From Synechococcus sp. A10-1-5-1 (lineage in GTDB: Bacteria > Cyanobacteriota > Cyanobacteriia > PCC-6307 > Cyanobiaceae): a stretch of DNA of 64,000 nt. How positions within the stretch are numbered: position 1 is the first letter of the stretch; the number at the start of each line of letters is the position of its first letter. A program made the position numbers and the translations under genes. Below are positions 1-64,000 of this stretch, in pieces. The notes under the pieces are model-generated. The model saw only the letters and a program-made list of their open reading frames with translations. It was not told the DNA's origin and ran no database searches. The stretch is taken from the NCBI RefSeq assembly GCF_023115425.1, contig NZ_CP096032.1, forward strand, positions 1,612,001 to 1,676,000. The letters run 5' to 3'.

Positions 1-1
1 C

Positions 2-46
2 GGGCTGCGCGAAGCCCTGGGCGCCTCCGTCAAGGCTGCGGTCTGA
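2..46 (+). CDS. 3' end of an unidentified protein (partial)
   Basis: The window opens inside a reading frame that ends in TGA at 44-46. The visible tail reads GLREALGASVKAAV. A strong intrinsic terminator follows about 30 bases later, which supports a real gene ending here. The fragment is too short to name the protein. Confidence 0.45.
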   Translation, partial: GLREALGASVKAAV

Positions 47-74
47 AGCGCAGCGCTCAACCTCGTTTGATCTC

Positions 75-103
75 ACCCATGCCCTTCGGGGCATGGGTTT
101 TTT
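75..103 (+). terminator. Rho-independent terminator
   Basis: A perfect 10-bp stem, ACCCATGCCC (75-84) with GGGCATGGGT (89-98), is closed by a TTCG tetraloop and followed by a run of T to 103. It separates the upstream partial gene from uvrB. Confidence 0.9.
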
Positions 104-151
104 GTCGTTTGGGCATCCACGCCGTCTGGTTGGTTGTCCGAGAATGTCTTG

Positions 152-2161
152 ATGCCTAACCCGTTTGAACTCCACGCTCCCTATGAGCCCAAGGGGGATC
201 AGCCCGAGGCGATCAAAGCGCTGGTGGCTGGCGTGGAATCAGGCGAGCGTTACCAGACCCTTCTGGGGGCGACGGGAACCGGGAAGACCTTCACCATTGC
301 CAATGTGATCGCCAAGACCGGTCGACCGGCTCTGGTGTTGGCCCACAACAAAACCCTGGCGGCCCAGCTCTGCAATGAGCTCCGGGAGTTCTTCCCGAAG
401 AACGCCGTTGAGTACTTCATCTCGTACTACGACTACTACCAACCGGAGGCGTATGTGCCCGTCTCCGATACCTACATCGCCAAAACGGCCTCGATCAACG
501 AAGAGATCGACATGCTGCGGCACTCCGCAACGCGTTCTTTATTTGAGCGTCGCGATGTCATTGTCGTCGCCTCCATCAGCTGTATTTATGGCCTGGGGAT
601 TCCGAGTGAGTACCTCAAGGCCGCCGTCAAATTTGAGGTGGGTGAAACCCTCAACCTGCGCGGCTCCCTACGGGAATTGGTCAACAACCAGTACTCCCGC
701 AATGATTTGGAGATCTCGCGCGGACGGTTCCGGGTGCGGGGTGATGTGCTCGAGATCGGCCCGGCCTATGAGGACCGCCTGGTGCGGATCGAACTCTTCG
801 GCGATGAGGTCGAGGCCATTCGCTATGTGGACCCCACCACGGGGGAGATCCTGCAGAGCCTCGAATCGATCAGCATCTATCCGGCTAAGCACTTCGTCAC
901 CCCGAAGGAGCGCCTGGAAGACGCGATTAAGGCCATCCGCTCGGAGCTGCGGGGGCGCCTGGATGTGCTCAACGAACAGGGCAAGTTGCTCGAAGCTCAG
1001 CGCCTCGAGCAGCGCACCACCTACGACCTGGAAATGCTCGAGCAGGTCGGCTACTGCAATGGCGTTGAAAACTATGCACGCCATCTGGCGGGCCGGGAGG
1101 CAGGGACCCCGCCGGAGTGCTTGATCGACTACTTCCCCAAGGACTGGTTGTTGGTGGTGGACGAGTCCCACGTCACCTGCTCCCAGCTTCAGGCGATGTA
1201 CAACGGCGACCAAGCCCGTAAGGGTGTGCTGATTGAGCACGGCTTCCGGCTCCCGAGCGCTGCGGACAATCGCCCGCTCAAAGGCGATGAGTTCTGGGAG
1301 AAGGCGCGGCAGAGCATCTTTGTCAGCGCCACCCCCGGCGATTGGGAGCTCAAGCAGAGCGATACCGAAGTGGTGCAGCAGGTGATCCGTCCGACCGGGG
1401 TCCTGGATCCCGTCGTCGAGGTCCGTCCCACCGATGGCCAGGTCGATGACCTCCTGGGTGAAATTCGCATCCGTGCGGAGAAGAAAGAGCGGGTCTTGGT
1501 CACGACCCTGACCAAGCGGATGGCGGAAGACCTCACCGACTACCTCGCTGAGAACGGTGTCCGGGTTCGCTATCTCCACTCTGAGATCCATTCAATCGAG
1601 CGGATCGAGATCATCCAGGACCTCCGTAACGGTGAGTACGACGTGCTGGTGGGCGTCAACCTGCTGCGGGAAGGCCTGGATTTGCCCGAGGTCTCCCTCG
1701 TGGCGATTCTCGATGCGGACAAGGAGGGCTTCCTACGGGCAGAGCGGTCCTTGATTCAGACCATCGGCCGGGCGGCTCGACACGTGGAAGGCGTCGCCCT
1801 GCTCTACGCCGACAACCTGACCGATTCGATGGCCAAAGCCATTTCGGAAACCGAGCGCAGGCGTGCGATTCAGCAGGCCTACAACGAGAAGCATGGGGTG
1901 ACCCCGACGCCGGCAGGCAAGCGGGGTAGTAACTCGATCCTGGCTTTCTTGGAGGTCTCCAGGCGCCTCAACGATGAGCAGTTGGAGCAGGCCACAGAGC
2001 AGGCCGAGCACAACGATGTGCCGCTGGATTCCTTGCCCGAACTGATTCAACAACTGGAGGACAAGATGAAGTCGGCGGCCAAGAATCTTGACTTTGAGGA
2101 GGCGGCCAACCTGCGCGATCGCATTAAAGGGCTACGCCAAAAGCTTGTGGGGAAGCCATAA
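152..2161 (+). CDS. uvrB: Excinuclease ABC subunit B (UvrB)
   Basis: UvrB is the damage-verifying helicase-like subunit of nucleotide excision repair; it takes DNA from UvrA and recruits UvrC. The protein shows Walker A GATGTGKT near residue 40, the DNA-clamping beta-hairpin ([12 protein letters not shown]) soon after, the VVDESH Walker B box, the C-terminal helicase motifs (TIGRAAR) and a terminal UVR domain ([12 protein letters not shown]) that binds UvrC. From ATG 152 it is 669 residues, the usual family length. An in-frame TTG at 134 would add six residues, but ATG gives the better match. No partner uvr genes are nearby, which is normal in cyanobacteria. Confidence 0.96.
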
Positions 2162-2263
2162 GTCAGCGAAACCCTCGCAACCAGGCGGGTTTGATCTTTC
2201 CCTTTTCTTTCGACTTCAGCTCTGGAATCACGGCTAAAGGTGAGCTAATCGCCGAGGAGGCGA

Positions 2264-4405
2264 ATGGGTTACTACTTGCTCCATCTCCATCTGCATGGCC
2301 TGTTCCGCGGCCATGACCTGGAGCTTGGCCGTGATGCGGATACCGGTGGACAGACCACCTATGTGCTCGAGCTGGCGAAGGGATTAGCGGCTCGCCCTGA
2401 GGTGAATCGCATCGACGTCGTCACCCGTCTGATTCAGGACAAGCGGGTCTCCCCCGATTACGCCCAGGCCCATGAGCCCTTGGGCGGTGGAGCCAACATC
2501 GTTCGCCTCCCCTGCGGTCCGCGGCGCTATCTGCGCAAGGAGCTGCTCTGGCCCTATCTCGATGAGATGGCTGATGCCGTCACCGCACACATTGCGGCTC
2601 AGCCGCAGCGACCGAATTGGATCCATGCCCACTACGCCGATGCCGGTTATGTGGGGGCCTTGGTCTCCCAGCGGCTCGGCATCCCGTTGGTGTTTACCGG
2701 TCACTCCCTGGGCCGTGAGAAACAGCGGCGGTTGCTCGAAGGTGGGTTGACCCATGAGCAGATCGAGCAGACCTATGCGATCGGTCGCCGCATCGATGCG
2801 GAGGAGCGGGCTTTAGCCCAATCGGCTCTGGTGATCACCAGCACTCAGCAGGAGGCCCAGCAGCAGTACGCCCGCTACAACCGCTTTGAGGCGGAGCAGG
2901 CCGCGGTGGTGCCCCCTGGGGTGGATGCCCAGCGCTTCCATCCCGTGGCGATGCCTGGTGAGGCCTCGGATGTGGAGGCTCTGATGGAGCCCTTCCTGCG
3001 GGAGCCCCACAAGTCACCGCTGCTCACGATTTGCCGCGCGGTCCGGCGTAAGAACGTTCCGGCCCTGGTGGAGGCCTATGGCCGCTCGGCCCTGTTGCAG
3101 GAGCGCCACAACTTGGTGTTGGTGCTGGGTTGCCGTGAGGACCCCCGCTCGTTGGAGAAGCAACAGCGGGATCAGTTCCAGCAGATCTTTGAGCTGGTTG
3201 ATCGCTTCGATCTTTACGGCAAGGTCGCCTATCCCAAGCAGCATCGGGGTGAGCAGATCCCTGCGATCTACCGCTGGGCGGCGCAGCGCTGCGGGATCTT
3301 TGTGAACCCAGCTCTGACGGAGCCCTTTGGCCTTACCCTGCTCGAGGCGGCGGCCTGTGGACTGCCGTTGGTGACCACCGATGACGGAGGTCCCCGGGAC
3401 ATTCTTCAGCGTTGTGCCAACGGTCAGTTGGCGGATGTCACCGATCTCGATGTGCTCCAGCAAGCCCTGGAGGAGGCGGGCGCCGACCTGGAGAGATGGC
3501 GCCGCTGGCGCGATAACGGCATCGAGGCGATCAGCCGCAATTTCAGTTGGGATGCCCACGTCTGCAGCTATCTGGGGGAAGCCGAACGTCGTTCCGCTGC
3601 TTGGATGGCGCAGCACCGCACTGGGCTGGGCATACCGGCATCGGCCGAAACCGCTCAGGTTCAAGCCCCTCCTGTGCAACGGCTGCTGCTGTTGGATCTC
3701 GACGTTTGCCTGCAATCGGCGCAGCCAGCTGGTCTGGAGGATCTCCGCCGACGGCTCGCCGCCGATCCCCAATGCGGCATTGGCATGTTGAGCGGCCGCC
3801 ACTTCGCTTCAGCCCGGCTTCGCTTTGCCGAATTGCATTTGCCAGAGCCCCAGGTCTGGATCCTGGAGGCAGGGGCGGACCTGCGGTTTGGTTCCGAGGG
3901 CCGGCCCGATGCGAGTTGGCAGCAGCACATTGCCCAGGGCTGGCAGCGCGAACGGGTGGAGCAGGTGCTTGAAGGCCTGAGCCCCCGCCTAACCCTGCAA
4001 CCGGCCGTCAACCAAGGCAGCTACAAGGTCAGCTACACCCTGGAGGAGCCCACCGCTGGTGTGCTCGAGATGGTGCGGCAACGGCTTCGCCAACACCGTT
4101 TGGAGGCCCGAGCTCACCTCTTCCACCACTGGTTCTTGGATGTGTTGCCGATGCGGGCGTCCAAGGCGGATGCCATTCGCCATCTCTGCCTGAACTGGGG
4201 CTTACCCCTAGATCAAGTGCTGGTGGTAGCGGCTCAGCAGGGCGATGCGGAATTGCTCAACGGCAGCTCCCTTGGCCTGGTGGCCTGCGAACACGACCAC
4301 TCCCTCGATCAGTTGCGTCGTCGCCCGAAGGTATTTTTTGCCTCCAGGCCTCAAGCCTGGGGCGTGCTGGAGGGCTTAGATCACTACCGCTTCTTGAGTC
4401 GTTAA
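2264..4405 (+). CDS. spsA: Sucrose-phosphate synthase with C-terminal SPP-like domain
   Basis: A GT-B, GT4-family glycosyltransferase that makes sucrose-6-phosphate from UDP- or ADP-glucose and fructose-6-phosphate. Sucrose serves as a compatible solute in picocyanobacteria. The N-terminal HLHGLFRG and DTGGQ motifs and the EPFGLTLLEAAACG donor-site motif identify the synthase domain (about residues 1-450). A HAD-type phosphatase-like domain follows from about residue 470. Its first motif reads DLDVCL rather than DxDx(T/V), and the fourth region reads QGDAELL rather than GDSGND, so phosphatase activity is doubtful. The start is the ATG at 2264 after an excellent ribosome site, GAGGAGG. Its stop overlaps the convergent LCP gene by four bases. 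Confidence 0.93.
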   Translation: MGYYLLHLHLHGLFRGHDLELGRDADTGGQTTYVLELAKGLAARPEVNRIDVVTRLIQDKRVSPDYAQAHEPLGGGANIVRLPCGPRRYLRKELLWPYLDEMADAVTAHIAAQPQRPNWIHAHYADAGYVGALVSQRLGIPLVFTGHSLGREKQRRLLEGGLTHEQIEQTYAIGRRIDAEERALAQSALVITSTQQEAQQQYARYNRFEAEQAAVVPPGVDAQRFHPVAMPGEASDVEALMEPFLREPHKSPLLTICRAVRRKNVPALVEAYGRSALLQERHNLVLVLGCREDPRSLEKQQRDQFQQIFELVDRFDLYGKVAYPKQHRGEQIPAIYRWAAQRCGIFVNPALTEPFGLTLLEAAACGLPLVTTDDGGPRDILQRCANGQLADVTDLDVLQQALEEAGADLERWRRWRDNGIEAISRNFSWDAHVCSYLGEAERRSAAWMAQHRTGLGIPASAETAQVQAPPVQRLLLLDLDVCLQSAQPAGLEDLRRRLAADPQCGIGMLSGRHFASARLRFAELHLPEPQVWILEAGADLRFGSEGRPDASWQQHIAQGWQRERVEQVLEGLSPRLTLQPAVNQGSYKVSYTLEEPTAGVLEMVRQRLRQHRLEARAHLFHHWFLDVLPMRASKADAIRHLCLNWGLPLDQVLVVAAQQGDAELLNGSSLGLVACEHDHSLDQLRRRPKVFFASRPQAWGVLEGLDHYRFLSR

Positions 4406-5445
4406 GGCAGCAGTGCGTCTGGGTCCTGGCTGATGTAGTTCTGGCGATTCGGGTTGCTGTCGGGCATCCAATAGCTGATGTCCTGGTGCCAGAAGGGGAC
4501 CCCCTTGACCCGGTTGGAGGCCAGTTGGGTGGTGGCCATGGCCGTGATCAGCTTGCCCATGTCGATGGGCGATAGGTCTGTGCGCATGTCCTTGCCCGCG
4601 ATCTCCATCAGCTCGGGAAGCCGGGTGGCCATGACTGGGTTCGCCAGTTTGCGGAAGACCTCAGCCAGGACCAGTTTTTGCCGCTCCATCCGGCCGATGT
4701 CGCCGAGTTGGTCGTTGCGGAAGCGCAGGAATCCTTCGAGAGCATCCCCCTGGAGTCGTTGTCGTCCGGGATAGAGGTCGATGTAGAGCCCTTGGCTGTT
4801 GTCGACGTAGGCCATCCGCTTGGGTACGTCGACCTCGACTCCGCCGATGGCGTCCGCCAGCCGCTGCACGGCGTTGAGGTTCAGCACCAGATAGCGATCG
4901 ACCTTGGCGGAGAGAAGCTTGCTGAGCTCCGTCTTGACCATCTCTGGGCCGCCGCTGCTGTAGAGGGCATTGGCCTTCATCACGCCGTAGCGCTCGGAGT
5001 CGATGAAGGTGTCCCTGGGCACCTGGGTGAGCTTGGTGCGGCCCTCGTCGAGATGCATCGTCAGCATCACGTCGGTGTTGGTGCTGACGTCGTCTGTACC
5101 CAGCACGACGATGCGGCGATCGCCAGAGGCCACTGGGGCGACGAGCGCTCCGATCAGTTGCTTGGGTTGATCAAAGGCTCCCAGCACCATGGCGGGAAGC
5201 CCGTGGAGTGCATACCCCAGGCCAATGCCGGCAACGAACAGGGGCAGGCGTGGGAGCCCCTGACGACGCTTGGCGGTTTTGGACGCTGGCTTGGTTGGAG
5301 TCGCGGTTGGTCGCCGGCTGTCGAGCTGCGCAACGTTGTCGCGGCGACCGCGGCGTTCAGCAGGTTGGAGATCCGCTTTCCCCCGCCTGGGGTCCCGTTG
5401 CGGATTGCGCGCCTGGCGCCGGGGATTGGAATGGGCGGGGGACAT
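4402..5445 (-). CDS. LytR-CpsA-Psr (LCP) family protein
   Basis: LCP proteins are membrane-anchored phosphotransferases that move lipid-linked glycopolymers onto peptidoglycan or other envelope acceptors. The protein has a basic, disordered N-terminus (many R, P, K), one membrane segment near FVAGIGLGYALHGLPAMVLG, then the LCP domain: VVLGTDD, TDVMLTMHLD, QVPRDTFID and RFRNDQLGDIGRMERQ carry the conserved Asp and Arg residues of the active site. From ATG 5445 it is 347 residues; an in-frame TTG at 5466 is a weaker start. It converges on spsA with overlapping stop codons. The polymer it transfers cannot be told from sequence. Confidence 0.88.
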   Translation of the reverse strand: MSPAHSNPRRQARNPQRDPRRGKADLQPAERRGRRDNVAQLDSRRPTATPTKPASKTAKRRQGLPRLPLFVAGIGLGYALHGLPAMVLGAFDQPKQLIGALVAPVASGDRRIVVLGTDDVSTNTDVMLTMHLDEGRTKLTQVPRDTFIDSERYGVMKANALYSSGGPEMVKTELSKLLSAKVDRYLVLNLNAVQRLADAIGGVEVDVPKRMAYVDNSQGLYIDLYPGRQRLQGDALEGFLRFRNDQLGDIGRMERQKLVLAEVFRKLANPVMATRLPELMEIAGKDMRTDLSPIDMGKLITAMATTQLASNRVKGVPFWHQDISYWMPDSNPNRQNYISQDPDALLP

Positions 5446-5508
5446 AACGCACTCAGATGAGTGCAAGGTACCTCGCGTTATCCCTTGGTGCTAGAGGGGT
5501 TTGGGCCT

Positions 5509-6690
5509 CTAGATCACCTGGATCTTGCCGGCGGCTTGATCCGCTTTTTGGCGGGCCTCGTCCAGGTCGGCGCCGCGGGCTAGGGCCACCCCCATCCGGC
5601 GGAAGGGGCGGGAGTCGGGTTTGCCAAACAACAGCACCTGCACATCGGTTTCAGCGAGGGCTGCCTCAAGGCCGCTGAAGGCCACGCTGTGGCTTTGGCG
5701 CTCGGCCAGGATCACGCGACTGGCGGCGGCTCCCTCCGAGCGGATCTCAGGGATGGGCAGTCCGAGGACGGCCCGTAGATGCAACTCGAACTCACTCAGG
5801 TTTTGACCGGCCAGGGTCACCAGGCCTGTGTCATGGGGCCGGGGCGAGAGCTCGGAAAAGACCACTTCGCTGCTGCCATCGGGGCGGCGGCAGACGAAGA
5901 ACTCCACGCCAAAGATTCCGGCTCCCCCCAGGTTGTCCGTGACCTCCCGCGCCATGGTTTGTGCGGCGGCCAATTGCTCCGTCTCCAGTTGGGCGGGTTG
6001 CCAGCTGCACTGGTAGTCACCGCGCTCTTGGATGTGCCCGATCGGCGGGCAGAACAGGGTCGGACCGTTCCACTGTTTCACGGTCAGCAGGGTGATTTCC
6101 TGCTCAAAGTGCAGGAACTCCTCGACGATCACCCGGGCGCCGCTGCCCCGGGCCCCGGCCATGGCGGCCTCCCAGGCGGCGTTGATGCCTTCCGGTCCCT
6201 CCACCACGCTCTGGCCCTTGCCCGAGGAGCTCATCACCGGCTTCACCACCACGGGCCAACCGAGGGGGGCGGCGGCCTGCGCCAACTCTTCCGCGCTGCT
6301 GGCGTAGGCGAACCGGGCAGTGCGCAGCCCCAGTTCCGTGGCGGCCAGGTCGCGGATCCGATCGCGGTTCATGGTGACGGCCGTGGCCCGAGCTGTGGGG
6401 ATCACGGTGGTGCCATCGGCTTCCAGTTCTGCCAGGGCATCGACAGCCAGGGCTTCAATTTCCGGGATCAGCACATTGGGCTGGTGCTGACGCACCACCG
6501 CCTTCAGGGCCTCCGGGTCGGTCATGGGCACCACTTCGGCCACATCAGCCACTTGCATGGCCGGGGCTCCGGCGTAGCGATCCACCGCAATCACGCGGCA
6601 ACCCAGACGTTGAGCGGCGATGGCCACCTCTTTGCCCAATTCACCGCTGCCCAGGAGCATCAAGGTGCGGGGGAAGTTGGAGCTGGCCAT
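5509..6690 (-). CDS. purT: Formate-dependent phosphoribosylglycinamide formyltransferase (PurT)
   Basis: PurT is an ATP-grasp enzyme that formylates GAR with free formate and ATP in purine synthesis. The N-terminal LLGSGELGKEV loop, the EIEALAVDAL segment, the ATP-grasp glycine-rich loop (KPVMSSSGKGQS) and the metal-binding FGVEFFV and ELSPRPHDTG motifs are all present. At 393 residues it matches E. coli PurT almost exactly. The ATG at 6690 is unambiguous. PurU, which releases formate from 10-formyl-THF, lies about 13 kb away (19285-20157) and could supply its substrate. Confidence 0.96.
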   Translation of the reverse strand: MASSNFPRTLMLLGSGELGKEVAIAAQRLGCRVIAVDRYAGAPAMQVADVAEVVPMTDPEALKAVVRQHQPNVLIPEIEALAVDALAELEADGTTVIPTARATAVTMNRDRIRDLAATELGLRTARFAYASSAEELAQAAAPLGWPVVVKPVMSSSGKGQSVVEGPEGINAAWEAAMAGARGSGARVIVEEFLHFEQEITLLTVKQWNGPTLFCPPIGHIQERGDYQCSWQPAQLETEQLAAAQTMAREVTDNLGGAGIFGVEFFVCRRPDGSSEVVFSELSPRPHDTGLVTLAGQNLSEFELHLRAVLGLPIPEIRSEGAAASRVILAERQSHSVAFSGLEAALAETDVQVLLFGKPDSRPFRRMGVALARGADLDEARQKADQAAGKIQVI

Positions 6691-6722
6691 GGCCGCTGCG
6701 GAGACGAGAGACTTGCGCGATC

Positions 6723-6911
6723 TTGCATCGCCGCGTGCCCGTGCTGTTGTTCGCTCCGTTTGCTTACGCCACTGCCGGTGATGCAGCCGATGGCCTGCTC
6801 AATGGTCTGAGTATTGAGGATCTGCAGCGCTGGACCCTGATCTATCTCGGGATTTCTGTGCTGGCCTTTGTTCTGGTCTGGCTGGTTGGTTATCTCCGGC
6901 GGGCTGGCTGA
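6723..6911 (+). CDS. Small membrane protein, unknown function
   Basis: A 62-residue frame, starting 32 bases from the divergent purT start. It has a hydrophobic N-terminus ending near YATAGDA, which looks like a signal peptide, and one strong membrane segment (LIYLGISVLAFVLVWLVGYL) before a basic tail RRAG. The start is uncertain: TTG 6723, GTG 6735 and GTG 6741 are all in frame and no ATG exists. I do not recognise the family. Confidence 0.6.
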   Translation: MHRRVPVLLFAPFAYATAGDAADGLLNGLSIEDLQRWTLIYLGISVLAFVLVWLVGYLRRAG

Positions 6912-6915
6912 GGGC

Positions 6916-7158
6916 TCAGTCCAGCTCGATCAGGTTCAACTGCCGCACCGGTGACTGTTCATCGATGAAGCCATAGGCCGCAAAGACACCGTCATCGCTG
7001 TGGGTGATGTGTTGTCCATCGCTATGGCGCTCCAGCACAAACCCCTCGGAGGCCATTCGCCGCATCAAGGCTGCGGCCTCTTCGAAGCGGGCGGCCATCG
7101 ATTCGAGGCTGGCGCAGTCGCCCGTGAGTCCTGTTTCCTTCCAGGTGAAGTAAGCCAT
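6916..7158 (-). CDS. Conserved-type small soluble protein, unknown function
   Basis: An 80-residue acidic protein starting at ATG 7158 with MAYFTWKETG. It contains an Ala- and Met-rich helix (SMAARFEEAAALMRRMA) followed by short polar strands (HITHSDDGVFAAYGFID). It ends five bases from the convergent small membrane gene. No membrane segment, signal peptide or catalytic motif is visible and I cannot assign a function. Codon use matches the neighbours, so I think it is a real picocyanobacterial gene. Confidence 0.65.
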   Translation of the reverse strand: MAYFTWKETGLTGDCASLESMAARFEEAAALMRRMASEGFVLERHSDGQHITHSDDGVFAAYGFIDEQSPVRQLNLIELD

Positions 7159-7422
7159 TGTCGAACGACTCCGTAATAAGCCTTGTTGCTGGAGGGGTTT
7201 TTAAGGATTGAGGCTCAGTCGATGACCGTTGGTTTGGCGTTGGTATCCCGCCTGCCTGGGTCTGATCGCTCACTGCTTCAAACATGGCACGGCCCCATGT
7301 CTGTGGAGTGGATGGGGGAACCGTTGGTGGGTCTTCCTGTCTTCTGGCCGGTTATCCCATCCGAGATCTGCCTCGTCGGCCTATTTCTGCTCCATAGCGT
7401 TTTGACCAGTCATTCCCAACCC

Positions 7423-7659
7423 ATGACCGAAGAGAACGCCAGCACACAGAACTGCGGTGGCAAGAAAAAAGCGATGCTCGCGTATGGCCTTGTCCAGATT
7501 TCTGCCACGGTCATCTCCGCCGTCTCCCTGGCAGTCATCGCCCTTGGTTTTTGCTCCGTGAAGCAGGAGAGCAAGGTCTTCAACGGTTGCGTGGAAGAGG
7601 TCATTGCTGAGGGCAAGACCAATGCCCAGGCAGTCCGCTACTGCAACGGCGGCAACTGA
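7423..7659 (+). CDS. Small single-span membrane protein, unknown function
   Basis: From ATG 7423 the protein has 78 residues: a polar head with a Cys and a Lys cluster (CGGKKKAM), one long membrane segment (YGLVQISATVISAVSLAVIALGFCSV), and a soluble tail with two further Cys (FNGCVEEVIAEG, VRYCNGGN). The frame is open upstream to 7183, but the residues there look like chance coding, so ATG 7423 is preferred. The paired tail Cys could form a disulfide if the tail is periplasmic. The 264 bases upstream (7159-7422) show no other feature I can support. Confidence 0.7.
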   Translation: MTEENASTQNCGGKKKAMLAYGLVQISATVISAVSLAVIALGFCSVKQESKVFNGCVEEVIAEGKTNAQAVRYCNGGN

Positions 7660-7761
7660 TCTTCCATCGATGGTTGCCCTGGATCGCCACTGGCTCCAGT
7701 CCTCAGTCCCACACAAACCGTTCAGGTGGTTACAGACGCCACATCACCGCTTGGGCGGCTG

Positions 7762-7838
7762 CCGGATGATCTGAGGACGACCTTCGGGTCGGGCAAGGGA
7801 GATCGATGAGGCGGGGTGGCACCCGTCTCTTTTTTTGT
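7762..7838 (+). ncRNA. Candidate small RNA, copy 1 (of an inverted pair)
   Basis: A 77-base element with a CGACC-TTCG-GGTCG hairpin (7778-7791), then GGGCAAGGGAGAT, then a GC-rich hairpin with GTGGCA in the loop and a seven-T run (7830-7836). The 27 bases 7777-7803 recur exactly, inverted, at 8393-8419, where they are also followed by a GTGGCA-loop terminator. A tetraloop hairpin plus terminator with conserved order is what a small RNA looks like. I recognise no known family; function is unknown. Confidence 0.5.
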
Positions 7839-7890
7839 GCGTGTGTCGGTGGCTTGAGGGTGTGCATGACGCGCAGTGGGCGCCACGCAG

Positions 7891-8227
7891 ATGGCTCTAG
7901 AAGGGGTGTAGCTCATTGCCTCTAGTGCGCTGGCTGCGCCCAAACCGTCCATTCAGGAGCTTTTCAAGGCAAACAGGACGCCTGGGGCAAGGGTTGTGGC
8001 GTATCCCAAAGGAACCCCTGAGATGCGGGTCTATCGGGTGACCATTCCCGTTGGAGCAACGATCCCCCTGCACACCCACCCCTCTCCGGTCGTCGTTTTG
8101 GTGACCAAGGGTGTTGTCACCAATGTTCGAATCGTTGACGGAGCTGAGGTTGTCAGCCTTGTCGAGCCAGGCGATGGTGACCTTCGCAAGCGTTGAGGGG
8201 ATGCCCAACATGATTCGGACGAAATGA
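7891..8227 (+). pseudogene. Decayed exported cupin-domain gene
   Basis: One frame reads MALEGV, then a TAG at 7909-7911, then LIASSALAAP, which looks like the end of a signal peptide. It continues as a cupin-like domain with the metal-type motif GATIPLHTHPSPVVVLVTKG. Near 8165-8175 this frame runs out of cupin-like sequence and stops at 8194-8196, while the next frame continues plausibly (AMVTFASVEGMPNMIRTK) to TGA 8225-8227. One nonsense codon plus one frameshift points to a pseudogene. A shortened product could still start at GTG 7996. It sits between the two inverted sRNA-like elements. Confidence 0.5.
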
Positions 8228-8363
8228 GCTGCTGTTGCCTTGCCTGAGGCAATCTGCGGCCGCTCGAACGAGGGGTGTTGCCAGCAAAAGAACACCCGCT
8301 AACGGGGTCGTGCTGTCCTCTAAGCCATGGGAAATGGCTACAGATGTTCCGCGCTTGGTCAAG

Positions 8364-8434
8364 AAAAAGGGGGTTGCCACACCCCCTTGAGAATCTCCCT
8401 TGCCCGACCCGAAGGTCGTGGGCGAATGATCCGC
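8364..8434 (-). ncRNA. Candidate small RNA, copy 2 (inverted)
   Basis: Read on the minus strand this matches the element at 7762-7838: a CGGATSAT-like head (8426-8433), the exact 27-base core (8393-8419) with its CGACC-TTCG-GGTCG hairpin, and a strong terminator, AAGGGGGT-loop-ACCCCCTT (8367-8388), ending in five U. The two copies point toward each other across the cupin pseudogene. Apart from this element I see nothing in 8228-8528. Confidence 0.55.
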
Positions 8435-8528
8435 TGTGGCCAGGGTTTGAACTGTTGTTCTTGTAACGCTCTGCGGTCTCTGTTGGCTGCCGCTGACACT
8501 GTTGGGTGATCCAAGCGACCGTTGCGCC

Positions 8529-8678
8529 ATGACCTCCACGGGCCGGGCTGTGCGCCTCATCGTTCTGCTCTTGTTGTTGGCTCTGGGGGTGGTGATGTGC
8601 ACCTGGCTTGGGGAAGGTCCTCCTCCAGCCAGCAATACAGAGCTCGATGAAGCGATGCCTGCATTGCAGGCGAAATAG
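8529..8678 (+). CDS. Very small membrane protein, unknown function
   Basis: A 49-residue frame from ATG 8529 to TAG 8678. It has a short basic head (MTSTGRAVR), one membrane segment of Leu and Val (LIVLLLLLALGVVMCTWLG) and an acidic tail. The composition is typical of real single-span miniproteins. It is followed by two further small membrane genes on the same strand. Function unknown. Confidence 0.5.
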   Translation: MTSTGRAVRLIVLLLLLALGVVMCTWLGEGPPPASNTELDEAMPALQAK

Positions 8679-8795
8679 GCCTGGATTGCTCTGGACAACA
8701 TCCCTGCCTTGCGTAACGATTAGGTGCGAACTTCTTGGTTTGGCGGCAAAGCAAAGCAATGCCCACTCCAAAGCGCCGGCAAGCGATCTGAGTTG

Positions 8796-9008
8796 ATGGA
8801 GATTTTGATCCATCTCCCTGCTGTGATGGTCGCTGGATCGGCGGCTTTCATTGGCTATTCCTATTACTCCGCGGCCGTGCAGAGGGCCGCGAAGCGGGAG
8901 CGACTGCGGCAGGCTGCTTATCCCAATGTGGTGGGGTTGTCCTCTCGCACCCTTGAGCCAGAGCGCCCCGAGCTTGAGCCGCCTCGCGATTTGGATGTGG
9001 CTGCATGA
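8796..9008 (+). CDS. Small membrane-anchored protein, unknown function
   Basis: From ATG 8796 the product is 70 residues: an N-terminal membrane segment (LPAVMVAGSAAFIGYSYYSAAV), a strongly basic helix (QRAAKRERLRQAA) and a Pro/Glu-rich tail. Its last codons overlap the start of the next gene (ATGA at 9005-9008), so the two are probably translated together. An upstream in-frame extension to 8724 lacks coding character. I do not recognise the family. Confidence 0.6.
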   Translation: MEILIHLPAVMVAGSAAFIGYSYYSAAVQRAAKRERLRQAAYPNVVGLSSRTLEPERPELEPPRDLDVAA

Positions 9009-9250
9009 GCCTGCGCTGGCCATGGCTCGTGCTGCTGATTGTGGGGACCGTCGCGCCTGTTCTGGCCTGGTTCTGGGGTGACCATCGCCAGGTCTGTGCC
9101 CGCTGGGCATCGATGCAACTCAGTGATGCCGAAGCAATGCAGCAGTTGCGGCTGAAGCCGGGTCGCTACAACGCCTATTCCACGGTTCTTGGCTATTGCC
9201 GCTACTACCGAGTTAGCTCAGGCCAGCAGCAGCAATCCCAGGGCAGCTAG
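9005..9250 (+). CDS. Small exported or membrane protein, unknown function
   Basis: An 81-residue product whose ATG overlaps the previous stop. It has an N-terminal membrane or signal segment ([19 protein letters not shown]) and a soluble part with two Cys ([16 protein letters not shown]). The tail is Gln-rich ([11 protein letters not shown]). The last 33 bases overlap the 3' end of mraY on the other strand, so the Gln-rich tail may be a recent read-through extension. Function unknown. Confidence 0.6.
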
Positions 9251-10309
9251 CCCCGCGCTGATCAGCCAGAAGCCGACTACGACCTGTTGCTCGGAAGCCC
9301 CGCCCAGTTCGAAGTGGTGATGCAGGGGCGCCATTCGGAAGACCCGTCGGCCAACCCCATCAGGGCCCTTCGTGGCCTTGAACACCCAGACCTGGATGAT
9401 CACCGATAGGGATTCCGCCAAGAAGATTCCACCCATGACGAGCAGGGCCCAGAGGCTGTTGCTCAGTAGGGCCACAGCGGCCAGAGCGGCACCCATCGCT
9501 AGGGACCCCGTGTCTCCCATGAACACTCGGGCTGGGTGCCGATTGAACAGCAAAAAGCCAAGCCAGCAGCCGGCCATGGCGGCGCAGAACCCCGCGAGGG
9601 CGGGGTCCCCCTCGTTGCCCCTGAGCATCAGCTGAACCCCCATTCCGCTGAAGACGATGCCCCCACAGCCGGCCGCCAGGCCATCGAGGCCGTCGGTGAG
9701 GTTGGTGGCGTTGCTTTCCGCCAGGAAGACAAACAGTCCCAGGGGCCAGATGAGCAGGCCCAGGGGAAGGATCCAGCCCAGGGGCAGGGCGATGCTGTCT
9801 GTGATCAGCTGGTGCCAGGCGGCCCACGCCAGGAAGCCAGCGGCGCTCAAGGCCTGCAACAGCAGCTTGCCGCTGGGGGACAGTCCTGTGTTGTGGTGCT
9901 TGGTCAGGCTGCGCCAGTCATCGAATCCGCCAATGGCCATGTAGGCCAGGGTGATGGCTGCCACCCCGGGTAAGCGCAGGTCGCTGGGGGCGATCAGCCC
10001 GCCCACCAGCACCCCGACCGGGACCACCAGCAGTCCCCCCATGGTGGGAGTCCCCGCTTTGCTGAGGTGGCTTTGGGGTCCCTCTTGGCGGATGACCTGC
10101 CCCAGCTTGAGACGGCGCAGACGCGGCACTCCCCAGGCGCAGACCACAGCGCTGATGGATGCTGCCACCAGCAGGGGCACGGTGAGCTGCGGCGTCCGCG
10201 TGAACCAGTCGCAGCCCGCGCAGACCCCTAACAGCAACAAGCCCAGCAGCAGCGCCAGGCGGCGGCTGTTGCTGGGCATTGAGGCGATGAACCTGCTGGT
10301 GGAGACCAC
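9218..10309 (-). CDS. mraY: Phospho-N-acetylmuramoyl-pentapeptide transferase (MraY)
   Basis: MraY makes lipid I by moving phospho-MurNAc-pentapeptide from UDP onto undecaprenyl phosphate at the inner face of the plasma membrane. The polytopic protein carries the family signatures: [18 protein letters not shown] (Mg-binding Asp pair), [25 protein letters not shown] and the [10 protein letters not shown] loop. It is 363 residues from GTG 10309 or 353 from ATG 10279; neither has a good ribosome site. No other mur genes are adjacent. Confidence 0.95.
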
Positions 10310-10323
10310 AGGGGTGGGAGGAA

Positions 10324-10599
10324 TCAGTCCTCCCAGTTTTCCTCGTTTTGCTCGTCGTCGGCCTTGTAGTCCTCTTTCTCGCCCATCAGCGCGGACAGTT
10401 CTTCTTCTTCCACGGTGCTGACGTCGCTGGTGGCGGCTTCTTCATCCACAACGAGGCGGCCGCTGGTTTCGAGCCAGCTCAGTAGATCGGGCTCTTCGCG
10501 CAGTGGAAGCACCGGGGCGGGTTCGCTGCGGCCGTAGCGGGTCAGCGAAGGGTTGATGCCATCCAGCTGGGAGAGGCTGGTGCTGAGGTTGCTGCTCAT
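10324..10599 (-). CDS. DUF3134 family protein
   Basis: A 91-residue acidic protein of the cyanobacterial DUF3134 type: [18 protein letters not shown], then [16 protein letters not shown], then a Glu/Asp-rich tail ([11 protein letters not shown]). No enzyme motif or membrane segment is visible and the family has no established function. The gene ends 14 bases upstream of the mraY GTG, so the two may be co-transcribed. Confidence 0.8.
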
Positions 10600-10701
10600 C
10601 GCGTGAGGCCCGTCGGACGTCGGTGTACAGGAGTGCCGGGTTCGTAGCTACCCAGCTGGCGCCAATCCGCCATCCTATCTGAGACTCTCCCTGGGGCGGA
10701 C

Positions 10702-10965
10702 ATGACAGCGGCGAAATGGTGGCAGCTGTTGCCGGCCTGGGGCGCAGCCCTCGTTCTCAGTGGGGTCTTGGTCTGGGCGGGAGGCCACTGGCCGACGCCC
10801 TTGTTGGCGCAGTCCTGGGCCCTTGAGCAGCCCGATGTCGCGGCGGTTCTGGCCTTGGCCCTGGTCGTGCTCCCTCCCCTGGGGATGGCCGTTTGGCTGG
10901 CGCTCCAGATGGTTCGCCACCGCGACAGTGGAGAATCGATCGATTGCGCGCATGGAGAGCGTTGA
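10702..10965 (+). CDS. Small two-span membrane protein upstream of argG
   Basis: An 87-residue protein with two membrane segments ([20 protein letters not shown] and [20 protein letters not shown]) and a basic/polar C-terminus. Its stop overlaps the argG start in the sequence TGATG (10963-10967), a sign of translational coupling. I do not recognise the family and see no link to arginine synthesis beyond position. Confidence 0.6.
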
Positions 10966-12164
10966 TGGGCCGGGCCAAGAAGGCTGTGCTGGCGTATTCC
11001 GGTGGTGTGGATACCAGCGTCTGTATTCCCTATCTCAAGAACGAGTGGGGTGTGGAGGAGGTGATCACCTTCGCCGCTGACCTGGGTCAGGGGGATGAGC
11101 TCGAGCCCATCCGTCAAAAGGCACTGGATTCCGGCGCGAGCCAGTCGATCGTTGGTGATCTGATCGAACCGTTCATCCGTGATTTCGCCTTCCCTGCGAT
11201 TCGCGCTAATGCCCTTTACGAAGGCCGCTATCCCCTCTCCACGGCCCTGGCGCGTCCCTTGATTGCCCGCCGTCTGGTGGAGATCGCCCGCGAGGTCGGT
11301 GCTGATGCGGTGGCCCATGGCTGCACCGGCAAGGGCAACGACCAGGTTCGTTTCGATGTGGCGATTGGAGCCCTGGCGCCGGATCTGAAGGTGTTGACCC
11401 CTGCCCGTGAATGGGGCATGAGCCGCGAGGAGACCATCGCCTACGGCGAGCGTTGCGGGATTCCTTCCCCGGTGAGCAAGAAGTCGCCCTATTCGATTGA
11501 CCTGAACCTGTTGGGTCGCTCGATTGAGGCCGGCCCCCTCGAAGATCCCAACGTCGAGCCCCCCGAGGAGGTCTACGCCCTCACCGTGAGTGTGGAGGCC
11601 GCCCCCGATCAGCCCCAGGTGGTGGAGATCGGCTTCGAGAACGGCAATCCCGTCAGCATCGATGGAGAGCGCCTGGATCCCGTCAGCCTGATTCGCCGCG
11701 CGAATGATCTGGCCGGCAGCCATGGCTATGGCCGTCTCGACATGATCGAGAACCGCGTGGTGGGCATCAAGAGCCGTGAGATCTACGAAACCCCGGGCTT
11801 GCTGCTGCTGATCAAGGCCCACCAGGAACTCGAGAGCCTCACCCTCGCGGCGGACGTGCTCCGCAGCAAGCGTCAGCTGGAGCAGCAATGGGCCGATGTG
11901 GTCTATCAAGGCCTCTGGTACGGCCCACTGAAGGATGCTCTCGATGGCTTCATCGACCGCACCCAGCGCACCGTCAACGGCACCGTCAAGGTGAAGCTGC
12001 ACAAGGGCAACGCCACTGTCGTGGGCCGCAGCAGTGCCAACAGCCTCTATGTCCCCGACATGGCTACCTACGACTCGGGAGATCAATTCGATCACCGCGC
12101 CGCTGAGGGCTTCATTTATGTCTGGGGTCTGCCGACCCGTCTCTGGGCTAACAGCCAGCGCTAA
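10965..12164 (+). CDS. argG: Argininosuccinate synthase
   Basis: ArgG joins citrulline and aspartate with ATP, giving argininosuccinate in arginine synthesis. The N-terminal [11 protein letters not shown] is the ATP pyrophosphatase P-loop; [12 protein letters not shown] and [17 protein letters not shown] are further family signatures. Start ATG 10965 gives 399 residues, the normal length. In-frame extension to 10893 overlaps the upstream membrane gene and is unlikely. Confidence 0.97.
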
Positions 12165-12173
12165 GGCCTGGCC

Positions 12174-12500
12174 TCAGGCTGCCACGGATGGGTCTTGGGG
12201 CCAGAGCGGCCGCACTCGAGAGTTCATCCGTGCCCCCTCGGGCTGGAGGGGAAGCATCAGGGGCTCCTCCCTCAACGAGGACTGCGGCTTCAGTTGGTGC
12301 TGACTCTGCTCCAGTTGTTCTTTTTCGGCGCTTAACAACCGCTGGCGCTCGAGGATCGGTTCGAGCCGTTCGCTGAATTTGCGCTCAAAAATCCCAGGCA
12401 ACTCCGCCAGGAGGGCCTCCAGTTCGGCGATCTGCTGCCGTGCGCGCTCAAGCTCCTGTTGGCTCTGTGCCAAGGCCGCCTGAAGGTCTTGGTGCTCCAA
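12174..12500 (-). CDS. Coiled-coil protein, unknown function
   Basis: About 108 residues, mostly a continuous amphipathic coiled coil (LAQSQQELERARQQIAELEALLAEL) with a short Pro-rich tail. The best visible start is TTG 12500; no ATG is in frame upstream before the terminator of rpsF (12513-12549). It therefore probably has its own promoter or depends on read-through. It ends nine bases from argG, convergently. Function unknown. Confidence 0.5.
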   Translation of the reverse strand: MEHQDLQAALAQSQQELERARQQIAELEALLAELPGIFERKFSERLEPILERQRLLSAEKEQLEQSQHQLKPQSSLREEPLMLPLQPEGARMNSRVRPLWPQDPSVAA

Positions 12501-12512
12501 CAGCTGGCCAAT

Positions 12513-12549
12513 AAAAAACCTCCCGGAACCTAACGAAGGCTCCAGGAGG
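12513..12549 (-). terminator. Rho-independent terminator of rpsF
   Basis: On the minus strand an interrupted stem (CCTCC-a-GGA pairing with TCC-c-GGAGG; plus-strand arms 12519-12527 and 12541-12549) is followed by six U from the A-run at 12513-12518. It lies 27 bases downstream of the rpsF stop. Confidence 0.75.
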
Positions 12550-12576
12550 GATCAAGAGGCGAGATGGCTTTGGCGG

Positions 12577-12945
12577 TCAGGCGCCTGCGGTTTGCAGAGC
12601 TGCTTCGTCGCTAGCGGCTTGTGGTGCGGGGCCGCTACGGGGAGCAGGCAGGGGGCCGTCCTGCTTGACGGTCAGATAGCGAATCACGTCTTCGCTGAGG
12701 CGCATGGCCTTCTCGAGGGCAGCAACCTGTTGGCCGTCACCGTTGTGGGCCAGCTGCACGTAGATGCCTTCCTTGTGCTTGGCGATGGTGTAGGCCAGGC
12801 GGCGCTTGCCACGCATTTGGCAATCCAGCACCTCTGCACCGGCTTCGGTGACGAGATCGCGGTACTTGGTGATATGGGTTTCCACCTCTTCCTCCGGGAT
12901 GTCCGGACGAAGGATGTACATCGTTTCGTAGTAGGGCTGCGACAT
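12577..12945 (-). CDS. rpsF: 30S ribosomal protein S6
   Basis: S6 binds 16S rRNA together with S18 in the small-subunit platform. The protein opens with [17 protein letters not shown], has the [20 protein letters not shown] strand-helix region and [13 protein letters not shown], all family hallmarks. At 122 residues it carries the Ala/Pro-rich tail often seen in picocyanobacteria. It is followed by a clear terminator and is not next to rpsR here. Confidence 0.96.
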
Positions 12946-13034
12946 GACTTACGCGATCCGACGTGGACGCCGAAAGGGACGGTGGCTGGTGTTCAAGGCC
13001 TAGGGCCTCGATTGCCAGCGGCGGATCGTCCACC

Positions 13035-13496
13035 CTACAGCTGCATGCGTACCGCCTCAGACAGGCTCGGGATGTCGGCTTCCTTGCCGCGCAGGCACTG
13101 GACGATGCCAAACAGCACCAGCACCAGCACCCCCAGGAAGATGGTGTTGGCCAGGGTTCGCACGGCGAAGTTCCCCCCCAGGGGAGCCAGCAGCAGGTTG
13201 AACGCCAGGGAGAGCACGATCAGGATGATGTCCAGCAGGATCGCCTGCAGGGCGTTGAAGCGGATGAAATAAGGCACCCGTGGGTTCCGTACGACCCCCA
13301 GAAACAGCACCAGGAACAGGATGAACCCACCGAAGGGGATGGCCTGCTCAATCAAGATCAGCGGCAGCGCCGGCAGGCTCAGCCACTGGAGCATGGGGAA
13401 GAGGCCGATGAGGGATCGCCCGAAGGGCAGGCCATCGCTCCAGGGCAGGAGATAGGTCAGGAGGGCTAGAAGCCGCTGCCAACTGGGGATCGTCAT
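13035..13496 (-). CDS. Tic20 family membrane protein
   Basis: A 153-residue protein with four predicted membrane segments. The signature NPRVPYFIRFNALQAILLDI matches the Tic20 family, whose plastid members belong to the inner-envelope import machinery. In cyanobacteria the role is not established. Start ATG 13496. It lies between aroE and rpsF on the same strand. Confidence 0.82.
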   Translation of the reverse strand: MTIPSWQRLLALLTYLLPWSDGLPFGRSLIGLFPMLQWLSLPALPLILIEQAIPFGGFILFLVLFLGVVRNPRVPYFIRFNALQAILLDIILIVLSLAFNLLLAPLGGNFAVRTLANTIFLGVLVLVLFGIVQCLRGKEADIPSLSEAVRMQL

Positions 13497-13532
13497 CGCG
13501 CGCTCTCGCCGTGGACGTGACGTTAGTGGGAC

Positions 13533-14447
13533 CTAATGCAGCTGGCGTAGGGCGGCCTGGTGCATGACCTCCACAGGAACCTCGCTTTTGCCACTCCACA
13601 GGCGCAGGGAGGCCGCCCCTTGCTCCACAAGCATCCGCAGGCCATCGAGGGTGCGGCAGCCTTTTGCTCCTGCTTGCTCCAGCAGGGCGGTGGGCCGAGG
13701 GGTGTAGATCAGGTCGTAGACCCAGGCCTGGGCTGGAAGCGCCTGCAGTTCCGCACTGTTCAGGGGACAGGCCCTGGCGGCGGTGGGATCCGTGGCTGAG
13801 GCCATCCCCATGGGCGTTGTGTTGACCACGAGGTCGGCTTGCTGGAGGGCCGCGCTGACGGCTTTCTCCCAGATCAGGGGTCTCAGTTGGGGCGCCCAGC
13901 TTTGGCAGTCCGCTTGGAAAGCCTCAAGGGCTTCGGGCCGCCGGCCGACCAGAACAATGTCGCCAAAGCCCAGGTCCGCCAGGCCGGCGACGACGGCTCG
14001 CGCACTACCGCCGCAACCGAGAACCACGGCCCGCTTGCCACTCCAGTTGGCCTCCCGCAGCGGTGCACAGAACCCCTCAACATCGGTATTGGTGCCCAGC
14101 CAGCCGCCGCCTTGGCGCGGCACCAGGGTGTTGACGGCCCCCAGCCGCTGGGCGAGGGGACTGAGCTCGTGGCAGAGCGTCGCGACGGCTTGCTTGTGGG
14201 GGATGGTGACGTTCAGGCCGCGGCAGCCCATCGCTGCCAGGGCAGGCACGACGGTGCTGAGTTCGGCCGCTGGGGTCGGCAAGGCCAGGTAGGCCCAGTC
14301 CAGCTGCATGGCCGCCAACGCGGCGTTGTGCATCACCGGTGAGAGGGAGTGGCGTACGGGATCCCCGAGTACCCCCACAAGCGCGGTGCTGCCTTGGATG
14401 CGGGCCTCGGCGTTCACGGTGGTTCGGGCACTGTTCGGCAACCACAC
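13533..14447 (-). CDS. aroE: Shikimate dehydrogenase (NADP+)
   Basis: AroE reduces 3-dehydroshikimate to shikimate in the aromatic amino acid pathway. The substrate domain shows [10 protein letters not shown] and LNVTIPHK (catalytic Lys), with NTDVEGF carrying the catalytic Asp. The Rossmann domain has GCGGSARA and GRRPEAL. Start choices are GTG 14447 (304 residues) or GTG 14417 (294); no ATG is available. It is divergent from dnaK with about 53 bases for both promoters. Confidence 0.95.
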
Positions 14448-14500
14448 CTAGCCCCACCCGGGTGCCGCTGCGGAGGATGCCTTCAGTTCAGAGGTCACCC

Positions 14501-16405
<1,905 letters not shown>

Positions 16406-16432
16406 TTCACCGCTCACGGTTGTGAGCCCATG

Positions 16433-16459
16433 ACCCCCGGCGTGAGCCGGGGGTTTTTT
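16433..16459 (+). terminator. Rho-independent terminator of dnaK
   Basis: A perfect nine-base stem ACCCCCGGC / GCCGGGGGT with GTGA loop (16433-16454), followed by a six-T run to 16459. It starts 28 bases after the dnaK stop. Confidence 0.92.
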
Positions 16460-16479
16460 CGTGCCTTGAGCAGCGCAGC

Positions 16480-16515
16480 AAAAAGCCCCCCTCCAGAGGA
16501 GGGATGCCTGGAGGG
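16480..16515 (-). terminator. Rho-independent terminator of pstS
   Basis: On the minus strand CCCTCCAG pairs with CTGGAGGG (plus-strand arms 16489-16496 and 16508-16515), followed by GGGC and five U (A-run 16480-16484). It lies just after the pstS stop and back-to-back with the dnaK terminator. Confidence 0.85.
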
Positions 16516-16523
16516 TTCAGGTT

Positions 16524-17519
16524 TTATTCGCCGATGCTGGCCACGGCAGCCCTTGCTTGTTGCAGCACGTTGGCCGGCAGGCTCACATAGCCGAGGGCCG
16601 GGGCATTGGCCTGCGCCTCATCGCTGAGGGTGTAGTTGAACGCCTCTTGCAGGGCCTGGAGCTTGTCGCCATTGCCGCTCTTGTAGAGCAGGATCCAGGT
16701 GAAGGTCACGATCGGGTAGCCCGCCTTTGGATTGGGGTTGCTCCCGGTCAGGTTCGGGCCTAGATCGATGCTGCCCAGGGCTTCAGCCGCCGCTTTGGTG
16801 GTGGGCTTGGCGTAGCTGCCGCCGGCGTTCTGCAGTGCAGCGGCCTGCAGATCGCCGCGCACATAGGAGCTCTCGACGTAGCCCAGGGCGCCCTTGATCT
16901 GCTGCAGGCTGGCGGCCATGCCTTCGTTGCCCTTGGCCCCAAGGCCCGTGGGCCATTTGATCGATTTGCCGCTGCCCGGACCGGAGGCCCAGGCGGGGCT
17001 GAAGGCCGAGAGAGATTTGGTGAAGTTGTAGGTCGTTCCCGAGCCGTCGGAGCGGTAGACCACCTTGATGGCCTGATCGCCGCAACCGAGGTCGCTGTAG
17101 TTGGTGATCTTGCCTTCGAAAATCCCCACCAGCTGTTGTTGGCTGAGCTTGAGCTCGCAGCCGGGGTTGTTGTAGGCGACGGCGATCGCACCGGCGGTCA
17201 TCGGGACTTGCACGGCCCCGCGCTTGATGCCGGCGGCATCCTCTTCGCTGAGCGGCTTATCGCTGGCGGCGAAGTCAACGGTGGCTGCATCGAACTGGCG
17301 GATGCCAGCACCGGAGCCCACCGATTGGTAGTTGACCTTGACCTTGCCCTTGGCGGCCAGGTCCTGGAACCAGCGCAGGTAGATCGCGGCGGGGAAGGTG
17401 GCCCCTGCACCCTGGAGGCGGGCGCTGGAGGCACCGCCGTCAGATCCGGAGCCGCCGCAGGCCGTCAGGGCGAGCACTCCAAGGAGACTCAGCGGTGCCA
17501 GGGTGCGGGTGCGAAGCAT
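16524..17519 (-). CDS. pstS: Phosphate ABC transporter substrate-binding lipoprotein (PstS)
   Basis: Captures phosphate in the periplasm for the PstCAB importer. The protein has a lipoprotein signal ending LTAC, then QGAGATFPAAIYLRW, SVGSGAGIRQF, ASDKPLS and YRSDGSGTTYNFT, the phosphate-binding loops of PstS. It is 331 residues from ATG 17519. No pstCAB genes are in the window; orphan pstS copies are common in picocyanobacteria. I looked for a Pho box of the CTTAACCT type upstream and did not find a convincing one. Confidence 0.93.
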   Translation of the reverse strand: MLRTRTLAPLSLLGVLALTACGGSGSDGGASSARLQGAGATFPAAIYLRWFQDLAAKGKVKVNYQSVGSGAGIRQFDAATVDFAASDKPLSEEDAAGIKRGAVQVPMTAGAIAVAYNNPGCELKLSQQQLVGIFEGKITNYSDLGCGDQAIKVVYRSDGSGTTYNFTKSLSAFSPAWASGPGSGKSIKWPTGLGAKGNEGMAASLQQIKGALGYVESSYVRGDLQAAALQNAGGSYAKPTTKAAAEALGSIDLGPNLTGSNPNPKAGYPIVTFTWILLYKSGNGDKLQALQEAFNYTLSDEAQANAPALGYVSLPANVLQQARAAVASIGE

Positions 17520-17571
17520 CGTCGGCTGGTGTCGACAAGAGCCTTCAGGCTAAAGAAGCCCAGTCCAGCGG

Positions 17572-18624
17572 TCAGCCCTGGCCGGCGTTCTCGATTTGCT
17601 CGGCCGCCCAGGCTGCGGTGGCGGGAGCCAGCAGCACTCCATTGCGGTAATGCCCACTGGCCAGGAGTAGGCCCTGTTCCAGTTGCTCCAGCAGGGGTGC
17701 GGGCCTCCCCAGGGGGCGGGCCCTGAGTCCCTGCCACTGCCGCAGCACCGTTGCACGCTGCAGCCAGGGCGGGGCATGGCCGCCGAGCTCACGCAGCGCT
17801 TGTAGCTCCTGCGGCTGAGCCTGGAGGTGATCAATCTCCACGGTGGCACCGAGCCAGAGGCGCCCCCCAGAACGCGGGACCAGGTTGATCCCGCTCCAGC
17901 TCAAGCTGCCCGGCCAGTTGCTTTCGCCCTGATCGGTTTCAGCGAGTTGAAGCTCAAGGGCCTGGCCCAGCACCGGGTGCTGGGGGCGCTCGTGGCCCAA
18001 GGGCTCCAGGAGCACCGAACTGCTTAGCCCGGCACTGAGCACAACCCAGTCAAAGGACCCAGGGCTGTCAAGGGCGCTGCGCACGCGCCACTGGCCAGTG
18101 CTGCCCCGCTCCAGGGCGCTAACGGCAGAGGCTTCGACCCTGAGCCCCAGGCGTTCCCCGTCCTCCAGCAGGGCCTGCATGGCCGGGATTGGATCGAGTT
18201 GTCCATCCCCTGGAGAGAGCAGTCCCCCCAGGCAGGGTTGGGGAACGAGCGGTCTGAGCGGCTCCAGTTCCGTGGGCTGGAGCAGCCGCAGGTCCTCGCG
18301 CTGGCTGGCCAGCTGGACTTGCGCCTCCTGCTCGGCGGCAGTGGTGGCGAGCTGCAGCAGGCCTGCGCGGAACGGCAGGACATGGCCCCGCTGCTGGAGC
18401 TCGTCGCGCCACTGGCGCCAGAGGGTGTGGGACTGCTGCCGCAGCCTCCAGCCTCGGCCACTGCTGCGGCGGAAGAGCCGGGCCATGAGCAGGCCTAGGG
18501 CGGCGCTGCTGCCGGCGTTCTCGCTCTGGGCTTGCCGCAGGTGGGGGTCAAACAGCGTGACCTGGTGCCCGATCCGCTGCAGCTCCCAGGCCACAGAAAG
18601 GCCCACCATGCCGGCTCCGATCAC
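17572..18624 (-). CDS. FAD-dependent oxidoreductase, ThiO/glycine oxidase-like
   Basis: A DAO-family flavoprotein. The N-terminal GAGMVGLSVAWELQRIGH is the dinucleotide-binding fold and the C-terminal SGHYRNGVLLAPATA is the substrate/FAD motif seen in ThiO glycine oxidases, which make iminoglycine for thiamine synthesis. The start is odd: GTG 18624 lies within the first beta-strand (VIGAG), and upstream in-frame codons (reading LPTSRPSSIC) offer only a non-standard CTG. The true protein may be about ten residues longer. It lies just downstream of psbQ. Another amine oxidase activity cannot be excluded. Confidence 0.75.
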   Translation of the reverse strand: MIGAGMVGLSVAWELQRIGHQVTLFDPHLRQAQSENAGSSAALGLLMARLFRRSSGRGWRLRQQSHTLWRQWRDELQQRGHVLPFRAGLLQLATTAAEQEAQVQLASQREDLRLLQPTELEPLRPLVPQPCLGGLLSPGDGQLDPIPAMQALLEDGERLGLRVEASAVSALERGSTGQWRVRSALDSPGSFDWVVLSAGLSSSVLLEPLGHERPQHPVLGQALELQLAETDQGESNWPGSLSWSGINLVPRSGGRLWLGATVEIDHLQAQPQELQALRELGGHAPPWLQRATVLRQWQGLRARPLGRPAPLLEQLEQGLLLASGHYRNGVLLAPATAAWAAEQIENAGQG

Positions 18625-18668
18625 GCAGATCGATGAGGGCCGGCTGGTGGGCAGGGTGTTCAGCGGAT

Positions 18669-19154
18669 TCAGATCTGCTTGAGGTCGGACTGAACCTGCT
18701 CAGGAAGGATCTGGGCGTAACGGCCAAAACCGCTGGCGACCTTGATGTAGGCCTTGCTGAGATTGTTGGCGTCCTGCAGGCGGGCGGCTTCGTCCAGATC
18801 GGCCAGAGCAGTCTTCAGATCAGTGGCCAGCTTGTTGGCTTCGGGCCGATCGCCGGGGAGCAGGCGCTGGTTGATGTAGAGCATCTCGCGACCCACTTCC
18901 TGCATGGGGCCGTGGATCAGGTTGCGGGTGAAGACCCAGTTGCGCTCGTTCACCAGGGTGGCCAGCTCGGGGAGGCGGTTGCGAGCCGCCAGGAACCCTT
19001 CGGCCTGGCGCTCGATCACGGTGATGTCATCGGCGCTCAGGGTGGGGGCTTTAGCTTTGGCGCCACCACAGGCGGTCAGGCCAAAGCTGATCACCAGAGC
19101 GAGGGCCGCGAGGGCCAGTCGCCGCAGGGCGGAATGGAGCTGTTGAGCAGCCAT
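18669..19154 (-). CDS. psbQ: Photosystem II lipoprotein PsbQ
   Basis: Cyanobacterial PsbQ is a lumenal lipoprotein that stabilises the oxygen-evolving side of photosystem II. From ATG 19154 (161 residues) there is a signal peptide with lipobox LTAC (Cys near residue 29), then a four-helix domain with the conserved NERNWVFTRNLIHGPMQEVGREM stretch, of which the Trp and the HGPM core are the most typical. The frame is open further upstream, but those residues lack a signal-like start. Confidence 0.92.
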   Translation of the reverse strand: MAAQQLHSALRRLALAALALVISFGLTACGGAKAKAPTLSADDITVIERQAEGFLAARNRLPELATLVNERNWVFTRNLIHGPMQEVGREMLYINQRLLPGDRPEANKLATDLKTALADLDEAARLQDANNLSKAYIKVASGFGRYAQILPEQVQSDLKQI

Positions 19155-19284
19155 CAGGGCAGCCTTTCTTGCTGAACTTGATTGCGGGACTTTACCCAGG
19201 GCCATTGGTCTCTGAGCCCTGCATGACGAGCTGCAACGGCTTGAACGGCAGAATTCAGATCTCAACGGGCTTTGACGCCATTCC

Positions 19285-20157
19285 ATGACGGCTGCCACCG
19301 CCATCCTTCAGATGATTTGTCCGGATCAGCCGGGGCTTGTGCGGGAGCTCTCCGGTTGGGTCGCGGGTAACGGCGGCAACATCGTCCATGCCGATCACCA
19401 CAGCGACCAAGGGGCTGGATTGTTCCTGAGCCGCATTGAGTGGCAGCTTGAGGGCTTCGGTTTGCCCCGCGAGGCGATTGCCCCGGCTGCGGTGTCTCTG
19501 GCGGAACGCCTGGGTGGTGAACAGACGGTCACCTTCTCCGATCAGCGCCCTGCAGTGGCGATCTTTGTCAGCAAGCAGGACCACTGTTTATTGGATCTGC
19601 TCTGGCGTGTGCGCACCGGTGAGTTGCCGATGCGGGTGCCGCTGGTGGTTTCCAACCACCCGGACCTCGCTTCGATCGCCCAGGAGTTCGGCGCCCAGTT
19701 CGTCCATGTGCCGATCAGCAAGGCCAACCGAGGCGAGGCGGAGGCCCGTCACCTTGAGCTCCTGAAGGAGCACGGCATTGAGTTGGTGATCCTGGCGAAG
19801 TACATGCAGGTCCTCACCCCGAGCTTTCTGGCGGCTTTTGATCCCCCGGATGCCTTTCACCGGGTGATCAACATCCACCACTCCTTTCTGCCGGCCTTCA
19901 TGGGGGCGCAGCCGTATCACCGTGCCTGGGAGCGGGGTGTGAAGTTAATCGGGGCCACCGGGCACTACGTGACCGACGAGCTCGATGCGGGCCCGATCAT
20001 TGCCCAGTCCACTGTCAACGTGAGCCATCGCGACGAGGTGGAGGATCTGATCCGTAAAGGTCGCGACACCGAGCGTCTGGCCTTGGCCCGGGCGGTGCGC
20101 TTGCATCTGAAACGACAAGTGATGGTCTACCGCGGCCGTACGGCGGTGTTCGAATGA
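19285..20157 (+). CDS. purU: Formyltetrahydrofolate deformylase (PurU)
   Basis: Hydrolyses 10-formyl-THF to THF and formate, balancing one-carbon pools. An N-terminal ACT domain (ICPDQPGLVRELSGWV) is followed by a formyltransferase-fold domain with INIHHSFLPAF (catalytic His) and GATGHYVTDELDAGPII (catalytic Asp). It is 290 residues from ATG 19285. The next gene overlaps by four bases (ATGA), and purT, which consumes formate, is in the same region. Confidence 0.95.
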   Translation: MTAATAILQMICPDQPGLVRELSGWVAGNGGNIVHADHHSDQGAGLFLSRIEWQLEGFGLPREAIAPAAVSLAERLGGEQTVTFSDQRPAVAIFVSKQDHCLLDLLWRVRTGELPMRVPLVVSNHPDLASIAQEFGAQFVHVPISKANRGEAEARHLELLKEHGIELVILAKYMQVLTPSFLAAFDPPDAFHRVINIHHSFLPAFMGAQPYHRAWERGVKLIGATGHYVTDELDAGPIIAQSTVNVSHRDEVEDLIRKGRDTERLALARAVRLHLKRQVMVYRGRTAVFE

Positions 20158-21446
20158 CCCAGCTCTGGCGCAGGCCTCTGCACGCCGGTTTGGAGTTGCT
20201 GGATGGAGAGCGGCCGGCGGCGGCGACCCCCTGGGGTTGGCGCTGCTTTCAGGTGGCTCTGCTGCTCCTGCCGGCCAGTGCGCTCTTGGCGGGATTGCTG
20301 CTGCTGGTGGCCTTGATCCTGGGGAGCCGTCAGCCGACGGCCTGGCGGGACGACCGGGTCAATTGGTGGCTCGCCGCCATCGGTCTCTGGATGGTCCTGG
20401 GCTGTTTTGCCGCCTCGAGCGGTTGGCTCTCCTGGGTGGGCTTGGGCAATTGGTTGCCCTTCTTTTGGGCGTTCTGGGGGTTCCAGCCCTATCTGGCCAC
20501 GCCCGAGGCCAGGCGCAGGGTGGCCCTGTGGCTCGTGGCGGGAACCGTGCCGGTGCTGGGCACGGGCTTTGGCCAGATGGTGCTCGGCTGGAGCGGTCCC
20601 TACGAACTGCTGGGCGGGGCGATCGTTTGGTGGATCCGTGGTGGAGGCAACCCACCCGGGCGACTTTCGGGCCTGTTTGATTACGCCAACATCACGGCTG
20701 CCTGGCTGGCCTTGAGCTGGCCCCTGGTGCTGGCGGCCTTTCTGCAGCATTGCCGTCGCTGGCGCTCTGGCCCCCTGGCTTTTGGGCTCTGGGGCGTCAG
20801 TTTTGCCTTGGTGGTCACCCAGGTGGCGGAGATGTTGGCCACCGATTCCCGCAACGGTTGGGGAGCCTTGGTTTTAGCGGTCCCGATCGTGCTCGGACCG
20901 GGGCGCTGGATTTGGCTGGTGCCCCTGTTGCTGCTGGCGCTATTGCCCGTCGCCCTGGCGACCCTGCCGGGGGTGCCGGCGGTCATTCAGGCCCCCCTGC
21001 GGGAGATCGTGCCCCAGTCGATCTGGGGCCGATTGAACGATTTCAACTCCCAGGGGGAGAGGCCCCTGGCCCTCACCCGCCTCAGTCAGTGGGGGACGGC
21101 CCTTGGATTGATCGGCGAGCGCCCCTGGCTGGGTTGGGGGGCAGCGGCCTTCAGCGTGATCTATCCCCTGCGGACGGGCCATTGGCATGGCCATCCCCAC
21201 AACATCGCTCTGGACCTGGCCCTCAGCCATGGCCTGCCGGTGGCCCTGGGTCTGGTGGGCCTGGTGCTCTGGCTGTTGATCCGCGGCGTGCGGCTCGGGA
21301 TGGCCAGCGGTGCACTGTTTGAGCGGGCCTGGTGGGCAGCGGCGCTGGTGCTGGTGGTGCTGCATGCCACCGACATCCCGATGTACGACAGCCGCCTGAA
21401 CATTGCCGGTTGGATTCTCTTGGCCGGTCTGCGCTGCCGCTTCTAG
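20154..21446 (+). CDS. O-antigen ligase/polymerase (Wzy_C-like) membrane protein
   Basis: A 430-residue polytopic protein with about ten hydrophobic segments. The RLSGLFDYANITAAWLA segment and the loop GHWHGHPHNIALDLALSHG are characteristic of the O-antigen ligase/polymerase superfamily, which also includes cyanobacterial IctB-like proteins. Members polymerise or ligate lipid-linked sugars. Its ATG overlaps the purU stop, so it is translationally linked to that gene despite no functional relation. The specific substrate is unknown. Confidence 0.8.
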   Translation: MTQLWRRPLHAGLELLDGERPAAATPWGWRCFQVALLLLPASALLAGLLLLVALILGSRQPTAWRDDRVNWWLAAIGLWMVLGCFAASSGWLSWVGLGNWLPFFWAFWGFQPYLATPEARRRVALWLVAGTVPVLGTGFGQMVLGWSGPYELLGGAIVWWIRGGGNPPGRLSGLFDYANITAAWLALSWPLVLAAFLQHCRRWRSGPLAFGLWGVSFALVVTQVAEMLATDSRNGWGALVLAVPIVLGPGRWIWLVPLLLLALLPVALATLPGVPAVIQAPLREIVPQSIWGRLNDFNSQGERPLALTRLSQWGTALGLIGERPWLGWGAAAFSVIYPLRTGHWHGHPHNIALDLALSHGLPVALGLVGLVLWLLIRGVRLGMASGALFERAWWAAALVLVVLHATDIPMYDSRLNIAGWILLAGLRCRF

Positions 21447-22969
21447 GCCAGGGCTTCGTCGTGGTGCTTGCGCAGGGTGGCCTTGGGCAGGGGGCCTTTG
21501 AGGTGCTCCCAGGGCAGGACCCGATTGGCATCCCAGGCGTTGTGGATCACCTCCTCCCAGGGGGGTAGGGGCGTCTCGGCGTCGCGGTAGGCCTGCTTCC
21601 AGCCGCCGAGTTTGTCGTGGCGGCCGCGCACCGCAGCGATCACCGGGGCCAGGCGCCGGTCGCTGCGGGAGAGCAGCGCCTGAATCACACTCCAGCCATA
21701 GCTCTCGGGGCGTAGTTCGATGCCCTTGGGCTTGAGCCGCTTGGCCAGAAGCTTCAGCCGTTTCTCGGCTTCGGGGCGGACGCCTTGCCACTGGAAGGGG
21801 GTGTGGGCCTTGGGCACAAAGGTGCTGACCCCTAGAGACAGACGCAGCCCTGGGGTGGCCTTCTTGAGCTTCAGCATCAGGTCGGCGGTGGCCTCGATGT
21901 CCTCCTCGCTTTCCGAGGGCAGGCCGGCCATGCCATAGAGCTTCAGGCCGCTGAGGCCACCTTCTTTGGCGTAGCGGGCCGCGGCATAGATCTCCTCGGT
22001 GGCGAGCTTTTTGTTGACCACCTCGCGCATGCGCTCGCTGCCGCTTTCGATGGCGATGGTGAGGGACTTGCTGCCGCGTTTGGCCAGGATGCGCCCGAGC
22101 TCGGGGGTGACGGTGGCGGCCCGCACGGAACTGACGCTGACTCGGGTGCCTTCGAAGCGGTCCTGATCGAGCCACTGCAGTAGGTCGCCGAATTGCGGGT
22201 GCTGGGTGACCGATGCCCCTAGCAGCCCCAAGCGCTGGGTGGCTCCTAGGCCTTTCTCCACCGCCGGGATCAGCCCGTCATCGAGGCTCGGGGTGCGGAA
22301 GGGCAGGGTGAGGTAGCTGGCCAGGCAGAAGCGGCAGAGCTCCGGGCAGCTGCGCACCACCTCGACCATATGAATGGAGGGCCAGGCCGCCTCTGGGGTG
22401 ATCACCGTGGAGTGGCTCAGGGTGTTGCCGCGCCAGGTCTGCTTCTCAACGGTTTCGGGGATGCCGGCCTCGATCGGTTCAATCGCCAGCAGTGCGCCGT
22501 CCTCGCTGTAGCGGGGGGCATAGAGCGACGGGACATAGACACCGGGCACCGCCGCCAGGCGGCGCAGGCGCTCGTGGCGCGGGGCGGTTTTGCACGCCTG
22601 CAGGGCATCGATGAACGCTGGCAGCAGCAGTTCGCCGTCGCCGAGCAGAACCGCATCAAAGAAGGGAGCCAGGGGTTCAGGGTTGGCGGTCAGCACCGGC
22701 CCCCCGCCGAAGACGATCGGATCGTTGTCGCCGCGCTCGCTCGCCCAGATCGGGATGCGCTGTTGCTCCAGCAGATCCAGCAGCACCGGCCCGTCGAGTT
22801 CCCAACTCAGGGATAGGCCAAAGAGGTCGCAGTGCCGGTGCTGCGGATCCCCTTGGTCGGTGAAGAGGCGCCGCACGTCCACATCGGCGCGCTGGGCCAA
22901 GGTCGCCCAGACCACCTGATAGCCCAGGCTCGTAATCCCCACGGTGTAGGTGCTGGGGAAGGCCAACAC
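21443..22969 (-). CDS. Radical SAM protein with B12-binding-like N-terminus
   Basis: About 508 residues. The N-terminal part (LAFPSTYTVGITSLGYQVVW) resembles the cobalamin-binding-like domain of the TIGR03960-type family, and the core has the radical SAM cluster motif RSCPELCRFCLASY (CX3CX2C) followed by IESGSERMREVVNKKL. GTG 22969 is the last standard start, but the frame stays open upstream to 23060 and reads a plausible leader (LNQETLLFEPAAAQQGALRA) with only CTG starts. Its stop overlaps the convergent Wzy-like gene by four bases. Substrate unknown. Confidence 0.85.
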   Translation of the reverse strand: MLAFPSTYTVGITSLGYQVVWATLAQRADVDVRRLFTDQGDPQHRHCDLFGLSLSWELDGPVLLDLLEQQRIPIWASERGDNDPIVFGGGPVLTANPEPLAPFFDAVLLGDGELLLPAFIDALQACKTAPRHERLRRLAAVPGVYVPSLYAPRYSEDGALLAIEPIEAGIPETVEKQTWRGNTLSHSTVITPEAAWPSIHMVEVVRSCPELCRFCLASYLTLPFRTPSLDDGLIPAVEKGLGATQRLGLLGASVTQHPQFGDLLQWLDQDRFEGTRVSVSSVRAATVTPELGRILAKRGSKSLTIAIESGSERMREVVNKKLATEEIYAAARYAKEGGLSGLKLYGMAGLPSESEEDIEATADLMLKLKKATPGLRLSLGVSTFVPKAHTPFQWQGVRPEAEKRLKLLAKRLKPKGIELRPESYGWSVIQALLSRSDRRLAPVIAAVRGRHDKLGGWKQAYRDAETPLPPWEEVIHNAWDANRVLPWEHLKGPLPKATLRKHHDEALA

Positions 22970-23072
22970 CGCCCGAAGGGCACCCTGCTGCGCAGCAGCC
23001 GGCTCAAACAGCAGGGTCTCTTGGTTCAGGTGCTCGGATGGAGGACTGAGGTCATTCCATCAGAGCGCGGAA

Positions 23073-23861
23073 TCATTCGATCACCGTGAAAAATGGTGAG
23101 AAGGGGCCGCTGCTGAAAGCAGTTGGGATCGGAGTCGCTGCATTACTCGTGGTGATTGTGGCCCCATTGTCTGTGACGGTGAAGCTCACGTTGAGGCCAG
23201 ATGTAGACGACGTAATTGCGATCGGCGATGACGGTTCAAAGGTGCCGATAAGGCGTGTCACCCCTGTGCAGCTGTCAGCTCTGCTCAGAGAGCCGTCAGC
23301 AAGCATTGCCCTGAGGGTCCCACCTGTGACTGAGGCGCTCGCGGTGGGTTCACAGTTGGGAGCCTCGTCGAAATTCTCGAGCGTTTCCGTGAAATTGGTA
23401 GGGGTGCCGCCGGCTACCGCCTGCCCGGAAGAGTCTGATGCATAGGTATTGCTATCGGATGCTGTGTAGGAGACATTGAGTCCGAAAGTATTGGCCATAA
23501 TGATGTAGGCATAGGAATAGTTTCCTGGCTCGGGTAAGGACCCACCGCTGTTTCCCAAATCGACTGTGGAGCCTGGTGCAAGGTCAGTGGTATTGCCGCC
23601 GCTACTGATGAGTGTTGATGTGCAGGTAGATCGATCAAAAGAGTTGCTCGCTGTGGGGTTGGATGTGCAGAGCCCCATTTCGTAGATCACAATCTCGTAT
23701 CGGCTGGGTGTGGTTGCGCAGCTGTCGTCGGCTGGGAGGGCGACATTCGATCCCGATGCTGGGCAGACCGACGTTGTCTGAGATTTGCCTGGGCTGATTG
23801 GAATCAAGAGAGACAAGCTTGCTGCTCCAGCGCAGGCAAGTTTTAAAGCGCGATTCATCAT
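23073..23861 (-). CDS. Exported Ser/Thr-rich protein, unknown function
   Basis: A 262-residue protein with a signal peptide (LKLACAGAASLSLLIPISPG, cleaved near SQT). The mature part is rich in Ser, Thr and Asn, has six or more Cys and repeated short beta-like stretches (YEIVIYEMGLCTSNP, GNYSYAYIIMANTFGLNVSY). The DNA is visibly less GC-rich than its neighbours, suggesting transfer. It lies 39 bases downstream of the inverse-autotransporter barrel gene on the same strand, so the two may form a cell-surface pair. I do not recognise the family. Confidence 0.7.
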   Translation of the reverse strand: MMNRALKLACAGAASLSLLIPISPGKSQTTSVCPASGSNVALPADDSCATTPSRYEIVIYEMGLCTSNPTASNSFDRSTCTSTLISSGGNTTDLAPGSTVDLGNSGGSLPEPGNYSYAYIIMANTFGLNVSYTASDSNTYASDSSGQAVAGGTPTNFTETLENFDEAPNCEPTASASVTGGTLRAMLADGSLSRADSCTGVTRLIGTFEPSSPIAITSSTSGLNVSFTVTDNGATITTSNAATPIPTAFSSGPFSPFFTVIE

Positions 23862-23900
23862 TCTTTTTCGGTTAGGTGGAAGTTTTGATGGAGTTGATCC

Positions 23901-25199
23901 TTATGTACCGGATGCCTGGTTGGTGAAGCTTGTTATCGGTTTCTTCGTTCGCTCAAGCAGCACCTCGTAGCGACGACGCACTGGCTGGGTCATCTGGGTG
24001 ATCAGGTTTTGTTTGGCGTTGTTCTTCGCGAAGGTCACCGGGCGGCCGGTCAGACGAATGCGAGCGCCGAAATAGGGGCCCGGCTGATTGCCGATGTCGT
24101 TGTTCGAGTCGGTGGGGTAGGCCGGGATTTCATTCGACACCCACAGCTCCAGGTTGGCGTGGGGAGTGGCCTGCCAGTTCACCGAGCCTTCGACACCGCT
24201 GTTATCGCTGTGAGCACCGGTGTAATCCCAGTTGAAGCCACGGAGATACATCGCCAGTTGGGGATAGGAGGGGATGCGGTAACCCAGCTCCACATCCCAA
24301 CCAGGAACGACCCGCTCGGTGTAGTCGATGGCGTTGATGGTGATGTCTTTTTGAGCTGAACCGTTGATGTACCAGTTGTTGCGCAGCTCAAAGCTCTTCC
24401 AGAAGCCCTCAGCGCCGATGCCCCAGCGGGTGTAGGCGGTGGAGTAGTTCGTGGTGCGTAGGTCCCAGAAGCCGTTCAGGCCGACCATGGCCTCATCGCC
24501 GAGGCGGTAGCGGCTGCCCAAGCCCACATTGACCTGGGGTTGGGCGGAGGTCTCCAGGGTGACCCGCGCTTGGCCAAACATCAGGCCCATCGGATCGCCC
24601 TCGTTGTCGTAGCCCAGCGTCTTGAGGCGCATGAAGCTATCGAGGTAGCCCGTCAGGTCACTGCTGGTGGCTGCGTTTAGGCCGAGGGTTGTTTGCGCGA
24701 AGAAGGGGATCTTCTTGATCTGCTTGTTGGCGTAGTTCACGCCGCTGCTGATCAGGGTGCGGGTGACCTCGGACTGGACAACTCCGCCCAGGTCAACGCC
24801 ATCGCCATTGACCATCGCCGGGCCGTATTGAGCGGCGTAGCCGGCACCCTTTTGAACGATCCGCTCAAACAGGTTGCGGGGCTGACGCACCTCGGCGGGA
24901 CCCAGGCAAGCGCGGGAGCGGGGGTCGACGAAGACGTCGCACTTCCAGGGTTGGTGCGCCAGCGGCTTGCCGATCGTGATCGTCTTGCCTTCTGCGGGCA
25001 GTTGGTCCTCGCTAATCAGCGGTTTGTCTTGCTCTACCGCTGGCTCCTCGGTCAGGCCGAGTTCGGAGCTGCTGAAGCCTTCCAGTCGCTGCTGAGTTTC
25101 CTCGGCTCGCGCTCCAGTGCCCAGTGTCAGGGCCAAGGGCGCTGCAGCTGCAATGAGCGTGCGCCGCGCTCGTAATCGGCCTCGATAAAGATTCGCCAT
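23901..25199 (-). CDS. Inverse autotransporter (intimin/invasin-type) beta-barrel protein without passenger
   Basis: From ATG 25199, 432 residues. An Arg-rich signal peptide (RARRTLIAAAAPLALTLGTGARA) is followed by a linker and then a domain with the intimin/invasin barrel pattern: VNVGLGSRYRLGDEAMVGLN, FWDLRTTNYSTAYTRWGIGAE, LRNNWYINGS, YPQLAMYLRGFNWDY, and late strands ending RIRLTGRPVTF. The C-terminal VRRRYEVLLERTKKP resembles the linker that threads the pore in intimins. Normal family members continue with Ig-like adhesin domains; here the protein stops about 20 residues later. It may be truncated or may work with the secreted protein next door. Confidence 0.8.
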   Translation of the reverse strand: MANLYRGRLRARRTLIAAAAPLALTLGTGARAEETQQRLEGFSSSELGLTEEPAVEQDKPLISEDQLPAEGKTITIGKPLAHQPWKCDVFVDPRSRACLGPAEVRQPRNLFERIVQKGAGYAAQYGPAMVNGDGVDLGGVVQSEVTRTLISSGVNYANKQIKKIPFFAQTTLGLNAATSSDLTGYLDSFMRLKTLGYDNEGDPMGLMFGQARVTLETSAQPQVNVGLGSRYRLGDEAMVGLNGFWDLRTTNYSTAYTRWGIGAEGFWKSFELRNNWYINGSAQKDITINAIDYTERVVPGWDVELGYRIPSYPQLAMYLRGFNWDYTGAHSDNSGVEGSVNWQATPHANLELWVSNEIPAYPTDSNNDIGNQPGPYFGARIRLTGRPVTFAKNNAKQNLITQMTQPVRRRYEVLLERTKKPITSFTNQASGT

Positions 25200-25263
25200 T
25201 CCCGCACACCACAAGGGACTAGGTATTTGCACTTAACCATTTGCTTGCCGGTTTGAACAGAAG

Positions 25264-25291
25264 CTTTGTGCGATTGATCGATCGCACAAAG
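25264..25291. repeat. Perfect 11-bp inverted repeat (hairpin)
   Basis: CTTTGTGCGAT (25264-25274) and ATCGCACAAAG (25281-25291) are exact reverse complements with a six-base spacer, TGATCG. It lies five bases beyond the stop of the 94-residue gene and 65 bases upstream of the barrel gene's ATG. No U-run follows on either strand, so a terminator is not clear; an operator or RNA-processing hairpin is possible. Confidence 0.6.
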
Positions 25292-25295
25292 ACAT

Positions 25296-25580
25296 TCAGC
25301 GGGTGATGTCCTTTGGACAGAGCTGACGAATCGTGCTGTTCACCAGCAGTTGATCGTCCCGGCTGGGCCCCTCTGGGAAGTGCATCGTCCAGGCTTCGGC
25401 GATCAGTGCTTCGCCCTCGCCTTCCAAGCGCAGGGCGCAGATCAGGGCCCCGGTTTCCAAGTGCTTGGTCTCGCGCTTCAAGGTGCGTACCTCAAAGCTG
25501 CCGAACGGGTTTCCCTGGGCCAAAGAGGCGCCTGGAAAGCCCAGGCTGATAACGAGAAGTGCTGCGCTCGCGCGTTTCAA
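25296..25580 (-). CDS. Small exported protein, unknown function
   Basis: A 94-residue protein with a clear signal peptide (KRASAALLVISLGFPGASLAQG) and a short mature domain with two Cys (ALICALRLEGEG, IRQLCPKD). The start overlaps the ClC transporter stop by four bases (25577-25580), so it is co-translated with that gene. No known family is apparent to me. Confidence 0.68.
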   Translation of the reverse strand: MKRASAALLVISLGFPGASLAQGNPFGSFEVRTLKRETKHLETGALICALRLEGEGEALIAEAWTMHFPEGPSRDDQLLVNSTIRQLCPKDITR

Positions 25581-26986
25581 AGCTCCCGCGGGCTCAGCGG
25601 CGTGCCCGGCAGCTTCATCTCCCCTTGGGTGCTCGTGGCACTGCTTTGCAGGGCCAGCTGCCTCTGGTAAATCGAGTGTTCGTGGGTGATCCGCGAGATC
25701 ACGAAACTGACCACTGCGCAGACAAACAGGGGCTTGAGGATCAACAGGTCCTTGGTCAGGGCAAAGACCAGGAAGACCGCCGTGATCGGTGTGCGGGAAC
25801 AGGCGGCGATAAAGGCCGCCATCCCCGCAAAGACGTAGGTGCTGGGGGCATGGCCAGAGAGGTGTTCGGCGATGCCCGCAGCGGTTAGCCCCAGGGCTCC
25901 GCCCAGGGTCAACATGGGCGCAAACAGGCCTCCCGGCGCTCCGGTCGCGGCGGCGAGGCCCGTGGCAAAAAACAGCAGGGTGAAGATGCCCACGGCCTTG
26001 CTGAGTTCCACGTGGCCATCGACGATCGCGTGCTGCAGCGCCGCGTTGTTGCGGAAGTCAGCGGGTAGGGCGGCATAGAGGCAGCCCAGAGCAATGCCCC
26101 CAAGCAGCATCCGGATCACGATCTTCCCGGAGAAGAAGCGTTGTCCTAGGGACTGCATCTTCACCACATAGCGGGTGTAGAGCTCGGCCAGCAGGCCCAC
26201 CACAATCCCCAAGGCCACCAGGTAGATCAGGTCCTTGGGTAGGAACTGGATATCCAGTTGGTACTCGCTGCTGATCTGAAAACCCCGCTGGCCGATGCCG
26301 GCGCTTTGCTCACCAAAGCCAGCGAGACCCATCACATCGGCCCAGAAGCTGCCGGCGAAGGCCGTGCCCAGCACCAGCAGCAACAGGATCGGACCGGATT
26401 TCCGCAGCAGCTCTTCAATCGCGTAGAAGAAGCCCCCCAGGGGGGCGTGGAAGACCGCTGCAATGCCCGCGCCGCCGCCGGCCGCCACGATCACCCGGAG
26501 CAGGGAGGGCGGGGCCTTGAACCAGCGGGCCATCTGCCAGCCCACGGAACTGCCCATTTGAACGGCAGGACCTTCTGGTCCGAGCGGGAAGCCGCTGCCA
26601 ATGGCCAGGATGCCTGCCAGCAATTTGACGATGGCGACCTGCAGGTTCATCGGCAGGCTCTGGCGCGAGAGGAAGCGCATCACCTGAGGAATCCCCGAGC
26701 CCGCCGCCGTCGGAGCCAGGGTGCTGATTAGCACCGCCGAGAGCAGGCCGCCGATGGCTCCCATGGAGGGCAGCACCAACCAGGGGCTCGCGGTCTCCAG
26801 CAGGCCCAGGCGCCAACTGCCCAGCCAGCCCACACCGGTCTTGAACAGCAGACCAGCTGCAGCGGCCCCCAGGCCGGTGACGATCAGGGTGAGGACGACA
26901 GCAGGCCAGCGCTGCTGCACCAGCCGTTCCAGGTTGCGGCTGGCTCTCCAGGACTGCAGTTCCAGCTTCAGGCCGTGGGTTTGCAA
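25577..26986 (-). CDS. ClC-family chloride/proton antiporter
   Basis: A 469-residue membrane protein. GSGIPQV, GPEGPAVQMGS with the gating Glu, and GGLFAPMLTLG are the three Cl-binding signatures of the ClC family. FYAIEELLRK retains the internal proton-pathway Glu, so H+/Cl- exchange rather than channel activity is likely. It probably helps with ionic or acid stress. The start is TTG 26986, five bases after the acnB stop; no better start is visible. It looks like the second gene of an acnB-ClC-exported-protein transcript. Confidence 0.9.
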   Translation of the reverse strand: MQTHGLKLELQSWRASRNLERLVQQRWPAVVLTLIVTGLGAAAAGLLFKTGVGWLGSWRLGLLETASPWLVLPSMGAIGGLLSAVLISTLAPTAAGSGIPQVMRFLSRQSLPMNLQVAIVKLLAGILAIGSGFPLGPEGPAVQMGSSVGWQMARWFKAPPSLLRVIVAAGGGAGIAAVFHAPLGGFFYAIEELLRKSGPILLLLVLGTAFAGSFWADVMGLAGFGEQSAGIGQRGFQISSEYQLDIQFLPKDLIYLVALGIVVGLLAELYTRYVVKMQSLGQRFFSGKIVIRMLLGGIALGCLYAALPADFRNNAALQHAIVDGHVELSKAVGIFTLLFFATGLAAATGAPGGLFAPMLTLGGALGLTAAGIAEHLSGHAPSTYVFAGMAAFIAACSRTPITAVFLVFALTKDLLILKPLFVCAVVSFVISRITHEHSIYQRQLALQSSATSTQGEMKLPGTPLSPREL

Positions 26987-26991
26987 GGTGC

Positions 26992-29607
26992 CTAGACCCC
27001 TGCCAGCACTTTTGCTTCGTCGTCGCTGCTGAGCACGCGACCGCTGTCTTCAAAGCCTTCGATCTGATCGAAGTTCAGGTAGCGGTAGAGCTCAGCCCCC
27101 TTGGGATCGATCTTGGCGGCGGCGATGGCCAGGTAGTCCTCCTTGGTGGGGATGCGGCCGAGCTGGGCGCAGACCGCAGCCAGCTCGGCGCTGCCGAGAT
27201 ACACCTGAGCGCCATTGCCCAGGCGGTTGTTGAAGTTTCGGGTGCTGGTGGAGAACACGGTGGTGTTCTCCTCGACCCGGGCCTGGTTGCCCATGCAGAG
27301 GGAGCAGCCGGGCATCTCCATGCGGGAGCCTGCCTTCTCGAAGATTCCGTAGTAACCCTCCTGCTTGAGCACCTCCTCATCCATTCGGGTTGGGGGGCAG
27401 ACCCAGAGGCGGGCCGTGTTCTCCCCTTGTCCCTCCAGGACAGTCGCTGCGGCGCGGTAGTGGCCGATGTTGGTCATGCAGGAGCCGATGAAGACTTCAT
27501 CGATCTGATCTCCGGCCACATCGGAGAGGGTTTTGACGTTGTCGGGGTCGTTCGGGCAGGCCAGGATCGGCTCGTTGATCTCATCGAGGTTGATCTCGAT
27601 CACCGCGGCGTATTCAGCGTCGGCGTCGGCCTCCATCAGCACGGGATTGGCAAGCCATTCCTCCATGGCCTTGATCCGGCGGGCCAGGGTGCGGGCATCG
27701 CTGTAGCCGCGGGCGATCATGTTCTTCAGCAGCGCCACGTTGCTGCGCAGGTATTCACTCACCGTCTCCACCGAGAGCTTGATGGTGCTGCCGGCACAGG
27801 AGCGCTCGGCCGTGGCGTCGGTCAGCTCGAAGGCTTGCTCGAGCTTCAGGTCGGGAAGGCCTTCGATTTCCATGATCCGGCCGCTGAAGATGTTCTTCTT
27901 GCCGGCCTTCTCCACCGTGAGCAGCCCCTGCTGGATGGCCACATAGGGAATGGCATTCACGACATCCCGCAGAGTGACTCCGGGTTGCAGAGAGCCGGAG
28001 AACTTCACGAGAACCGATTCGGGCATGTCCAGGGGCATCGCGCCGATGGCGGCGGCGAAGGCCACTAGACCGGAGCCTGCGGGGAAGGAGATGCCCAGGG
28101 GAAAGCGGGTGTGGCTGTCACCGCCGGTGCCCACGGTGTCGGGCAGCAGCATCCTGTTCAGCCAGCTGTGGATGATGCCGTCGCCGGGGCGCAGGGCCAC
28201 GCCACCGCGGGAGCTGATGAAATCGGGCAGCTCGGCGTGGGTCTTCAGGTCGACTGGCTTGGGGTATGCCGCGGTGTGGCAGAAGCTCTGCATCACCAGG
28301 TCGGCGGAGAAGCCCAGGCAGGCCAGCTCCTTCATCTCATCACGGGTCATCGGCCCGGTGGTGTCCTGGGAGCCGACGGTGGTCATCAGTGGCTCGCAGC
28401 TGGTGCCGGGGCGCACGCCGGGCAGGCCGCAGGCCTTGCCCACCATCTTCTGGGCCAGGGTGAAGCCCTTGCCGGTGTCGGCGGGGGCGCTGGGGCGAAT
28501 GAACAGGTCGCTGGCGGGCAGACCCAGTTGGGCGCGCACTTTGTCAGTCAGGGCGCGGCCGATCATCAGGGGGATGCGACCGCCGGCACGCACCTCATCG
28601 GTGATGGTGCTGGGCTTGAGCTCGAAACGAGCCACCACTTCGCCGGCATTGGCTTCACCGGCAGCCCGCTCGATCGTCCCGGCGTAGGGGCGAATCGTGA
28701 TGACGTCTCCGGAATTCAGGGCGCTGACGTCGCATTCGATGGGCAGGGCACCGGAATCCTCAGCCGTGTTGAAGAAGATCGGCGCGATCTTGCCGCCAAT
28801 CACCACCCCGCCGCTGCGCTTGTTGGGCACGTGGGGAATGTCCGTACCGGTGTGCCAGAGCACCGAGTTGATGGCGGATTTACGGGAGCTGCCGGTGCCG
28901 ACCACGTCGCCCACGTAGGCCACGGGGTGGCCTTTTTGCTTGAGCTCGGCAATGAGATCCAGACCGCCGGGCATCCGGGTCTCGAGCATCGCCGTGGCGT
29001 GAAGCGGAATGTCGGGGCGGGTGGTGGCGTGGGTCGCGGGGGAGAGGTCATCGGTATTGGTCTCGCCCTCCACCTTGAAGACCGTGACCGTGATCTCCGC
29101 CGGCAGCTCGGGCTTGGCGGTGAACCACTCGGCATTGGCCCAGCTCTCGATGACTCGCTTGGCCTGGGCGTTGCTGGAGGCCAGCTCCAGCACATCGTTG
29201 TAGGCGTCGTAGACCAGCAGGGTGCGGCTGAGCCCTGTCGCGGCGGCCTCTGCGATGGCCGCGTCTCCATGGGAGAGCAGCTCAATCAGGGCCCCGACGT
29301 TGTAGCCGCCGATCATGGTGGCCAGCAGCTTCACCGCCTCCACGGGGCTCACCAGTGGGCTGGTGGTTTTGCCCTGGGCCACAGCACTGAGCCAGTCGGC
29401 TTTCACGTAGGCCGCCTCATCCACCCCAGGGGGGATGCGCTCAGAGAGCAGATGCAGCAGGAACTGTTCTTCTCCGGCGGGGGGAGCCTGGAGAAGTTCT
29501 GTCAGGGACTGGGTTTCAGCGGCGGTCAGCGGCAGGGCTGGGACCCCTTGGGCTTCTCGCTCCGCAGCGGCGGCGCGGTAGTCGGCAAGGAAGCTGCTGG
29601 CGGACAT
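26992..29607 (-). CDS. acnB: Aconitate hydratase B / 2-methylisocitrate dehydratase
   Basis: AcnB interconverts citrate and isocitrate with a 4Fe-4S cluster. The order of domains is that of AcnB: an N-terminal HEAT-like domain, the swivel domain ([17 protein letters not shown]), then the catalytic core with [29 protein letters not shown] and [13 protein letters not shown] supplying cluster Cys residues. From ATG 29607 it is 871 residues, the usual length. It is divergent from the DAHP synthase gene. Confidence 0.96.
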
Positions 29608-29743
29608 CGGCGCTGGGACCCCAGGGGTCTCCGATCGGTGGACGTCAGTCCATTGTTCTTTGCCGCCGGTCCCCCCTGATGTGACGGAGGATGCGACTGG
29701 GCTTTTAGGGTGGAGTGCTCCGAGCCCTTGGATGGTTGCCGGC

Positions 29744-30817
29744 ATGATTCCCACCTCTGATCTCCACGTGGTGGAAACCCGGCCCCTCGTGGCGCCCACC
29801 CTGTTGCACGGCGAGCTGCCCCTGAGTGAGGCCGCGGGCCGCACGGTGCGCGAGGCCCGTGAGCGGATCAAGGCCATCCTGCGGGGCGATGACCAGCGCC
29901 TGCTGGTGATTGTTGGCCCCTGCTCGGTCCATGACGTGGATGCGGCGAAGGACTACGCCGCCGCCATTGCTGAAGAGCACAAGCGTCACCGCGATCAGCT
30001 TGAAGTGGTGATGCGGGTCTATTTCGAGAAGCCCCGCACCACCGTTGGCTGGAAGGGCTTGATCAATGACCCCCACCTCGACGGCAGCTACGACATCAAC
30101 ACCGGTCTGCGCCTGGCCCGTGGTCTCCTGCTGCACCTGGCGGACATGGGGCTGCCTGCGGCCACCGAGCTTCTGGATCCCGTTGTTCCCCAGTACATCG
30201 CTGATCTGATCAGCTGGACTGCGATCGGCGCCCGCACCACCGAGAGCCAGACCCACCGCGAGATGGCCTCCGGGTTGTCGATGCCGATCGGCTTCAAGAA
30301 CGGCACCGATGGCAGTGCAATCACGGCCATCAATGCCATGGAGGCGGCCGCACGCCCCCATCATTTCCTGGGCATTAATAAGGATGGTCAAGCCGCCATC
30401 GTCACCACCACCGGCAACCCCGATGGCCATTTGGTCCTGCGGGGCGGTAAGCAGGGCACCAACTACCACCGCGAGGCCATTGAAGAAGCCTCCGCAGCCC
30501 TGGTCAAAGACGGGCTACCGGCTCGGGTCATGGTCGACTGCAGCCATGGCAACTCCAATAAGGACTACCGGCGCCAAGGTGAAGTGGCGGCCGAGGTGGC
30601 CGATCAACTGCGGGCGGGCTCCTGCGATGTCATGGGTGTGATGCTCGAGAGCCACCTGGTGGCGGGCAATCAAAAGATCAGCCCCGATCGCGCAGCCCTG
30701 ACCTACGGCCAGAGCATCACGGATGCGTGCATTGATCTGGAGACGACGCGTGAGGTTCTTGCCGGCTTGGCAGAAGCGGTCGCTGCGACTCAGAGTGCCT
30801 CTGCCGTAGCGGTTTAG
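29744..30817 (+). CDS. 3-deoxy-7-phosphoheptulonate (DAHP) synthase, class I
   Basis: First enzyme of the shikimate pathway: joins phosphoenolpyruvate and erythrose-4-phosphate. Class I (AroFGH-type) motifs are [42 protein letters not shown] and [11 protein letters not shown]. From ATG 29744 it is 357 residues; an in-frame ATG at 29732 adds four. Which aromatic amino acid inhibits it cannot be read reliably, so I give no aroF/G/H letter. A CIRCE palindrome lies 18 bases after its stop. Confidence 0.95.
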
Positions 30818-30835
30818 CTTCCCCGGTTTGCTCAT

Positions 30836-30862
30836 TTAGCACTCGAAGATTACGAGTGCTAA
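30836..30862. promoter_or_regulatory. CIRCE element (HrcA operator)
   Basis: TTAGCACTC, nine bases, GAGTGCTAA: an exact match to the CIRCE consensus bound by the heat-shock repressor HrcA. The flanking T and A extend the palindrome by one pair each way. The arms could themselves serve as promoter boxes (TTAGCA, 17 bases, CTAAAT) for the small gene at 30962. It might also act as a terminator for the DAHP synthase gene, but the U-run is short (TGTTTTC). Confidence 0.85.
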
Positions 30863-30961
30863 ATGTTTTCTGGCCCTCAGTTACCGTTGCGAACTGTTGG
30901 TGATGAGCAGAACTTCCCGCTGAGTTCATGACTTTGAATTCAGCTGGAAAGGGGGCTGCCC

Positions 30962-31210
30962 ATGGCCTATCTGTTGCAGTTTTTTGGCCTGTCTGATCCG
31001 TTGCGGTTGCTCTATCTGCAGCAGAGTGCTGCTGATGGAGCGGGTCCTGTCTTCACCGGCTTCCGTCCCGTTCAGCTGGATGCGTTGATGGCCTGGGCCC
31101 TTGAAACCGCCGGTTGCCGCAACTGGGACGCTGAGCTGACCCAGCTTGTGATGGGTCTCGGGACGCAGCGGGATTGGGAGCGGCGCTGCGAGGCAATGCT
31201 CAGGGCATAG
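30962..31210 (+). CDS. Small protein downstream of a CIRCE element, unknown function
   Basis: An 82-residue protein from ATG 30962 with a ribosome site GGAAAGGGGG. It begins MAYLLQFFGLSDPLRLLYLQ and looks helical throughout, with conserved-looking Trp and Cys residues (LMAWALETAGCRNWDAEL). No chaperone motif, membrane span or known domain is visible. It is the first gene after a perfect CIRCE site, 99 bases upstream, so HrcA-controlled heat induction is a reasonable inference. It overlaps the convergent kinase-like gene by 11 bases. Confidence 0.7.
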   Translation: MAYLLQFFGLSDPLRLLYLQQSAADGAGPVFTGFRPVQLDALMAWALETAGCRNWDAELTQLVMGLGTQRDWERRCEAMLRA

Positions 31211-31877
31211 CGAGTTGCCAGAGATAAGCGGTGGATAACGGCACGCTCAAGTTGTCGATGCCAAAGCCGCTCAGTTGCTCTAGGCCGGTGGCAGTCAGCG
31301 CGATGGCTGCAGCGGCCCCCATGCTGGGTGCTGGGGTCCCCGTCGCCTGAGCCACACCGATCATGAGGGCAAGAACGAGCCAGCTGGTGAGGGCCATGGC
31401 GCCAGTGCCCGCGACAGATTTGGTTTGACCGAAGAGTTGCCAGCGCGGCGAGTTGAGCTGTGGTCCGATCAGTCCGGCCAGCCCATCACCGCAGGCCATC
31501 ACCAGCACTCCGGCGGCTACGGGTAGCGGTTGCTGGGGCCAGTACAGAGCCAACAGAATTGTGATCGAGGCGCCGTAGGCAATCGTTCCGTAGCTGTGGC
31601 GTCCCACGTCTTCGACGGCCGGCAGCAGGCGGAAGCGATGGTTGAGGGCGGTCCCCACGGTGACCAGGGCCGCGGCACTCAGGGCGAGGCCCCGGGGGAT
31701 GGCAAAGGCCCAGGCCAAGAGGACCACCGCGCCCGTACCGATGTGAACAACCTTGCGGCTCCACTCTTTCTGTTGCGGCCAACGCCGGCGTACGGCCAGA
31801 GCGATCAGCAGAACGGTGGCCAGCCATGCCACGACAGCGGCCACGCCGAAGAGCTGTTGCGTGACCACTGGACTCAA
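31200..31877 (-). CDS. Phytol kinase/dolichol kinase family membrane protein
   Basis: A 225-residue integral membrane protein with six to seven hydrophobic segments. The motifs SRKVVHIGTGAVVLLAW, ACGDGLAGLIG and FGQTKSVAGTGAMAL are those of the CTP-dependent polyprenol/phytol kinase family (VTE5-like). Plant and cyanobacterial members recycle phytol from chlorophyll for tocopherol or fatty-acid phytyl use. The substrate here is inferred only from the family. Confidence 0.82.
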   Translation of the reverse strand: MSPVVTQQLFGVAAVVAWLATVLLIALAVRRRWPQQKEWSRKVVHIGTGAVVLLAWAFAIPRGLALSAAALVTVGTALNHRFRLLPAVEDVGRHSYGTIAYGASITILLALYWPQQPLPVAAGVLVMACGDGLAGLIGPQLNSPRWQLFGQTKSVAGTGAMALTSWLVLALMIGVAQATGTPAPSMGAAAAIALTATGLEQLSGFGIDNLSVPLSTAYLWQLAMP

Positions 31878-31887
31878 GCGGGAAGGC

Positions 31888-32853
31888 TCAAGCAGCCTGC
31901 TGGTAGTTGGTCATCAAGCGCAGCTTGAGAATCGCTTTCGATTCCAACTGACGCACCCGTTCGCGGGAGACATTGATCTGGCGTCCGATTTCCGCCAGGG
32001 TCAAGGGTTCTTGGCCGGCTAGGCCAAAGCGCAGTTCGATGATCCGACGTTCCCGCTCGTTGAGCTGCGAGAGCCAAGTGCCGAGGTGCTCTTTCTGCAG
32101 GTTGCGATCCATGGAATCCATGGATTGGTTGCTGTTGGGATCAGCGATCAATTCGCCGAGGGTGCTTCGATCGTCATCGCCCCGGGCATGGGCATCGAGG
32201 GACGCACAGGGGGCGCTCTGGGAGATCAGCTCTTCCAGTTCTTGCGGTTGCATGCCCATGGCATGGGCCAACTCCAGGCGGTTGGGCTGGCGGCCAAAGC
32301 GATGGGAGAGCTCTCGGGTGATGCGGCGCATCTTCGAGAGCTTTTCGCTTACATGGATTGGTAGACGGATCGTGCGGGCGCTGTTGTCAATGGCCCGGGT
32401 CATTCCCTGTCGAATCCACCAGTAGGCGTAGGTCGAAAATTTGTAGCCCATGGCGGGGTCGAACTTGTCGACAGCCCGCTCCAGCCCGATGGCGCCCTCC
32501 TGGACAAGGTCGAGTAATTCCAGGCCTTGGTTTTGGTATTTCTTGGCCACGCTCACCACCAGCCGCAGGTTGGCGGCCATCATTCGATCCCGAGCGCGGG
32601 TGCCCATCCGGATTTGATGCTTTTGCCGCGCGGTTAGGTCGTCAGCTGGAAGCTCCTGCAGACGCTTCATGGCCTGGACATGGTGAGCCAGTTCAATCTC
32701 TTCAGCGGGGGTCAGGAGCGGTACCCGACCGATATTGCTGAGGTACCAGCCGATCGAGTCAGCACTAAGGCGACCTCCTTGACGTGAAGCGGCGGATCGA
32801 GCTGCTGATTTGTTGCTCGAAGAGCCTGAAGCAGCGGGCTTGTTTGCAGGCAT
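31888..32853 (-). CDS. Group 2 RNA polymerase sigma factor (sigma-70 type)
   Basis: A 321-residue sigma factor. Region 1.2 (DSIGWYLSNIGRVPLLTPAEE), region 2 (NLRLVVSVAKKYQNQGLELL, FSTYAYWWIRQGMTRAI), region 3 (IHVSEKLSKMRR) and the region 4 helix-turn-helix (TLAEIGRQINVSRERVRQLE) are complete, but the long acidic region 1.1 of a primary RpoD is missing. That is the layout of cyanobacterial group 2 factors used in stress and acclimation. Upstream lie an interrupted palindrome (32948-32975) and a perfect GTA-N8-TAC (33037-33050). Confidence 0.93.
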   Translation of the reverse strand: MPANKPAASGSSSNKSAARSAASRQGGRLSADSIGWYLSNIGRVPLLTPAEEIELAHHVQAMKRLQELPADDLTARQKHQIRMGTRARDRMMAANLRLVVSVAKKYQNQGLELLDLVQEGAIGLERAVDKFDPAMGYKFSTYAYWWIRQGMTRAIDNSARTIRLPIHVSEKLSKMRRITRELSHRFGRQPNRLELAHAMGMQPQELEELISQSAPCASLDAHARGDDDRSTLGELIADPNSNQSMDSMDRNLQKEHLGTWLSQLNERERRIIELRFGLAGQEPLTLAEIGRQINVSRERVRQLESKAILKLRLMTNYQQAA

Positions 32854-32947
32854 GGCAGCAGATGCGCGGGCTTCGAGGGTTGCTTTGGGCTGGCGGTTGT
32901 CTCTGCAAGGTTGCAGAGGTGAACTGAACGGCGCAAAACAAATTGAT

Positions 32948-32975
32948 TTGGCCGGAATGTAGCACTTCTGGCCAA
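32948..32975. repeat. Interrupted palindrome upstream of the sigma factor gene
   Basis: TTGGCC-G-GAA, eight-base loop, TTC-T-GGCCAA: nine paired bases around a single mismatch. It lies about 95 bases upstream of the sigma factor ATG, where it could be an operator or a leader hairpin. No regulator is identified. Confidence 0.4.
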
Positions 32976-33036
32976 TGCGAGTTGTAAGGAATTGGAAGAC
33001 TTACTAAGGCCTTTTCGTCCGTTTTTCTTTCTGTTT

Positions 33037-33050
33037 GTAGCCCTCGCTAC
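33037..33050. promoter_or_regulatory. GTA-N8-TAC site (possible NtcA box)
   Basis: GTAGCCCTCGCTAC is a perfect match to the core NtcA consensus. It overlaps the ppk stop codon and lies about 185 bases upstream of the group 2 sigma factor gene. The distance is long for an activator, and a chance match is possible. Confidence 0.25.
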
Positions 33051-35191
33051 GCGCCTGCCTCAACAGGGATCAGGCCGTTTCTCCATCCATCGATCAGGTT
33101 CGCCTGAACCGCGATGTTCTCGTCCTCAGGAATGCGCCGGCTAAAGCTGCCATCGCTCTGCATGTCCCAGGCGGTGCAGTTGTCGTTGAGGTAGCTGTCG
33201 ATCAGCCGTGTCATCCGTTCGTGTAGATCGGGATCTTCCACAGGAACCACCGCCTCGACCCGTCGGTCCAGATTGCGACCCATCCAATCGGCACTGCCGA
33301 TATACGTCTCATGGTCGCCGCCATTCTCGAACCAGAACAGCCGGGAGTGCTCGAGGAAGCGTCCGATGACGCTGCTCACCCGGATGTTGTCGCTGACGCC
33401 GGCCAACCCAGGCCGCAGGCTGCACATGCCGCGGACCACGAGGTCGATCTGAACACCGGCTTGGGAGGCCTCGTAGAGCAGGGCAATGATCCGTGGATCC
33501 ACCAGCGCATTCATCTTGGCTTTGATCGCGGCGGGCTTTCCGGCCTTGGCGTGATCGATCTCCCGCTGAATCAGCTCTTGCATCCGGCGCCGCAGGCTGA
33601 CCGGTGCCACGAGCAATCGCCGGAAATCCTGCTGCTTGGAGAAGCCGGTGAGGTAGTTGAACAGTTCGGCCAGGTCCTGTCCCAGTTCTGGGCGTGCGGA
33701 GAGCAGGCCTAAGTCGGTATACAGCTGGGCCGTGCGGGAGTTGTAGTTGCCTGTGCCGATGTGGCAGTAGCTGCGCAGGAGGTCTTTTTCCTTGCGAACC
33801 ACCAGGGTGATCTTTGTGTGGGTTTTCAGGCCGATCACGCCATAGACCACGTGGACGCCCGAGCGCTCGAGTTGGCGGGCCCACTGAATGTTGTTGTCCT
33901 CATCGAAGCGCGCCTTGAGTTCGACGAGCACCATCACCTGCTTGCCGTTCTCTGCGGCGCGAATCAGGGCGGCGATGATCGGGGAGTCTTTCGAGACCCG
34001 ATAGAGGGTCATCTTGATGGCGAGCACCGAGGGGTCATCGGCGGCCTGGTTGATGAACTCCTCCACGGAGGTAGAGAAGAGGTCAAACGGGTGATGCAAA
34101 AGCACATCACCCCGTCGCAGCACCGAGAAGATGCTGGTGAATTCCTCGGCCTTGATGGAGCCATCCTCCAGCAGGCTTTTTTGTGCTCTGGCCAGGCTTG
34201 CAGGCGTGCGGCCCCTGTGCGGAGCATCCTTCAAGGCCGGCAGGGGAACGGCCAGCAGACTCATTAAGTCATCAAGGCCAAGCGGACCGCCGATTCGATA
34301 AAGGTCTTCCGGTTCCACACCGGTGCCGTCCAGCAGGAGTTCGACAACGGCATCGGGCATCTCGTCGGCGACTTCCAGGCGCACCACCTCTCCGCCCATC
34401 CGTCGTTTGCGTAGACCCTGCTGAAGGGCCTCCATTAGATCGTCCGCTTCCAGGTCCCGTAATTCCAGATCCGCATCCCTGGTGACGCGGAAGAAGTAAT
34501 GCCCCTCCACCTCCATGCCCGGGAAGAGCAGTTGCAGGTTGAAGGCCACCACCTGCTCCAGGGGAACGGCGGTGAAGACGGGTTGGGGTTCGCTTGTGCT
34601 CAGGTCGGCCGGCAGTTTCACGAACCGCGGCAGGTTTTTTTGCGGGACCTTGACTCGGGCGAATTGTTGAACGCCGCTATCGGGATCACGGATCAAAGCC
34701 GCGATGTTCAAGCTCAGGTTGCTGATGAAGGGGAAGGGGTGCGCCGGATCCACTGCCAGCGGTGTGAGCACCGGGAAGATTGCTCGCTGGAAGTAGTCGT
34801 TGACCCAGGCCTGCTGCTTCTTGTTCAGTCGCCGGTAGTCGAGTAGGTGGACACCGGCTTCTGCTAGCTGGTGTTTGAGGTAGTGGCGGTAGTGGGCCTG
34901 TTGCTGGTCCAGCAGCGGTGCGAGTTCCTTGCGCACCAGGGCCAGCTGTTGGGTAGGGGTGAGACCGTCGTCGCTGAGGGTCTGAACGCCGGCTTCCACT
35001 TGTGACTTCAGGGAAGCCACACGGACCATGAAAAATTCGTCGAGGTTATTGCTGAAAATCGCGCTGAATTTTGCCTGCTCCAGCAGTGGCGTGTGCTCGC
35101 TCAGGGCCTGGGCCAGCACCCTCTGGTTGAAGGCGATCCAGCTCAGCTCCCGATTGATGTAGAGCTCCGGAGCCACAACTGGATCAGCCAT
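33047..35191 (-). CDS. ppk: Polyphosphate kinase 1
   Basis: PPK1 reversibly polymerises the gamma phosphate of ATP into polyphosphate, a phosphate store. The N-terminal INRELSWIAFNQRVLAQA, the FSNNLDEFFMVRVA segment, and SYCHIGTGNYNSRTAQLYTD with the autophosphorylated His are diagnostic; a second phosphodiesterase-like site lies at ETYIGSADWMGRNLDRR. At 714 residues from ATG 35191 it is full length. Confidence 0.97.
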   Translation of the reverse strand: MADPVVAPELYINRELSWIAFNQRVLAQALSEHTPLLEQAKFSAIFSNNLDEFFMVRVASLKSQVEAGVQTLSDDGLTPTQQLALVRKELAPLLDQQQAHYRHYLKHQLAEAGVHLLDYRRLNKKQQAWVNDYFQRAIFPVLTPLAVDPAHPFPFISNLSLNIAALIRDPDSGVQQFARVKVPQKNLPRFVKLPADLSTSEPQPVFTAVPLEQVVAFNLQLLFPGMEVEGHYFFRVTRDADLELRDLEADDLMEALQQGLRKRRMGGEVVRLEVADEMPDAVVELLLDGTGVEPEDLYRIGGPLGLDDLMSLLAVPLPALKDAPHRGRTPASLARAQKSLLEDGSIKAEEFTSIFSVLRRGDVLLHHPFDLFSTSVEEFINQAADDPSVLAIKMTLYRVSKDSPIIAALIRAAENGKQVMVLVELKARFDEDNNIQWARQLERSGVHVVYGVIGLKTHTKITLVVRKEKDLLRSYCHIGTGNYNSRTAQLYTDLGLLSARPELGQDLAELFNYLTGFSKQQDFRRLLVAPVSLRRRMQELIQREIDHAKAGKPAAIKAKMNALVDPRIIALLYEASQAGVQIDLVVRGMCSLRPGLAGVSDNIRVSSVIGRFLEHSRLFWFENGGDHETYIGSADWMGRNLDRRVEAVVPVEDPDLHERMTRLIDSYLNDNCTAWDMQSDGSFSRRIPEDENIAVQANLIDGWRNGLIPVEAGA

Positions 35192-35227
35192 TGATGACCC
35201 ATCACCTTCTAGTGATCAACGTAGCAA

Positions 35228-36481
35228 TCAGAAGGGATCTGAAGCGTGTTGCCCGCGACTCGGCAGGCCGCCGGCCACTAGGGCCGCGACCCCGGCGAGG
35301 AGCGTGATTCCGAGCCAGAAGGGACTGCGTTGACCGACAACGTCATACGCCAGGCCAGCCAGGGGTGGGCCGATGAAACTGCCCAGGCTCTGGAGACCCT
35401 GAAGACTGCCTAGGGCAGCCCCTTGCCCGGAGTCATCCAGCCGCCTGGAGACCAGGGCGCGCAGACAGGGGGTGACCAGGCCGGTGCCGAGCGCCAGGAT
35501 CGCGACGGCGGGGAAGACGACGCGGGTGGCGTTCTCGGCTGTGGCCATCGGCACCAGCAGGCAGCCAGCGATCACAAACCCCAATCCAGCCAGGGTCAGG
35601 CGCCATTCGCCAAAGCGCTTCACCAGGGGGCCGATCAATCCCCCCTGGACGACGGTGGCGACGACGCCGACCACCAAGAAGGCATTGGCGGCCAGACCCG
35701 GACCCCAATCGAAGGCCTGTTTGAAATAGAGGACCAGAACGGCGGTGAAGCCGTTGAAGGCGAGAAAGAAGAGGAAGAAGGCCCCACACAACCGACGGAC
35801 CTGCGGATTGGTGAATACTTTTCGCAGGGCAATCAAGGGATTGAGATCCCGTTTGCGGGGCATGGCCAGCCGTGCTTCCGGCGGATGGGTTTCCGGCAGC
35901 AGCAGCAGCACCAGCAGCAGGTTGATCAGGGCGAAGGCCGCGGCGGCCCAGACCGGCAAGGTGACGTTGGTCTGGGAGAGCAAGCCACCGAAAGCGGGGC
36001 CCAGGATGAAGCCCAGGCCGAAGGCCACCCCAATCAGTCCAAAGGCTTTGGCACGGTTTTCAGGCGTGGAGATATCGGCCAAGACAGCCCCGGCGGTGGC
36101 TGCGGTTCCGCCGCTCACGCCATCAATCAGTCGGGCGGCGAACAGAAGGATCAGAGGAATGCTGGTTCCGGCTGCCCAGGGGATGGCCTGCCAATCAATG
36201 CTGACGGTGATGGCAAAGAGGCTCAGGCCGACCACCGAGCCCGCCACGCAAATCCCGATCACTGGCCTGCGGCCAAAGCGATCACTCAGGGAGCCGATCA
36301 GTGGAGTGACGGCAAATTGGGCGATTGCGTAACTACCAGCCAGCAGGCCCAGGGTTCGGCCGTTGTCCGTGAAGCTCGCCAGCAAGAACGGCAGTAAAGG
36401 AAAAACGATGCTTTCCCCCAGCCGATCGTTCAGCAGCGTGAGGAACGCGCAGAGGGAGGTGGAGGGGCGTTTCCAGCTCAC
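35228..36481 (-). CDS. MFS transporter, TetA/multidrug-efflux type
   Basis: A 12-segment major facilitator. The loop 2-3 motif [14 protein letters not shown] and the region [21 protein letters not shown] are typical of the drug:H+ antiporter (TetA-like) branch; a second-half motif reads [13 protein letters not shown] start it at GTG 36481 ([10 protein letters not shown], 417 residues) because the longer frame to 36562 would run through the moaC start and looks non-coding. Substrate unknown. It is divergent from moaC with about 40 bases between. Confidence 0.85.
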
Positions 36482-36521
36482 AGGGAGGCACCCGGTGTTT
36501 GCCACACCATCCCACGGGAGG

Positions 36522-37037
36522 ATGCTGCACCAGGCCGATGAGCGTTTCCCCGTGAGTGCCACTCCCCCTGAGCTGAGTCACCTCAATGCCAGCGGCGAGG
36601 CCCACATGGTGGATGTCGGTGGGCGGGCCGTCAGTGATCGCGTGGCCGTGGCCGAAGGGTTCATTCAGCTCTCGCCGGAGGCCTTGGCCCTGGTGGTGGA
36701 GGGCCGTGCCGCCAAGGGAGATGTGCTCGCCGTCGCTCGGGTCGCGGCGATTCAAGGGGCGAAGCGGACCTGGGAATTGATTCCCCTTTGCCATCCCCTT
36801 CCCCTCACCGGTGTTTCCGTGGTGATCGAGCCGGTGGCCGATGGTCTGCGCATCGAGGCTTCGGCTCGAACCACCGGGGTGACCGGCGTTGAGATGGAAG
36901 CCCTGACCGCTGTTCAGGTGGGCCTGCTCACCCTGTACGACATGGTCAAAGCAGTCGATCCGGCCATGACGATTGGACCCGTGCGGCTCTTGAGCAAGAC
37001 CGGCGGGCGCCGCGGGGATTGGCAACGCGATGATTGA
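36522..37037 (+). CDS. moaC: Cyclic pyranopterin monophosphate synthase (MoaC)
   Basis: Acts after MoaA to form cyclic pyranopterin monophosphate in molybdenum-cofactor synthesis. [37 protein letters not shown] and [20 protein letters not shown] are family signatures including the active-site Lys, His and Glu. ATG 36522 gives 171 residues; GTG 36552 gives 161 and is also reasonable. It overlaps moeA by eight bases, forming a two-gene operon. Confidence 0.95.
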
Positions 37038-38265
37038 TCCATACCCCAAAGAAGGTCTGCCCCTGGATCACGCCCGACAGCTGATCCTTCAATCCCTGCA
37101 GCCTCGATCCCTCTCGGAGTCATTGCCCCTGCCTGAGTGTTTGGGTCGCTCCTTGGCGGAAGCGATCCACGCTCCTGAGGCAGTGCCTGGATTCCGGGCG
37201 TCAATCATGGATGGCTACGCCATTGCCGGTTCGGAGCAGCCCGAGCTTGGTGAGGCCTGGCAGTTGGTCGGTCGCTCCGCAGCAGGGGCCCCGTTCCTTG
37301 GAACCCTGCAGCCTGGCCAGGCGGTGCGCGTGCTCACGGGTGCGCTGGTGCCCGAGGGCAGCGGCCGGGTCTTGCCCCAGGAATTGGTGGAGGCCAGCGA
37401 TCAACAGCTGCGCTTGATCAAGGCCTGCGGGGCCAATCCCTGGATTCGCTCCGTGGATGAAGAGACCGCCGCTGGTGGCGTGCTCGCCGAGTCCGGCCTG
37501 CGGTTGGGCGTGGCGGAGGTGGCCCGCTTGGCCAGCTGCGGCATTCAGTATTGCCGGGTTTTCTCCAAACCCCGGGTTGGTCTTCTGATCAGTGGGGATG
37601 AATTGCTTCCCCCGGGGCAGCCCCGGCAGTTGGGGGAGATCTGGGAGAGCAACTCCACCTTGCTGCGCGGTCTGCTGGAGCGCCTGGGCTACGGGGTTGC
37701 CGTGCAACGGGTGGTTGGCGATCAGCCGGAGCCATTGCGTCAAGCCTTGCTCGCGTTGGCCGAGGGCTGCGACGTGGTGGTGAGTACCGGAGGGGTGTCC
37801 GCTGGAGATACCGACTGGATCCGTCCCTTGGTGGCGGAACTGGGGGAGGTGCGGTTTTGGAAGTTGTTCCTCAAACCCGGAAGACCCTTGGCCTGGGGGA
37901 TGGTGGCCGGCACGCCCTTTTTTGGCTTGCCGGGCAACCCCGTCGCCGCCGCCGTGACGGCCCTGCAGCTGCTCTGGCCCGCCTTGCAACGGCTCGAGGG
38001 GGGGCAGGTTGAGCTTCTGCCGCGTCTGCGGGTGGCCTTGGAGCAGCCCCTGCGGCGGGGCGCCGGCCGCCCGGAGTTGGCCCGTGCCTCCTTGGTGGTG
38101 GCCGAGGACGGTCGTCTCTTGGCGCGGGTGGCGGGCTCCCAGGCGTCGTCCCGCATTGGCTCCCTGTCGGGGGCGGATCTGCTTTTGGAGATTCCCGCTG
38201 AGCTGGGCAGCCTGGAGGCGGGGACCGAGTTGTGGGCTCAGCTGCTGCGGCTGCCCATTTTTTGA
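37030..38265 (+). CDS. moeA: Molybdopterin molybdenumtransferase (MoeA)
   Basis: Inserts molybdenum into adenylylated molybdopterin. The protein has the N-terminal [10 protein letters not shown] motif, the [11 protein letters not shown] region, the MoeA/MogA core [15 protein letters not shown] and [12 protein letters not shown], and a C-terminal beta domain. It is 411 residues from ATG 37030. Together with the surrounding moa and mob genes it supplies cofactor for NarB downstream. Confidence 0.96.
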
Positions 38266-38269
38266 GGGC

Positions 38270-38722
38270 CTAAAGGGGGGTGTTGCCCTCGATCCACTGG
38301 CTGGATCCATCGGCCTTCCATTCCCGCTTCCAAAAGGGAGCGTTGTGCTTGAGCTCCTCGAGCAGCTCCTGGCAGCAGCGTTGGGCAGGACCGCGGCGGT
38401 CGGCCCAGACCGCGACGCAAACGATCGCCTCGTCCACCGCGATGCGGCCGACCCGATGTTCGATTAGGCAGGCCAGAGCGCCATGGCGTGTGCTGACGGA
38501 TGCGGCGATGCGCTGCAGTTCCGCTTCCGTCATCCCGGGGTAATGCTCGAGCTCGAGTGCCACCACGCCATTGCCTGCGCGCACGCGCCCGATGAAGGAG
38601 CTCGTGGCCGCCGCCCGCGGGAGGCCGGCCTCCAGTAGTCCTTCCTCCCAGTGCTGCAGCGCCTCCAGGGGATCGAACTGCTCGGGAAGCAAACGAATTG
38701 CGATCGGGATCGGCCTGTCCAT
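38270..38722 (-). CDS. moaE: Molybdopterin synthase large subunit (MoaE)
   Basis: The catalytic subunit that, with thiocarboxylated MoaD, adds the dithiolene sulfurs. SSFIGRVRAGN, LELEHYPGMTEAEL, HRVGRIAVDEAIV and APFWKREWKADGSSQWIEG with the catalytic Lys residues identify it. It is 150 residues. Its ATG shares a base with the moaD stop (TGATG on the minus strand), and its stop lies four bases from the convergent moeA stop. Confidence 0.95.
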   Translation of the reverse strand: MDRPIPIAIRLLPEQFDPLEALQHWEEGLLEAGLPRAAATSSFIGRVRAGNGVVALELEHYPGMTEAELQRIAASVSTRHGALACLIEHRVGRIAVDEAIVCVAVWADRRGPAQRCCQELLEELKHNAPFWKREWKADGSSQWIEGNTPL

Positions 38723-38970
38723 CAGCCCCCACTGATCGGCGGCAGGAAGGCCAGCTCGTCTCCGCTCTCGAGCGGCGTGTCGGTGCTGGCAAAGCGTTGG
38801 TTGATGGCCACCCGCACCCCATCGAGGGATCGGTCGAGGCCCAGTTCACCCCAAAGCTGTTGAGCGGTCGTGGGCTGGGCGAGCGGCCAGTCCCGCTCCC
38901 CCCAGCCAGCCTGCTCCCGCAAGCTGGCGAAGAGGCGGATGCGGATTGACCCTGGTGCGCTGGAGCCCAT
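38722..38970 (-). CDS. moaD: Molybdopterin synthase sulfur carrier subunit (MoaD)
   Basis: A ubiquitin-fold sulfur carrier of 82 residues ending LPPISGG; the terminal Gly-Gly is adenylated and thiocarboxylated. RIRLFASLREQAG is the typical first strand-helix. It is translationally coupled to moaE. The adenylating partner MoeB is not in this window. Confidence 0.93.
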   Translation of the reverse strand: MGSSAPGSIRIRLFASLREQAGWGERDWPLAQPTTAQQLWGELGLDRSLDGVRVAINQRFASTDTPLESGDELAFLPPISGG

Positions 38971-39002
38971 GGTTCAAACGCTACCCAGCAGGACGGGGAG
39001 GT

Positions 39003-39539
39003 TTGGCAGCATCAAGGCTCCGCTGCATCCCGCGCTTGGGCCTTTCGATTGCGCTGTTGACCGTCTCTGACACGCGGACCCTCGCCGAGGATCGCTCTGG
39101 GGCTGCGCTGCAGCAGCGGCTCGAGGCGGCGGGCCATCAACTGCACGAGCGGTGTTTGGTGCCGGACAACCGCTACCAAATCCGCTCCGAACTCAGCCGT
39201 TGGATTGCTGATGAGGCGGTGCAGGTGGTGATCACCAGCGGCGGCACCGGTTTGACCGGACGGGATGGGACGCCGGAGGCCGTCGAGCCGCTCCTGGACA
39301 AAACCATCGAGGGCTTCGGCGAGCTGTTTCGGGTGCTCTCCTTCGAGAGCATTGGCACCAGCAGCCTCCAGAGCCGGTGCCTAGCCGGCGTGGCCAATGG
39401 GACGGTCGTCTTTGTGTTGCCGGGGTCGCTGGACGCGGTGGAAACCGCCTGGGATCGCCTGATTGCGGCCCAGCTCGACGCCACGACCCGCCCCTGCAAC
39501 TTGGTGCAGCTGTTCCCCCGTTTGCGCGAAGCGCCGTGA
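39003..39539 (+). CDS. moaB: Molybdenum cofactor biosynthesis protein B (MoaB/MogA family)
   Basis: Adenylylates molybdopterin before MoeA acts. LSIALLTVSDTRTLAEDRSGAAL, VITSGGTGLTGRDGTPEAV and LPGSLDAVETAWD are the family motifs. The start is unclear: no ATG is in frame near the first strand; TTG 39003, TTG 39036 and GTG 38955 are possible, the last overlapping the moaD start region. The body of the protein is certain; the first 10-25 residues are not. Its stop overlaps the next gene's GTG. Confidence 0.88.
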   Translation: MAASRLRCIPRLGLSIALLTVSDTRTLAEDRSGAALQQRLEAAGHQLHERCLVPDNRYQIRSELSRWIADEAVQVVITSGGTGLTGRDGTPEAVEPLLDKTIEGFGELFRVLSFESIGTSSLQSRCLAGVANGTVVFVLPGSLDAVETAWDRLIAAQLDATTRPCNLVQLFPRLREAP

Positions 39540-40309
39540 CCGGCCTGGAGCCCGGGCTGCTGTTCGCCCTGGGGCTCATTGCCTTCCTCTATGCCTGCGT
39601 CGGCCATGCCGGTGCCTCCGGCTACATCGCCAGCCTGGCCCTCTTTGCGGTGCCGCTGGAGTGGATCCGGCCCATGGCCCTGGTCATGAACCTGGTGGTG
39701 GCGAGCCTGGCCAGTTGGCGTTTTTACCGCGATGGCCACCTGCCGGTTGTCGTTCAGCGGCGCCTGCTGTTCCCGCTGCTCTCCTGCTCCATCCCTGCGG
39801 CCCTGCTTGGCGGCAGTTTGCGCTTGCCCAGTGACGGCTTGAGCCTCTTCTTGGCCGTTGTGTTGCTCTTTTCTGCGCTGCGGCTTTGGCGCTCTCCCCA
39901 AGAGCGCACGGGCGGGGCGGTGGCCTTGCCGCCATGGCCTGTGGTTGTCCTGACGGGCGCGGTGCTGGGCCTGCTGGCCGGGTTGAGCGGGACCGGTGGC
40001 GGCATCTTTTTGACGCCGCTGGCGCTGCTCGCGGGTTGGCTTCCGATCCGCCTGGCGGCCGGGGTGTCCTCGGCCTTTATTTGGTGCAATTCCTTGGCGG
40101 GGCTCAGTGGTTGGTTGCTGAGCTATGGCGCTTCAGTCCTGCCTCCCGCTCCGCTCTTGCTGGCCCCTTTGCCGCTCGTGGCCTTGGCGGGAGCCCTGGG
40201 GAGTTGGTGCGGCAGTCGCCGTTTTCAAGAGGTCTGGATTCGCCGTCTGTTGGCGCTGGTGCTGCTGCTGGCCAGCCTGAAGTTGTCCGGCCTCTTGCCC
40301 TTGCCCTAG
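39536..40309 (+). CDS. TauE/SafE-family (TSUP) permease
   Basis: A 257-residue membrane protein with about eight segments. GHAGASGYIASLALF near the N-terminus and GLLAGLSGTGGGIFLTPLALL in the second half are the two repeat motifs of the TauE/SafE family, which exports sulfite or moves other sulfur anions. I take GTG 39536, overlapping the moaB stop, as start. Its place inside the molybdopterin cluster suggests a link to sulfur or molybdate supply, but that is inference. Confidence 0.82.
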   Translation: MTGLEPGLLFALGLIAFLYACVGHAGASGYIASLALFAVPLEWIRPMALVMNLVVASLASWRFYRDGHLPVVVQRRLLFPLLSCSIPAALLGGSLRLPSDGLSLFLAVVLLFSALRLWRSPQERTGGAVALPPWPVVVLTGAVLGLLAGLSGTGGGIFLTPLALLAGWLPIRLAAGVSSAFIWCNSLAGLSGWLLSYGASVLPPAPLLLAPLPLVALAGALGSWCGSRRFQEVWIRRLLALVLLLASLKLSGLLPLP

Positions 40310-41334
40310 CCCCCCAGGTAGGCCATCTCCGCTTTGGGCTGTCCCGCGCGGGACGAGCGCTCTTCGCTGTAGCGGTCCTGGCGCTGACGCCAGAGCTGGC
40401 CCATCGCGAGCCGTAGCTCGCTTGGGCTTTGCAGCCAAGGCTTGAGGTCTTGGCCTTCGGAGGCAAACAGGCAGGTGTAGGCCATGCCATTGGCGGTGAC
40501 CCGCAGCCGGTTGCAATCGCCGCAGAAGGGTTGGCTGATCGAGGCCACGACGGCGACCGAGCCGTTGCAATCGCGGTAACGCCAGCGGCTGGCGGTGCCA
40601 TGGGCGGCCCGCCCGAGGGGCTCCAGGGGCCAGTGGCGGCTGAGGCGTTGGAGCATGTCCGCGGCGGGGACGACGTCCTCGGGGGACCAGCCATTGCGGT
40701 TGCCCACATCCATGGTTTCGATCAGCCGCAACTCCAGGCCGTGCTCTCGGGCGAGGGCGGCGAGGGGGAGCAGTTGATCGTCGTTGCGCCCGCGTTGGAT
40801 CACGCTGTTGAGCTTCAGCGCCCCTGCGGCTGGATCAAATCCAGCGGCCTTGGCCGCGGCGATGGCCGCCAGGACCTGCTCCAAAAGCTGCTCCCCCTGC
40901 TGCGGCCGGCCACTCATCTCCCCCACCCGCTCAGGGTCGACGGCATCGAGGCTGATGGTCAGGCGTTGCAGCCCGGCTTGCCGCAGCCGCAGGGCGCGGG
41001 CTGGGCTGAGCAGGACGCCATTGGTCGTCAGCGCGATGTCCTTCAGGGCGCTGAGGGGGCTGCCTGTTTCCCGGCGGCCCTGGTCGATCGCCTCGAGCAG
41101 GTCGTCGAGATCGGGTGCCAACAGAGGTTCTCCGCCGGTGAGGCGCAGGCTGCTGACCCCCAGGCTGCAGGCCGCTTCGATCACCCGCAGCCGCTGCTCG
41201 GTGCTCAGCCTGTCGGCGGGTTCTTGGCCGTCGGGCTGGCAGTAGGGGCACGCCAGGTTGCAGCGCGCCGTCAGGGAGAGCCGCAGGACTCCGAGGGGAC
41301 GCTGGAGTTGATCGGTGGCGGTGCCTGCGCTCAT
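40306..41334 (-). CDS. moaA: GTP 3',8-cyclase (MoaA)
   Basis: Radical SAM enzyme that starts molybdopterin synthesis from GTP. The N-terminal cluster motif is CNLACPYC, and the C-terminal cluster is carried by CGDCNRLRVTANG and the later Cys in YTCLF. LRLTGGEPLLAPDL is the SAM-binding GGE region. It has 342 residues. Its ATG overlaps the mobA stop by four bases; its own stop overlaps the TauE/SafE gene. Confidence 0.96.
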   Translation of the reverse strand: MSAGTATDQLQRPLGVLRLSLTARCNLACPYCQPDGQEPADRLSTEQRLRVIEAACSLGVSSLRLTGGEPLLAPDLDDLLEAIDQGRRETGSPLSALKDIALTTNGVLLSPARALRLRQAGLQRLTISLDAVDPERVGEMSGRPQQGEQLLEQVLAAIAAAKAAGFDPAAGALKLNSVIQRGRNDDQLLPLAALAREHGLELRLIETMDVGNRNGWSPEDVVPAADMLQRLSRHWPLEPLGRAAHGTASRWRYRDCNGSVAVVASISQPFCGDCNRLRVTANGMAYTCLFASEGQDLKPWLQSPSELRLAMGQLWRQRQDRYSEERSSRAGQPKAEMAYLGG

Positions 41335-41918
41335 GCCATCAGCCTGGCGCGCTCGGCCGGGGTGTTCGCATTGATCAGCGGCTGGGCTGGGAGCACTACA
41401 GCTTGATGGGGGATGGTGGCGAGCCAGGCCTGCCAGCGCCGCTCTCCGCTGGCCAGGACCTCGGCCAGGCCGTTGCGTTGCTCGGGTCCACCGGGATAGA
41501 TCCCCAGCAGGGGCTGCAGCCGCTCGCCGTCATGGGCAACGGCGGCCTGGCTGGGGGAGCGCCTCCAGTGCTCGATCAATGAGTCCAGTGTTCTTCGGTT
41601 GAGCTGGGGCATATCCACCGGCACCACCAGCAGGGCGCTGTCGCTGCCCCTGGGAAGGACCAGCTGCAGGGCGTGGAGGGGGCCTTGGGCGGGTGCGGGC
41701 TCCAGGGCCAGTGCAACACGCTCGAGCCCGGCGATCAGGTCGGCATGGCTGCTGTCTTGGCTGCAGACCGCCACGGAGGGGCAGACCTGGCTTAGGAGTT
41801 CAGCGGCACGCGACAGCCAGCTCCCGCCGTTGGGGTGGGGGAGGGCTGCTTTGTCCTGGCCCATCCGCCGGCTGGCGCCGCCGCAGAGCACTGCTCCCTG
41901 GAGCCGCATCGGAGTCAT
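41331..41918 (-). CDS. mobA: Molybdenum cofactor guanylyltransferase (MobA)
   Basis: Adds GMP to Mo-molybdopterin to form the MGD cofactor used by NarB-type reductases. LCGGASRRMGQDKAAL is the nucleotidyltransferase signature and VVPVDMPQL carries the metal-binding Asp. It has 195 residues. It is co-translated with moaA and divergent from nrtP; the 268-base gap between them holds NtcA-type sites. Confidence 0.93.
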   Translation of the reverse strand: MTPMRLQGAVLCGGASRRMGQDKAALPHPNGGSWLSRAAELLSQVCPSVAVCSQDSSHADLIAGLERVALALEPAPAQGPLHALQLVLPRGSDSALLVVPVDMPQLNRRTLDSLIEHWRRSPSQAAVAHDGERLQPLLGIYPGGPEQRNGLAEVLASGERRWQAWLATIPHQAVVLPAQPLINANTPAERARLMA

Positions 41919-41953
41919 CGCTGCACGATGTAACCCCAGGAACCCCTGGAAGC

Positions 41954-41967
41954 GTCGCTGTTGCTAC
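41954..41967. promoter_or_regulatory. NtcA-like site, one mismatch
   Basis: GTCGCTGTTGCTAC differs by one base from GTA-N8-TAC. It lies 36 bases upstream of the mobA start. The spacer and right half match the site near nirA (52467-52480) almost exactly. Confidence 0.35.
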
Positions 41968-42064
41968 AAAACAGGCCTTGAACTACTACCTGCGGGATAA
42001 GTGATAAGTGCCATTAATTCCTCTCATTAGGCCGCGCCCTGCTTTGCGGTCGAGTTGCTCTTTG

Positions 42065-42078
42065 GTAACTGTCGTTAC
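42065..42078. promoter_or_regulatory. NtcA box upstream of nrtP
   Basis: GTAACTGTCGTTAC is a perfect GTA-N8-TAC and part of a longer palindrome, GGTAAC-TGTC-GTTACC (42064-42079). It ends 108 bases before the nrtP ATG. NtcA, the global nitrogen regulator, activates nitrate genes in cyanobacteria. I could not find a clear -10 box at the expected distance. Confidence 0.75.
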
Positions 42079-42186
42079 CCGAGTCAGTAGGTGGCGAGTG
42101 GTCCAATCTCTTCAGCGCTTGATGCGCTGTCCCCCTGGTCGCTGCTTTTTTGAAGGCCTGGGCTCATCCCACTGTCCCTGTCCTCC

Positions 42187-43740
42187 ATGCTTAGCGATCT
42201 TTGGTCGCTCCAGGGGAGATATCGCACTCTTCATCTCACCTGGTTCGCCTTCTTCCTGACGTTTGTCGTCTGGTTCAACCTTGCTCCTCTAGCGACAACC
42301 GTTAAGGCCGACCTTGGCCTTGACCTAGGTCAAATTCGTACCGTTGCGATCTGCAACGTTGCACTCACGATTCCCGCTCGCGTGCTGATTGGCATGCTGC
42401 TGGACAAGTTCGGTCCCCGTAAGACCTATTCGGGCATTCTTGTCTTCTCGGTGATTCCCTGTCTGCTGTTTGCATCAGCGCAGGACTTCAATCAGCTGGT
42501 GGTTGCTCGCCTGCTGCTCTCCATTGTTGGTGCCGGCTTTGTGATCGGTATCCGCATGGTGGCTGAATGGTTTCCGCCCAAAGAGATCGGTCTGGCGGAA
42601 GGGATCTACGGCGGTTGGGGCAACTTTGGCTCGGCCTTCTCCGCACTGACTCTCGTCGCCCTGGCTGGCTTCCTCTCCTTCTCAGGTGGCTTCGAGCTCC
42701 CCACTGGCGCCATCTTGAATTGGCGTGGAGCAATTGCTCTGACCGGCATTATTTCGGCCGTCTACGGGGTGATCTACTTCTTTAACGTCACCGATACTCC
42801 CCCGGGAAAGACCTACCAAAAGCCCGCTAAGTCCGCTGGTCTTGAAGTGACCTCCATGCGGGACTTCTGGGGCCTGCTGGGCATGAATGTTCCCTTCGCG
42901 GCCATTCTCTGCGTGCTCTGCTGGCGCCTGCAAAAGGTTGGCTTCCTGAACGCCGGCACCTATCCCCTGGCGCTCCTCGCAGTTCTCGTTTGGTTTGGCT
43001 TCCAGACCTGGGGCATTATTCGCACCAACCGCGACCTGATCAACGGCGTTAAGCAATACCCCAAGGACGACCGCTACGAGTTCAAGCAGGTCGCCATTCT
43101 GGAGCTCACCTACATCGTGAACTTCGGATCTGAGTTGGCGGTTGTCTCCATGCTGCCGACATTCTTTGAGACCACGTTTGATCTTCCGAAGGCAACTGCC
43201 GGCATCCTGGCGTCCTGTTTTGCCTTTGTGAACTTGGTGGCTCGCCCCGGTGGCGGCCTGATTTCCGACAAGCTCGGTAGCCGCAAAAACACCATGGCCT
43301 TCCTCACCGGTGGCCTGGGCATTGGTTACTTGATCATGAGCATGATCAAGCCGGGCACCTTCTCCGGTTCCCTGGGCATCACCGTCGCGGTGTTGATCAC
43401 GATGCTCGCCTCGTTCTTCGTCCAGGCCGGTGAAGGCGCCACCTTCGCGATGGTGCCCCTGGTCAAGAAGCGCGTCACGGGTCAGATCGCAGGTCTGGTG
43501 GGCGCCTACGGCAACGTTGGTGCGGTTGCTTACCTGACGATCTTCAGCCTCCTGCCGATGTGGATGGGTGGCGGCAAGGATCCCTCTGCAGAGATCGTTG
43601 CTTCCTCCAACAGCGCCTTCTTCCAGATCCTCGGGATTGCCGGATTGATCGTTGCTTTCCTCTGCTTCTTCTTCCTCAAGGAGCCCAAGGGTTCCTTCTC
43701 TGCAGAGCACGCTGACGAGAAGGTGCTCGTCAACGCTTGA
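42187..43740 (+). CDS. nrtP: Nitrate/nitrite permease of the MFS type (NrtP)
   Basis: A 12-segment major facilitator of the nitrate/nitrite porter family, the single-protein nitrate importer of marine Synechococcus. Family signatures are WFNLAPLATTVKADLGL, RVLIGMLLDKFGPRKT, the nitrate-binding region GFVIGIRMVAEWFPPKE and AEGIYGGWGNFGSAF, and a second-half motif ARPGGGLISDKLGSRKN. It is 517 residues. It is followed by narB after 81 bases. Confidence 0.95.
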   Translation: MLSDLWSLQGRYRTLHLTWFAFFLTFVVWFNLAPLATTVKADLGLDLGQIRTVAICNVALTIPARVLIGMLLDKFGPRKTYSGILVFSVIPCLLFASAQDFNQLVVARLLLSIVGAGFVIGIRMVAEWFPPKEIGLAEGIYGGWGNFGSAFSALTLVALAGFLSFSGGFELPTGAILNWRGAIALTGIISAVYGVIYFFNVTDTPPGKTYQKPAKSAGLEVTSMRDFWGLLGMNVPFAAILCVLCWRLQKVGFLNAGTYPLALLAVLVWFGFQTWGIIRTNRDLINGVKQYPKDDRYEFKQVAILELTYIVNFGSELAVVSMLPTFFETTFDLPKATAGILASCFAFVNLVARPGGGLISDKLGSRKNTMAFLTGGLGIGYLIMSMIKPGTFSGSLGITVAVLITMLASFFVQAGEGATFAMVPLVKKRVTGQIAGLVGAYGNVGAVAYLTIFSLLPMWMGGGKDPSAEIVASSNSAFFQILGIAGLIVAFLCFFFLKEPKGSFSAEHADEKVLVNA

Positions 43741-43821
43741 TTCACCCCCAACACAGGGGTCTGTTCGGGGCGGCCCCGTTGAGCTGCCCCTTTTTCATTT
43801 GACGCTGTTTTGGGTGTGGTG

Positions 43822-46044
43822 ATGGCCTCCGGCAACGTGCGCAGCCAATGTCCCTACTGCGGGGTGGGCTGTGGTCTTGAACTGATTCCACCGGCCTTGC
43901 CGGGCCAGGCGGTCAAGCGTGATGCCGAGGGCAATCCCATGTGGACGGCTCGGGGTGACCGCCAGCATCCCTCGAGCCTGGGCCAGGTCTGCATCAAGGG
44001 GGCGACCGTTGGCGAGACCTTGGCCCGGGGGCGCCTTCGCGAGCCCCTCTATCGCGCCAGCCTGGACGAACCGTTCCAACCCATCACTTGGGAGCAGGCG
44101 ATGGACCTGCTGGTGGGCCGCATCCGCAGCACCTTGGCCACCAAGGGCCCCGATGCGATTGCGATGTATGGATCGGGCCAGTTCCACACCGAGGACTACT
44201 ACCTGGCTCAGAAGCTGTTGAAAGGTGCGTTGGGCACGAACAACTTCGATGCCAACTCCCGCCTGTGCATGAGCTCCGCGGTGGCGGGCTACACCCGCAG
44301 CCTGGGCTCCGACGGCCCCCCGGCCTGTTACGAGGATTTGGACCACTGCACAGTGGCCTTCCTGATCGGGACCAACACCGCGGAATGCCACCCGGTGCTG
44401 TTTCAGCGCCTCTTGAAACGCAAAAAGCGCAATCCCGGCAGCGTGAAGATCGTCGTCGTCGATCCCCGCTTAACGGAGACCGCGAAGGCTGCGGATGTGC
44501 ATCTGCCCATCGCTCCTGGCACGGACCTGGCGTTGCTCCACGGCCTGGCCCATCTGGTCCTCCGTGAGAACGGTCAGGACCCGGCGTTCATTGACGATCA
44601 CACCGAGAACTACAAGGCCTTCTTTGATCTCGCGGCTCGCTGGACGCCGCGCAAGGTTGCTCGGTTCTGCAACATTCCAGAAAAGCGGCTGCGGGAGGTG
44701 GCGGAGCTCTTCCACCGCCGTGAGCGGGTGCTCAGCCTGTGGTCGATGGGGGTCAACCAGCGGCGCGAAGGCACCGCGGTGGTGGGTGGTCTGATCAACC
44801 TGCATTTGTTGACCGCTCAGATCGGCAAGGAGGGTGCGGGTCCCTTCTCCCTGACGGGCCAGCCCAATGCCATGGGTGGACGCGAGGCCGGGGGCCTGGC
44901 CCATCTGTTGCCGGGCTACCGCGTTGTGACCAATTCCGAGCACCGCCAGGAGGTTGAACAGGCCTGGCAGTTCCCCGCCGGACGCATTGCGGCGGCCCCC
45001 GGCTTGGCGGCCTGGCAACAGGTGGAGGCGATGGAGCGGGGTGAGCTGGATTTGTGGTGGGTGGCCGCCACCAATCCTTTGGTGAGCATGCCGGACCTCG
45101 ATCGGGTCAAGGCCGCGATGCGGCGCTGCCCGTTGGTGGTGGTCAGTGACGCCTACGCGGATACCGAAACCTCCCACTACGCGCACCTGTTGTTGCCCGC
45201 GGCCCAATGGAGTGAAAAGGCTGGGGCGATGACCAATTCGGAGCGTCGGGTGACCTATTGCCCGGCCTACCGCCCCCGCCATGGGGAGAGCCGTCCGGAT
45301 TGGGAGGTGTTCGCCGAGGTGGGCCGGCGTTTGGGTTTTGAGGAGCAATTCAGCTACGCCTCTGCCGCGGAGGTGTACGCGGAATTCAGTCAGCTCACGG
45401 TGGGCCGACTCTGTGATGTCTCCGGTCTCAGTCACGCTTTGTTGGAGGAGGCGGGCCCGCAGCAGTGGCCCTTCCCCGCGGGGGCATCAGCCAGCAGCGA
45501 GGCCAAGCGGCTCTACAGCGACCATCAATTCGCAACGCCTTCGGGTCGTGCCCGCTTCTGCACGGATCAACCCATGGGTCTGGCGGAGCCCCCCTGCGAG
45601 ACCTACCCGTTGGTGCTCACCGTGGGCCGGTATCTCGGTCAGTGGCACACGATGACCCGCACGGGGAAGGTCGAGCGGTTGCAGACCATGCACCCGAAGC
45701 CTCTGTTGGAGGTGCATCCGCAAGATGCCTTGGAGCTGCAGTTAAAGGATGGGGAGCTCGCCGCCGTGAGCTCCCGCCGCGGACACATCACGGCGACGGT
45801 GAAGGTCACCGATCGCATCCGCCGGGGCTCGGTGTTTCTGCCGATGCATTGGGGGTTCACCCAGGAGAACGCCTGTGAGGCCAACACCTTGATGCACGAT
45901 CAGGCCTGCCCGGTTTCCAAGCAGCCCGAACTCAAGGCCTGCGCCGTGATCGTTGCTCCAGCGGTGTCGGTGGTGAAGCCGCTCGAGCAGGAGGCCGGAC
46001 GGCTCGAGGCACTCCGCCGCTGGTTTACGCCAGCACTTCGCTGA
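43822..46044 (+). CDS. narB: Assimilatory nitrate reductase, ferredoxin-dependent (NarB)
   Basis: Reduces nitrate to nitrite with a molybdenum MGD cofactor and a 4Fe-4S cluster. CPYCGVGCGLE and GQVCIKG supply the four cluster Cys; NSRLCMSSAVAGY supplies the Mo-ligand Cys; FLIGTNTAECHPV, SMGVNQRREGT and the C-terminal FLPMHWGF belong to the MGD-binding domains. ATG 43822 gives 740 residues. Its last 20 bases overlap the convergent nitrate-reductase-associated gene. The intergenic region with nrtP has GC-rich hairpins that may partly terminate. Confidence 0.96.
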   Translation: MASGNVRSQCPYCGVGCGLELIPPALPGQAVKRDAEGNPMWTARGDRQHPSSLGQVCIKGATVGETLARGRLREPLYRASLDEPFQPITWEQAMDLLVGRIRSTLATKGPDAIAMYGSGQFHTEDYYLAQKLLKGALGTNNFDANSRLCMSSAVAGYTRSLGSDGPPACYEDLDHCTVAFLIGTNTAECHPVLFQRLLKRKKRNPGSVKIVVVDPRLTETAKAADVHLPIAPGTDLALLHGLAHLVLRENGQDPAFIDDHTENYKAFFDLAARWTPRKVARFCNIPEKRLREVAELFHRRERVLSLWSMGVNQRREGTAVVGGLINLHLLTAQIGKEGAGPFSLTGQPNAMGGREAGGLAHLLPGYRVVTNSEHRQEVEQAWQFPAGRIAAAPGLAAWQQVEAMERGELDLWWVAATNPLVSMPDLDRVKAAMRRCPLVVVSDAYADTETSHYAHLLLPAAQWSEKAGAMTNSERRVTYCPAYRPRHGESRPDWEVFAEVGRRLGFEEQFSYASAAEVYAEFSQLTVGRLCDVSGLSHALLEEAGPQQWPFPAGASASSEAKRLYSDHQFATPSGRARFCTDQPMGLAEPPCETYPLVLTVGRYLGQWHTMTRTGKVERLQTMHPKPLLEVHPQDALELQLKDGELAAVSSRRGHITATVKVTDRIRRGSVFLPMHWGFTQENACEANTLMHDQACPVSKQPELKACAVIVAPAVSVVKPLEQEAGRLEALRRWFTPALR

Positions 46045-46492
46045 AGGCCGCCTCCAGGTTGTGGTGGTCATGCCCCGGCCGCGCCAGCTTGCAGAGGGCA
46101 AAGCGCTCGAGCTCGCTGAGGGCGGACCACTGCTCGGGCTGGAGGGTGATGCCGCGGTTCTGGGCGGCGGCGGTGAGGAGCTCGGGGATCTCGAGGGGGT
46201 TCTGCCAGGTCTCCCCGGTTGAGATCGGCAGCGTTTTGGCCTGACCGTCGGCCATGGACTCGGTGCACGCCAGCAGGTGTTGGCGCAGTTGAGCGAGGCC
46301 CTCCGGCGTGTCCTCCCAGTCGACGAGGCTCTGCCGTTGCGTTTGGTTCAGGGCCAGCCAGTGGTTGAGCTTGAGCTTGACGCCACAGAGATCCAGCTTG
46401 CGGCGCACGCAGAGGGGAATGCAGCGCCAATTGCCGATGAAATCGCTCTCGAAGTCAAAGCAATGGCTTGCCGAGGGGGCCTCAGAGGTCAC
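46025..46492 (-). CDS. Nitrate reductase associated protein
   Basis: A small protein of the nitrate-reductase-associated family, found beside narB in cyanobacteria; no biochemical role is established. FDFESDFIGNWRCIPLCVRRKLDLCGVKL is the signature region (core CIPLCVRRKLDLCGVKLKL), with three Cys. I start it at GTG 46492 (155 residues) because the upstream extension to 46573 is low-complexity. It converges on narB with overlapping ends. Confidence 0.85.
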   Translation of the reverse strand: MTSEAPSASHCFDFESDFIGNWRCIPLCVRRKLDLCGVKLKLNHWLALNQTQRQSLVDWEDTPEGLAQLRQHLLACTESMADGQAKTLPISTGETWQNPLEIPELLTAAAQNRGITLQPEQWSALSELERFALCKLARPGHDHHNLEAAFSEVLA

Positions 46493-46509
46493 GGCCAGAC
46501 GGGGTTCTG

Positions 46510-46523
46510 GTAGTGATTTTGAC
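46510..46523. promoter_or_regulatory. Weak NtcA-like site
   Basis: GTAGTGATTTTGAC matches GTA-N8-TAC with one mismatch. It lies 18 bases upstream of the nitrate-reductase-associated gene. Alone this is weak evidence. Confidence 0.2.
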
Positions 46524-46624
46524 GCTTCTGGGGATTGCTGGCAGTGGGGTGAACGGTTTGGTGTCAACGGCACCCAAATGCGTCCGTTGATCTCTTCAAA
46601 CTCACCTCAATCAACCGCTCTGCC

Positions 46625-46786
46625 ATGCGTCTCGCCGTTGCTCTTGGGGTGTTGCTGGGCGGTTCCCATGGCTGGCTGAGCAGCGATCGTCTGTTGGCCG
46701 GCGCAGCCGCTTGGTCCATCGCACCGGCGGCTTCCACAACGTTTTGGACTGGTTCAGCTGGCGATGGCTGGCTGGCGTCTCCATAG
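46625..46786 (+). CDS. Very small Ala-rich protein, possible gene
   Basis: A 53-residue frame from ATG 46625 with a short signal-like start (MRLAVALGVLLGGSHGWL) and an Ala/Ser/Trp-rich body. It lies in the gap between the nitrate-reductase-associated gene and the next small membrane gene. Coding is uncertain; no family is recognised. Confidence 0.3.
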   Translation: MRLAVALGVLLGGSHGWLSSDRLLAGAAAWSIAPAASTTFWTGSAGDGWLASP

Positions 46787-46813
46787 TGGTTGGGTCGAAT
46801 CCCTTCTGCCGTC

Positions 46814-47011
46814 ATGGCAACCAAAACTGGAGTCGCGGCTCAGGGCCGCCATCCCCTGACCATTGCTACGGGTTTCGTCGGAGCCTTTGTTGTGGCGTCC
46901 TTGGGCGTTCAGCTCATCCGTAGCGCTTCCGTCTCGACCTCTGCACCCGCTTCGGTGCAGCCCGTGATCGCTGGTCAAGCCGCGATGTGGCAAGTCCTGG
47001 GCGAGCGCTGA
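46814..47011 (+). CDS. Small single-span membrane protein, unknown function
   Basis: A 65-residue protein from ATG 46814: MATKTGVAAQGRHPL, one membrane segment (TIATGFVGAFVVASLGVQLI) and a short polar tail. It ends nine bases from the convergent TrpD2-like gene. Its place within the nitrate cluster is the only hint to function. Confidence 0.55.
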   Translation: MATKTGVAAQGRHPLTIATGFVGAFVVASLGVQLIRSASVSTSAPASVQPVIAGQAAMWQVLGER

Positions 47012-47020
47012 GTTCGCTTG

Positions 47021-48085
47021 TCAACCCATCTCCTGGCGGAGCCGTTGGAGATGGGTCATGACGGCCCCTGAGCTGAGCAGTTCCCGGCAACGCTCCAGTC
47101 CGTTGGCATGGGTGCTCTCAAGACCCGCCTGCCATACATAGGTGCCGGCATTCCAGATCAGAGCAGTCGCGAGTTCCCCTTGCCCGCCAAGGGCGGCTGC
47201 GGCTTGGCTGCTCCAGGTCTCCAGTCCTTCCCAGAGGGGATCAGCCCCGTAGCAACCGTTGTCCCTGGGGTGGAGGATCTGGCGTCCCTCGTCCTCGGGG
47301 CCTGGTCGGCCGGTGACGCAAGCCCGGCTGATGGGCAGATCGGTGCTTCCTTCGAGACCTTTCACGGTGAGCACGTTGGTTTCTCCGGCGAGTTCGAGTG
47401 CTTTCCAGGCCCGCGCTTCGGTGGGTGGGTGCACAAAGCCACTGACCAGGAGATGCTCGCCTTGGTGCGCAGTCCAGAGCAGTTCCAGGCTCGCGAGGGG
47501 TGGCCTCTTGCCAAGGTCCTCTCGATAGGGAATCAGGGATTCGGCATCGGGTAGGTGATCGGGTTGATGCACCAGGGCCAGATCGCAGCACTGGAGCTTC
47601 TCTTGCACCCAGGCAACACTGCGGCCGGCCAGTTGGAGCCCCAGGGCGGCGAAGAGCTCCATGGCCGTGATTCCGTACTTCACCGGAATCCGGCCGGCCC
47701 CTTGCAGGACCACGGGTAGCCCGGCGCTGGAGAGCACTAGAGCGGTGAGCGGATAAATCGGGGCCGTTCGGGTCCGCCCGTCGAAGGGCATGCCGAAGCT
47801 GATGGCCGGCTTCTCGGTCCTGAGTTGAGGGCCCCGCTGGCGGTAAACATCGAGCATCCCGGTGAGTTCCTGGGGTTCGGGCCGGCGGATGCGGTGGGCG
47901 ATCAGGAAGGCACCGATTTGGGCCGGACTGGCCGCTCCGTCGAGCATGAGCTCGAGGGCATGGGCGGCCTCTTCACGGCTGAGGCCACGGCTGGTGTGCT
48001 CGCCACTGCCTACCTTTTGCAGGTACGCCTTGAATGTTGCTCGGCCTTGGGGCGTGCTGTCGGTGACGGGTGCGGCGACGGTCAT
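47021..48085 (-). CDS. Anthranilate phosphoribosyltransferase-like protein (TrpD2 type)
   Basis: A 354-residue protein from ATG 48085 with the nucleoside phosphorylase/phosphoribosyltransferase fold: EEAAHALELMLDGAASPAQIGAFLIAHRIR is the helical N-domain. The phosphate-binding loop of true TrpD (GTGGD) is replaced by GMPFDGRTRTAP, so anthranilate transfer is unlikely. TrpD2-type paralogues such as YbiB bind nucleic acid. It is divergent from cynS, and a perfect NtcA-type palindrome lies between them. Confidence 0.78.
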   Translation of the reverse strand: MTVAAPVTDSTPQGRATFKAYLQKVGSGEHTSRGLSREEAAHALELMLDGAASPAQIGAFLIAHRIRRPEPQELTGMLDVYRQRGPQLRTEKPAISFGMPFDGRTRTAPIYPLTALVLSSAGLPVVLQGAGRIPVKYGITAMELFAALGLQLAGRSVAWVQEKLQCCDLALVHQPDHLPDAESLIPYREDLGKRPPLASLELLWTAHQGEHLLVSGFVHPPTEARAWKALELAGETNVLTVKGLEGSTDLPISRACVTGRPGPEDEGRQILHPRDNGCYGADPLWEGLETWSSQAAAALGGQGELATALIWNAGTYVWQAGLESTHANGLERCRELLSSGAVMTHLQRLRQEMG

Positions 48086-48136
48086 GCCGACAGAGGGACA
48101 CTGAATTGATTTTCTGTGGCCACAGGACCGGTTCTG

Positions 48137-48150
48137 GTAGCAGCGGCTAC
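48137..48150. promoter_or_regulatory. NtcA box between the TrpD2-like gene and cynS
   Basis: GTAGCAGCGGCTAC is a perfect GTA-N8-TAC, 128 bases before the cynS ATG and 51 bases before the TrpD2-like ATG. NtcA control of cyanase is established in cyanobacteria. Confidence 0.62.
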
Positions 48151-48168
48151 TAATCGGTTGCCGGCTCC

Positions 48169-48182
48169 GTAGCAACGGCTGC
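48169..48182. promoter_or_regulatory. Second NtcA-like site near cynS, one mismatch
   Basis: GTAGCAACGGCTGC lies 18 bases after the first box and differs from consensus in one base of the right half. It shares GTAGCAACGGC with the sites near nirA and the chelatase gene. Confidence 0.35.
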
Positions 48183-48278
48183 GCAGCGCGTGCGCAACTG
48201 CGGCGATTCTTGTTGCTGAACGGATGGCAGATAGCGCTCCATTCTGTTCGCTCCTCTCATCGCTATTAGCCTGTCTCC

Positions 48279-48761
48279 ATGACGGTTACACCTGTTTCCA
48301 TGCCCTCGCTGGCTGCTCCTTCGCCAGCCACAATCACCGCCACCTTGATGGCAGCAAAGAAGGCCAAGGGCCTCAGCTTTGCCGACCTGGAATCCGCGCT
48401 GGGTCGTGACGAGGTTTGGATTGCTTCGTTGTTCTATGGCCAGTCCACCGCCTCGCCCGAAGAGGCTCAGAAGCTCGCTGAACTGTTGAGCCTTGATCAC
48501 GCCATTGCCGAGGCCCTGCAAGCCTTCCCGACCAAGGGTGGCCTGGATCCTGTGATCCCCACCGACCCACTGATCTATCGCTTCTACGAGATCATGCAGG
48601 TCTATGGAATGCCCCTGAAGGACGTCATTCAAGAGAAGTTTGGCGACGGCATCATGAGTGCCATCGACTTCACTCTGGATGTCGACAAAGTTGAAGATCC
48701 CGCTGGTGATCGCGTCAAGGTCACCATGTGCGGCAAATTCCTTCCCTATAAAAAGTGGTGA
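48279..48761 (+). CDS. cynS: Cyanate hydratase (cyanase)
   Basis: Converts cyanate and bicarbonate to ammonia and CO2, allowing cyanate as a nitrogen source. The N-terminal helix-turn-helix-like domain ([20 protein letters not shown]) and the C-terminal active-site domain ([12 protein letters not shown] with catalytic Arg and Glu; GIMSAIDF with catalytic Ser) are intact. It is 160 residues from ATG 48279; ATG 48300 is an alternative. No cyanate transporter genes are next to it. Confidence 0.97.
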
Positions 48762-48777
48762 GTTGATCTCCCCATGC

Positions 48778-48805
48778 AAAAGCCCCCGCAAGGGGGGCTT
48801 TTTTT
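48778..48805 (+). terminator. Rho-independent terminator of cynS
   Basis: AAAAGCCCCC (48778-48787), GCAA loop, GGGGGGCTTTT and further T to 48805. The A-run before the stem means it could also work on the minus strand for the HEAT-repeat gene that ends at 48832. Confidence 0.92.
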
Positions 48806-48831
48806 ATGGTCACAAACCTCAGAGTGAAAAC

Positions 48832-49617
48832 CTAGGCATTGATGGCTTGTTCAATCCAGGCGCGATGTCGGATCTGGGCCTTGAGCTGACGCTCCAGCGG
48901 CTCTTCGAGCACTGTGCCGGCTAGCTGGCTGCGTAGGGCTAGCAAGTGTTGGCAGCTCTCGAGGCTGCCGATGCAACCGAGGGCTTGAAGAGCTGTCTCA
49001 GCCACACCTGGCAGTGCATCCGGGCTGATGCGGCTGCTGATCGCCTCTAAGACGACGGGTTCGTTGCGCCTTTGCAAAAGCTTGATTGTGGCGATGACAA
49101 CCTCGGACCGGAAATCCTCCAGGAGTGGGGTCGTCAGCCGCAGAACTTCGCTGGCTTCGAGGCTGCGGTTGCGGAAGGTCAGCAGCGTCAGTCCTGCCAG
49201 GCGATGGCTTTGGCCAGGGGCCCTCAGTGCGTCTTCGATGATCGTGATGTCGATCAGGTTTCCCCAGCAACCCAGCGCTTCAAGCACCTCAGGCTCAAGC
49301 TCGCCGGCATTCGGAAGCCAGGCCAAGAGTTGCTCGCAGGCTTGGGGGTGGTGACAGATGCCCAGGGCGCGGATCAGCGGTCTCGTGATGCCCTGCGATT
49401 GGCAGAGGGGAAGGATCCAATCGATAGCCTCGGGTCCAGCCATCCCCAAGCGCTCAGCGAGGCTGAGGGCGAGGGATGGATCACAGACCCGAGGCAGAAG
49501 ATTGCTCAGTTCCTCAAGGGAGAGGGGCTGCCGCCGCCAGCGTCCCAGCCGCTCGCTTAAAGCAGCTTCCTCCAACGGTGAGAGGAGCCCGGAAACGGAG
49601 GCGACAGCGGTTCCCAC
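48832..49617 (-). CDS. HEAT-repeat-like protein in the nitrite cluster
   Basis: A 261-residue all-helical protein with repeated paired helices of HEAT type (LIRALGICHHPQACEQLLAW, EVLEALGCWGNLIDITIIED, LQALGCIGSLESCQHLLAL). HEAT proteins usually act as scaffolds. Its start is three bases after the focA stop, so it is part of that transcript. Nitrite clusters in picocyanobacteria carry a gene of unknown function called nirX near focA and nirA; this may be it, but I cannot confirm that from sequence. Confidence 0.72.
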   Translation of the reverse strand: MGTAVASVSGLLSPLEEAALSERLGRWRRQPLSLEELSNLLPRVCDPSLALSLAERLGMAGPEAIDWILPLCQSQGITRPLIRALGICHHPQACEQLLAWLPNAGELEPEVLEALGCWGNLIDITIIEDALRAPGQSHRLAGLTLLTFRNRSLEASEVLRLTTPLLEDFRSEVVIATIKLLQRRNEPVVLEAISSRISPDALPGVAETALQALGCIGSLESCQHLLALRSQLAGTVLEEPLERQLKAQIRHRAWIEQAINA

Positions 49618-49620
49618 GGA

Positions 49621-50532
49621 TCAGCGAGCCCCCAGCTCAGCGGCCAGCTCGCGCTCGAGCTTGTCGTCGTGCTCGTTAGGCAGAACGTTGGCCATCTTGG
49701 TGCGATGGGTGCTGTAGAAGAGCATTCCGATGAACACCATCCCGCCGACGATGTTGCCAAGGGTGACGGGGATGAAGTTCCAGACGATCACCTTGCCGAA
49801 GGGGACGCCAGAGCCCAGCAGGGGACCGGCGGTGTGAAGGAACTGGTTCACCACGATGTGCTCCATGCCCATCGTTTGGAAGGCCGTGATCGGCAGCCAG
49901 CAGGCGAGCAGTTTGCCGGGGACGCTCTTGCTCACCAAGGCCATGGTCACGCCCAGGCAGACGAGCCAGTTAGCGACCAATCCGCGTAGGAAAGCCAGGA
50001 AGAAGCCAGTGCTGCCGAGGGCTTCGTACTTGGTGATGACGTTGAGCTTGTTCAGTTTGATGATAGTGGCGGCCACGACCTGCCAGCCCTTGCCACCATC
50101 GGCAGCGGCCAGAGGTTCAACGGTGCCAGCGCTGGTGAGGCTGACCCACATGATCAGCGCCACCACCAAGGTGCCGATGAAGTTGCCGATCCAGACCCAG
50201 GTCCAGTTGCGGAAGGTGGAGCCCCAGCTCGCCTTGCCCGCCCAAACGCTCATGGGCAGCAGGGCGAAGTTGCCAGTGACGAGCTCCATGCCGAAGAGCA
50301 CGATGCTGGCGAAACCGAAGGGGAAGAGCAGCGAGCCCAGGAAGGGCATCTTGCTCTGGGCGGCCACAGTCAGAGCAAGAATGACGGCGAGGCCAAGGAT
50401 GGCGCCGGAATAGAAACCGCGGATCAGCAGGTTCTTGACGCTGACCGTGGCCTTTTTGCCGCCGGCGGCAATCATGCCGTCGACGAGCTCGTTGGGTAAG
50501 ACGTAGTCCATTTGTGAGGCTGTAGCGCTCAT
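49621..50532 (-). CDS. focA: Formate/nitrite transporter family channel (FocA/NirC type)
   Basis: A 303-residue FNT channel. The protein has six membrane segments with FNT motifs: ILALTVAAQ, GMELVTGNFALLP, LRGLVANWLVCLGV, MGMEHIVVNQF (where the pore His usually lies) and WNFIPVTLGNIVGG. In nitrite-using picocyanobacteria this gene sits by nirA and imports nitrite. Start ATG 50532. It is downstream of nirA and a 49-residue gene, and upstream of the HEAT-repeat gene. Confidence 0.93.
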   Translation of the reverse strand: MSATASQMDYVLPNELVDGMIAAGGKKATVSVKNLLIRGFYSGAILGLAVILALTVAAQSKMPFLGSLLFPFGFASIVLFGMELVTGNFALLPMSVWAGKASWGSTFRNWTWVWIGNFIGTLVVALIMWVSLTSAGTVEPLAAADGGKGWQVVAATIIKLNKLNVITKYEALGSTGFFLAFLRGLVANWLVCLGVTMALVSKSVPGKLLACWLPITAFQTMGMEHIVVNQFLHTAGPLLGSGVPFGKVIVWNFIPVTLGNIVGGMVFIGMLFYSTHRTKMANVLPNEHDDKLERELAAELGAR

Positions 50533-50566
50533 GTGCCGCTATAGAGAAGGTGGATGGGTGGTGGAC

Positions 50567-50716
50567 TTAACCGCTGATGCGGTTCATCAAGCGAGAAACG
50601 ATGTCTTGACTGCCGTTGGGCCGATTGACCGGAGCTTTGTCGTCGCCACTGCTGCTGATCCAATTGACAAAGCGAGAAAAAAGATCGCGTTTGTTTGGGT
50701 TTGTTTGTGATGTCAT
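50567..50716 (-). CDS. 49-residue protein between nirA and focA, unknown function
   Basis: A short frame from ATG 50716 to TAA 50567 reading MTSQTNPNKRDLFSRFVNWI and ending QDIVSRLMNRISG. Basic, amphipathic helices at both ends flank a polar middle. It fills the otherwise empty 284-base gap between nirA and focA on the same strand, and its codon use looks real. It has no Cys or known domain. A small accessory of nitrite uptake or reduction is possible; function is unknown. Confidence 0.6.
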   Translation of the reverse strand: MTSQTNPNKRDLFSRFVNWISSSGDDKAPVNRPNGSQDIVSRLMNRISG

Positions 50717-50816
50717 GTTGAGGATCCAGGTGTCATCCAATTGAGGGCAGGCTTCAGAAGACAGGAGCGCCTGATCTCAAAAACTGTGGCTAATTTGTAT
50801 TGACGACTGCGGTGTT

Positions 50817-52370
50817 CTAAGTCCGAGGCTTGGCGCCAAACTGTTCAATTAGAACTTCTTTGAGGACCGCTTGGATTTGACTCGCCGGTATTCCTTTGCG
50901 GTGCATTTCACCGACCTGTGGATTGGCGCCTTGTGAACCGCCAATGGTGAGGTTGTAGCCCTCGCCCATGCCGCCGTCGGGTTGTTTGGTTTTGGTCCCG
51001 GTGAGGCCGATGGCTCCCATGTAGGCCTGGCCGCAGGTGTTCGGGCAGCCTGTCCAGTGGATCTTCAGCTCCTCCGGCAGAACCAATTCGCGATCGAGGG
51101 CCTCAGCGGCTGCGAGGGCCTGATCTTTGGTGTTGGTGAGGGCAAAGCTGCAGTAGGTGTTGCCGGTGCAGCTCACGGTTCCAGCGGCGATGTGGCTGGG
51201 GTGGAGGCTGAAGCGCTGCAGCAGTGGCTCGGCCTCAAAGGCCTGGAGTTGGGTGCTGGCGATGCCGGTGAAGATGACGTTCTGATCTTCCGTGAGCCGG
51301 ACTGAACCATCGCCATGGCGCTCGGCAAGTGCGGCGATGTCCTGGAAGTCTTCGGCGCGCAGGCGGCCGACGGGGATATGGACGCCGGCGTAGTGCAGGT
51401 CCTCTTGTTTCTGAGGGTGGATGCCGTAGTGGGAGCGGGGTTCGGCATCAAAGACTGAGCCCGGATCGGGGGTGAGGGGGCCGAAGCGCTCTTCAACCAT
51501 GGCCCGGAATGTCTCCAGCCCCACCTCGTCGAGGTACAGACGGAAGCGGCCCTTGGGGCGCTTGTCCCGTTCACCGTTGTCGCGCCAGATCTTGATGACG
51601 GCCTCGGTGATCGCGCAGATCTGATCCGGCTTGACCCAGGCATTCAAGGGAACGGCGTAGGCGTTCATCTGAGAGGAAAGAATGCCGCCAATCCAGACGC
51701 CAAACCCCATCTCACCGTTGTTCTCAACGGGGTGGAAGGCGATGTCGTTGTGGAGCAGGAAGTTGTCGCGGGCGCCGGCAACGGCCGTGTTCCATTTCCG
51801 CGGCAGGTTGGAGAACTCGGGGTTCCCCTGGTGGTTGCTGGTGAGGAAGTTCTCGAGCTCCTGGGTGTAGGGCCGCGTGTCCACAATTTCCAGGGGATCG
51901 ATGCCGGCGATCGGGTTGCCGGTGACGTTCCGCGGGTTGTCGAAGGCGGACTGAATCGTGGTCAGGCCGACCGCTTTGAGTTGACCCAGGATCTCGGGCA
52001 GGTCCTCGAGGAGGATGCCGCGCATCTGAATGTTCTGGCGCGTCGTGATGTCGGCGCTGCCGTTGCTGCCGTAGCGGGCAACGACATTGCCGACGACCCG
52101 CAGTTGCTCGGCGGAGATCACCCCGTTGGGGACCCGCAAGCGCATCATGAAGAGCCCCGGTGTCTTGGGTCTCCAGAACATGCCGTACCACTTCAGGCGC
52201 AACTGAAGGTCGGTCTCGTCAACGTTTTCCCAACCCAGTTGGGCGAATTTTTCAATCTCACTGCCAACAAGCAGGCCATCTTTGGCTGCTTTGTTCTGCT
52301 CGATCTTGTTGAGCTTTTTGCCTTCGAGCCAGCTGGGCAGTGTGTTGGACAGTGTTGGCGTTGCCACCAT
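50817..52370 (-). CDS. nirA: Ferredoxin-nitrite reductase (NirA)
   Basis: Reduces nitrite to ammonium with six electrons from ferredoxin, using siroheme and a 4Fe-4S cluster. The first half has GLFMMRLRVPNGVIS and DITTRQNIQMRGI; the cluster/siroheme Cys are in CTGNTYCSFA and WTGCPNTCGQAY. It is 517 residues from ATG 52370. The siroheme-synthesis genes at 52783-54221 are just upstream on the other strand. Confidence 0.97.
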   Translation of the reverse strand: MVATPTLSNTLPSWLEGKKLNKIEQNKAAKDGLLVGSEIEKFAQLGWENVDETDLQLRLKWYGMFWRPKTPGLFMMRLRVPNGVISAEQLRVVGNVVARYGSNGSADITTRQNIQMRGILLEDLPEILGQLKAVGLTTIQSAFDNPRNVTGNPIAGIDPLEIVDTRPYTQELENFLTSNHQGNPEFSNLPRKWNTAVAGARDNFLLHNDIAFHPVENNGEMGFGVWIGGILSSQMNAYAVPLNAWVKPDQICAITEAVIKIWRDNGERDKRPKGRFRLYLDEVGLETFRAMVEERFGPLTPDPGSVFDAEPRSHYGIHPQKQEDLHYAGVHIPVGRLRAEDFQDIAALAERHGDGSVRLTEDQNVIFTGIASTQLQAFEAEPLLQRFSLHPSHIAAGTVSCTGNTYCSFALTNTKDQALAAAEALDRELVLPEELKIHWTGCPNTCGQAYMGAIGLTGTKTKQPDGGMGEGYNLTIGGSQGANPQVGEMHRKGIPASQIQAVLKEVLIEQFGAKPRT

Positions 52371-52466
52371 GGGAAATCGGTTCAGATGAAGTCAGCAACT
52401 GAGCCGTTTCCAAAGAAATGAACGACTAGTGGGATGAATGAAATCACTCGCCCTGTCACCTCTTGT

Positions 52467-52480
52467 GTCGCCGTTGCTAC
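52467..52480. promoter_or_regulatory. NtcA-like site upstream of nirA, one mismatch
   Basis: GTCGCCGTTGCTAC differs by one base from GTA-N8-TAC and is 97 bases upstream of the nirA ATG. A second one-mismatch site, GTGTCAACGGATAC, lies at 52515-52528. Its extended core is nearly identical to the site at 41954. Confidence 0.42.
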
Positions 52481-52581
52481 GGATCGAGGTTGTTCGCGGG
52501 GAGTGGAGAAAAGGGTGTCAACGGATACCTAAAGGGGACCCGTCTTCCGGGTTGATGGTGTCGCTTTCCGCTTCTGGTAGC

Positions 52582-52773
52582 TCAGTATTGGCGTCCGATT
52601 TCGCCCAGCATCCGGGTCGCACCGTTGCGAATCATTTGCCAGACCTTTCCCATGGCGGCGAGGTCGGCGTCCAGCTCACGCCTCCAGTGCGGGACGGGCT
52701 GCATCTGCCGGTAGCGGGGACGTTCGTAGGCAGGCCGTCGGCGGGAGCTGGGCAGGGGGCGAGTGGATGGCAT
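52582..52773 (-). CDS. Small basic protein upstream of nirA, unknown function
   Basis: A 63-residue frame from ATG 52773 on the nirA strand. The first 25 residues are Pro/Arg-rich (MPSTRPLPSSRRRPAYERPR); the rest forms a likely helix (WRRELDADLAAMGKVWQMIRN) ending GATRMLGEIGRQY, which has the look of a conserved domain. It starts nine bases from the divergent chelatase gene. I do not recognise it. Confidence 0.55.
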   Translation of the reverse strand: MPSTRPLPSSRRRPAYERPRYRQMQPVPHWRRELDADLAAMGKVWQMIRNGATRMLGEIGRQY

Positions 52774-52782
52774 CGTGAACCT

Positions 52783-53430
52783 ATGGATCCGGTGGTAGCG
52801 ACTCCATCAGCAGGGCCGGGGTGCTGGCGGTGGCCGTTGCTACCGAAGCCCGTTGCTGGCGAGCACTCCCCCCTACTCCTGGTCGTTCATGGCCATGCCG
52901 GTGGTCAGATCCCAGAGGTTCTGGAGGATCTGGTTTCCGAGTTGGCCCGGGGCCGTCAGGCTCCCGTTTGGATGCAGGCTCTGACCGCGGATCCCCTGGA
53001 GCTGCCCCCAGGCCTGCCGCTGGTCTTGGTTCCGCTGCTGTTGACTCCAGGCAGTCACGTTCGCGCGGACATCCCGGCCATTCGTCAGCGCCTGCGTGAC
53101 CAGGGACATCGTGTTCGGGTCCTTCCTTTCCTGGGCGCTTGGGGGCCCTGGCTGGAGCATTTGCGCGGCTTGGCCGCTCCCGCGGTTCTGCACCATCCGC
53201 TTCGGCCAGGGGTGGCGGATCGCTATCTCGCGGCCTTAAGCGCGTACGTCGGTGTGCCCTGCTTAAGTGCAGATCGCAGTGGTGAAGGCGATGCGGCGGC
53301 ATTGCCCCTGGCCCTGGCTCCCAATCGGATGACGGCCCATCTGCGCACCGAAGACTCCGCCTGTCTGGCGTTGCTGGAGCGCCCCGCCACCCGTCAGTTT
53401 TTGCTCAACCTCCTCCTTGATCTGCCATGA
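52783..53430 (+). CDS. Sirohydrochlorin chelatase-like protein (CbiX/SirB family)
   Basis: A 215-residue protein from ATG 52783. SPLLLVVHGHAGGQIPEVLEDLV holds the N-terminal His of CbiX-type chelatases, and the pattern LPLVLVPLLLTPGSHVRADIP fits the metal-binding half. It overlaps cobA by four bases (ATGA) and is divergent from nirA, so inserting iron into sirohydrochlorin to make siroheme is the likely job. An NtcA-like GTG-N8-TAC lies inside its 5' end (52830-52843). The frame is open upstream to 52438 but that part is not coding-like. Confidence 0.75.
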   Translation: MDPVVATPSAGPGCWRWPLLPKPVAGEHSPLLLVVHGHAGGQIPEVLEDLVSELARGRQAPVWMQALTADPLELPPGLPLVLVPLLLTPGSHVRADIPAIRQRLRDQGHRVRVLPFLGAWGPWLEHLRGLAAPAVLHHPLRPGVADRYLAALSAYVGVPCLSADRSGEGDAAALPLALAPNRMTAHLRTEDSACLALLERPATRQFLLNLLLDLP

Positions 53431-54221
53431 CCGCTGACATTGCCGGCAAGGTGTATTTGGTGGGCGCGGGTCCTGGTGATCCCGACCTATTGACGGTCAA
53501 GGCCCATCGCTTGCTGAGCCAGTGCGATGCGCTCGTCTACGACTCCTTGGTGCCTCGCGAGGTGCTGGCCTTGGTGCCGGAGGGCGCTGAGCAGCACTTT
53601 GTGGGTAAGCGCCGGGGGCATCACTCCGTGCCCCAGCCCAGCACCAATGCGGTGCTCGTTGAGATGGCCAAGCGCCATCGCTGTGTCGTGCGCTTAAAGG
53701 GTGGCGATCCCTTTCTGTTTGGTCGCGGTGGTGAGGAAGCGGCCCATCTGGAGCGCCATGGTGTGGCGGTGGAGGTCGTGCCCGGAGTGACCGCTGGCAT
53801 TGCCGCACCGGCCTACGTGGGGATTCCCGTGACCCATCGCCGGGCGGGTAGTTCCGTCACCTTCGTGACGGGGCATGAGGAAATCGACAAGCGACGACCC
53901 GGTGTCGATTGGCGCGGTTTGGCCCGCAGCAGTGACGGTCTGGTGATCTACATGGGACTGCACAACCTGCCCCATATCTGTGAAGAGTTGATCGCTGGTG
54001 GCTTGGAGGCGTCCACCCCTGCGGCGGCGGTGCAGCAAGGCACGGTTCGCGGTCAGAAGGCGGTGGTTTCCACCTTGGGCGGCCTAGCCGCAGCCGTTCA
54101 GGAGGCTGAGTTGGCCTCACCTTCGATCGTCGTGATTGGCGATGTCGTGAATCAACGGGTCGAGAGCTGTGCCCCCGAGCCGGCGATGGTGGAGATGCCG
54201 ATTCCCCTCAAACAGGGTTGA
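53427..54221 (+). CDS. cobA: Uroporphyrinogen-III C-methyltransferase
   Basis: Methylates uroporphyrinogen III twice, giving precorrin-2 for siroheme and cobalamin. VYLVGAGPGDPDLLTVKA, VRLKGGDPFLFGRGGEE, VVPGVTAGIAAPAYVGIPVTHR and IYMGLHNLP are the SUMT signatures. It is 264 residues and lacks the CysG oxidase/chelatase part, which fits the separate chelatase gene just upstream. Its stop region overlaps a convergent small gene by 14 bases. Confidence 0.96.
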   Translation: MTADIAGKVYLVGAGPGDPDLLTVKAHRLLSQCDALVYDSLVPREVLALVPEGAEQHFVGKRRGHHSVPQPSTNAVLVEMAKRHRCVVRLKGGDPFLFGRGGEEAAHLERHGVAVEVVPGVTAGIAAPAYVGIPVTHRRAGSSVTFVTGHEEIDKRRPGVDWRGLARSSDGLVIYMGLHNLPHICEELIAGGLEASTPAAAVQQGTVRGQKAVVSTLGGLAAAVQEAELASPSIVVIGDVVNQRVESCAPEPAMVEMPIPLKQG

Positions 54222-54579
54222 GTGCGATCTGCGGGCGCCGGGGTCGTCTCAGGTGCAGCCGCTGCAGGGACCAGCCCCGCTCAGGACTCATTTGCTGGGC
54301 GCTCAGCCAGCTGTCGTCGCGATCTTTAAGCGCTGCTCGATCGCTGACCTCTTCTCCGCCATAGAGCAGATGGATGATCCGATCGGGATCAATGTCCAGT
54401 TCAGCCACCTCATCCCAGAGGGATTGGCTGGCGTGGGCATCCGCCCGTCCGATTTGTGCATCCGCCAACTGCTGGGACAGAAGGATCACCAGGGCTTGTT
54501 CTTTGCGAGCGGTAAAGCTGTCACTGCTCACCATGGCCCGGCCCGGGCGGTTGGTGCAGCTGCTGGAGGGGGCTGTCAT
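54208..54579 (-). CDS. Conserved-type hypothetical protein
   Basis: A 123-residue protein from ATG 54579. The central part (VILLSQQLADAQIGRADAHAS, LWDEVAELDIDPDRIIHLLYGGE) is helical and acidic; the C-terminus is Arg-rich (LQRLHLRRPRRPQIAL). No signal or membrane span. It converges on cobA. Function unknown. Confidence 0.6.
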   Translation of the reverse strand: MTAPSSSCTNRPGRAMVSSDSFTARKEQALVILLSQQLADAQIGRADAHASQSLWDEVAELDIDPDRIIHLLYGGEEVSDRAALKDRDDSWLSAQQMSPERGWSLQRLHLRRPRRPQIALNPV

Positions 54580-54630
54580 TGCAACCTTCCAATGATGGGA
54601 CTAACGCTACTCAGATCCGCGCGAATTGGC

Positions 54631-54834
54631 TTAAGCCTCAGCGCGCCAATTCGGTAGTCCGAGCGCATCCCGCTGGCTGAAGCGTTCGCAGACGGCATAG
54701 GCCGCGGGCAGGTTGGCCACGCGCTCCCAGCTTCCGTCGCTGTCGTTGTGGTTCACGACGTAGCCACCGCCCCCATCACGGGCGATGCGGCAGCCGTCAC
54801 CGGTGAGTCCGACGAGATGCAGATGGTTGCCCAT
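54631..54834 (-). CDS. Small protein, unknown function
   Basis: From ATG 54834 the product is 67 residues: MGNHLHLVGLTGDGCRIARD, a Gly-rich turn (DGGGGYVVNHNDSDGSWERV) and a short helix. The upstream extension to 54933 lacks coding character. Two short beta-hairpins seem likely. No family recognised. Confidence 0.55.
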   Translation of the reverse strand: MGNHLHLVGLTGDGCRIARDGGGGYVVNHNDSDGSWERVANLPAAYAVCERFSQRDALGLPNWRAEA

Positions 54835-55161
54835 GAATCCGACTGCTGATTGAGTGATTTCTAAGGCCTGCGAATGGGCTCGGACTCTGTGTTCGTTTCC
54901 CCACGCAATCAAACTTGAGCCTTCAGAACACAATCGGAAGGGCTCTTCATTTTTTCTTCGGGATCGCCCCTGATTGCGGCTGAATTCTTGGTTTTTGTAG
55001 GTCCATATGCCTAGAGCGGAGCGCGCTGGGATGGATCACCTCTGATCCCCGGTTGCGTTCAGTGTCAGGAACTCGTCATCCCTTGGGTTGTTTTTGGCTG
55101 AGGTATTGCCTCTCGCGCTGAATAGCTTGCGTTTGAAGAATCAGGCAGAGGGCTGGGTTCC
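54835..55161. other. 327-base intergenic region
   Basis: Less GC-rich than its surroundings. It holds a small hairpin, GGATCA-CCTC-TGATCC (55033-55048), and a GAAG-GGCT-CTTC hairpin followed by ATTTTTT near 54940-54957. I see no gene, tRNA or known RNA in it. Confidence 0.4.
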
Positions 55162-55512
55162 GTGTCAGAGCCACTGGCTGAGCACCGACGAGAAAAGCGC
55201 TTCCCTGCGGTGCTTGCAGTCACCCTTCCCCTACGCAGGTTCACCGCCGCACCTGGGCTGGATCATCGGCCTTGGCAGCCTGCTGATCTCTTGGATCTCA
55301 GCTCTTGCGGCGCGGCTGTGTTGGTCCAGGCCATCCAGCCTTTCGAGACTGGTGCTGAGCTCAGCCTCGATTGTTCAGGCCTAGCGAGTCTCGGTCGATC
55401 GGAGCTCGAGGCCGTCGTCCGTTGGTCTCAAGTCGCTGCGCATTTGGACGATTTGGGGGTGCTGGGCCTGGAGTTCACGCAGCCCTTGGCGTCTTGGCCC
55501 TCGATTAGTTGA
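55162..55512 (+). CDS. PilZ domain protein
   Basis: A 116-residue single-domain protein, GTG start at 55162. The N-terminal RREKRF and the later DLSSCGAAV fit the PilZ patterns (RxxxR and D/NxSxxG) that bind cyclic di-GMP, and LDDLGVLGLEF is the typical last strand. A stand-alone PilZ protein often relays c-di-GMP levels to a surface or motility system; no partner is adjacent. It overlaps the convergent permease gene by eight bases. Confidence 0.75.
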   Translation: MSEPLAEHRREKRFPAVLAVTLPLRRFTAAPGLDHRPWQPADLLDLSSCGAAVLVQAIQPFETGAELSLDCSGLASLGRSELEAVVRWSQVAAHLDDLGVLGLEFTQPLASWPSIS

Positions 55513-57070
55513 TCTGCACCTTGGCTTCGCTGGAGGCCTGCTGCAGCCGGGCTCCCACAGCGATAGGGAACATGGCTAGCGAGAACGCGCTGGCGAGGAT
55601 GATCTGGGTCAGTTCGCCTCCCGGGACTAGGCGATCAGGACCGCTCACCTCGGCGAGCAGCAGCAATCCGAGCAAGTAGCCAAACCACCACCTGCCATGG
55701 GCTCCATCGACCCGTTGGCCCTTCCAGTGGTTGATCCCGGCAAAGATCAGGGCTGGAACGAGGACCAGGGCCATCGCTCCTTCAACCGCGCTGCGTCCGC
55801 ACCACAGGACGGCGCAGCTGGAGATCATGAAAGTGAGTGGGCAGATGACCGCGGCCCAAGGCAGAGCAAAAGCGCGCTGGGCCGTAGGCAGCTGATGGCG
55901 CAGGGCCAGCAGGCTGACGGGACCAACGGCGAGGGCAATCACCAAGCAGGCGGTGAGAAAGCTCACGACCTGCTGCCAGCTGGGTCCAAGCAGCAGCATC
56001 ACGATTCCAATCACCAGGCTCAGGACCAGAGCCGTGCTGGGAACGGCTTGCCGGTTTAGGTGCTCCAGTCGCTTGGGCAACAGGCCAAGGTTGCCCATCA
56101 TCCAGGCGACCCGGCCTGACAGTCCCAAGTAGGTCATGGCGGTGGCTCCTGGGGAGATCACCGCGTCACTCAGCAGTAAACCCACCACCCAGCTCAGCCC
56201 GAGTCCCATGGCGATCGCGACGAGTGGTCCACCGTGGGCGCTGAGTTGCAGAGCCCCCCAGCCCCCGTTCAGGCTGCCGTGGGGGACGGCCACCAAGAAC
56301 GCCAGTTGCAGCAACAGATAGATGGCAATGGAGAGGCCCAGGCCCAGGCCCATCGCCAGCGGGACGGTGCGTTGGGGATCTCTCGCCTCCCCCGCCAAAT
56401 CCATGGCTGTGCGAAACCCGAGCAGGCTGAAGAGGATGCCGCCGCCGCTGATGGCCTGAACGACTCCAGGCAGCCAGCTCTCCCCCTGGTTGGGAGGCCC
56501 GACACTCACCAGCAAATTGCTCCAGTCGGCGGCACTCAGCATCAGGGCGGCGGAGATCAGTAGGGGGACCACCAACTTCCAGCCGGTCAGCGTGTCGATC
56601 CAGCGAGCCAGGGTTTGCACCCCAGACAGGTTGACCCAGGTCATCAACACCAAGAGCACGGCGGCGCAGCCCATCCCCAAGGGACTGAGCACCTGGCCTT
56701 GGCCGCCATCGAGGGTGAGCCACGGAAGGTCGCTGGCCAGGTACTGGATCATGGCCAGCACCTCGATGGTGGGCAGGGCCAGGTAGGCGATCCAGGCGCA
56801 CCAGCCGCCGATGAAGCCCGCGAGGCGGCCATGGCTGAGCATCGGGATTTGCGCCAGGGCGCCTGAACTGGGGACAAGGGCTCCCAGTTCGGCAAACACC
56901 ATGGCCAAGCCAAAGGCCAGAACCCCGCCGAGGACCCAAGCGATCAAGCTGGCGGCCCCGGCACTGCGGGCGGCATAGAAGGGAGCAAAGAGCCAGCCCG
57001 AGCCGATGGTTCCGCTGACCACCGCCAGGGTCAAGCTGCGCAGGCCGAGGCTGCGTGTGAGGCCGCTCAT
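55505..57070 (-). CDS. APC-family amino acid/polyamine permease
   Basis: A 521-residue protein with about 12-13 membrane segments. SGTIGSGWLFAPFYAARSAG is the segment-1 motif of the amino acid-polyamine-organocation family, and GFRTAMDLAGEARDPQRTVP matches the conserved segment 6-7 loop. It resembles the aspartate-proton symporter branch, though the substrate is not certain. Start ATG 57070. It lies between the siroheme and urease groups. Confidence 0.85.
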   Translation of the reverse strand: MSGLTRSLGLRSLTLAVVSGTIGSGWLFAPFYAARSAGAASLIAWVLGGVLAFGLAMVFAELGALVPSSGALAQIPMLSHGRLAGFIGGWCAWIAYLALPTIEVLAMIQYLASDLPWLTLDGGQGQVLSPLGMGCAAVLLVLMTWVNLSGVQTLARWIDTLTGWKLVVPLLISAALMLSAADWSNLLVSVGPPNQGESWLPGVVQAISGGGILFSLLGFRTAMDLAGEARDPQRTVPLAMGLGLGLSIAIYLLLQLAFLVAVPHGSLNGGWGALQLSAHGGPLVAIAMGLGLSWVVGLLLSDAVISPGATAMTYLGLSGRVAWMMGNLGLLPKRLEHLNRQAVPSTALVLSLVIGIVMLLLGPSWQQVVSFLTACLVIALAVGPVSLLALRHQLPTAQRAFALPWAAVICPLTFMISSCAVLWCGRSAVEGAMALVLVPALIFAGINHWKGQRVDGAHGRWWFGYLLGLLLLAEVSGPDRLVPGGELTQIILASAFSLAMFPIAVGARLQQASSEAKVQIN

Positions 57071-57144
57071 CGCCCTGACTCAGTATTTCGCTTCCCATCC
57101 TGGTTGGCTCTGGCTAAAGCGAAACCAGCGACCGTTGTCTTTTG

Positions 57145-57615
57145 ATGTCGGCTTTCTTGCGTGCCGGGCTCACCGCCTTGATCAGTGGTGGTGCCCTGAT
57201 GGCGTCTGCCCCTGCTCTGGCTTCCTGTCAGTTCCTTACCCCTGTGGGAGGCAATGGCCAGAGCAACGTCGTCACCAAGACCATCAGCCTCGGCAGCCCC
57301 TTGCCCTTCAGTCGTCCGAACTGGAACACCGACTTCTTCGTGAATCAGCCCTACCGCCGCTACAAGCTGTTCTTCACCGCCAACTCCTCAGTCAGTGCCA
57401 CCTATCCAATCCAGGCTTTTCTGAAGTTCACCGATGGCTCGAATCTCCAGGTGGTGAACGAGTCCTATGCCCCCAATCTGGGGTCCGGGCGTCAGTGGGA
57501 CATTCAGGCCGTTCCTGGCAAAACGGTGAACCAGGTGAACTTCAAGATTGGGGCCAGTCGTGATCAGGCGGCCACGGGCTTCACCTATCGAATCTCCGTG
57601 CAGGGCTGTAACTAA
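57145..57615 (+). CDS. Exported protein, unknown function
   Basis: From ATG 57145, 156 residues with a clean signal peptide (FLRAGLTALISGGALMASAPALA, cleaved before SCQF). The mature domain of about 130 residues is beta-rich, with Cys near both ends (SCQFLTP, VQGCN) that could form a disulfide. No known family. It converges on ureC with 11 bases between stops. Confidence 0.7.
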   Translation: MSAFLRAGLTALISGGALMASAPALASCQFLTPVGGNGQSNVVTKTISLGSPLPFSRPNWNTDFFVNQPYRRYKLFFTANSSVSATYPIQAFLKFTDGSNLQVVNESYAPNLGSGRQWDIQAVPGKTVNQVNFKIGASRDQAATGFTYRISVQGCN

Positions 57616-57626
57616 CTCTTCTTTGC

Positions 57627-59339
57627 TCAGAGCAGGAAGTAGCGCTGCGCCATCGGCAGCACCTCGGCGGGTTCGCAGCTGAGCAATTCGCCGTTGGCAA
57701 ACACCTCATAGGTCTGGGGGTCGACCTCCACCTTCGGTAGGGCGGTGTTGTTTTTCATCGCCGCCTTGCTGATGCCACTGCGCGTATTCAGGACCGGGAC
57801 ACAGGCGCGCTCCAGTCCCAGTTTCCGCGGTAGATCGGCATCGAGAGCTGCTTGGCTCACGAAGGTCAGGCAACTGGGGGCCAGCGCTTTCCCGAAGGCC
57901 GCGAACATGGGCCGGCCGTGCACGGGGCCGGGCGTGGGGATTGAGGCGTTGGCGTCGCCCATCTGCGCCCAGACGATCGAGCCACCCTTGATGACCAGCT
58001 CCGGTTTCACCCCAAAGAAGCCCGGCTTCCAGAGCACGAGATCCGCCAGCTTGCCCACCTCAACGGAACCGACCTGTTGATCGAGGCCATGGGCGATCGC
58101 TGGATTGATCGTGGTTTTGGCGATGTAGCGCTTGAGGCGGGTGTTGTCGTTGCGGCTGCTGTCCTCCGGCAGCGCGCCCCGCTGCACCTTCATCTTGTGG
58201 GCGGTCTGGAAGGTGCGGGTGATCACCTCCCCCACGCGGCCCATGGCCTGGGAGTCGCTGGCGATGATCGAGAAGGCACCAAGGTCGTGAAGGATGTCTT
58301 CGGCGGCAATGGTCTCCCGCCGGATGCGTGACTCGGCGAAGGCCACATCCTCTGGGATCTTGGGATCGAGGTGGTGGCACACCATCAGCATGTCGAGGTG
58401 TTCCTCGAGCGTGTTGCGGGTGTAGGGCCTTGTCGGATTCGTGCTGCTGGGCAGGACGTTGGCTTCGCCGCAGATCTTGATGATGTCCGGGGCATGACCG
58501 CCTCCAGCCCCCTCGGTGTGGAAGGTGTGGATCGTGCGTCCGCCGATGGCCCGGATCGTGTCTTCGACAAACCCCGCCTCGTTGAGCGTGTCGCTGTGGA
58601 TGCAGACCTGCACATCCAAGCGATCGGCAACGCTTAAACAGCAGTCGATGGCGGCTGGGGTGGTTCCCCAGTCCTCGTGAAGCTTGAGCCCGCAAGCGCC
58701 GGCGTGGACCTGCTCTTCAATCGCCTCGGGGGTGGAGGCATTGCCTTTGCCGAAGAATCCCAGGTTGACCGGCAGACCCTCGGCCGCTTGCAGCATCCGG
58801 CCGATATGAAAGGCCCCTGGAGTGCAGGTGGTGGCGTTGGTTCCCGTGGCCGGTCCTGTTCCGCCGCCGAGCAGTGTTGTCACCCCACTGGCGAGTGCCG
58901 TTTCGATCTGCTGGGGGCAGATGAAGTGAATGTGGGTGTCGATCGAGCCCGCTGTGAGGATGTGGCCCTCCCCAGCAATCGCTTCGGTGCCTGGGCCCAC
59001 GACGATGTCGACCCCGGCCTGGGTGTCAGGGTTGCCCGCCTTGCCGATGCCGCAGATGCGGCCATCGCGGATGCCGATGTCCGCTTTGACGATCCCCCAC
59101 CAATCAAGAATCAGGGCGTTGGTGATGACGGTGTCGACGGCTCCATCGGCGCGGGTGGTCTGGGCTTGGCCCATGCCGTCGCGGATGACCTTTCCGCCGC
59201 CGAACTTCACCTCATCGCCGTAGACGGTCAGGTCCCGCTCCACCTCGAGGATGAGTTCGGTGTCCGCCAGGCGCAGGCGATCGCCGGTGGTGGGGCCGTA
59301 GGTCTCGGCGTACTGACGGCGGGAAATCCGGTAGGGCAT
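57627..59339 (-). CDS. ureC: Urease alpha subunit
   Basis: Catalytic subunit of nickel urease, which hydrolyses urea to ammonia and carbamate. It is 570 residues: [11 protein letters not shown] (Ni-binding His), [12 protein letters not shown] (carbamylated Lys), [16 protein letters not shown] (Ni-binding His), and MVCHHLD (flap Cys/His). It follows ureB after 10 bases and ends the ureDABC transcript. Confidence 0.98.
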
Positions 59340-59349
59340 GGGGTGTCAG

Positions 59350-59667
59350 TCAGTCGAGGGGGCCGTTGATCAGGCCGTTGAAGCCAAAAACGCGCCGCGA
59401 TCCGGCAAAAGGAACCAGTTGCACTTCGCGGCTGTCGCCGGGTTCAAAGCGGATCGCTGTGCCGGCAGGAATGTCGAGCCGTTGCCCCCGGGTGGCCTCG
59501 CGGTCGAAGTGCAGGGCGGCGTTGGCCTCAAAGAAGTGGAAGTGCGAACCCACCTGCACGGGCCGATCCCCCGTGTTGGCTACCAGCACCGTGGTGACGG
59601 GGCGGCCGCTGTTGAGTTCCAGCTCGCCAGGTTCAGGGATCAGTTCCCCGGGAATCAATCCAGCCAT
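59350..59667 (-). CDS. ureB: Urease beta subunit
   Basis: A 105-residue structural subunit. [37 protein letters not shown] and the [10 protein letters not shown] end are family hallmarks. It sits between ureA and ureC with six- and ten-base gaps. Confidence 0.97.
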
Positions 59668-59673
59668 GGCCGA

Positions 59674-59976
59674 TCAGCGAATGGGGTCGTGCAGGGTCAC
59701 GAGCTTGGTGCCATCGGGAAACACCGCCTCAATCTGGACTTCATGGACCAGCTCAGGGATCCCCTCCATCACCTGATCGCGGCTCAGCCAGGTGGTCCCC
59801 TCGGCCATCAGCTCAGCCACGGTTCTCCCGTCCCGAGCTCCTTCGAGCACGAGAAAACTCAGCCAGGCCACCGCTTCGGGATGGTTGAGCTTGAGACCGC
59901 GGTTCAACCGGCGTTCGGCCAGGAGGGCCGCGGTGACGATCAGGAGCTTGTCCTTCTCCTGAGGGGTCAGATGCAT
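59674..59976 (-). CDS. ureA: Urease gamma subunit
   Basis: A 100-residue subunit starting [14 protein letters not shown] at ATG 59976, the canonical start; the frame stays open upstream but without UreA-like sequence. [21 protein letters not shown] and [26 protein letters not shown] are signatures. It lies 65 bases after the ureD stop. Confidence 0.97.
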
Positions 59977-60041
59977 GGCGGGGCAGAAGCCTGACATGAC
60001 TCTGGTTCCGGGATGGGCTGTCCTCTGTTCAGACTGAACAG

Positions 60042-60953
60042 TCAGGCACGTGTTCCAAGGGGGCTCTCCTGGAATGGCCAGACCCGCGGCGGCTCTGGCG
60101 CGGCTTGTCCTTGGAACGAGCGGATCAGGGCCCAAATCCGGCAAAACCAGAACCGGGCGGCCTGGCTGGAGGGGCCGCGGTAGCGGGCCACCAGTCCCTG
60201 CTCGAGGGCGCCGCAGGCCATGGTTCCCTCCAGGCCGGCTCGCTGCTCACGGCAGCTTTGGAGCAAGTTCTCGAGCGCTGATGGGCTCAGCACTTCCCCC
60301 GCAACCCAGGCCAGGGAGCCGAAGACCGGCTGAGCGGCCATGCCGTGCTCACCGGTTAGCGCTGCATCCTTGAGCTCGAGGCGGTCCACCAATTCCCAGC
60401 GCCCGCCGTTGGCTCCGTTGCGGTGGATCTCGAGGGCAGAGCGCCAACAGCCCTGCTCGAGGTCTTCGCCTGCTGCCGTTCGTCCCAGCCGCACGATCTC
60501 CGCGCCCAGAAAGCTGGCACCGGGTTCCAGCTCGACGCGGCAGGTTTGCTCGAAGAGGCCATTGGCGTAAAGCACCAGCTCCTGCGGGAGCCATTCCAGT
60601 TGACTGCCACCCTTGAGGTCGAACTGCAGGGCTTGCCGAGACCAGATCCCCTGCGGTTGTTGACGGGAGCGTCCCACGCTTCCGTAGACCTTCTGGGCCG
60701 CGACGCTGGTCAGCAGGGCTTGGCTCTTGGCTGAGAGCTGGGCCGTGATCTGCAGTTCGTCCCCGCCTACGAGTCCGCCGGCGGTGTGCAGGATCGGCAG
60801 CTCGCAATGGCCACTGCTCTGCCATTGCGCCCGCTGCAATTTGAGCGGGGAGCTGGCCTGGCCTTGATGAATGGTGCGTTGGCTGTCCGCTGAGCCCCGC
60901 CTCTCGAACTGGAGGTCCAGCCGACCCCTCCAAGCGGATTGAGATTCAGCCAT
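60042..60953 (-). CDS. ureD: Urease accessory protein UreD
   Basis: Scaffold on which UreF and UreG load nickel into apo-urease. From ATG 60953 it is 303 residues: [26 protein letters not shown] and [18 protein letters not shown] are typical. The gene leads the ureDABC operon and is divergent from ureEFG; the gap of about 78 bases carries an NtcA-like site. Confidence 0.94.
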
Positions 60954-60987
60954 GGGCGCATACTCCGGCCCCGTCGCGCCCGCTTTG

Positions 60988-61001
60988 GTAGCAACCGGCA
61001 C
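60988..61001. promoter_or_regulatory. NtcA-like site between ureD and ureE, one mismatch
   Basis: GTAGCAACCGGCAC matches GTA-N8-TAC with one mismatch in the right half. It lies in the short divergent promoter region of the two urease operons. Confidence 0.35.
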
Positions 61002-61031
61002 AAAGGTCTGGTGCGATGTCTCGTCAGGGTG

Positions 61032-61532
61032 ATGGCCTTCGGATCGCATCAGGTGGAGCACGGTTCAGCCATTGTTTTGGTGGAGCGTTACCCCCAGGGC
61101 GTGCTGCTGGAGTCCGAGGCCTCGGCTCTGCAGTTGCCCCTCACGGCGGATGAGCGCACCAGCCTGCGGGGGCATCGCCGCAGCCGCTGCGGACGGGATT
61201 TGGTGCTGCAGCTTCCTCGGGGCGCGGCCCTCAAGCCCGGGGATCGTTTGTTGAGCAACGACGGCCAATGGCAGGTGCAGGTCGAGGCTGCGCCGGAGGC
61301 GGTGATGCAGGTTCGCAGCACCGAGCCTTTGGCCCTGCTGCAGGCGGCTTATCACCTGGGGAATCGCCATGTGGCGATGGAGCTGCACCCCGATCGCTTG
61401 GTCCTGTTGCAGGACAGCGTGCTGGCGAAGCTCCTACGTCAACGGCAGCTGCAGGTGGAGTGTCTCGATGCGCCCTTTCAGCCCGAGGCCGGTGCCTACG
61501 AGGGCGTTCCCCATGCCCACTCCCATGGTTAG
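61032..61532 (+). CDS. ureE: Urease accessory protein UreE (nickel metallochaperone)
   Basis: A 166-residue protein that delivers Ni2+ to the urease maturation complex. The C-terminal domain has YHLGNRHVAMELHPDRL, whose GNRH His is the dimer-interface metal ligand, and the protein ends HAHSHG, a short His tail. ATG 61032 is chosen; upstream extension crosses the promoter. Its stop overlaps ureF. Confidence 0.94.
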   Translation: MAFGSHQVEHGSAIVLVERYPQGVLLESEASALQLPLTADERTSLRGHRRSRCGRDLVLQLPRGAALKPGDRLLSNDGQWQVQVEAAPEAVMQVRSTEPLALLQAAYHLGNRHVAMELHPDRLVLLQDSVLAKLLRQRQLQVECLDAPFQPEAGAYEGVPHAHSHG

Positions 61533-62199
61533 TCGGCTTCGGCTCTATCAACTGGTCAGTCCTGCTTTGCCGGTGGGGGCCTTCAGTTATTCCGAGGGTC
61601 TGGAGGTGCTGGTTCAGGCCGGTCAGCTCACCTCGGAGCAGTCGATGGAGGATTGGCTCACCGCTGAGGTGCTGCGTGGTGGGGTGGCGATTGAGGCCGC
61701 TGCGCTCGCGCCCTTGATGGCTCTTCTGCGCGGCTGGAGGGATGGAGCGCCGGAGGCGGAACAGGAGCTGCGCAGCCTCGATCGCTGGTTGCTGGTGCAG
61801 CGGGAATCGGCGGAGCTGCGGGCTCAGCAACGTCAGATGGGCCGTTCGCTGTTGCAGCTGCTGGCCGATCTGGGCTGGCCCTTGCCTTGCGCCGGTGAGC
61901 CATTGGCCTGGCCGGCGGCCTATGCCTGGGCCTGCGCGGCCATGGAGTTGGACTCCCCTGAGGTAGAGGAGGCCTACCTCTACTCCTGGGTTGCGAACCA
62001 GCTCAGTGCGGCGGTTCGCTTGGTGCCGTTAGGCCCGACCCAGGCCCAGCGGTTGCAGTTGAAGCTCGCTCCGCTCCTCGCCAAGCGGGGGCAGGAGCTG
62101 GCGGCGAAGGACCCGAAGCAGCAGTGGAATGGTGCGGTGGGCGCGGGGATGGCCCAGTTGTTTCACGCGGAGCTCTACTCCCGCCTGTTCCGCAGCTGA
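61525..62199 (+). CDS. ureF: Urease accessory protein UreF
   Basis: All-helical 224-residue activator that works with UreD and Ure[22 protein letters not shown] is the diagnostic N-terminus. ATG 61525 overlaps the ureE stop by eight bases; ATG 61513 would add four residues. It is followed by ureG after 44 bases. Confidence 0.94.
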
Positions 62200-62243
62200 G
62201 CCAATCACCATGCTCAACTTCAATGGTGCTAGGGGCTGAGGCG

Positions 62244-62849
62244 ATGACGACCAGTCGTTTGCGGGTTGGTGTAGCGGGACCGGTGGGCTCTGGGAAGACC
62301 GCCCTTGTGGAGGCCCTCTGCCTGCGCCTGCGCGATCGCTTTGAGCTGGCGGTTGTGACCAACGACATCTATACCCAGGAGGACGCCCAATTCCTGACCC
62401 GTGCTGGAGCGTTGGAGCCCGGGCGCATTCGCGGCGTGGAAACCGGAGGGTGTCCCCACACCGCCATTCGGGAGGACTGCTCGATCAACCGGGCTGCGGT
62501 CGCGGATCTGGAGGATGCCTATCCGAATCTCGATCTGGTGTTGGTCGAGAGCGGCGGTGACAACTTGGCAGCGAGCTTCAGCCCTGAGCTGGTGGATCTC
62601 TGCATCTATGTCATTGATGTGGCAGCCGGAGACAAGATTCCACGTAAGGGCGGTCCTGGCATCACCCGATCCGACCTGCTGGTGATCAACAAGATCGATT
62701 TGGCCCCGATGGTGGGAGCCAGCCTTGAGGTCATGGAGCGCGACACCGAGCGGATGCGCCCGGGCCGCAGCTGGTGTTTCACCAACCTCCATAGCGGGGA
62801 GGGCCTGGAGCAGGTCGAGGAGTTCTTGTTGCAACAGCTACCGAAGTAG
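62244..62849 (+). CDS. ureG: Urease accessory GTPase UreG
   Basis: GTPase powering nickel insertion into urease. [18 protein letters not shown] is the P-loop, [15 protein letters not shown] carries the metal-binding Cys-Pro-His, and VINKIDLAP is the G4 motif. It is 201 residues from ATG 62244. Confidence 0.97.
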
Positions 62850-62859
62850 TCGCTGATTG

Positions 62860-62873
62860 GTTGCCATTGCTAC
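62860..62873. promoter_or_regulatory. NtcA-like site upstream of urtA, one mismatch
   Basis: GTTGCCATTGCTAC is one base from GTA-N8-TAC and lies 157 bases before the urtA ATG. A further one-mismatch site, GTGCTTCTTGCTAC, is at 62942-62955, 75 bases before the ATG. Confidence 0.38.
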
Positions 62874-63030
62874 GGCGGAATGGACGTCTTCTCCTCTGAT
62901 GAATTGGTGCAAGTCTGATCAGTCTCGCAATTGCTGATTTGGTGCTTCTTGCTACCTGGAGTTGCCTGCCTAGATCAATACATTCCTCCCACCGCTGAAC
63001 GACGGCGGCCGCCTTCATCGAATCAAAGTT

Positions 63031-64000
63031 ATGGCATCTCCTTTGATGCGCAAGTCTTCGTTGCGTCTGCTGACCGGTGCAACTGCTCTGGCTACTTCTC
63101 TGAGTTTGGTGGCCTGTGGCGGTGGTGACTCTGCCTCCAATGTTCAGTACGACGACACGGTCAAGGTCGGGATTCTTCACTCCCTGACCGGCACGATGGC
63201 GATCTCTGAATCCACTCTGGTGGATACCGAGAAGATGGCCATTGATGAGATCAATGCCGCCGGTGGTGTCACCGTTGATGGCAAGAAATACAAGATTGAC
63301 TACATCGTTGAAGACGGCGCTTCCGATTGGCCGACCTTTGCTGAGAAGTCCAAGAAGCTGATCGATCAGGACAAGGTGCCTGTGGTCTTCGGTGGTTGGA
63401 CGTCCGCCAGCCGCAAGGCGATGCTGCCCGTTTACGAGTCGAAGGACGCTTTCCTCTACTACCCGATTCAGTACGAGGGTCAGGAGTGTTCCAAGAACAT
63501 CTTCTACACCGGCGCTACTCCAAACCAGCAGTCGGAGCCCGCGACCGAATTCATGTTCAAGAAGTCGCCTGCCGCCGGCAAGCCCTTCTTCCTGGTGGGA
63601 TCCGATTACGTCTTCCCCCGCACCTCCAACACCATCACCAAGCAGCAGCTCAAGTCGCTGGGTGGCAAGGTCGTTGGTGAGGACTACCTGCCCCTGGGTA
63701 ACACCGAAGTCGCTCCAATCATCGCCAAGATCAAGAAGGCGATGCCCAACGGTGGTGTGATCATCAACACCCTGAATGGTGACCAGAATGTTGCCTTCTT
63801 CAAGCAGATCCAGGACGCCGGTCTGACTCCGGCCAATGGCTACTACGTGATGAGCTACTCCATCGCGGAAGAAGAGATCAGCACTATTGGACCTGAGTTC
63901 CTGGAGGGCCATTACGGCGCCTGGAACTACATGATGTCGATCGACACTCCGGCATCGAAGAAGTTCGCCGCTGACTTCAAGAAGAAGTACGGCAGTGATC
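63031..64000 (+). CDS. urtA: Urea ABC transporter substrate-binding protein UrtA (partial)
   Basis: Periplasmic urea receptor of the UrtABCDE importer. From ATG 63031 the product has a lipoprotein signal (ALATSLSLVACGGG, lipobox LVAC), then the branched-chain-type binding fold: VKVGILHSLTGTMAISES, VVFGGWTSASRKAMLP, YEGQECSKNIFYTGA, FLVGSDYVFPRTSN and LEGHYGAWNYM, all typical of UrtA. The frame is open to the window end after 323 codons; a full UrtA has about 430. The rest of the urt operon should lie beyond. Confidence 0.95.
   Translation, partial: MASPLMRKSSLRLLTGATALATSLSLVACGGGDSASNVQYDDTVKVGILHSLTGTMAISESTLVDTEKMAIDEINAAGGVTVDGKKYKIDYIVEDGASDWPTFAEKSKKLIDQDKVPVVFGGWTSASRKAMLPVYESKDAFLYYPIQYEGQECSKNIFYTGATPNQQSEPATEFMFKKSPAAGKPFFLVGSDYVFPRTSNTITKQQLKSLGGKVVGEDYLPLGNTEVAPIIAKIKKAMPNGGVIINTLNGDQNVAFFKQIQDAGLTPANGYYVMSYSIAEEEISTIGPEFLEGHYGAWNYMMSIDTPASKKFAADFKKKYGSD

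Follow-up and report, generated by a model that had tools for sequence, protein, structure and literature searches.

A conserved CIRCE operator in front of a nameless small gene, a candidate HrcA target in cyanobacteria

Control of groESL and groEL2 by HrcA and its operator CIRCE is established in cyanobacteria (PMC7760821, PMC5381637). The CIRCE-bearing cyanobacterial targets named in the literature consulted here are chaperonin genes. Microarrays of an hrcA mutant pointed to further affected genes, which lack CIRCE (PMC7760821). A CIRCE before a non-chaperone gene has been described for wcw_0502 of Waddlia (Chlamydiota), where HrcA occupancy goes down and expression of the gene goes up under stress (PMC12038028).

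The locus described here resembles the cyanobacterial groESL/groEL2 system in having the same palindrome in a genome with hrcA. It differs in that the target is not a chaperonin gene and in that CIRCE is followed downstream by a conserved dyad and -10-like module separate from it. With wcw_0502 it shares a CIRCE ahead of a non-chaperone gene; the two genes are unrelated and belong to different phyla. In the open-access literature, as far as its consulted parts go, no report was found that links the small gene to HrcA. The class of regulation is known, and the target is new as far as this literature shows; we regard the gene as a candidate for the HrcA regulon that is conserved across many lineages.

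The window, i.e. the whole stretch of 64,000 nt that was analysed, contains the exact palindrome TTAGCACTC-GAAGATTAC-GAGTGCTAA at 30836-30862 (0 mismatches; Table 1). It is the sole CIRCE match at ≤3 mismatches in the window, where 0 are expected, and 100 dinucleotide shuffles of the window gave 0 matches; the palindrome reported in the preliminary description is thereby borne out, and is unique in the window at this threshold. The 2.4-Mb genome contains one further match at ≤3 mismatches, at C1:2054642, with 1 mismatch and upstream of a groES ORF. It should be noted that the CIRCE pattern reversed, used as a control, also matched once genome-wide at ≤3 mismatches, and only sites with 0 or 1 mismatch are therefore informative on their own. 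The gap from the end of CIRCE to the ATG of the small ORF is 99 nt, compared with approximately 89 nt for groES in the same genome. Reading leftwards from CIRCE leads antisense into the DAHP synthase gene, so there is no target on the opposite strand. On the other side, the small gene is followed by a convergent ORF, presumably kinase-like.

Table 1. Features of the locus, in window coordinates
Feature	Position	Strand	Basis
DAHP synthase (class I) gene, aroG	29660..30817	+	Pfam PF00793, E 8e-90; 18 nt from its end to CIRCE; same strand
CIRCE operator TTAGCACTC-N9-GAGTGCTAA, perfect	30836..30862	.	Pattern match and conservation in 104/114 family orthologues
Second dyad, degenerate copy CTGTTGGTGATGAGCAG (consensus CTGTTC-N5-GAACAG)	30894..30910	.	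Conservation in relatives
-10-like TAnnnT position of relatives, reads GACTTT here	30930..30935	+	Comparison with near relatives
Purine-rich, ribosome-binding-like stretch GGAAAGGGGG	30946..30955	+	Label by eye
Small gene of 82 aa, putative HrcA target	30962..31210	+	First ORF downstream of CIRCE; without an 87-bp in-frame stretch of orthologues
ACCCAG at deletion junction	31139..31144	+	In G013, either end of the stretch missing here carries ACCCAG
Convergent ORF, 225 aa, no Pfam match	31200..31877	-	ORF list; bounds the small gene in 55/78 loci tested

The preliminary description had proposed a search for hrcA, and the gene is present in the genome at C1:1825359-1825988 (PF01628, 99.3 bits, above the cut-off). 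In the class, hrcA was found in 268 of 291 genomes. Five family carriers of the small gene have no hrcA match, and all five genomes are <90% complete. The co-occurrence of the small gene with hrcA may be accounted for by a single set of genera in which both are missing. A separate observation concerns genome G429 (locus L231; 99% complete), which has a CIRCE-like site with 2 mismatches before the orthologue and no hrcA match.

The first gene downstream of CIRCE had been described as encoding 82 residues without a chaperone motif. This agrees with the ORF at 30962-31210, whose product gave no match in a Pfam search. The length is correct as read and is not the normal form of the protein, since this copy is a deletion form of a family of approximately 103-128 residues. 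A search with the single sequence gave relatives in 21/60 genomes, the named ones being Vulcanococcus, Cyanobium and Synechococcus-type records. Using a 10-row profile, we found the gene in 117/300 genomes of the family (94/196 good ones). A 47-row profile found it in 118/291 genomes of the class (112/261 good ones), spread over 70 of 130 genera; 11 of the 118 belong to the family. The 44 non-redundant orthologues have 103-128 residues. Intact copies of the small gene are under purifying selection; dN/dS is 0.056 over the full length between those of genomes G013 and G021.

At most 3 of the 47 or 48 members matched any one Pfam or NCBIfam family, the best single E being 0.00027 (2 members), and a comparison with PDB sequences gave best E values of 0.21 and 0.016 without a consistent match. 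The AlphaFold2 model based on 10 rows (pLDDT 55, pTM 0.48) was too poor for a fold search. Viral contigs gave 18 pattern matches, with no relative among them. The protein represents an old, nameless cyanobacterial family and is probably small, soluble and mainly helical.

At ≤5 of 18 arm mismatches, a threshold of our own choice, CIRCE is present upstream of 104/114 distinct orthologues of the family. This number combines three sets of family genomes (69/78, 19/19 and 16/17). The gene is carried by 117 family genomes, of which three were left out of the upstream comparison (G003, at a contig edge, and G151 and G256, partial matches). The second set comprises 20 loci minus G029, which was already in the set of 78; here the best site was taken from the entire locus, and one locus of this set, L024, has a stop inside the frame. 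In the set of 78, CIRCE ends 85-124 bp upstream of the matched start. As controls for 69/78, random windows gave CIRCE at ≤5 mismatches in 1/311, and palindromes with permuted arms gave a mean of 0.43 and a maximum of 4 over the same 78 loci. At the stricter threshold of ≤3 mismatches, CIRCE was found in 52/78 and every control gave 0. The arms also covary: 65 double changes keep the dyad, for example TTGGCACTC...GAGTGCCAA, against 39.7 expected for independent arms, and 44 break it, the sites being related by descent and hence not independent.

Outside the family, 107 genomes had matches and 100 orthologues were fetched; partial matches in G042, G333, G474, G536 and G546 were omitted, as were G406 and G445, beyond the end of the list. 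Within 350 bp upstream, 32/100 of these distant orthologues have CIRCE at ≤5 mismatches (control mean 1.16, max 5) and 25/100 at ≤3 mismatches (controls 0). In family f32, with genomes of 3.8-7.2 Mb, CIRCE precedes the orthologue in 13/13 cases, all with ≤2 mismatches, which makes the pairing directly testable there. Other families with CIRCE-bearing orthologues are f19 (2/2), f22 (1/1), f12 (1/12) and f24 (2/16). The pairing of CIRCE and gene, which was to be looked for in relatives, is thus conserved, with the exception of genus g47 (0/6). Because hrcA is present and the pairing is conserved, two outcomes that the preliminary description had set against its reading, no hrcA in the genome and no palindrome upstream of the orthologues, are absent.

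At ≤5 mismatches, CIRCE is missing upstream of 10/114 family orthologues. Six of these are the fetched members of genus g47 (G070, G115, G141, G162, G180 and G195; L146-L151), which nevertheless have hrcA; apparently, the small gene is without HrcA control in this genus. The site is also absent before the orthologues of G078, G094, G292 and G306, the last of which ends at a contig edge. For 68/100 distant orthologues, the 350 bp upstream contain no CIRCE at ≤5 mismatches. HrcA control would therefore be common and not universal, given g47, G078, G094, G292, these 68 orthologues and the site in G429 without hrcA. On a tree of 177 rows, the family codes need 28 changes (minimum 26) and the CIRCE state 15; 73 forks are open, so that gain and loss of CIRCE are not separable on this tree.

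The neighbourhood was compared in the 78 family loci and in 40 of the 100 loci from outside the family. The aroG gene is upstream of the small gene in 64/78 loci. In the remaining 14, all of genus g5 (L160, L162, L164-L170, L173-L176 and L180), the fetched DNA yielded no aroG and no convergent ORF. CIRCE is present in 13/13 of these having enough upstream DNA; the 14th, L167, is at a contig edge. Conversely, aroG was located in five of six same-genus genomes without the small gene (not in G023; the match in G011 has an internal stop), and in 5/5 of these loci nothing behind aroG comes closer to CIRCE than 7 mismatches. In four of the five, aroG is followed by the apparent convergent ORF (by eye). 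Kept where the neighbours have changed and missing where the gene is missing, CIRCE goes with the small gene and not with aroG. Neighbours were listed for ten distant CIRCE-bearing loci; in about half of these a divergent ORF is located upstream, which the site could then serve as well.

Between CIRCE and the gene we found a second dyad, CTGTTC-N5-GAACAG, at 57/69 sites with ≤3 of 12 mismatches, against a mean of 2.6 and a maximum of 18 for 158 control dyads over the 69 sites. A TAnnnT is located exactly 19 nt beyond the best second dyad in 49/69 sites. If this is the -10 box, the dyad would have its centre near -40, where a class II activator would bind, which suggests a possible activator site. 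The conserved promoter-like module is thus downstream of CIRCE, unlike the usual overlap of operator and promoter for a repressor. Rre1, an activator beside HrcA on chaperone genes, has a role that a protein at the second dyad could have; the motif given for its proteostasis regulon in S. elongatus, in the part of the source consulted, is GTNCGGK (PMC13421787), and by eye the dyad does not spell it. As the mark of a genome-wide regulon the second dyad was rejected, the window's genome and 22 others of its genus having 0-2 exact copies each. One exact copy is found in the window itself, at 60025-60041, with the same letters in G013, and is probably due to chance; we take the ORFs flanking it to be ureD-like and ureA-like.

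Several other explanations of the palindrome have to be weighed. That it terminates transcription of the DAHP synthase gene, and is a CIRCE look-alike by chance, is contradicted and very improbable. The region does contain a hairpin followed by TTTT that was called terminator-like (1 found; shuffles mean 0.7) and its RNA folds well (z -5.67), but the CIRCE letters themselves are kept, beyond a hairpin, and the T-run is not conserved (by eye). CIRCE is moreover kept without an adjoining aroG, and none is found behind aroG in genomes without the gene. The preliminary description also considered a relic of a lost groE operon, CIRCE having been left behind when groESL departed. CIRCE is indeed known from cyanobacterial hsp60 (groE) genes, according to the consulted part of PMC7760821; this proposal is nevertheless contradicted and hardly credible, as groES with its own CIRCE stands elsewhere in the genome, the 40 distant loci contain no groES, groEL or hrcA homologue, and neighbours vary by lineage while gene and CIRCE stay paired. 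It was further proposed that the CIRCE arms themselves make up a promoter, which bound HrcA would block; to this may be added a promoter starting in the CIRCE loop, as published for groES of Synechocystis (PMC2662882, in the part consulted). TTAGCA, 17 nt and CTAAAT can be read in the arms of the window, and in relatives the left arms agree with TTGACA at a mean of 4.26 of 6 positions, in part owing to the fixed arm. The letters are there, but conservation is lacking for the -10 part: over 69 orthologous sites the hexamer 17 nt further along agrees with TATAAT in 1.48 of 6 positions on average, with TAnnnT in 0/69, and the eight best offsets from CIRCE reach just 2.1-2.4 of 6 with no TAnnnT. 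A sigma-70 scan of 30600-31300 gave no promoter. With TAnnnT found instead behind the downstream dyad, an HrcA-blocked promoter of the CIRCE arms or loop is unlikely, and the arms as -35 and -10 boxes are not supported.

A further possibility, compatible with an HrcA operator at this site, is that the window's copy is a decaying gene in which the operator is intact and protein and promoter are impaired; we consider the arguments for and against this to be evenly balanced. The protein is 29 residues short owing to an 87-bp in-frame deletion relative to the orthologues, at ACCCAG repeats, and the deleted block is conserved and includes the near-invariant W69 and W79. Codons unique to the window comprise 16 synonymous and 9 nonsynonymous ones, as against 8:1 and 14:1 in intact sisters; 3 of the 9 agree with outgroup G012 (by eye), leaving at most 6 that are surely the window's own. 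The -10-like TAnnnT of near relatives has become GACTTT. On the other hand, the frame, start codon and ribosome-binding-like stretch are all intact, pairs including the window copy have dN/dS of 0.08-0.17, still <1, and CIRCE is perfect. The copy thus has signs of relaxed constraint and looks weakened behind a perfect operator. If it is decaying, heat induction in this strain would yield a non-functional fragment.

Our preferred explanation, which we hold to be highly probable, is that 30836-30862 is a working-type HrcA operator of the gene 30962-31210, predicted to be heat-responsive together with groESL. In brief, HrcA would be bound at CIRCE in unstressed cells and hold the small gene down. 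Heat or protein damage would occupy GroEL, HrcA activity would be lost, and the small gene would be expressed along with groESL. In relatives, an activator at the second dyad, approximately 40 nt before the presumed start, may add control to a promoter that has a -10-like box only. The small protein would probably serve, next to GroEL, to protect cells under stress. For the window strain, the intact operator would govern a protein that is 29 residues short and looks weakened.

The suggestion of an HrcA target outside the known chaperones is supported, at the level of a candidate, by the presence of hrcA and the conserved pairing of CIRCE and gene. The small gene is a candidate HrcA-controlled gene that is no known chaperone, and probably an old HrcA target of obscure biochemistry and not a groE relic. 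More tentatively, and less likely than not, it marks a further, ancient branch of the HrcA regulon, in which a cyanobacteria-wide dedicated partner of GroEL or HrcA, for example one that helps the chaperonin or one that dampens the response, would be controlled by CIRCE repression and a second site for an activator. The operator has been kept in many lineages, even with different neighbours, making the gene a strong candidate for an unrecognised component of the response to heat and light stress. CIRCE in front of a nameless gene in many cyanobacteria points to a stress protein that has so far escaped notice, of which this strain has a shortened copy.
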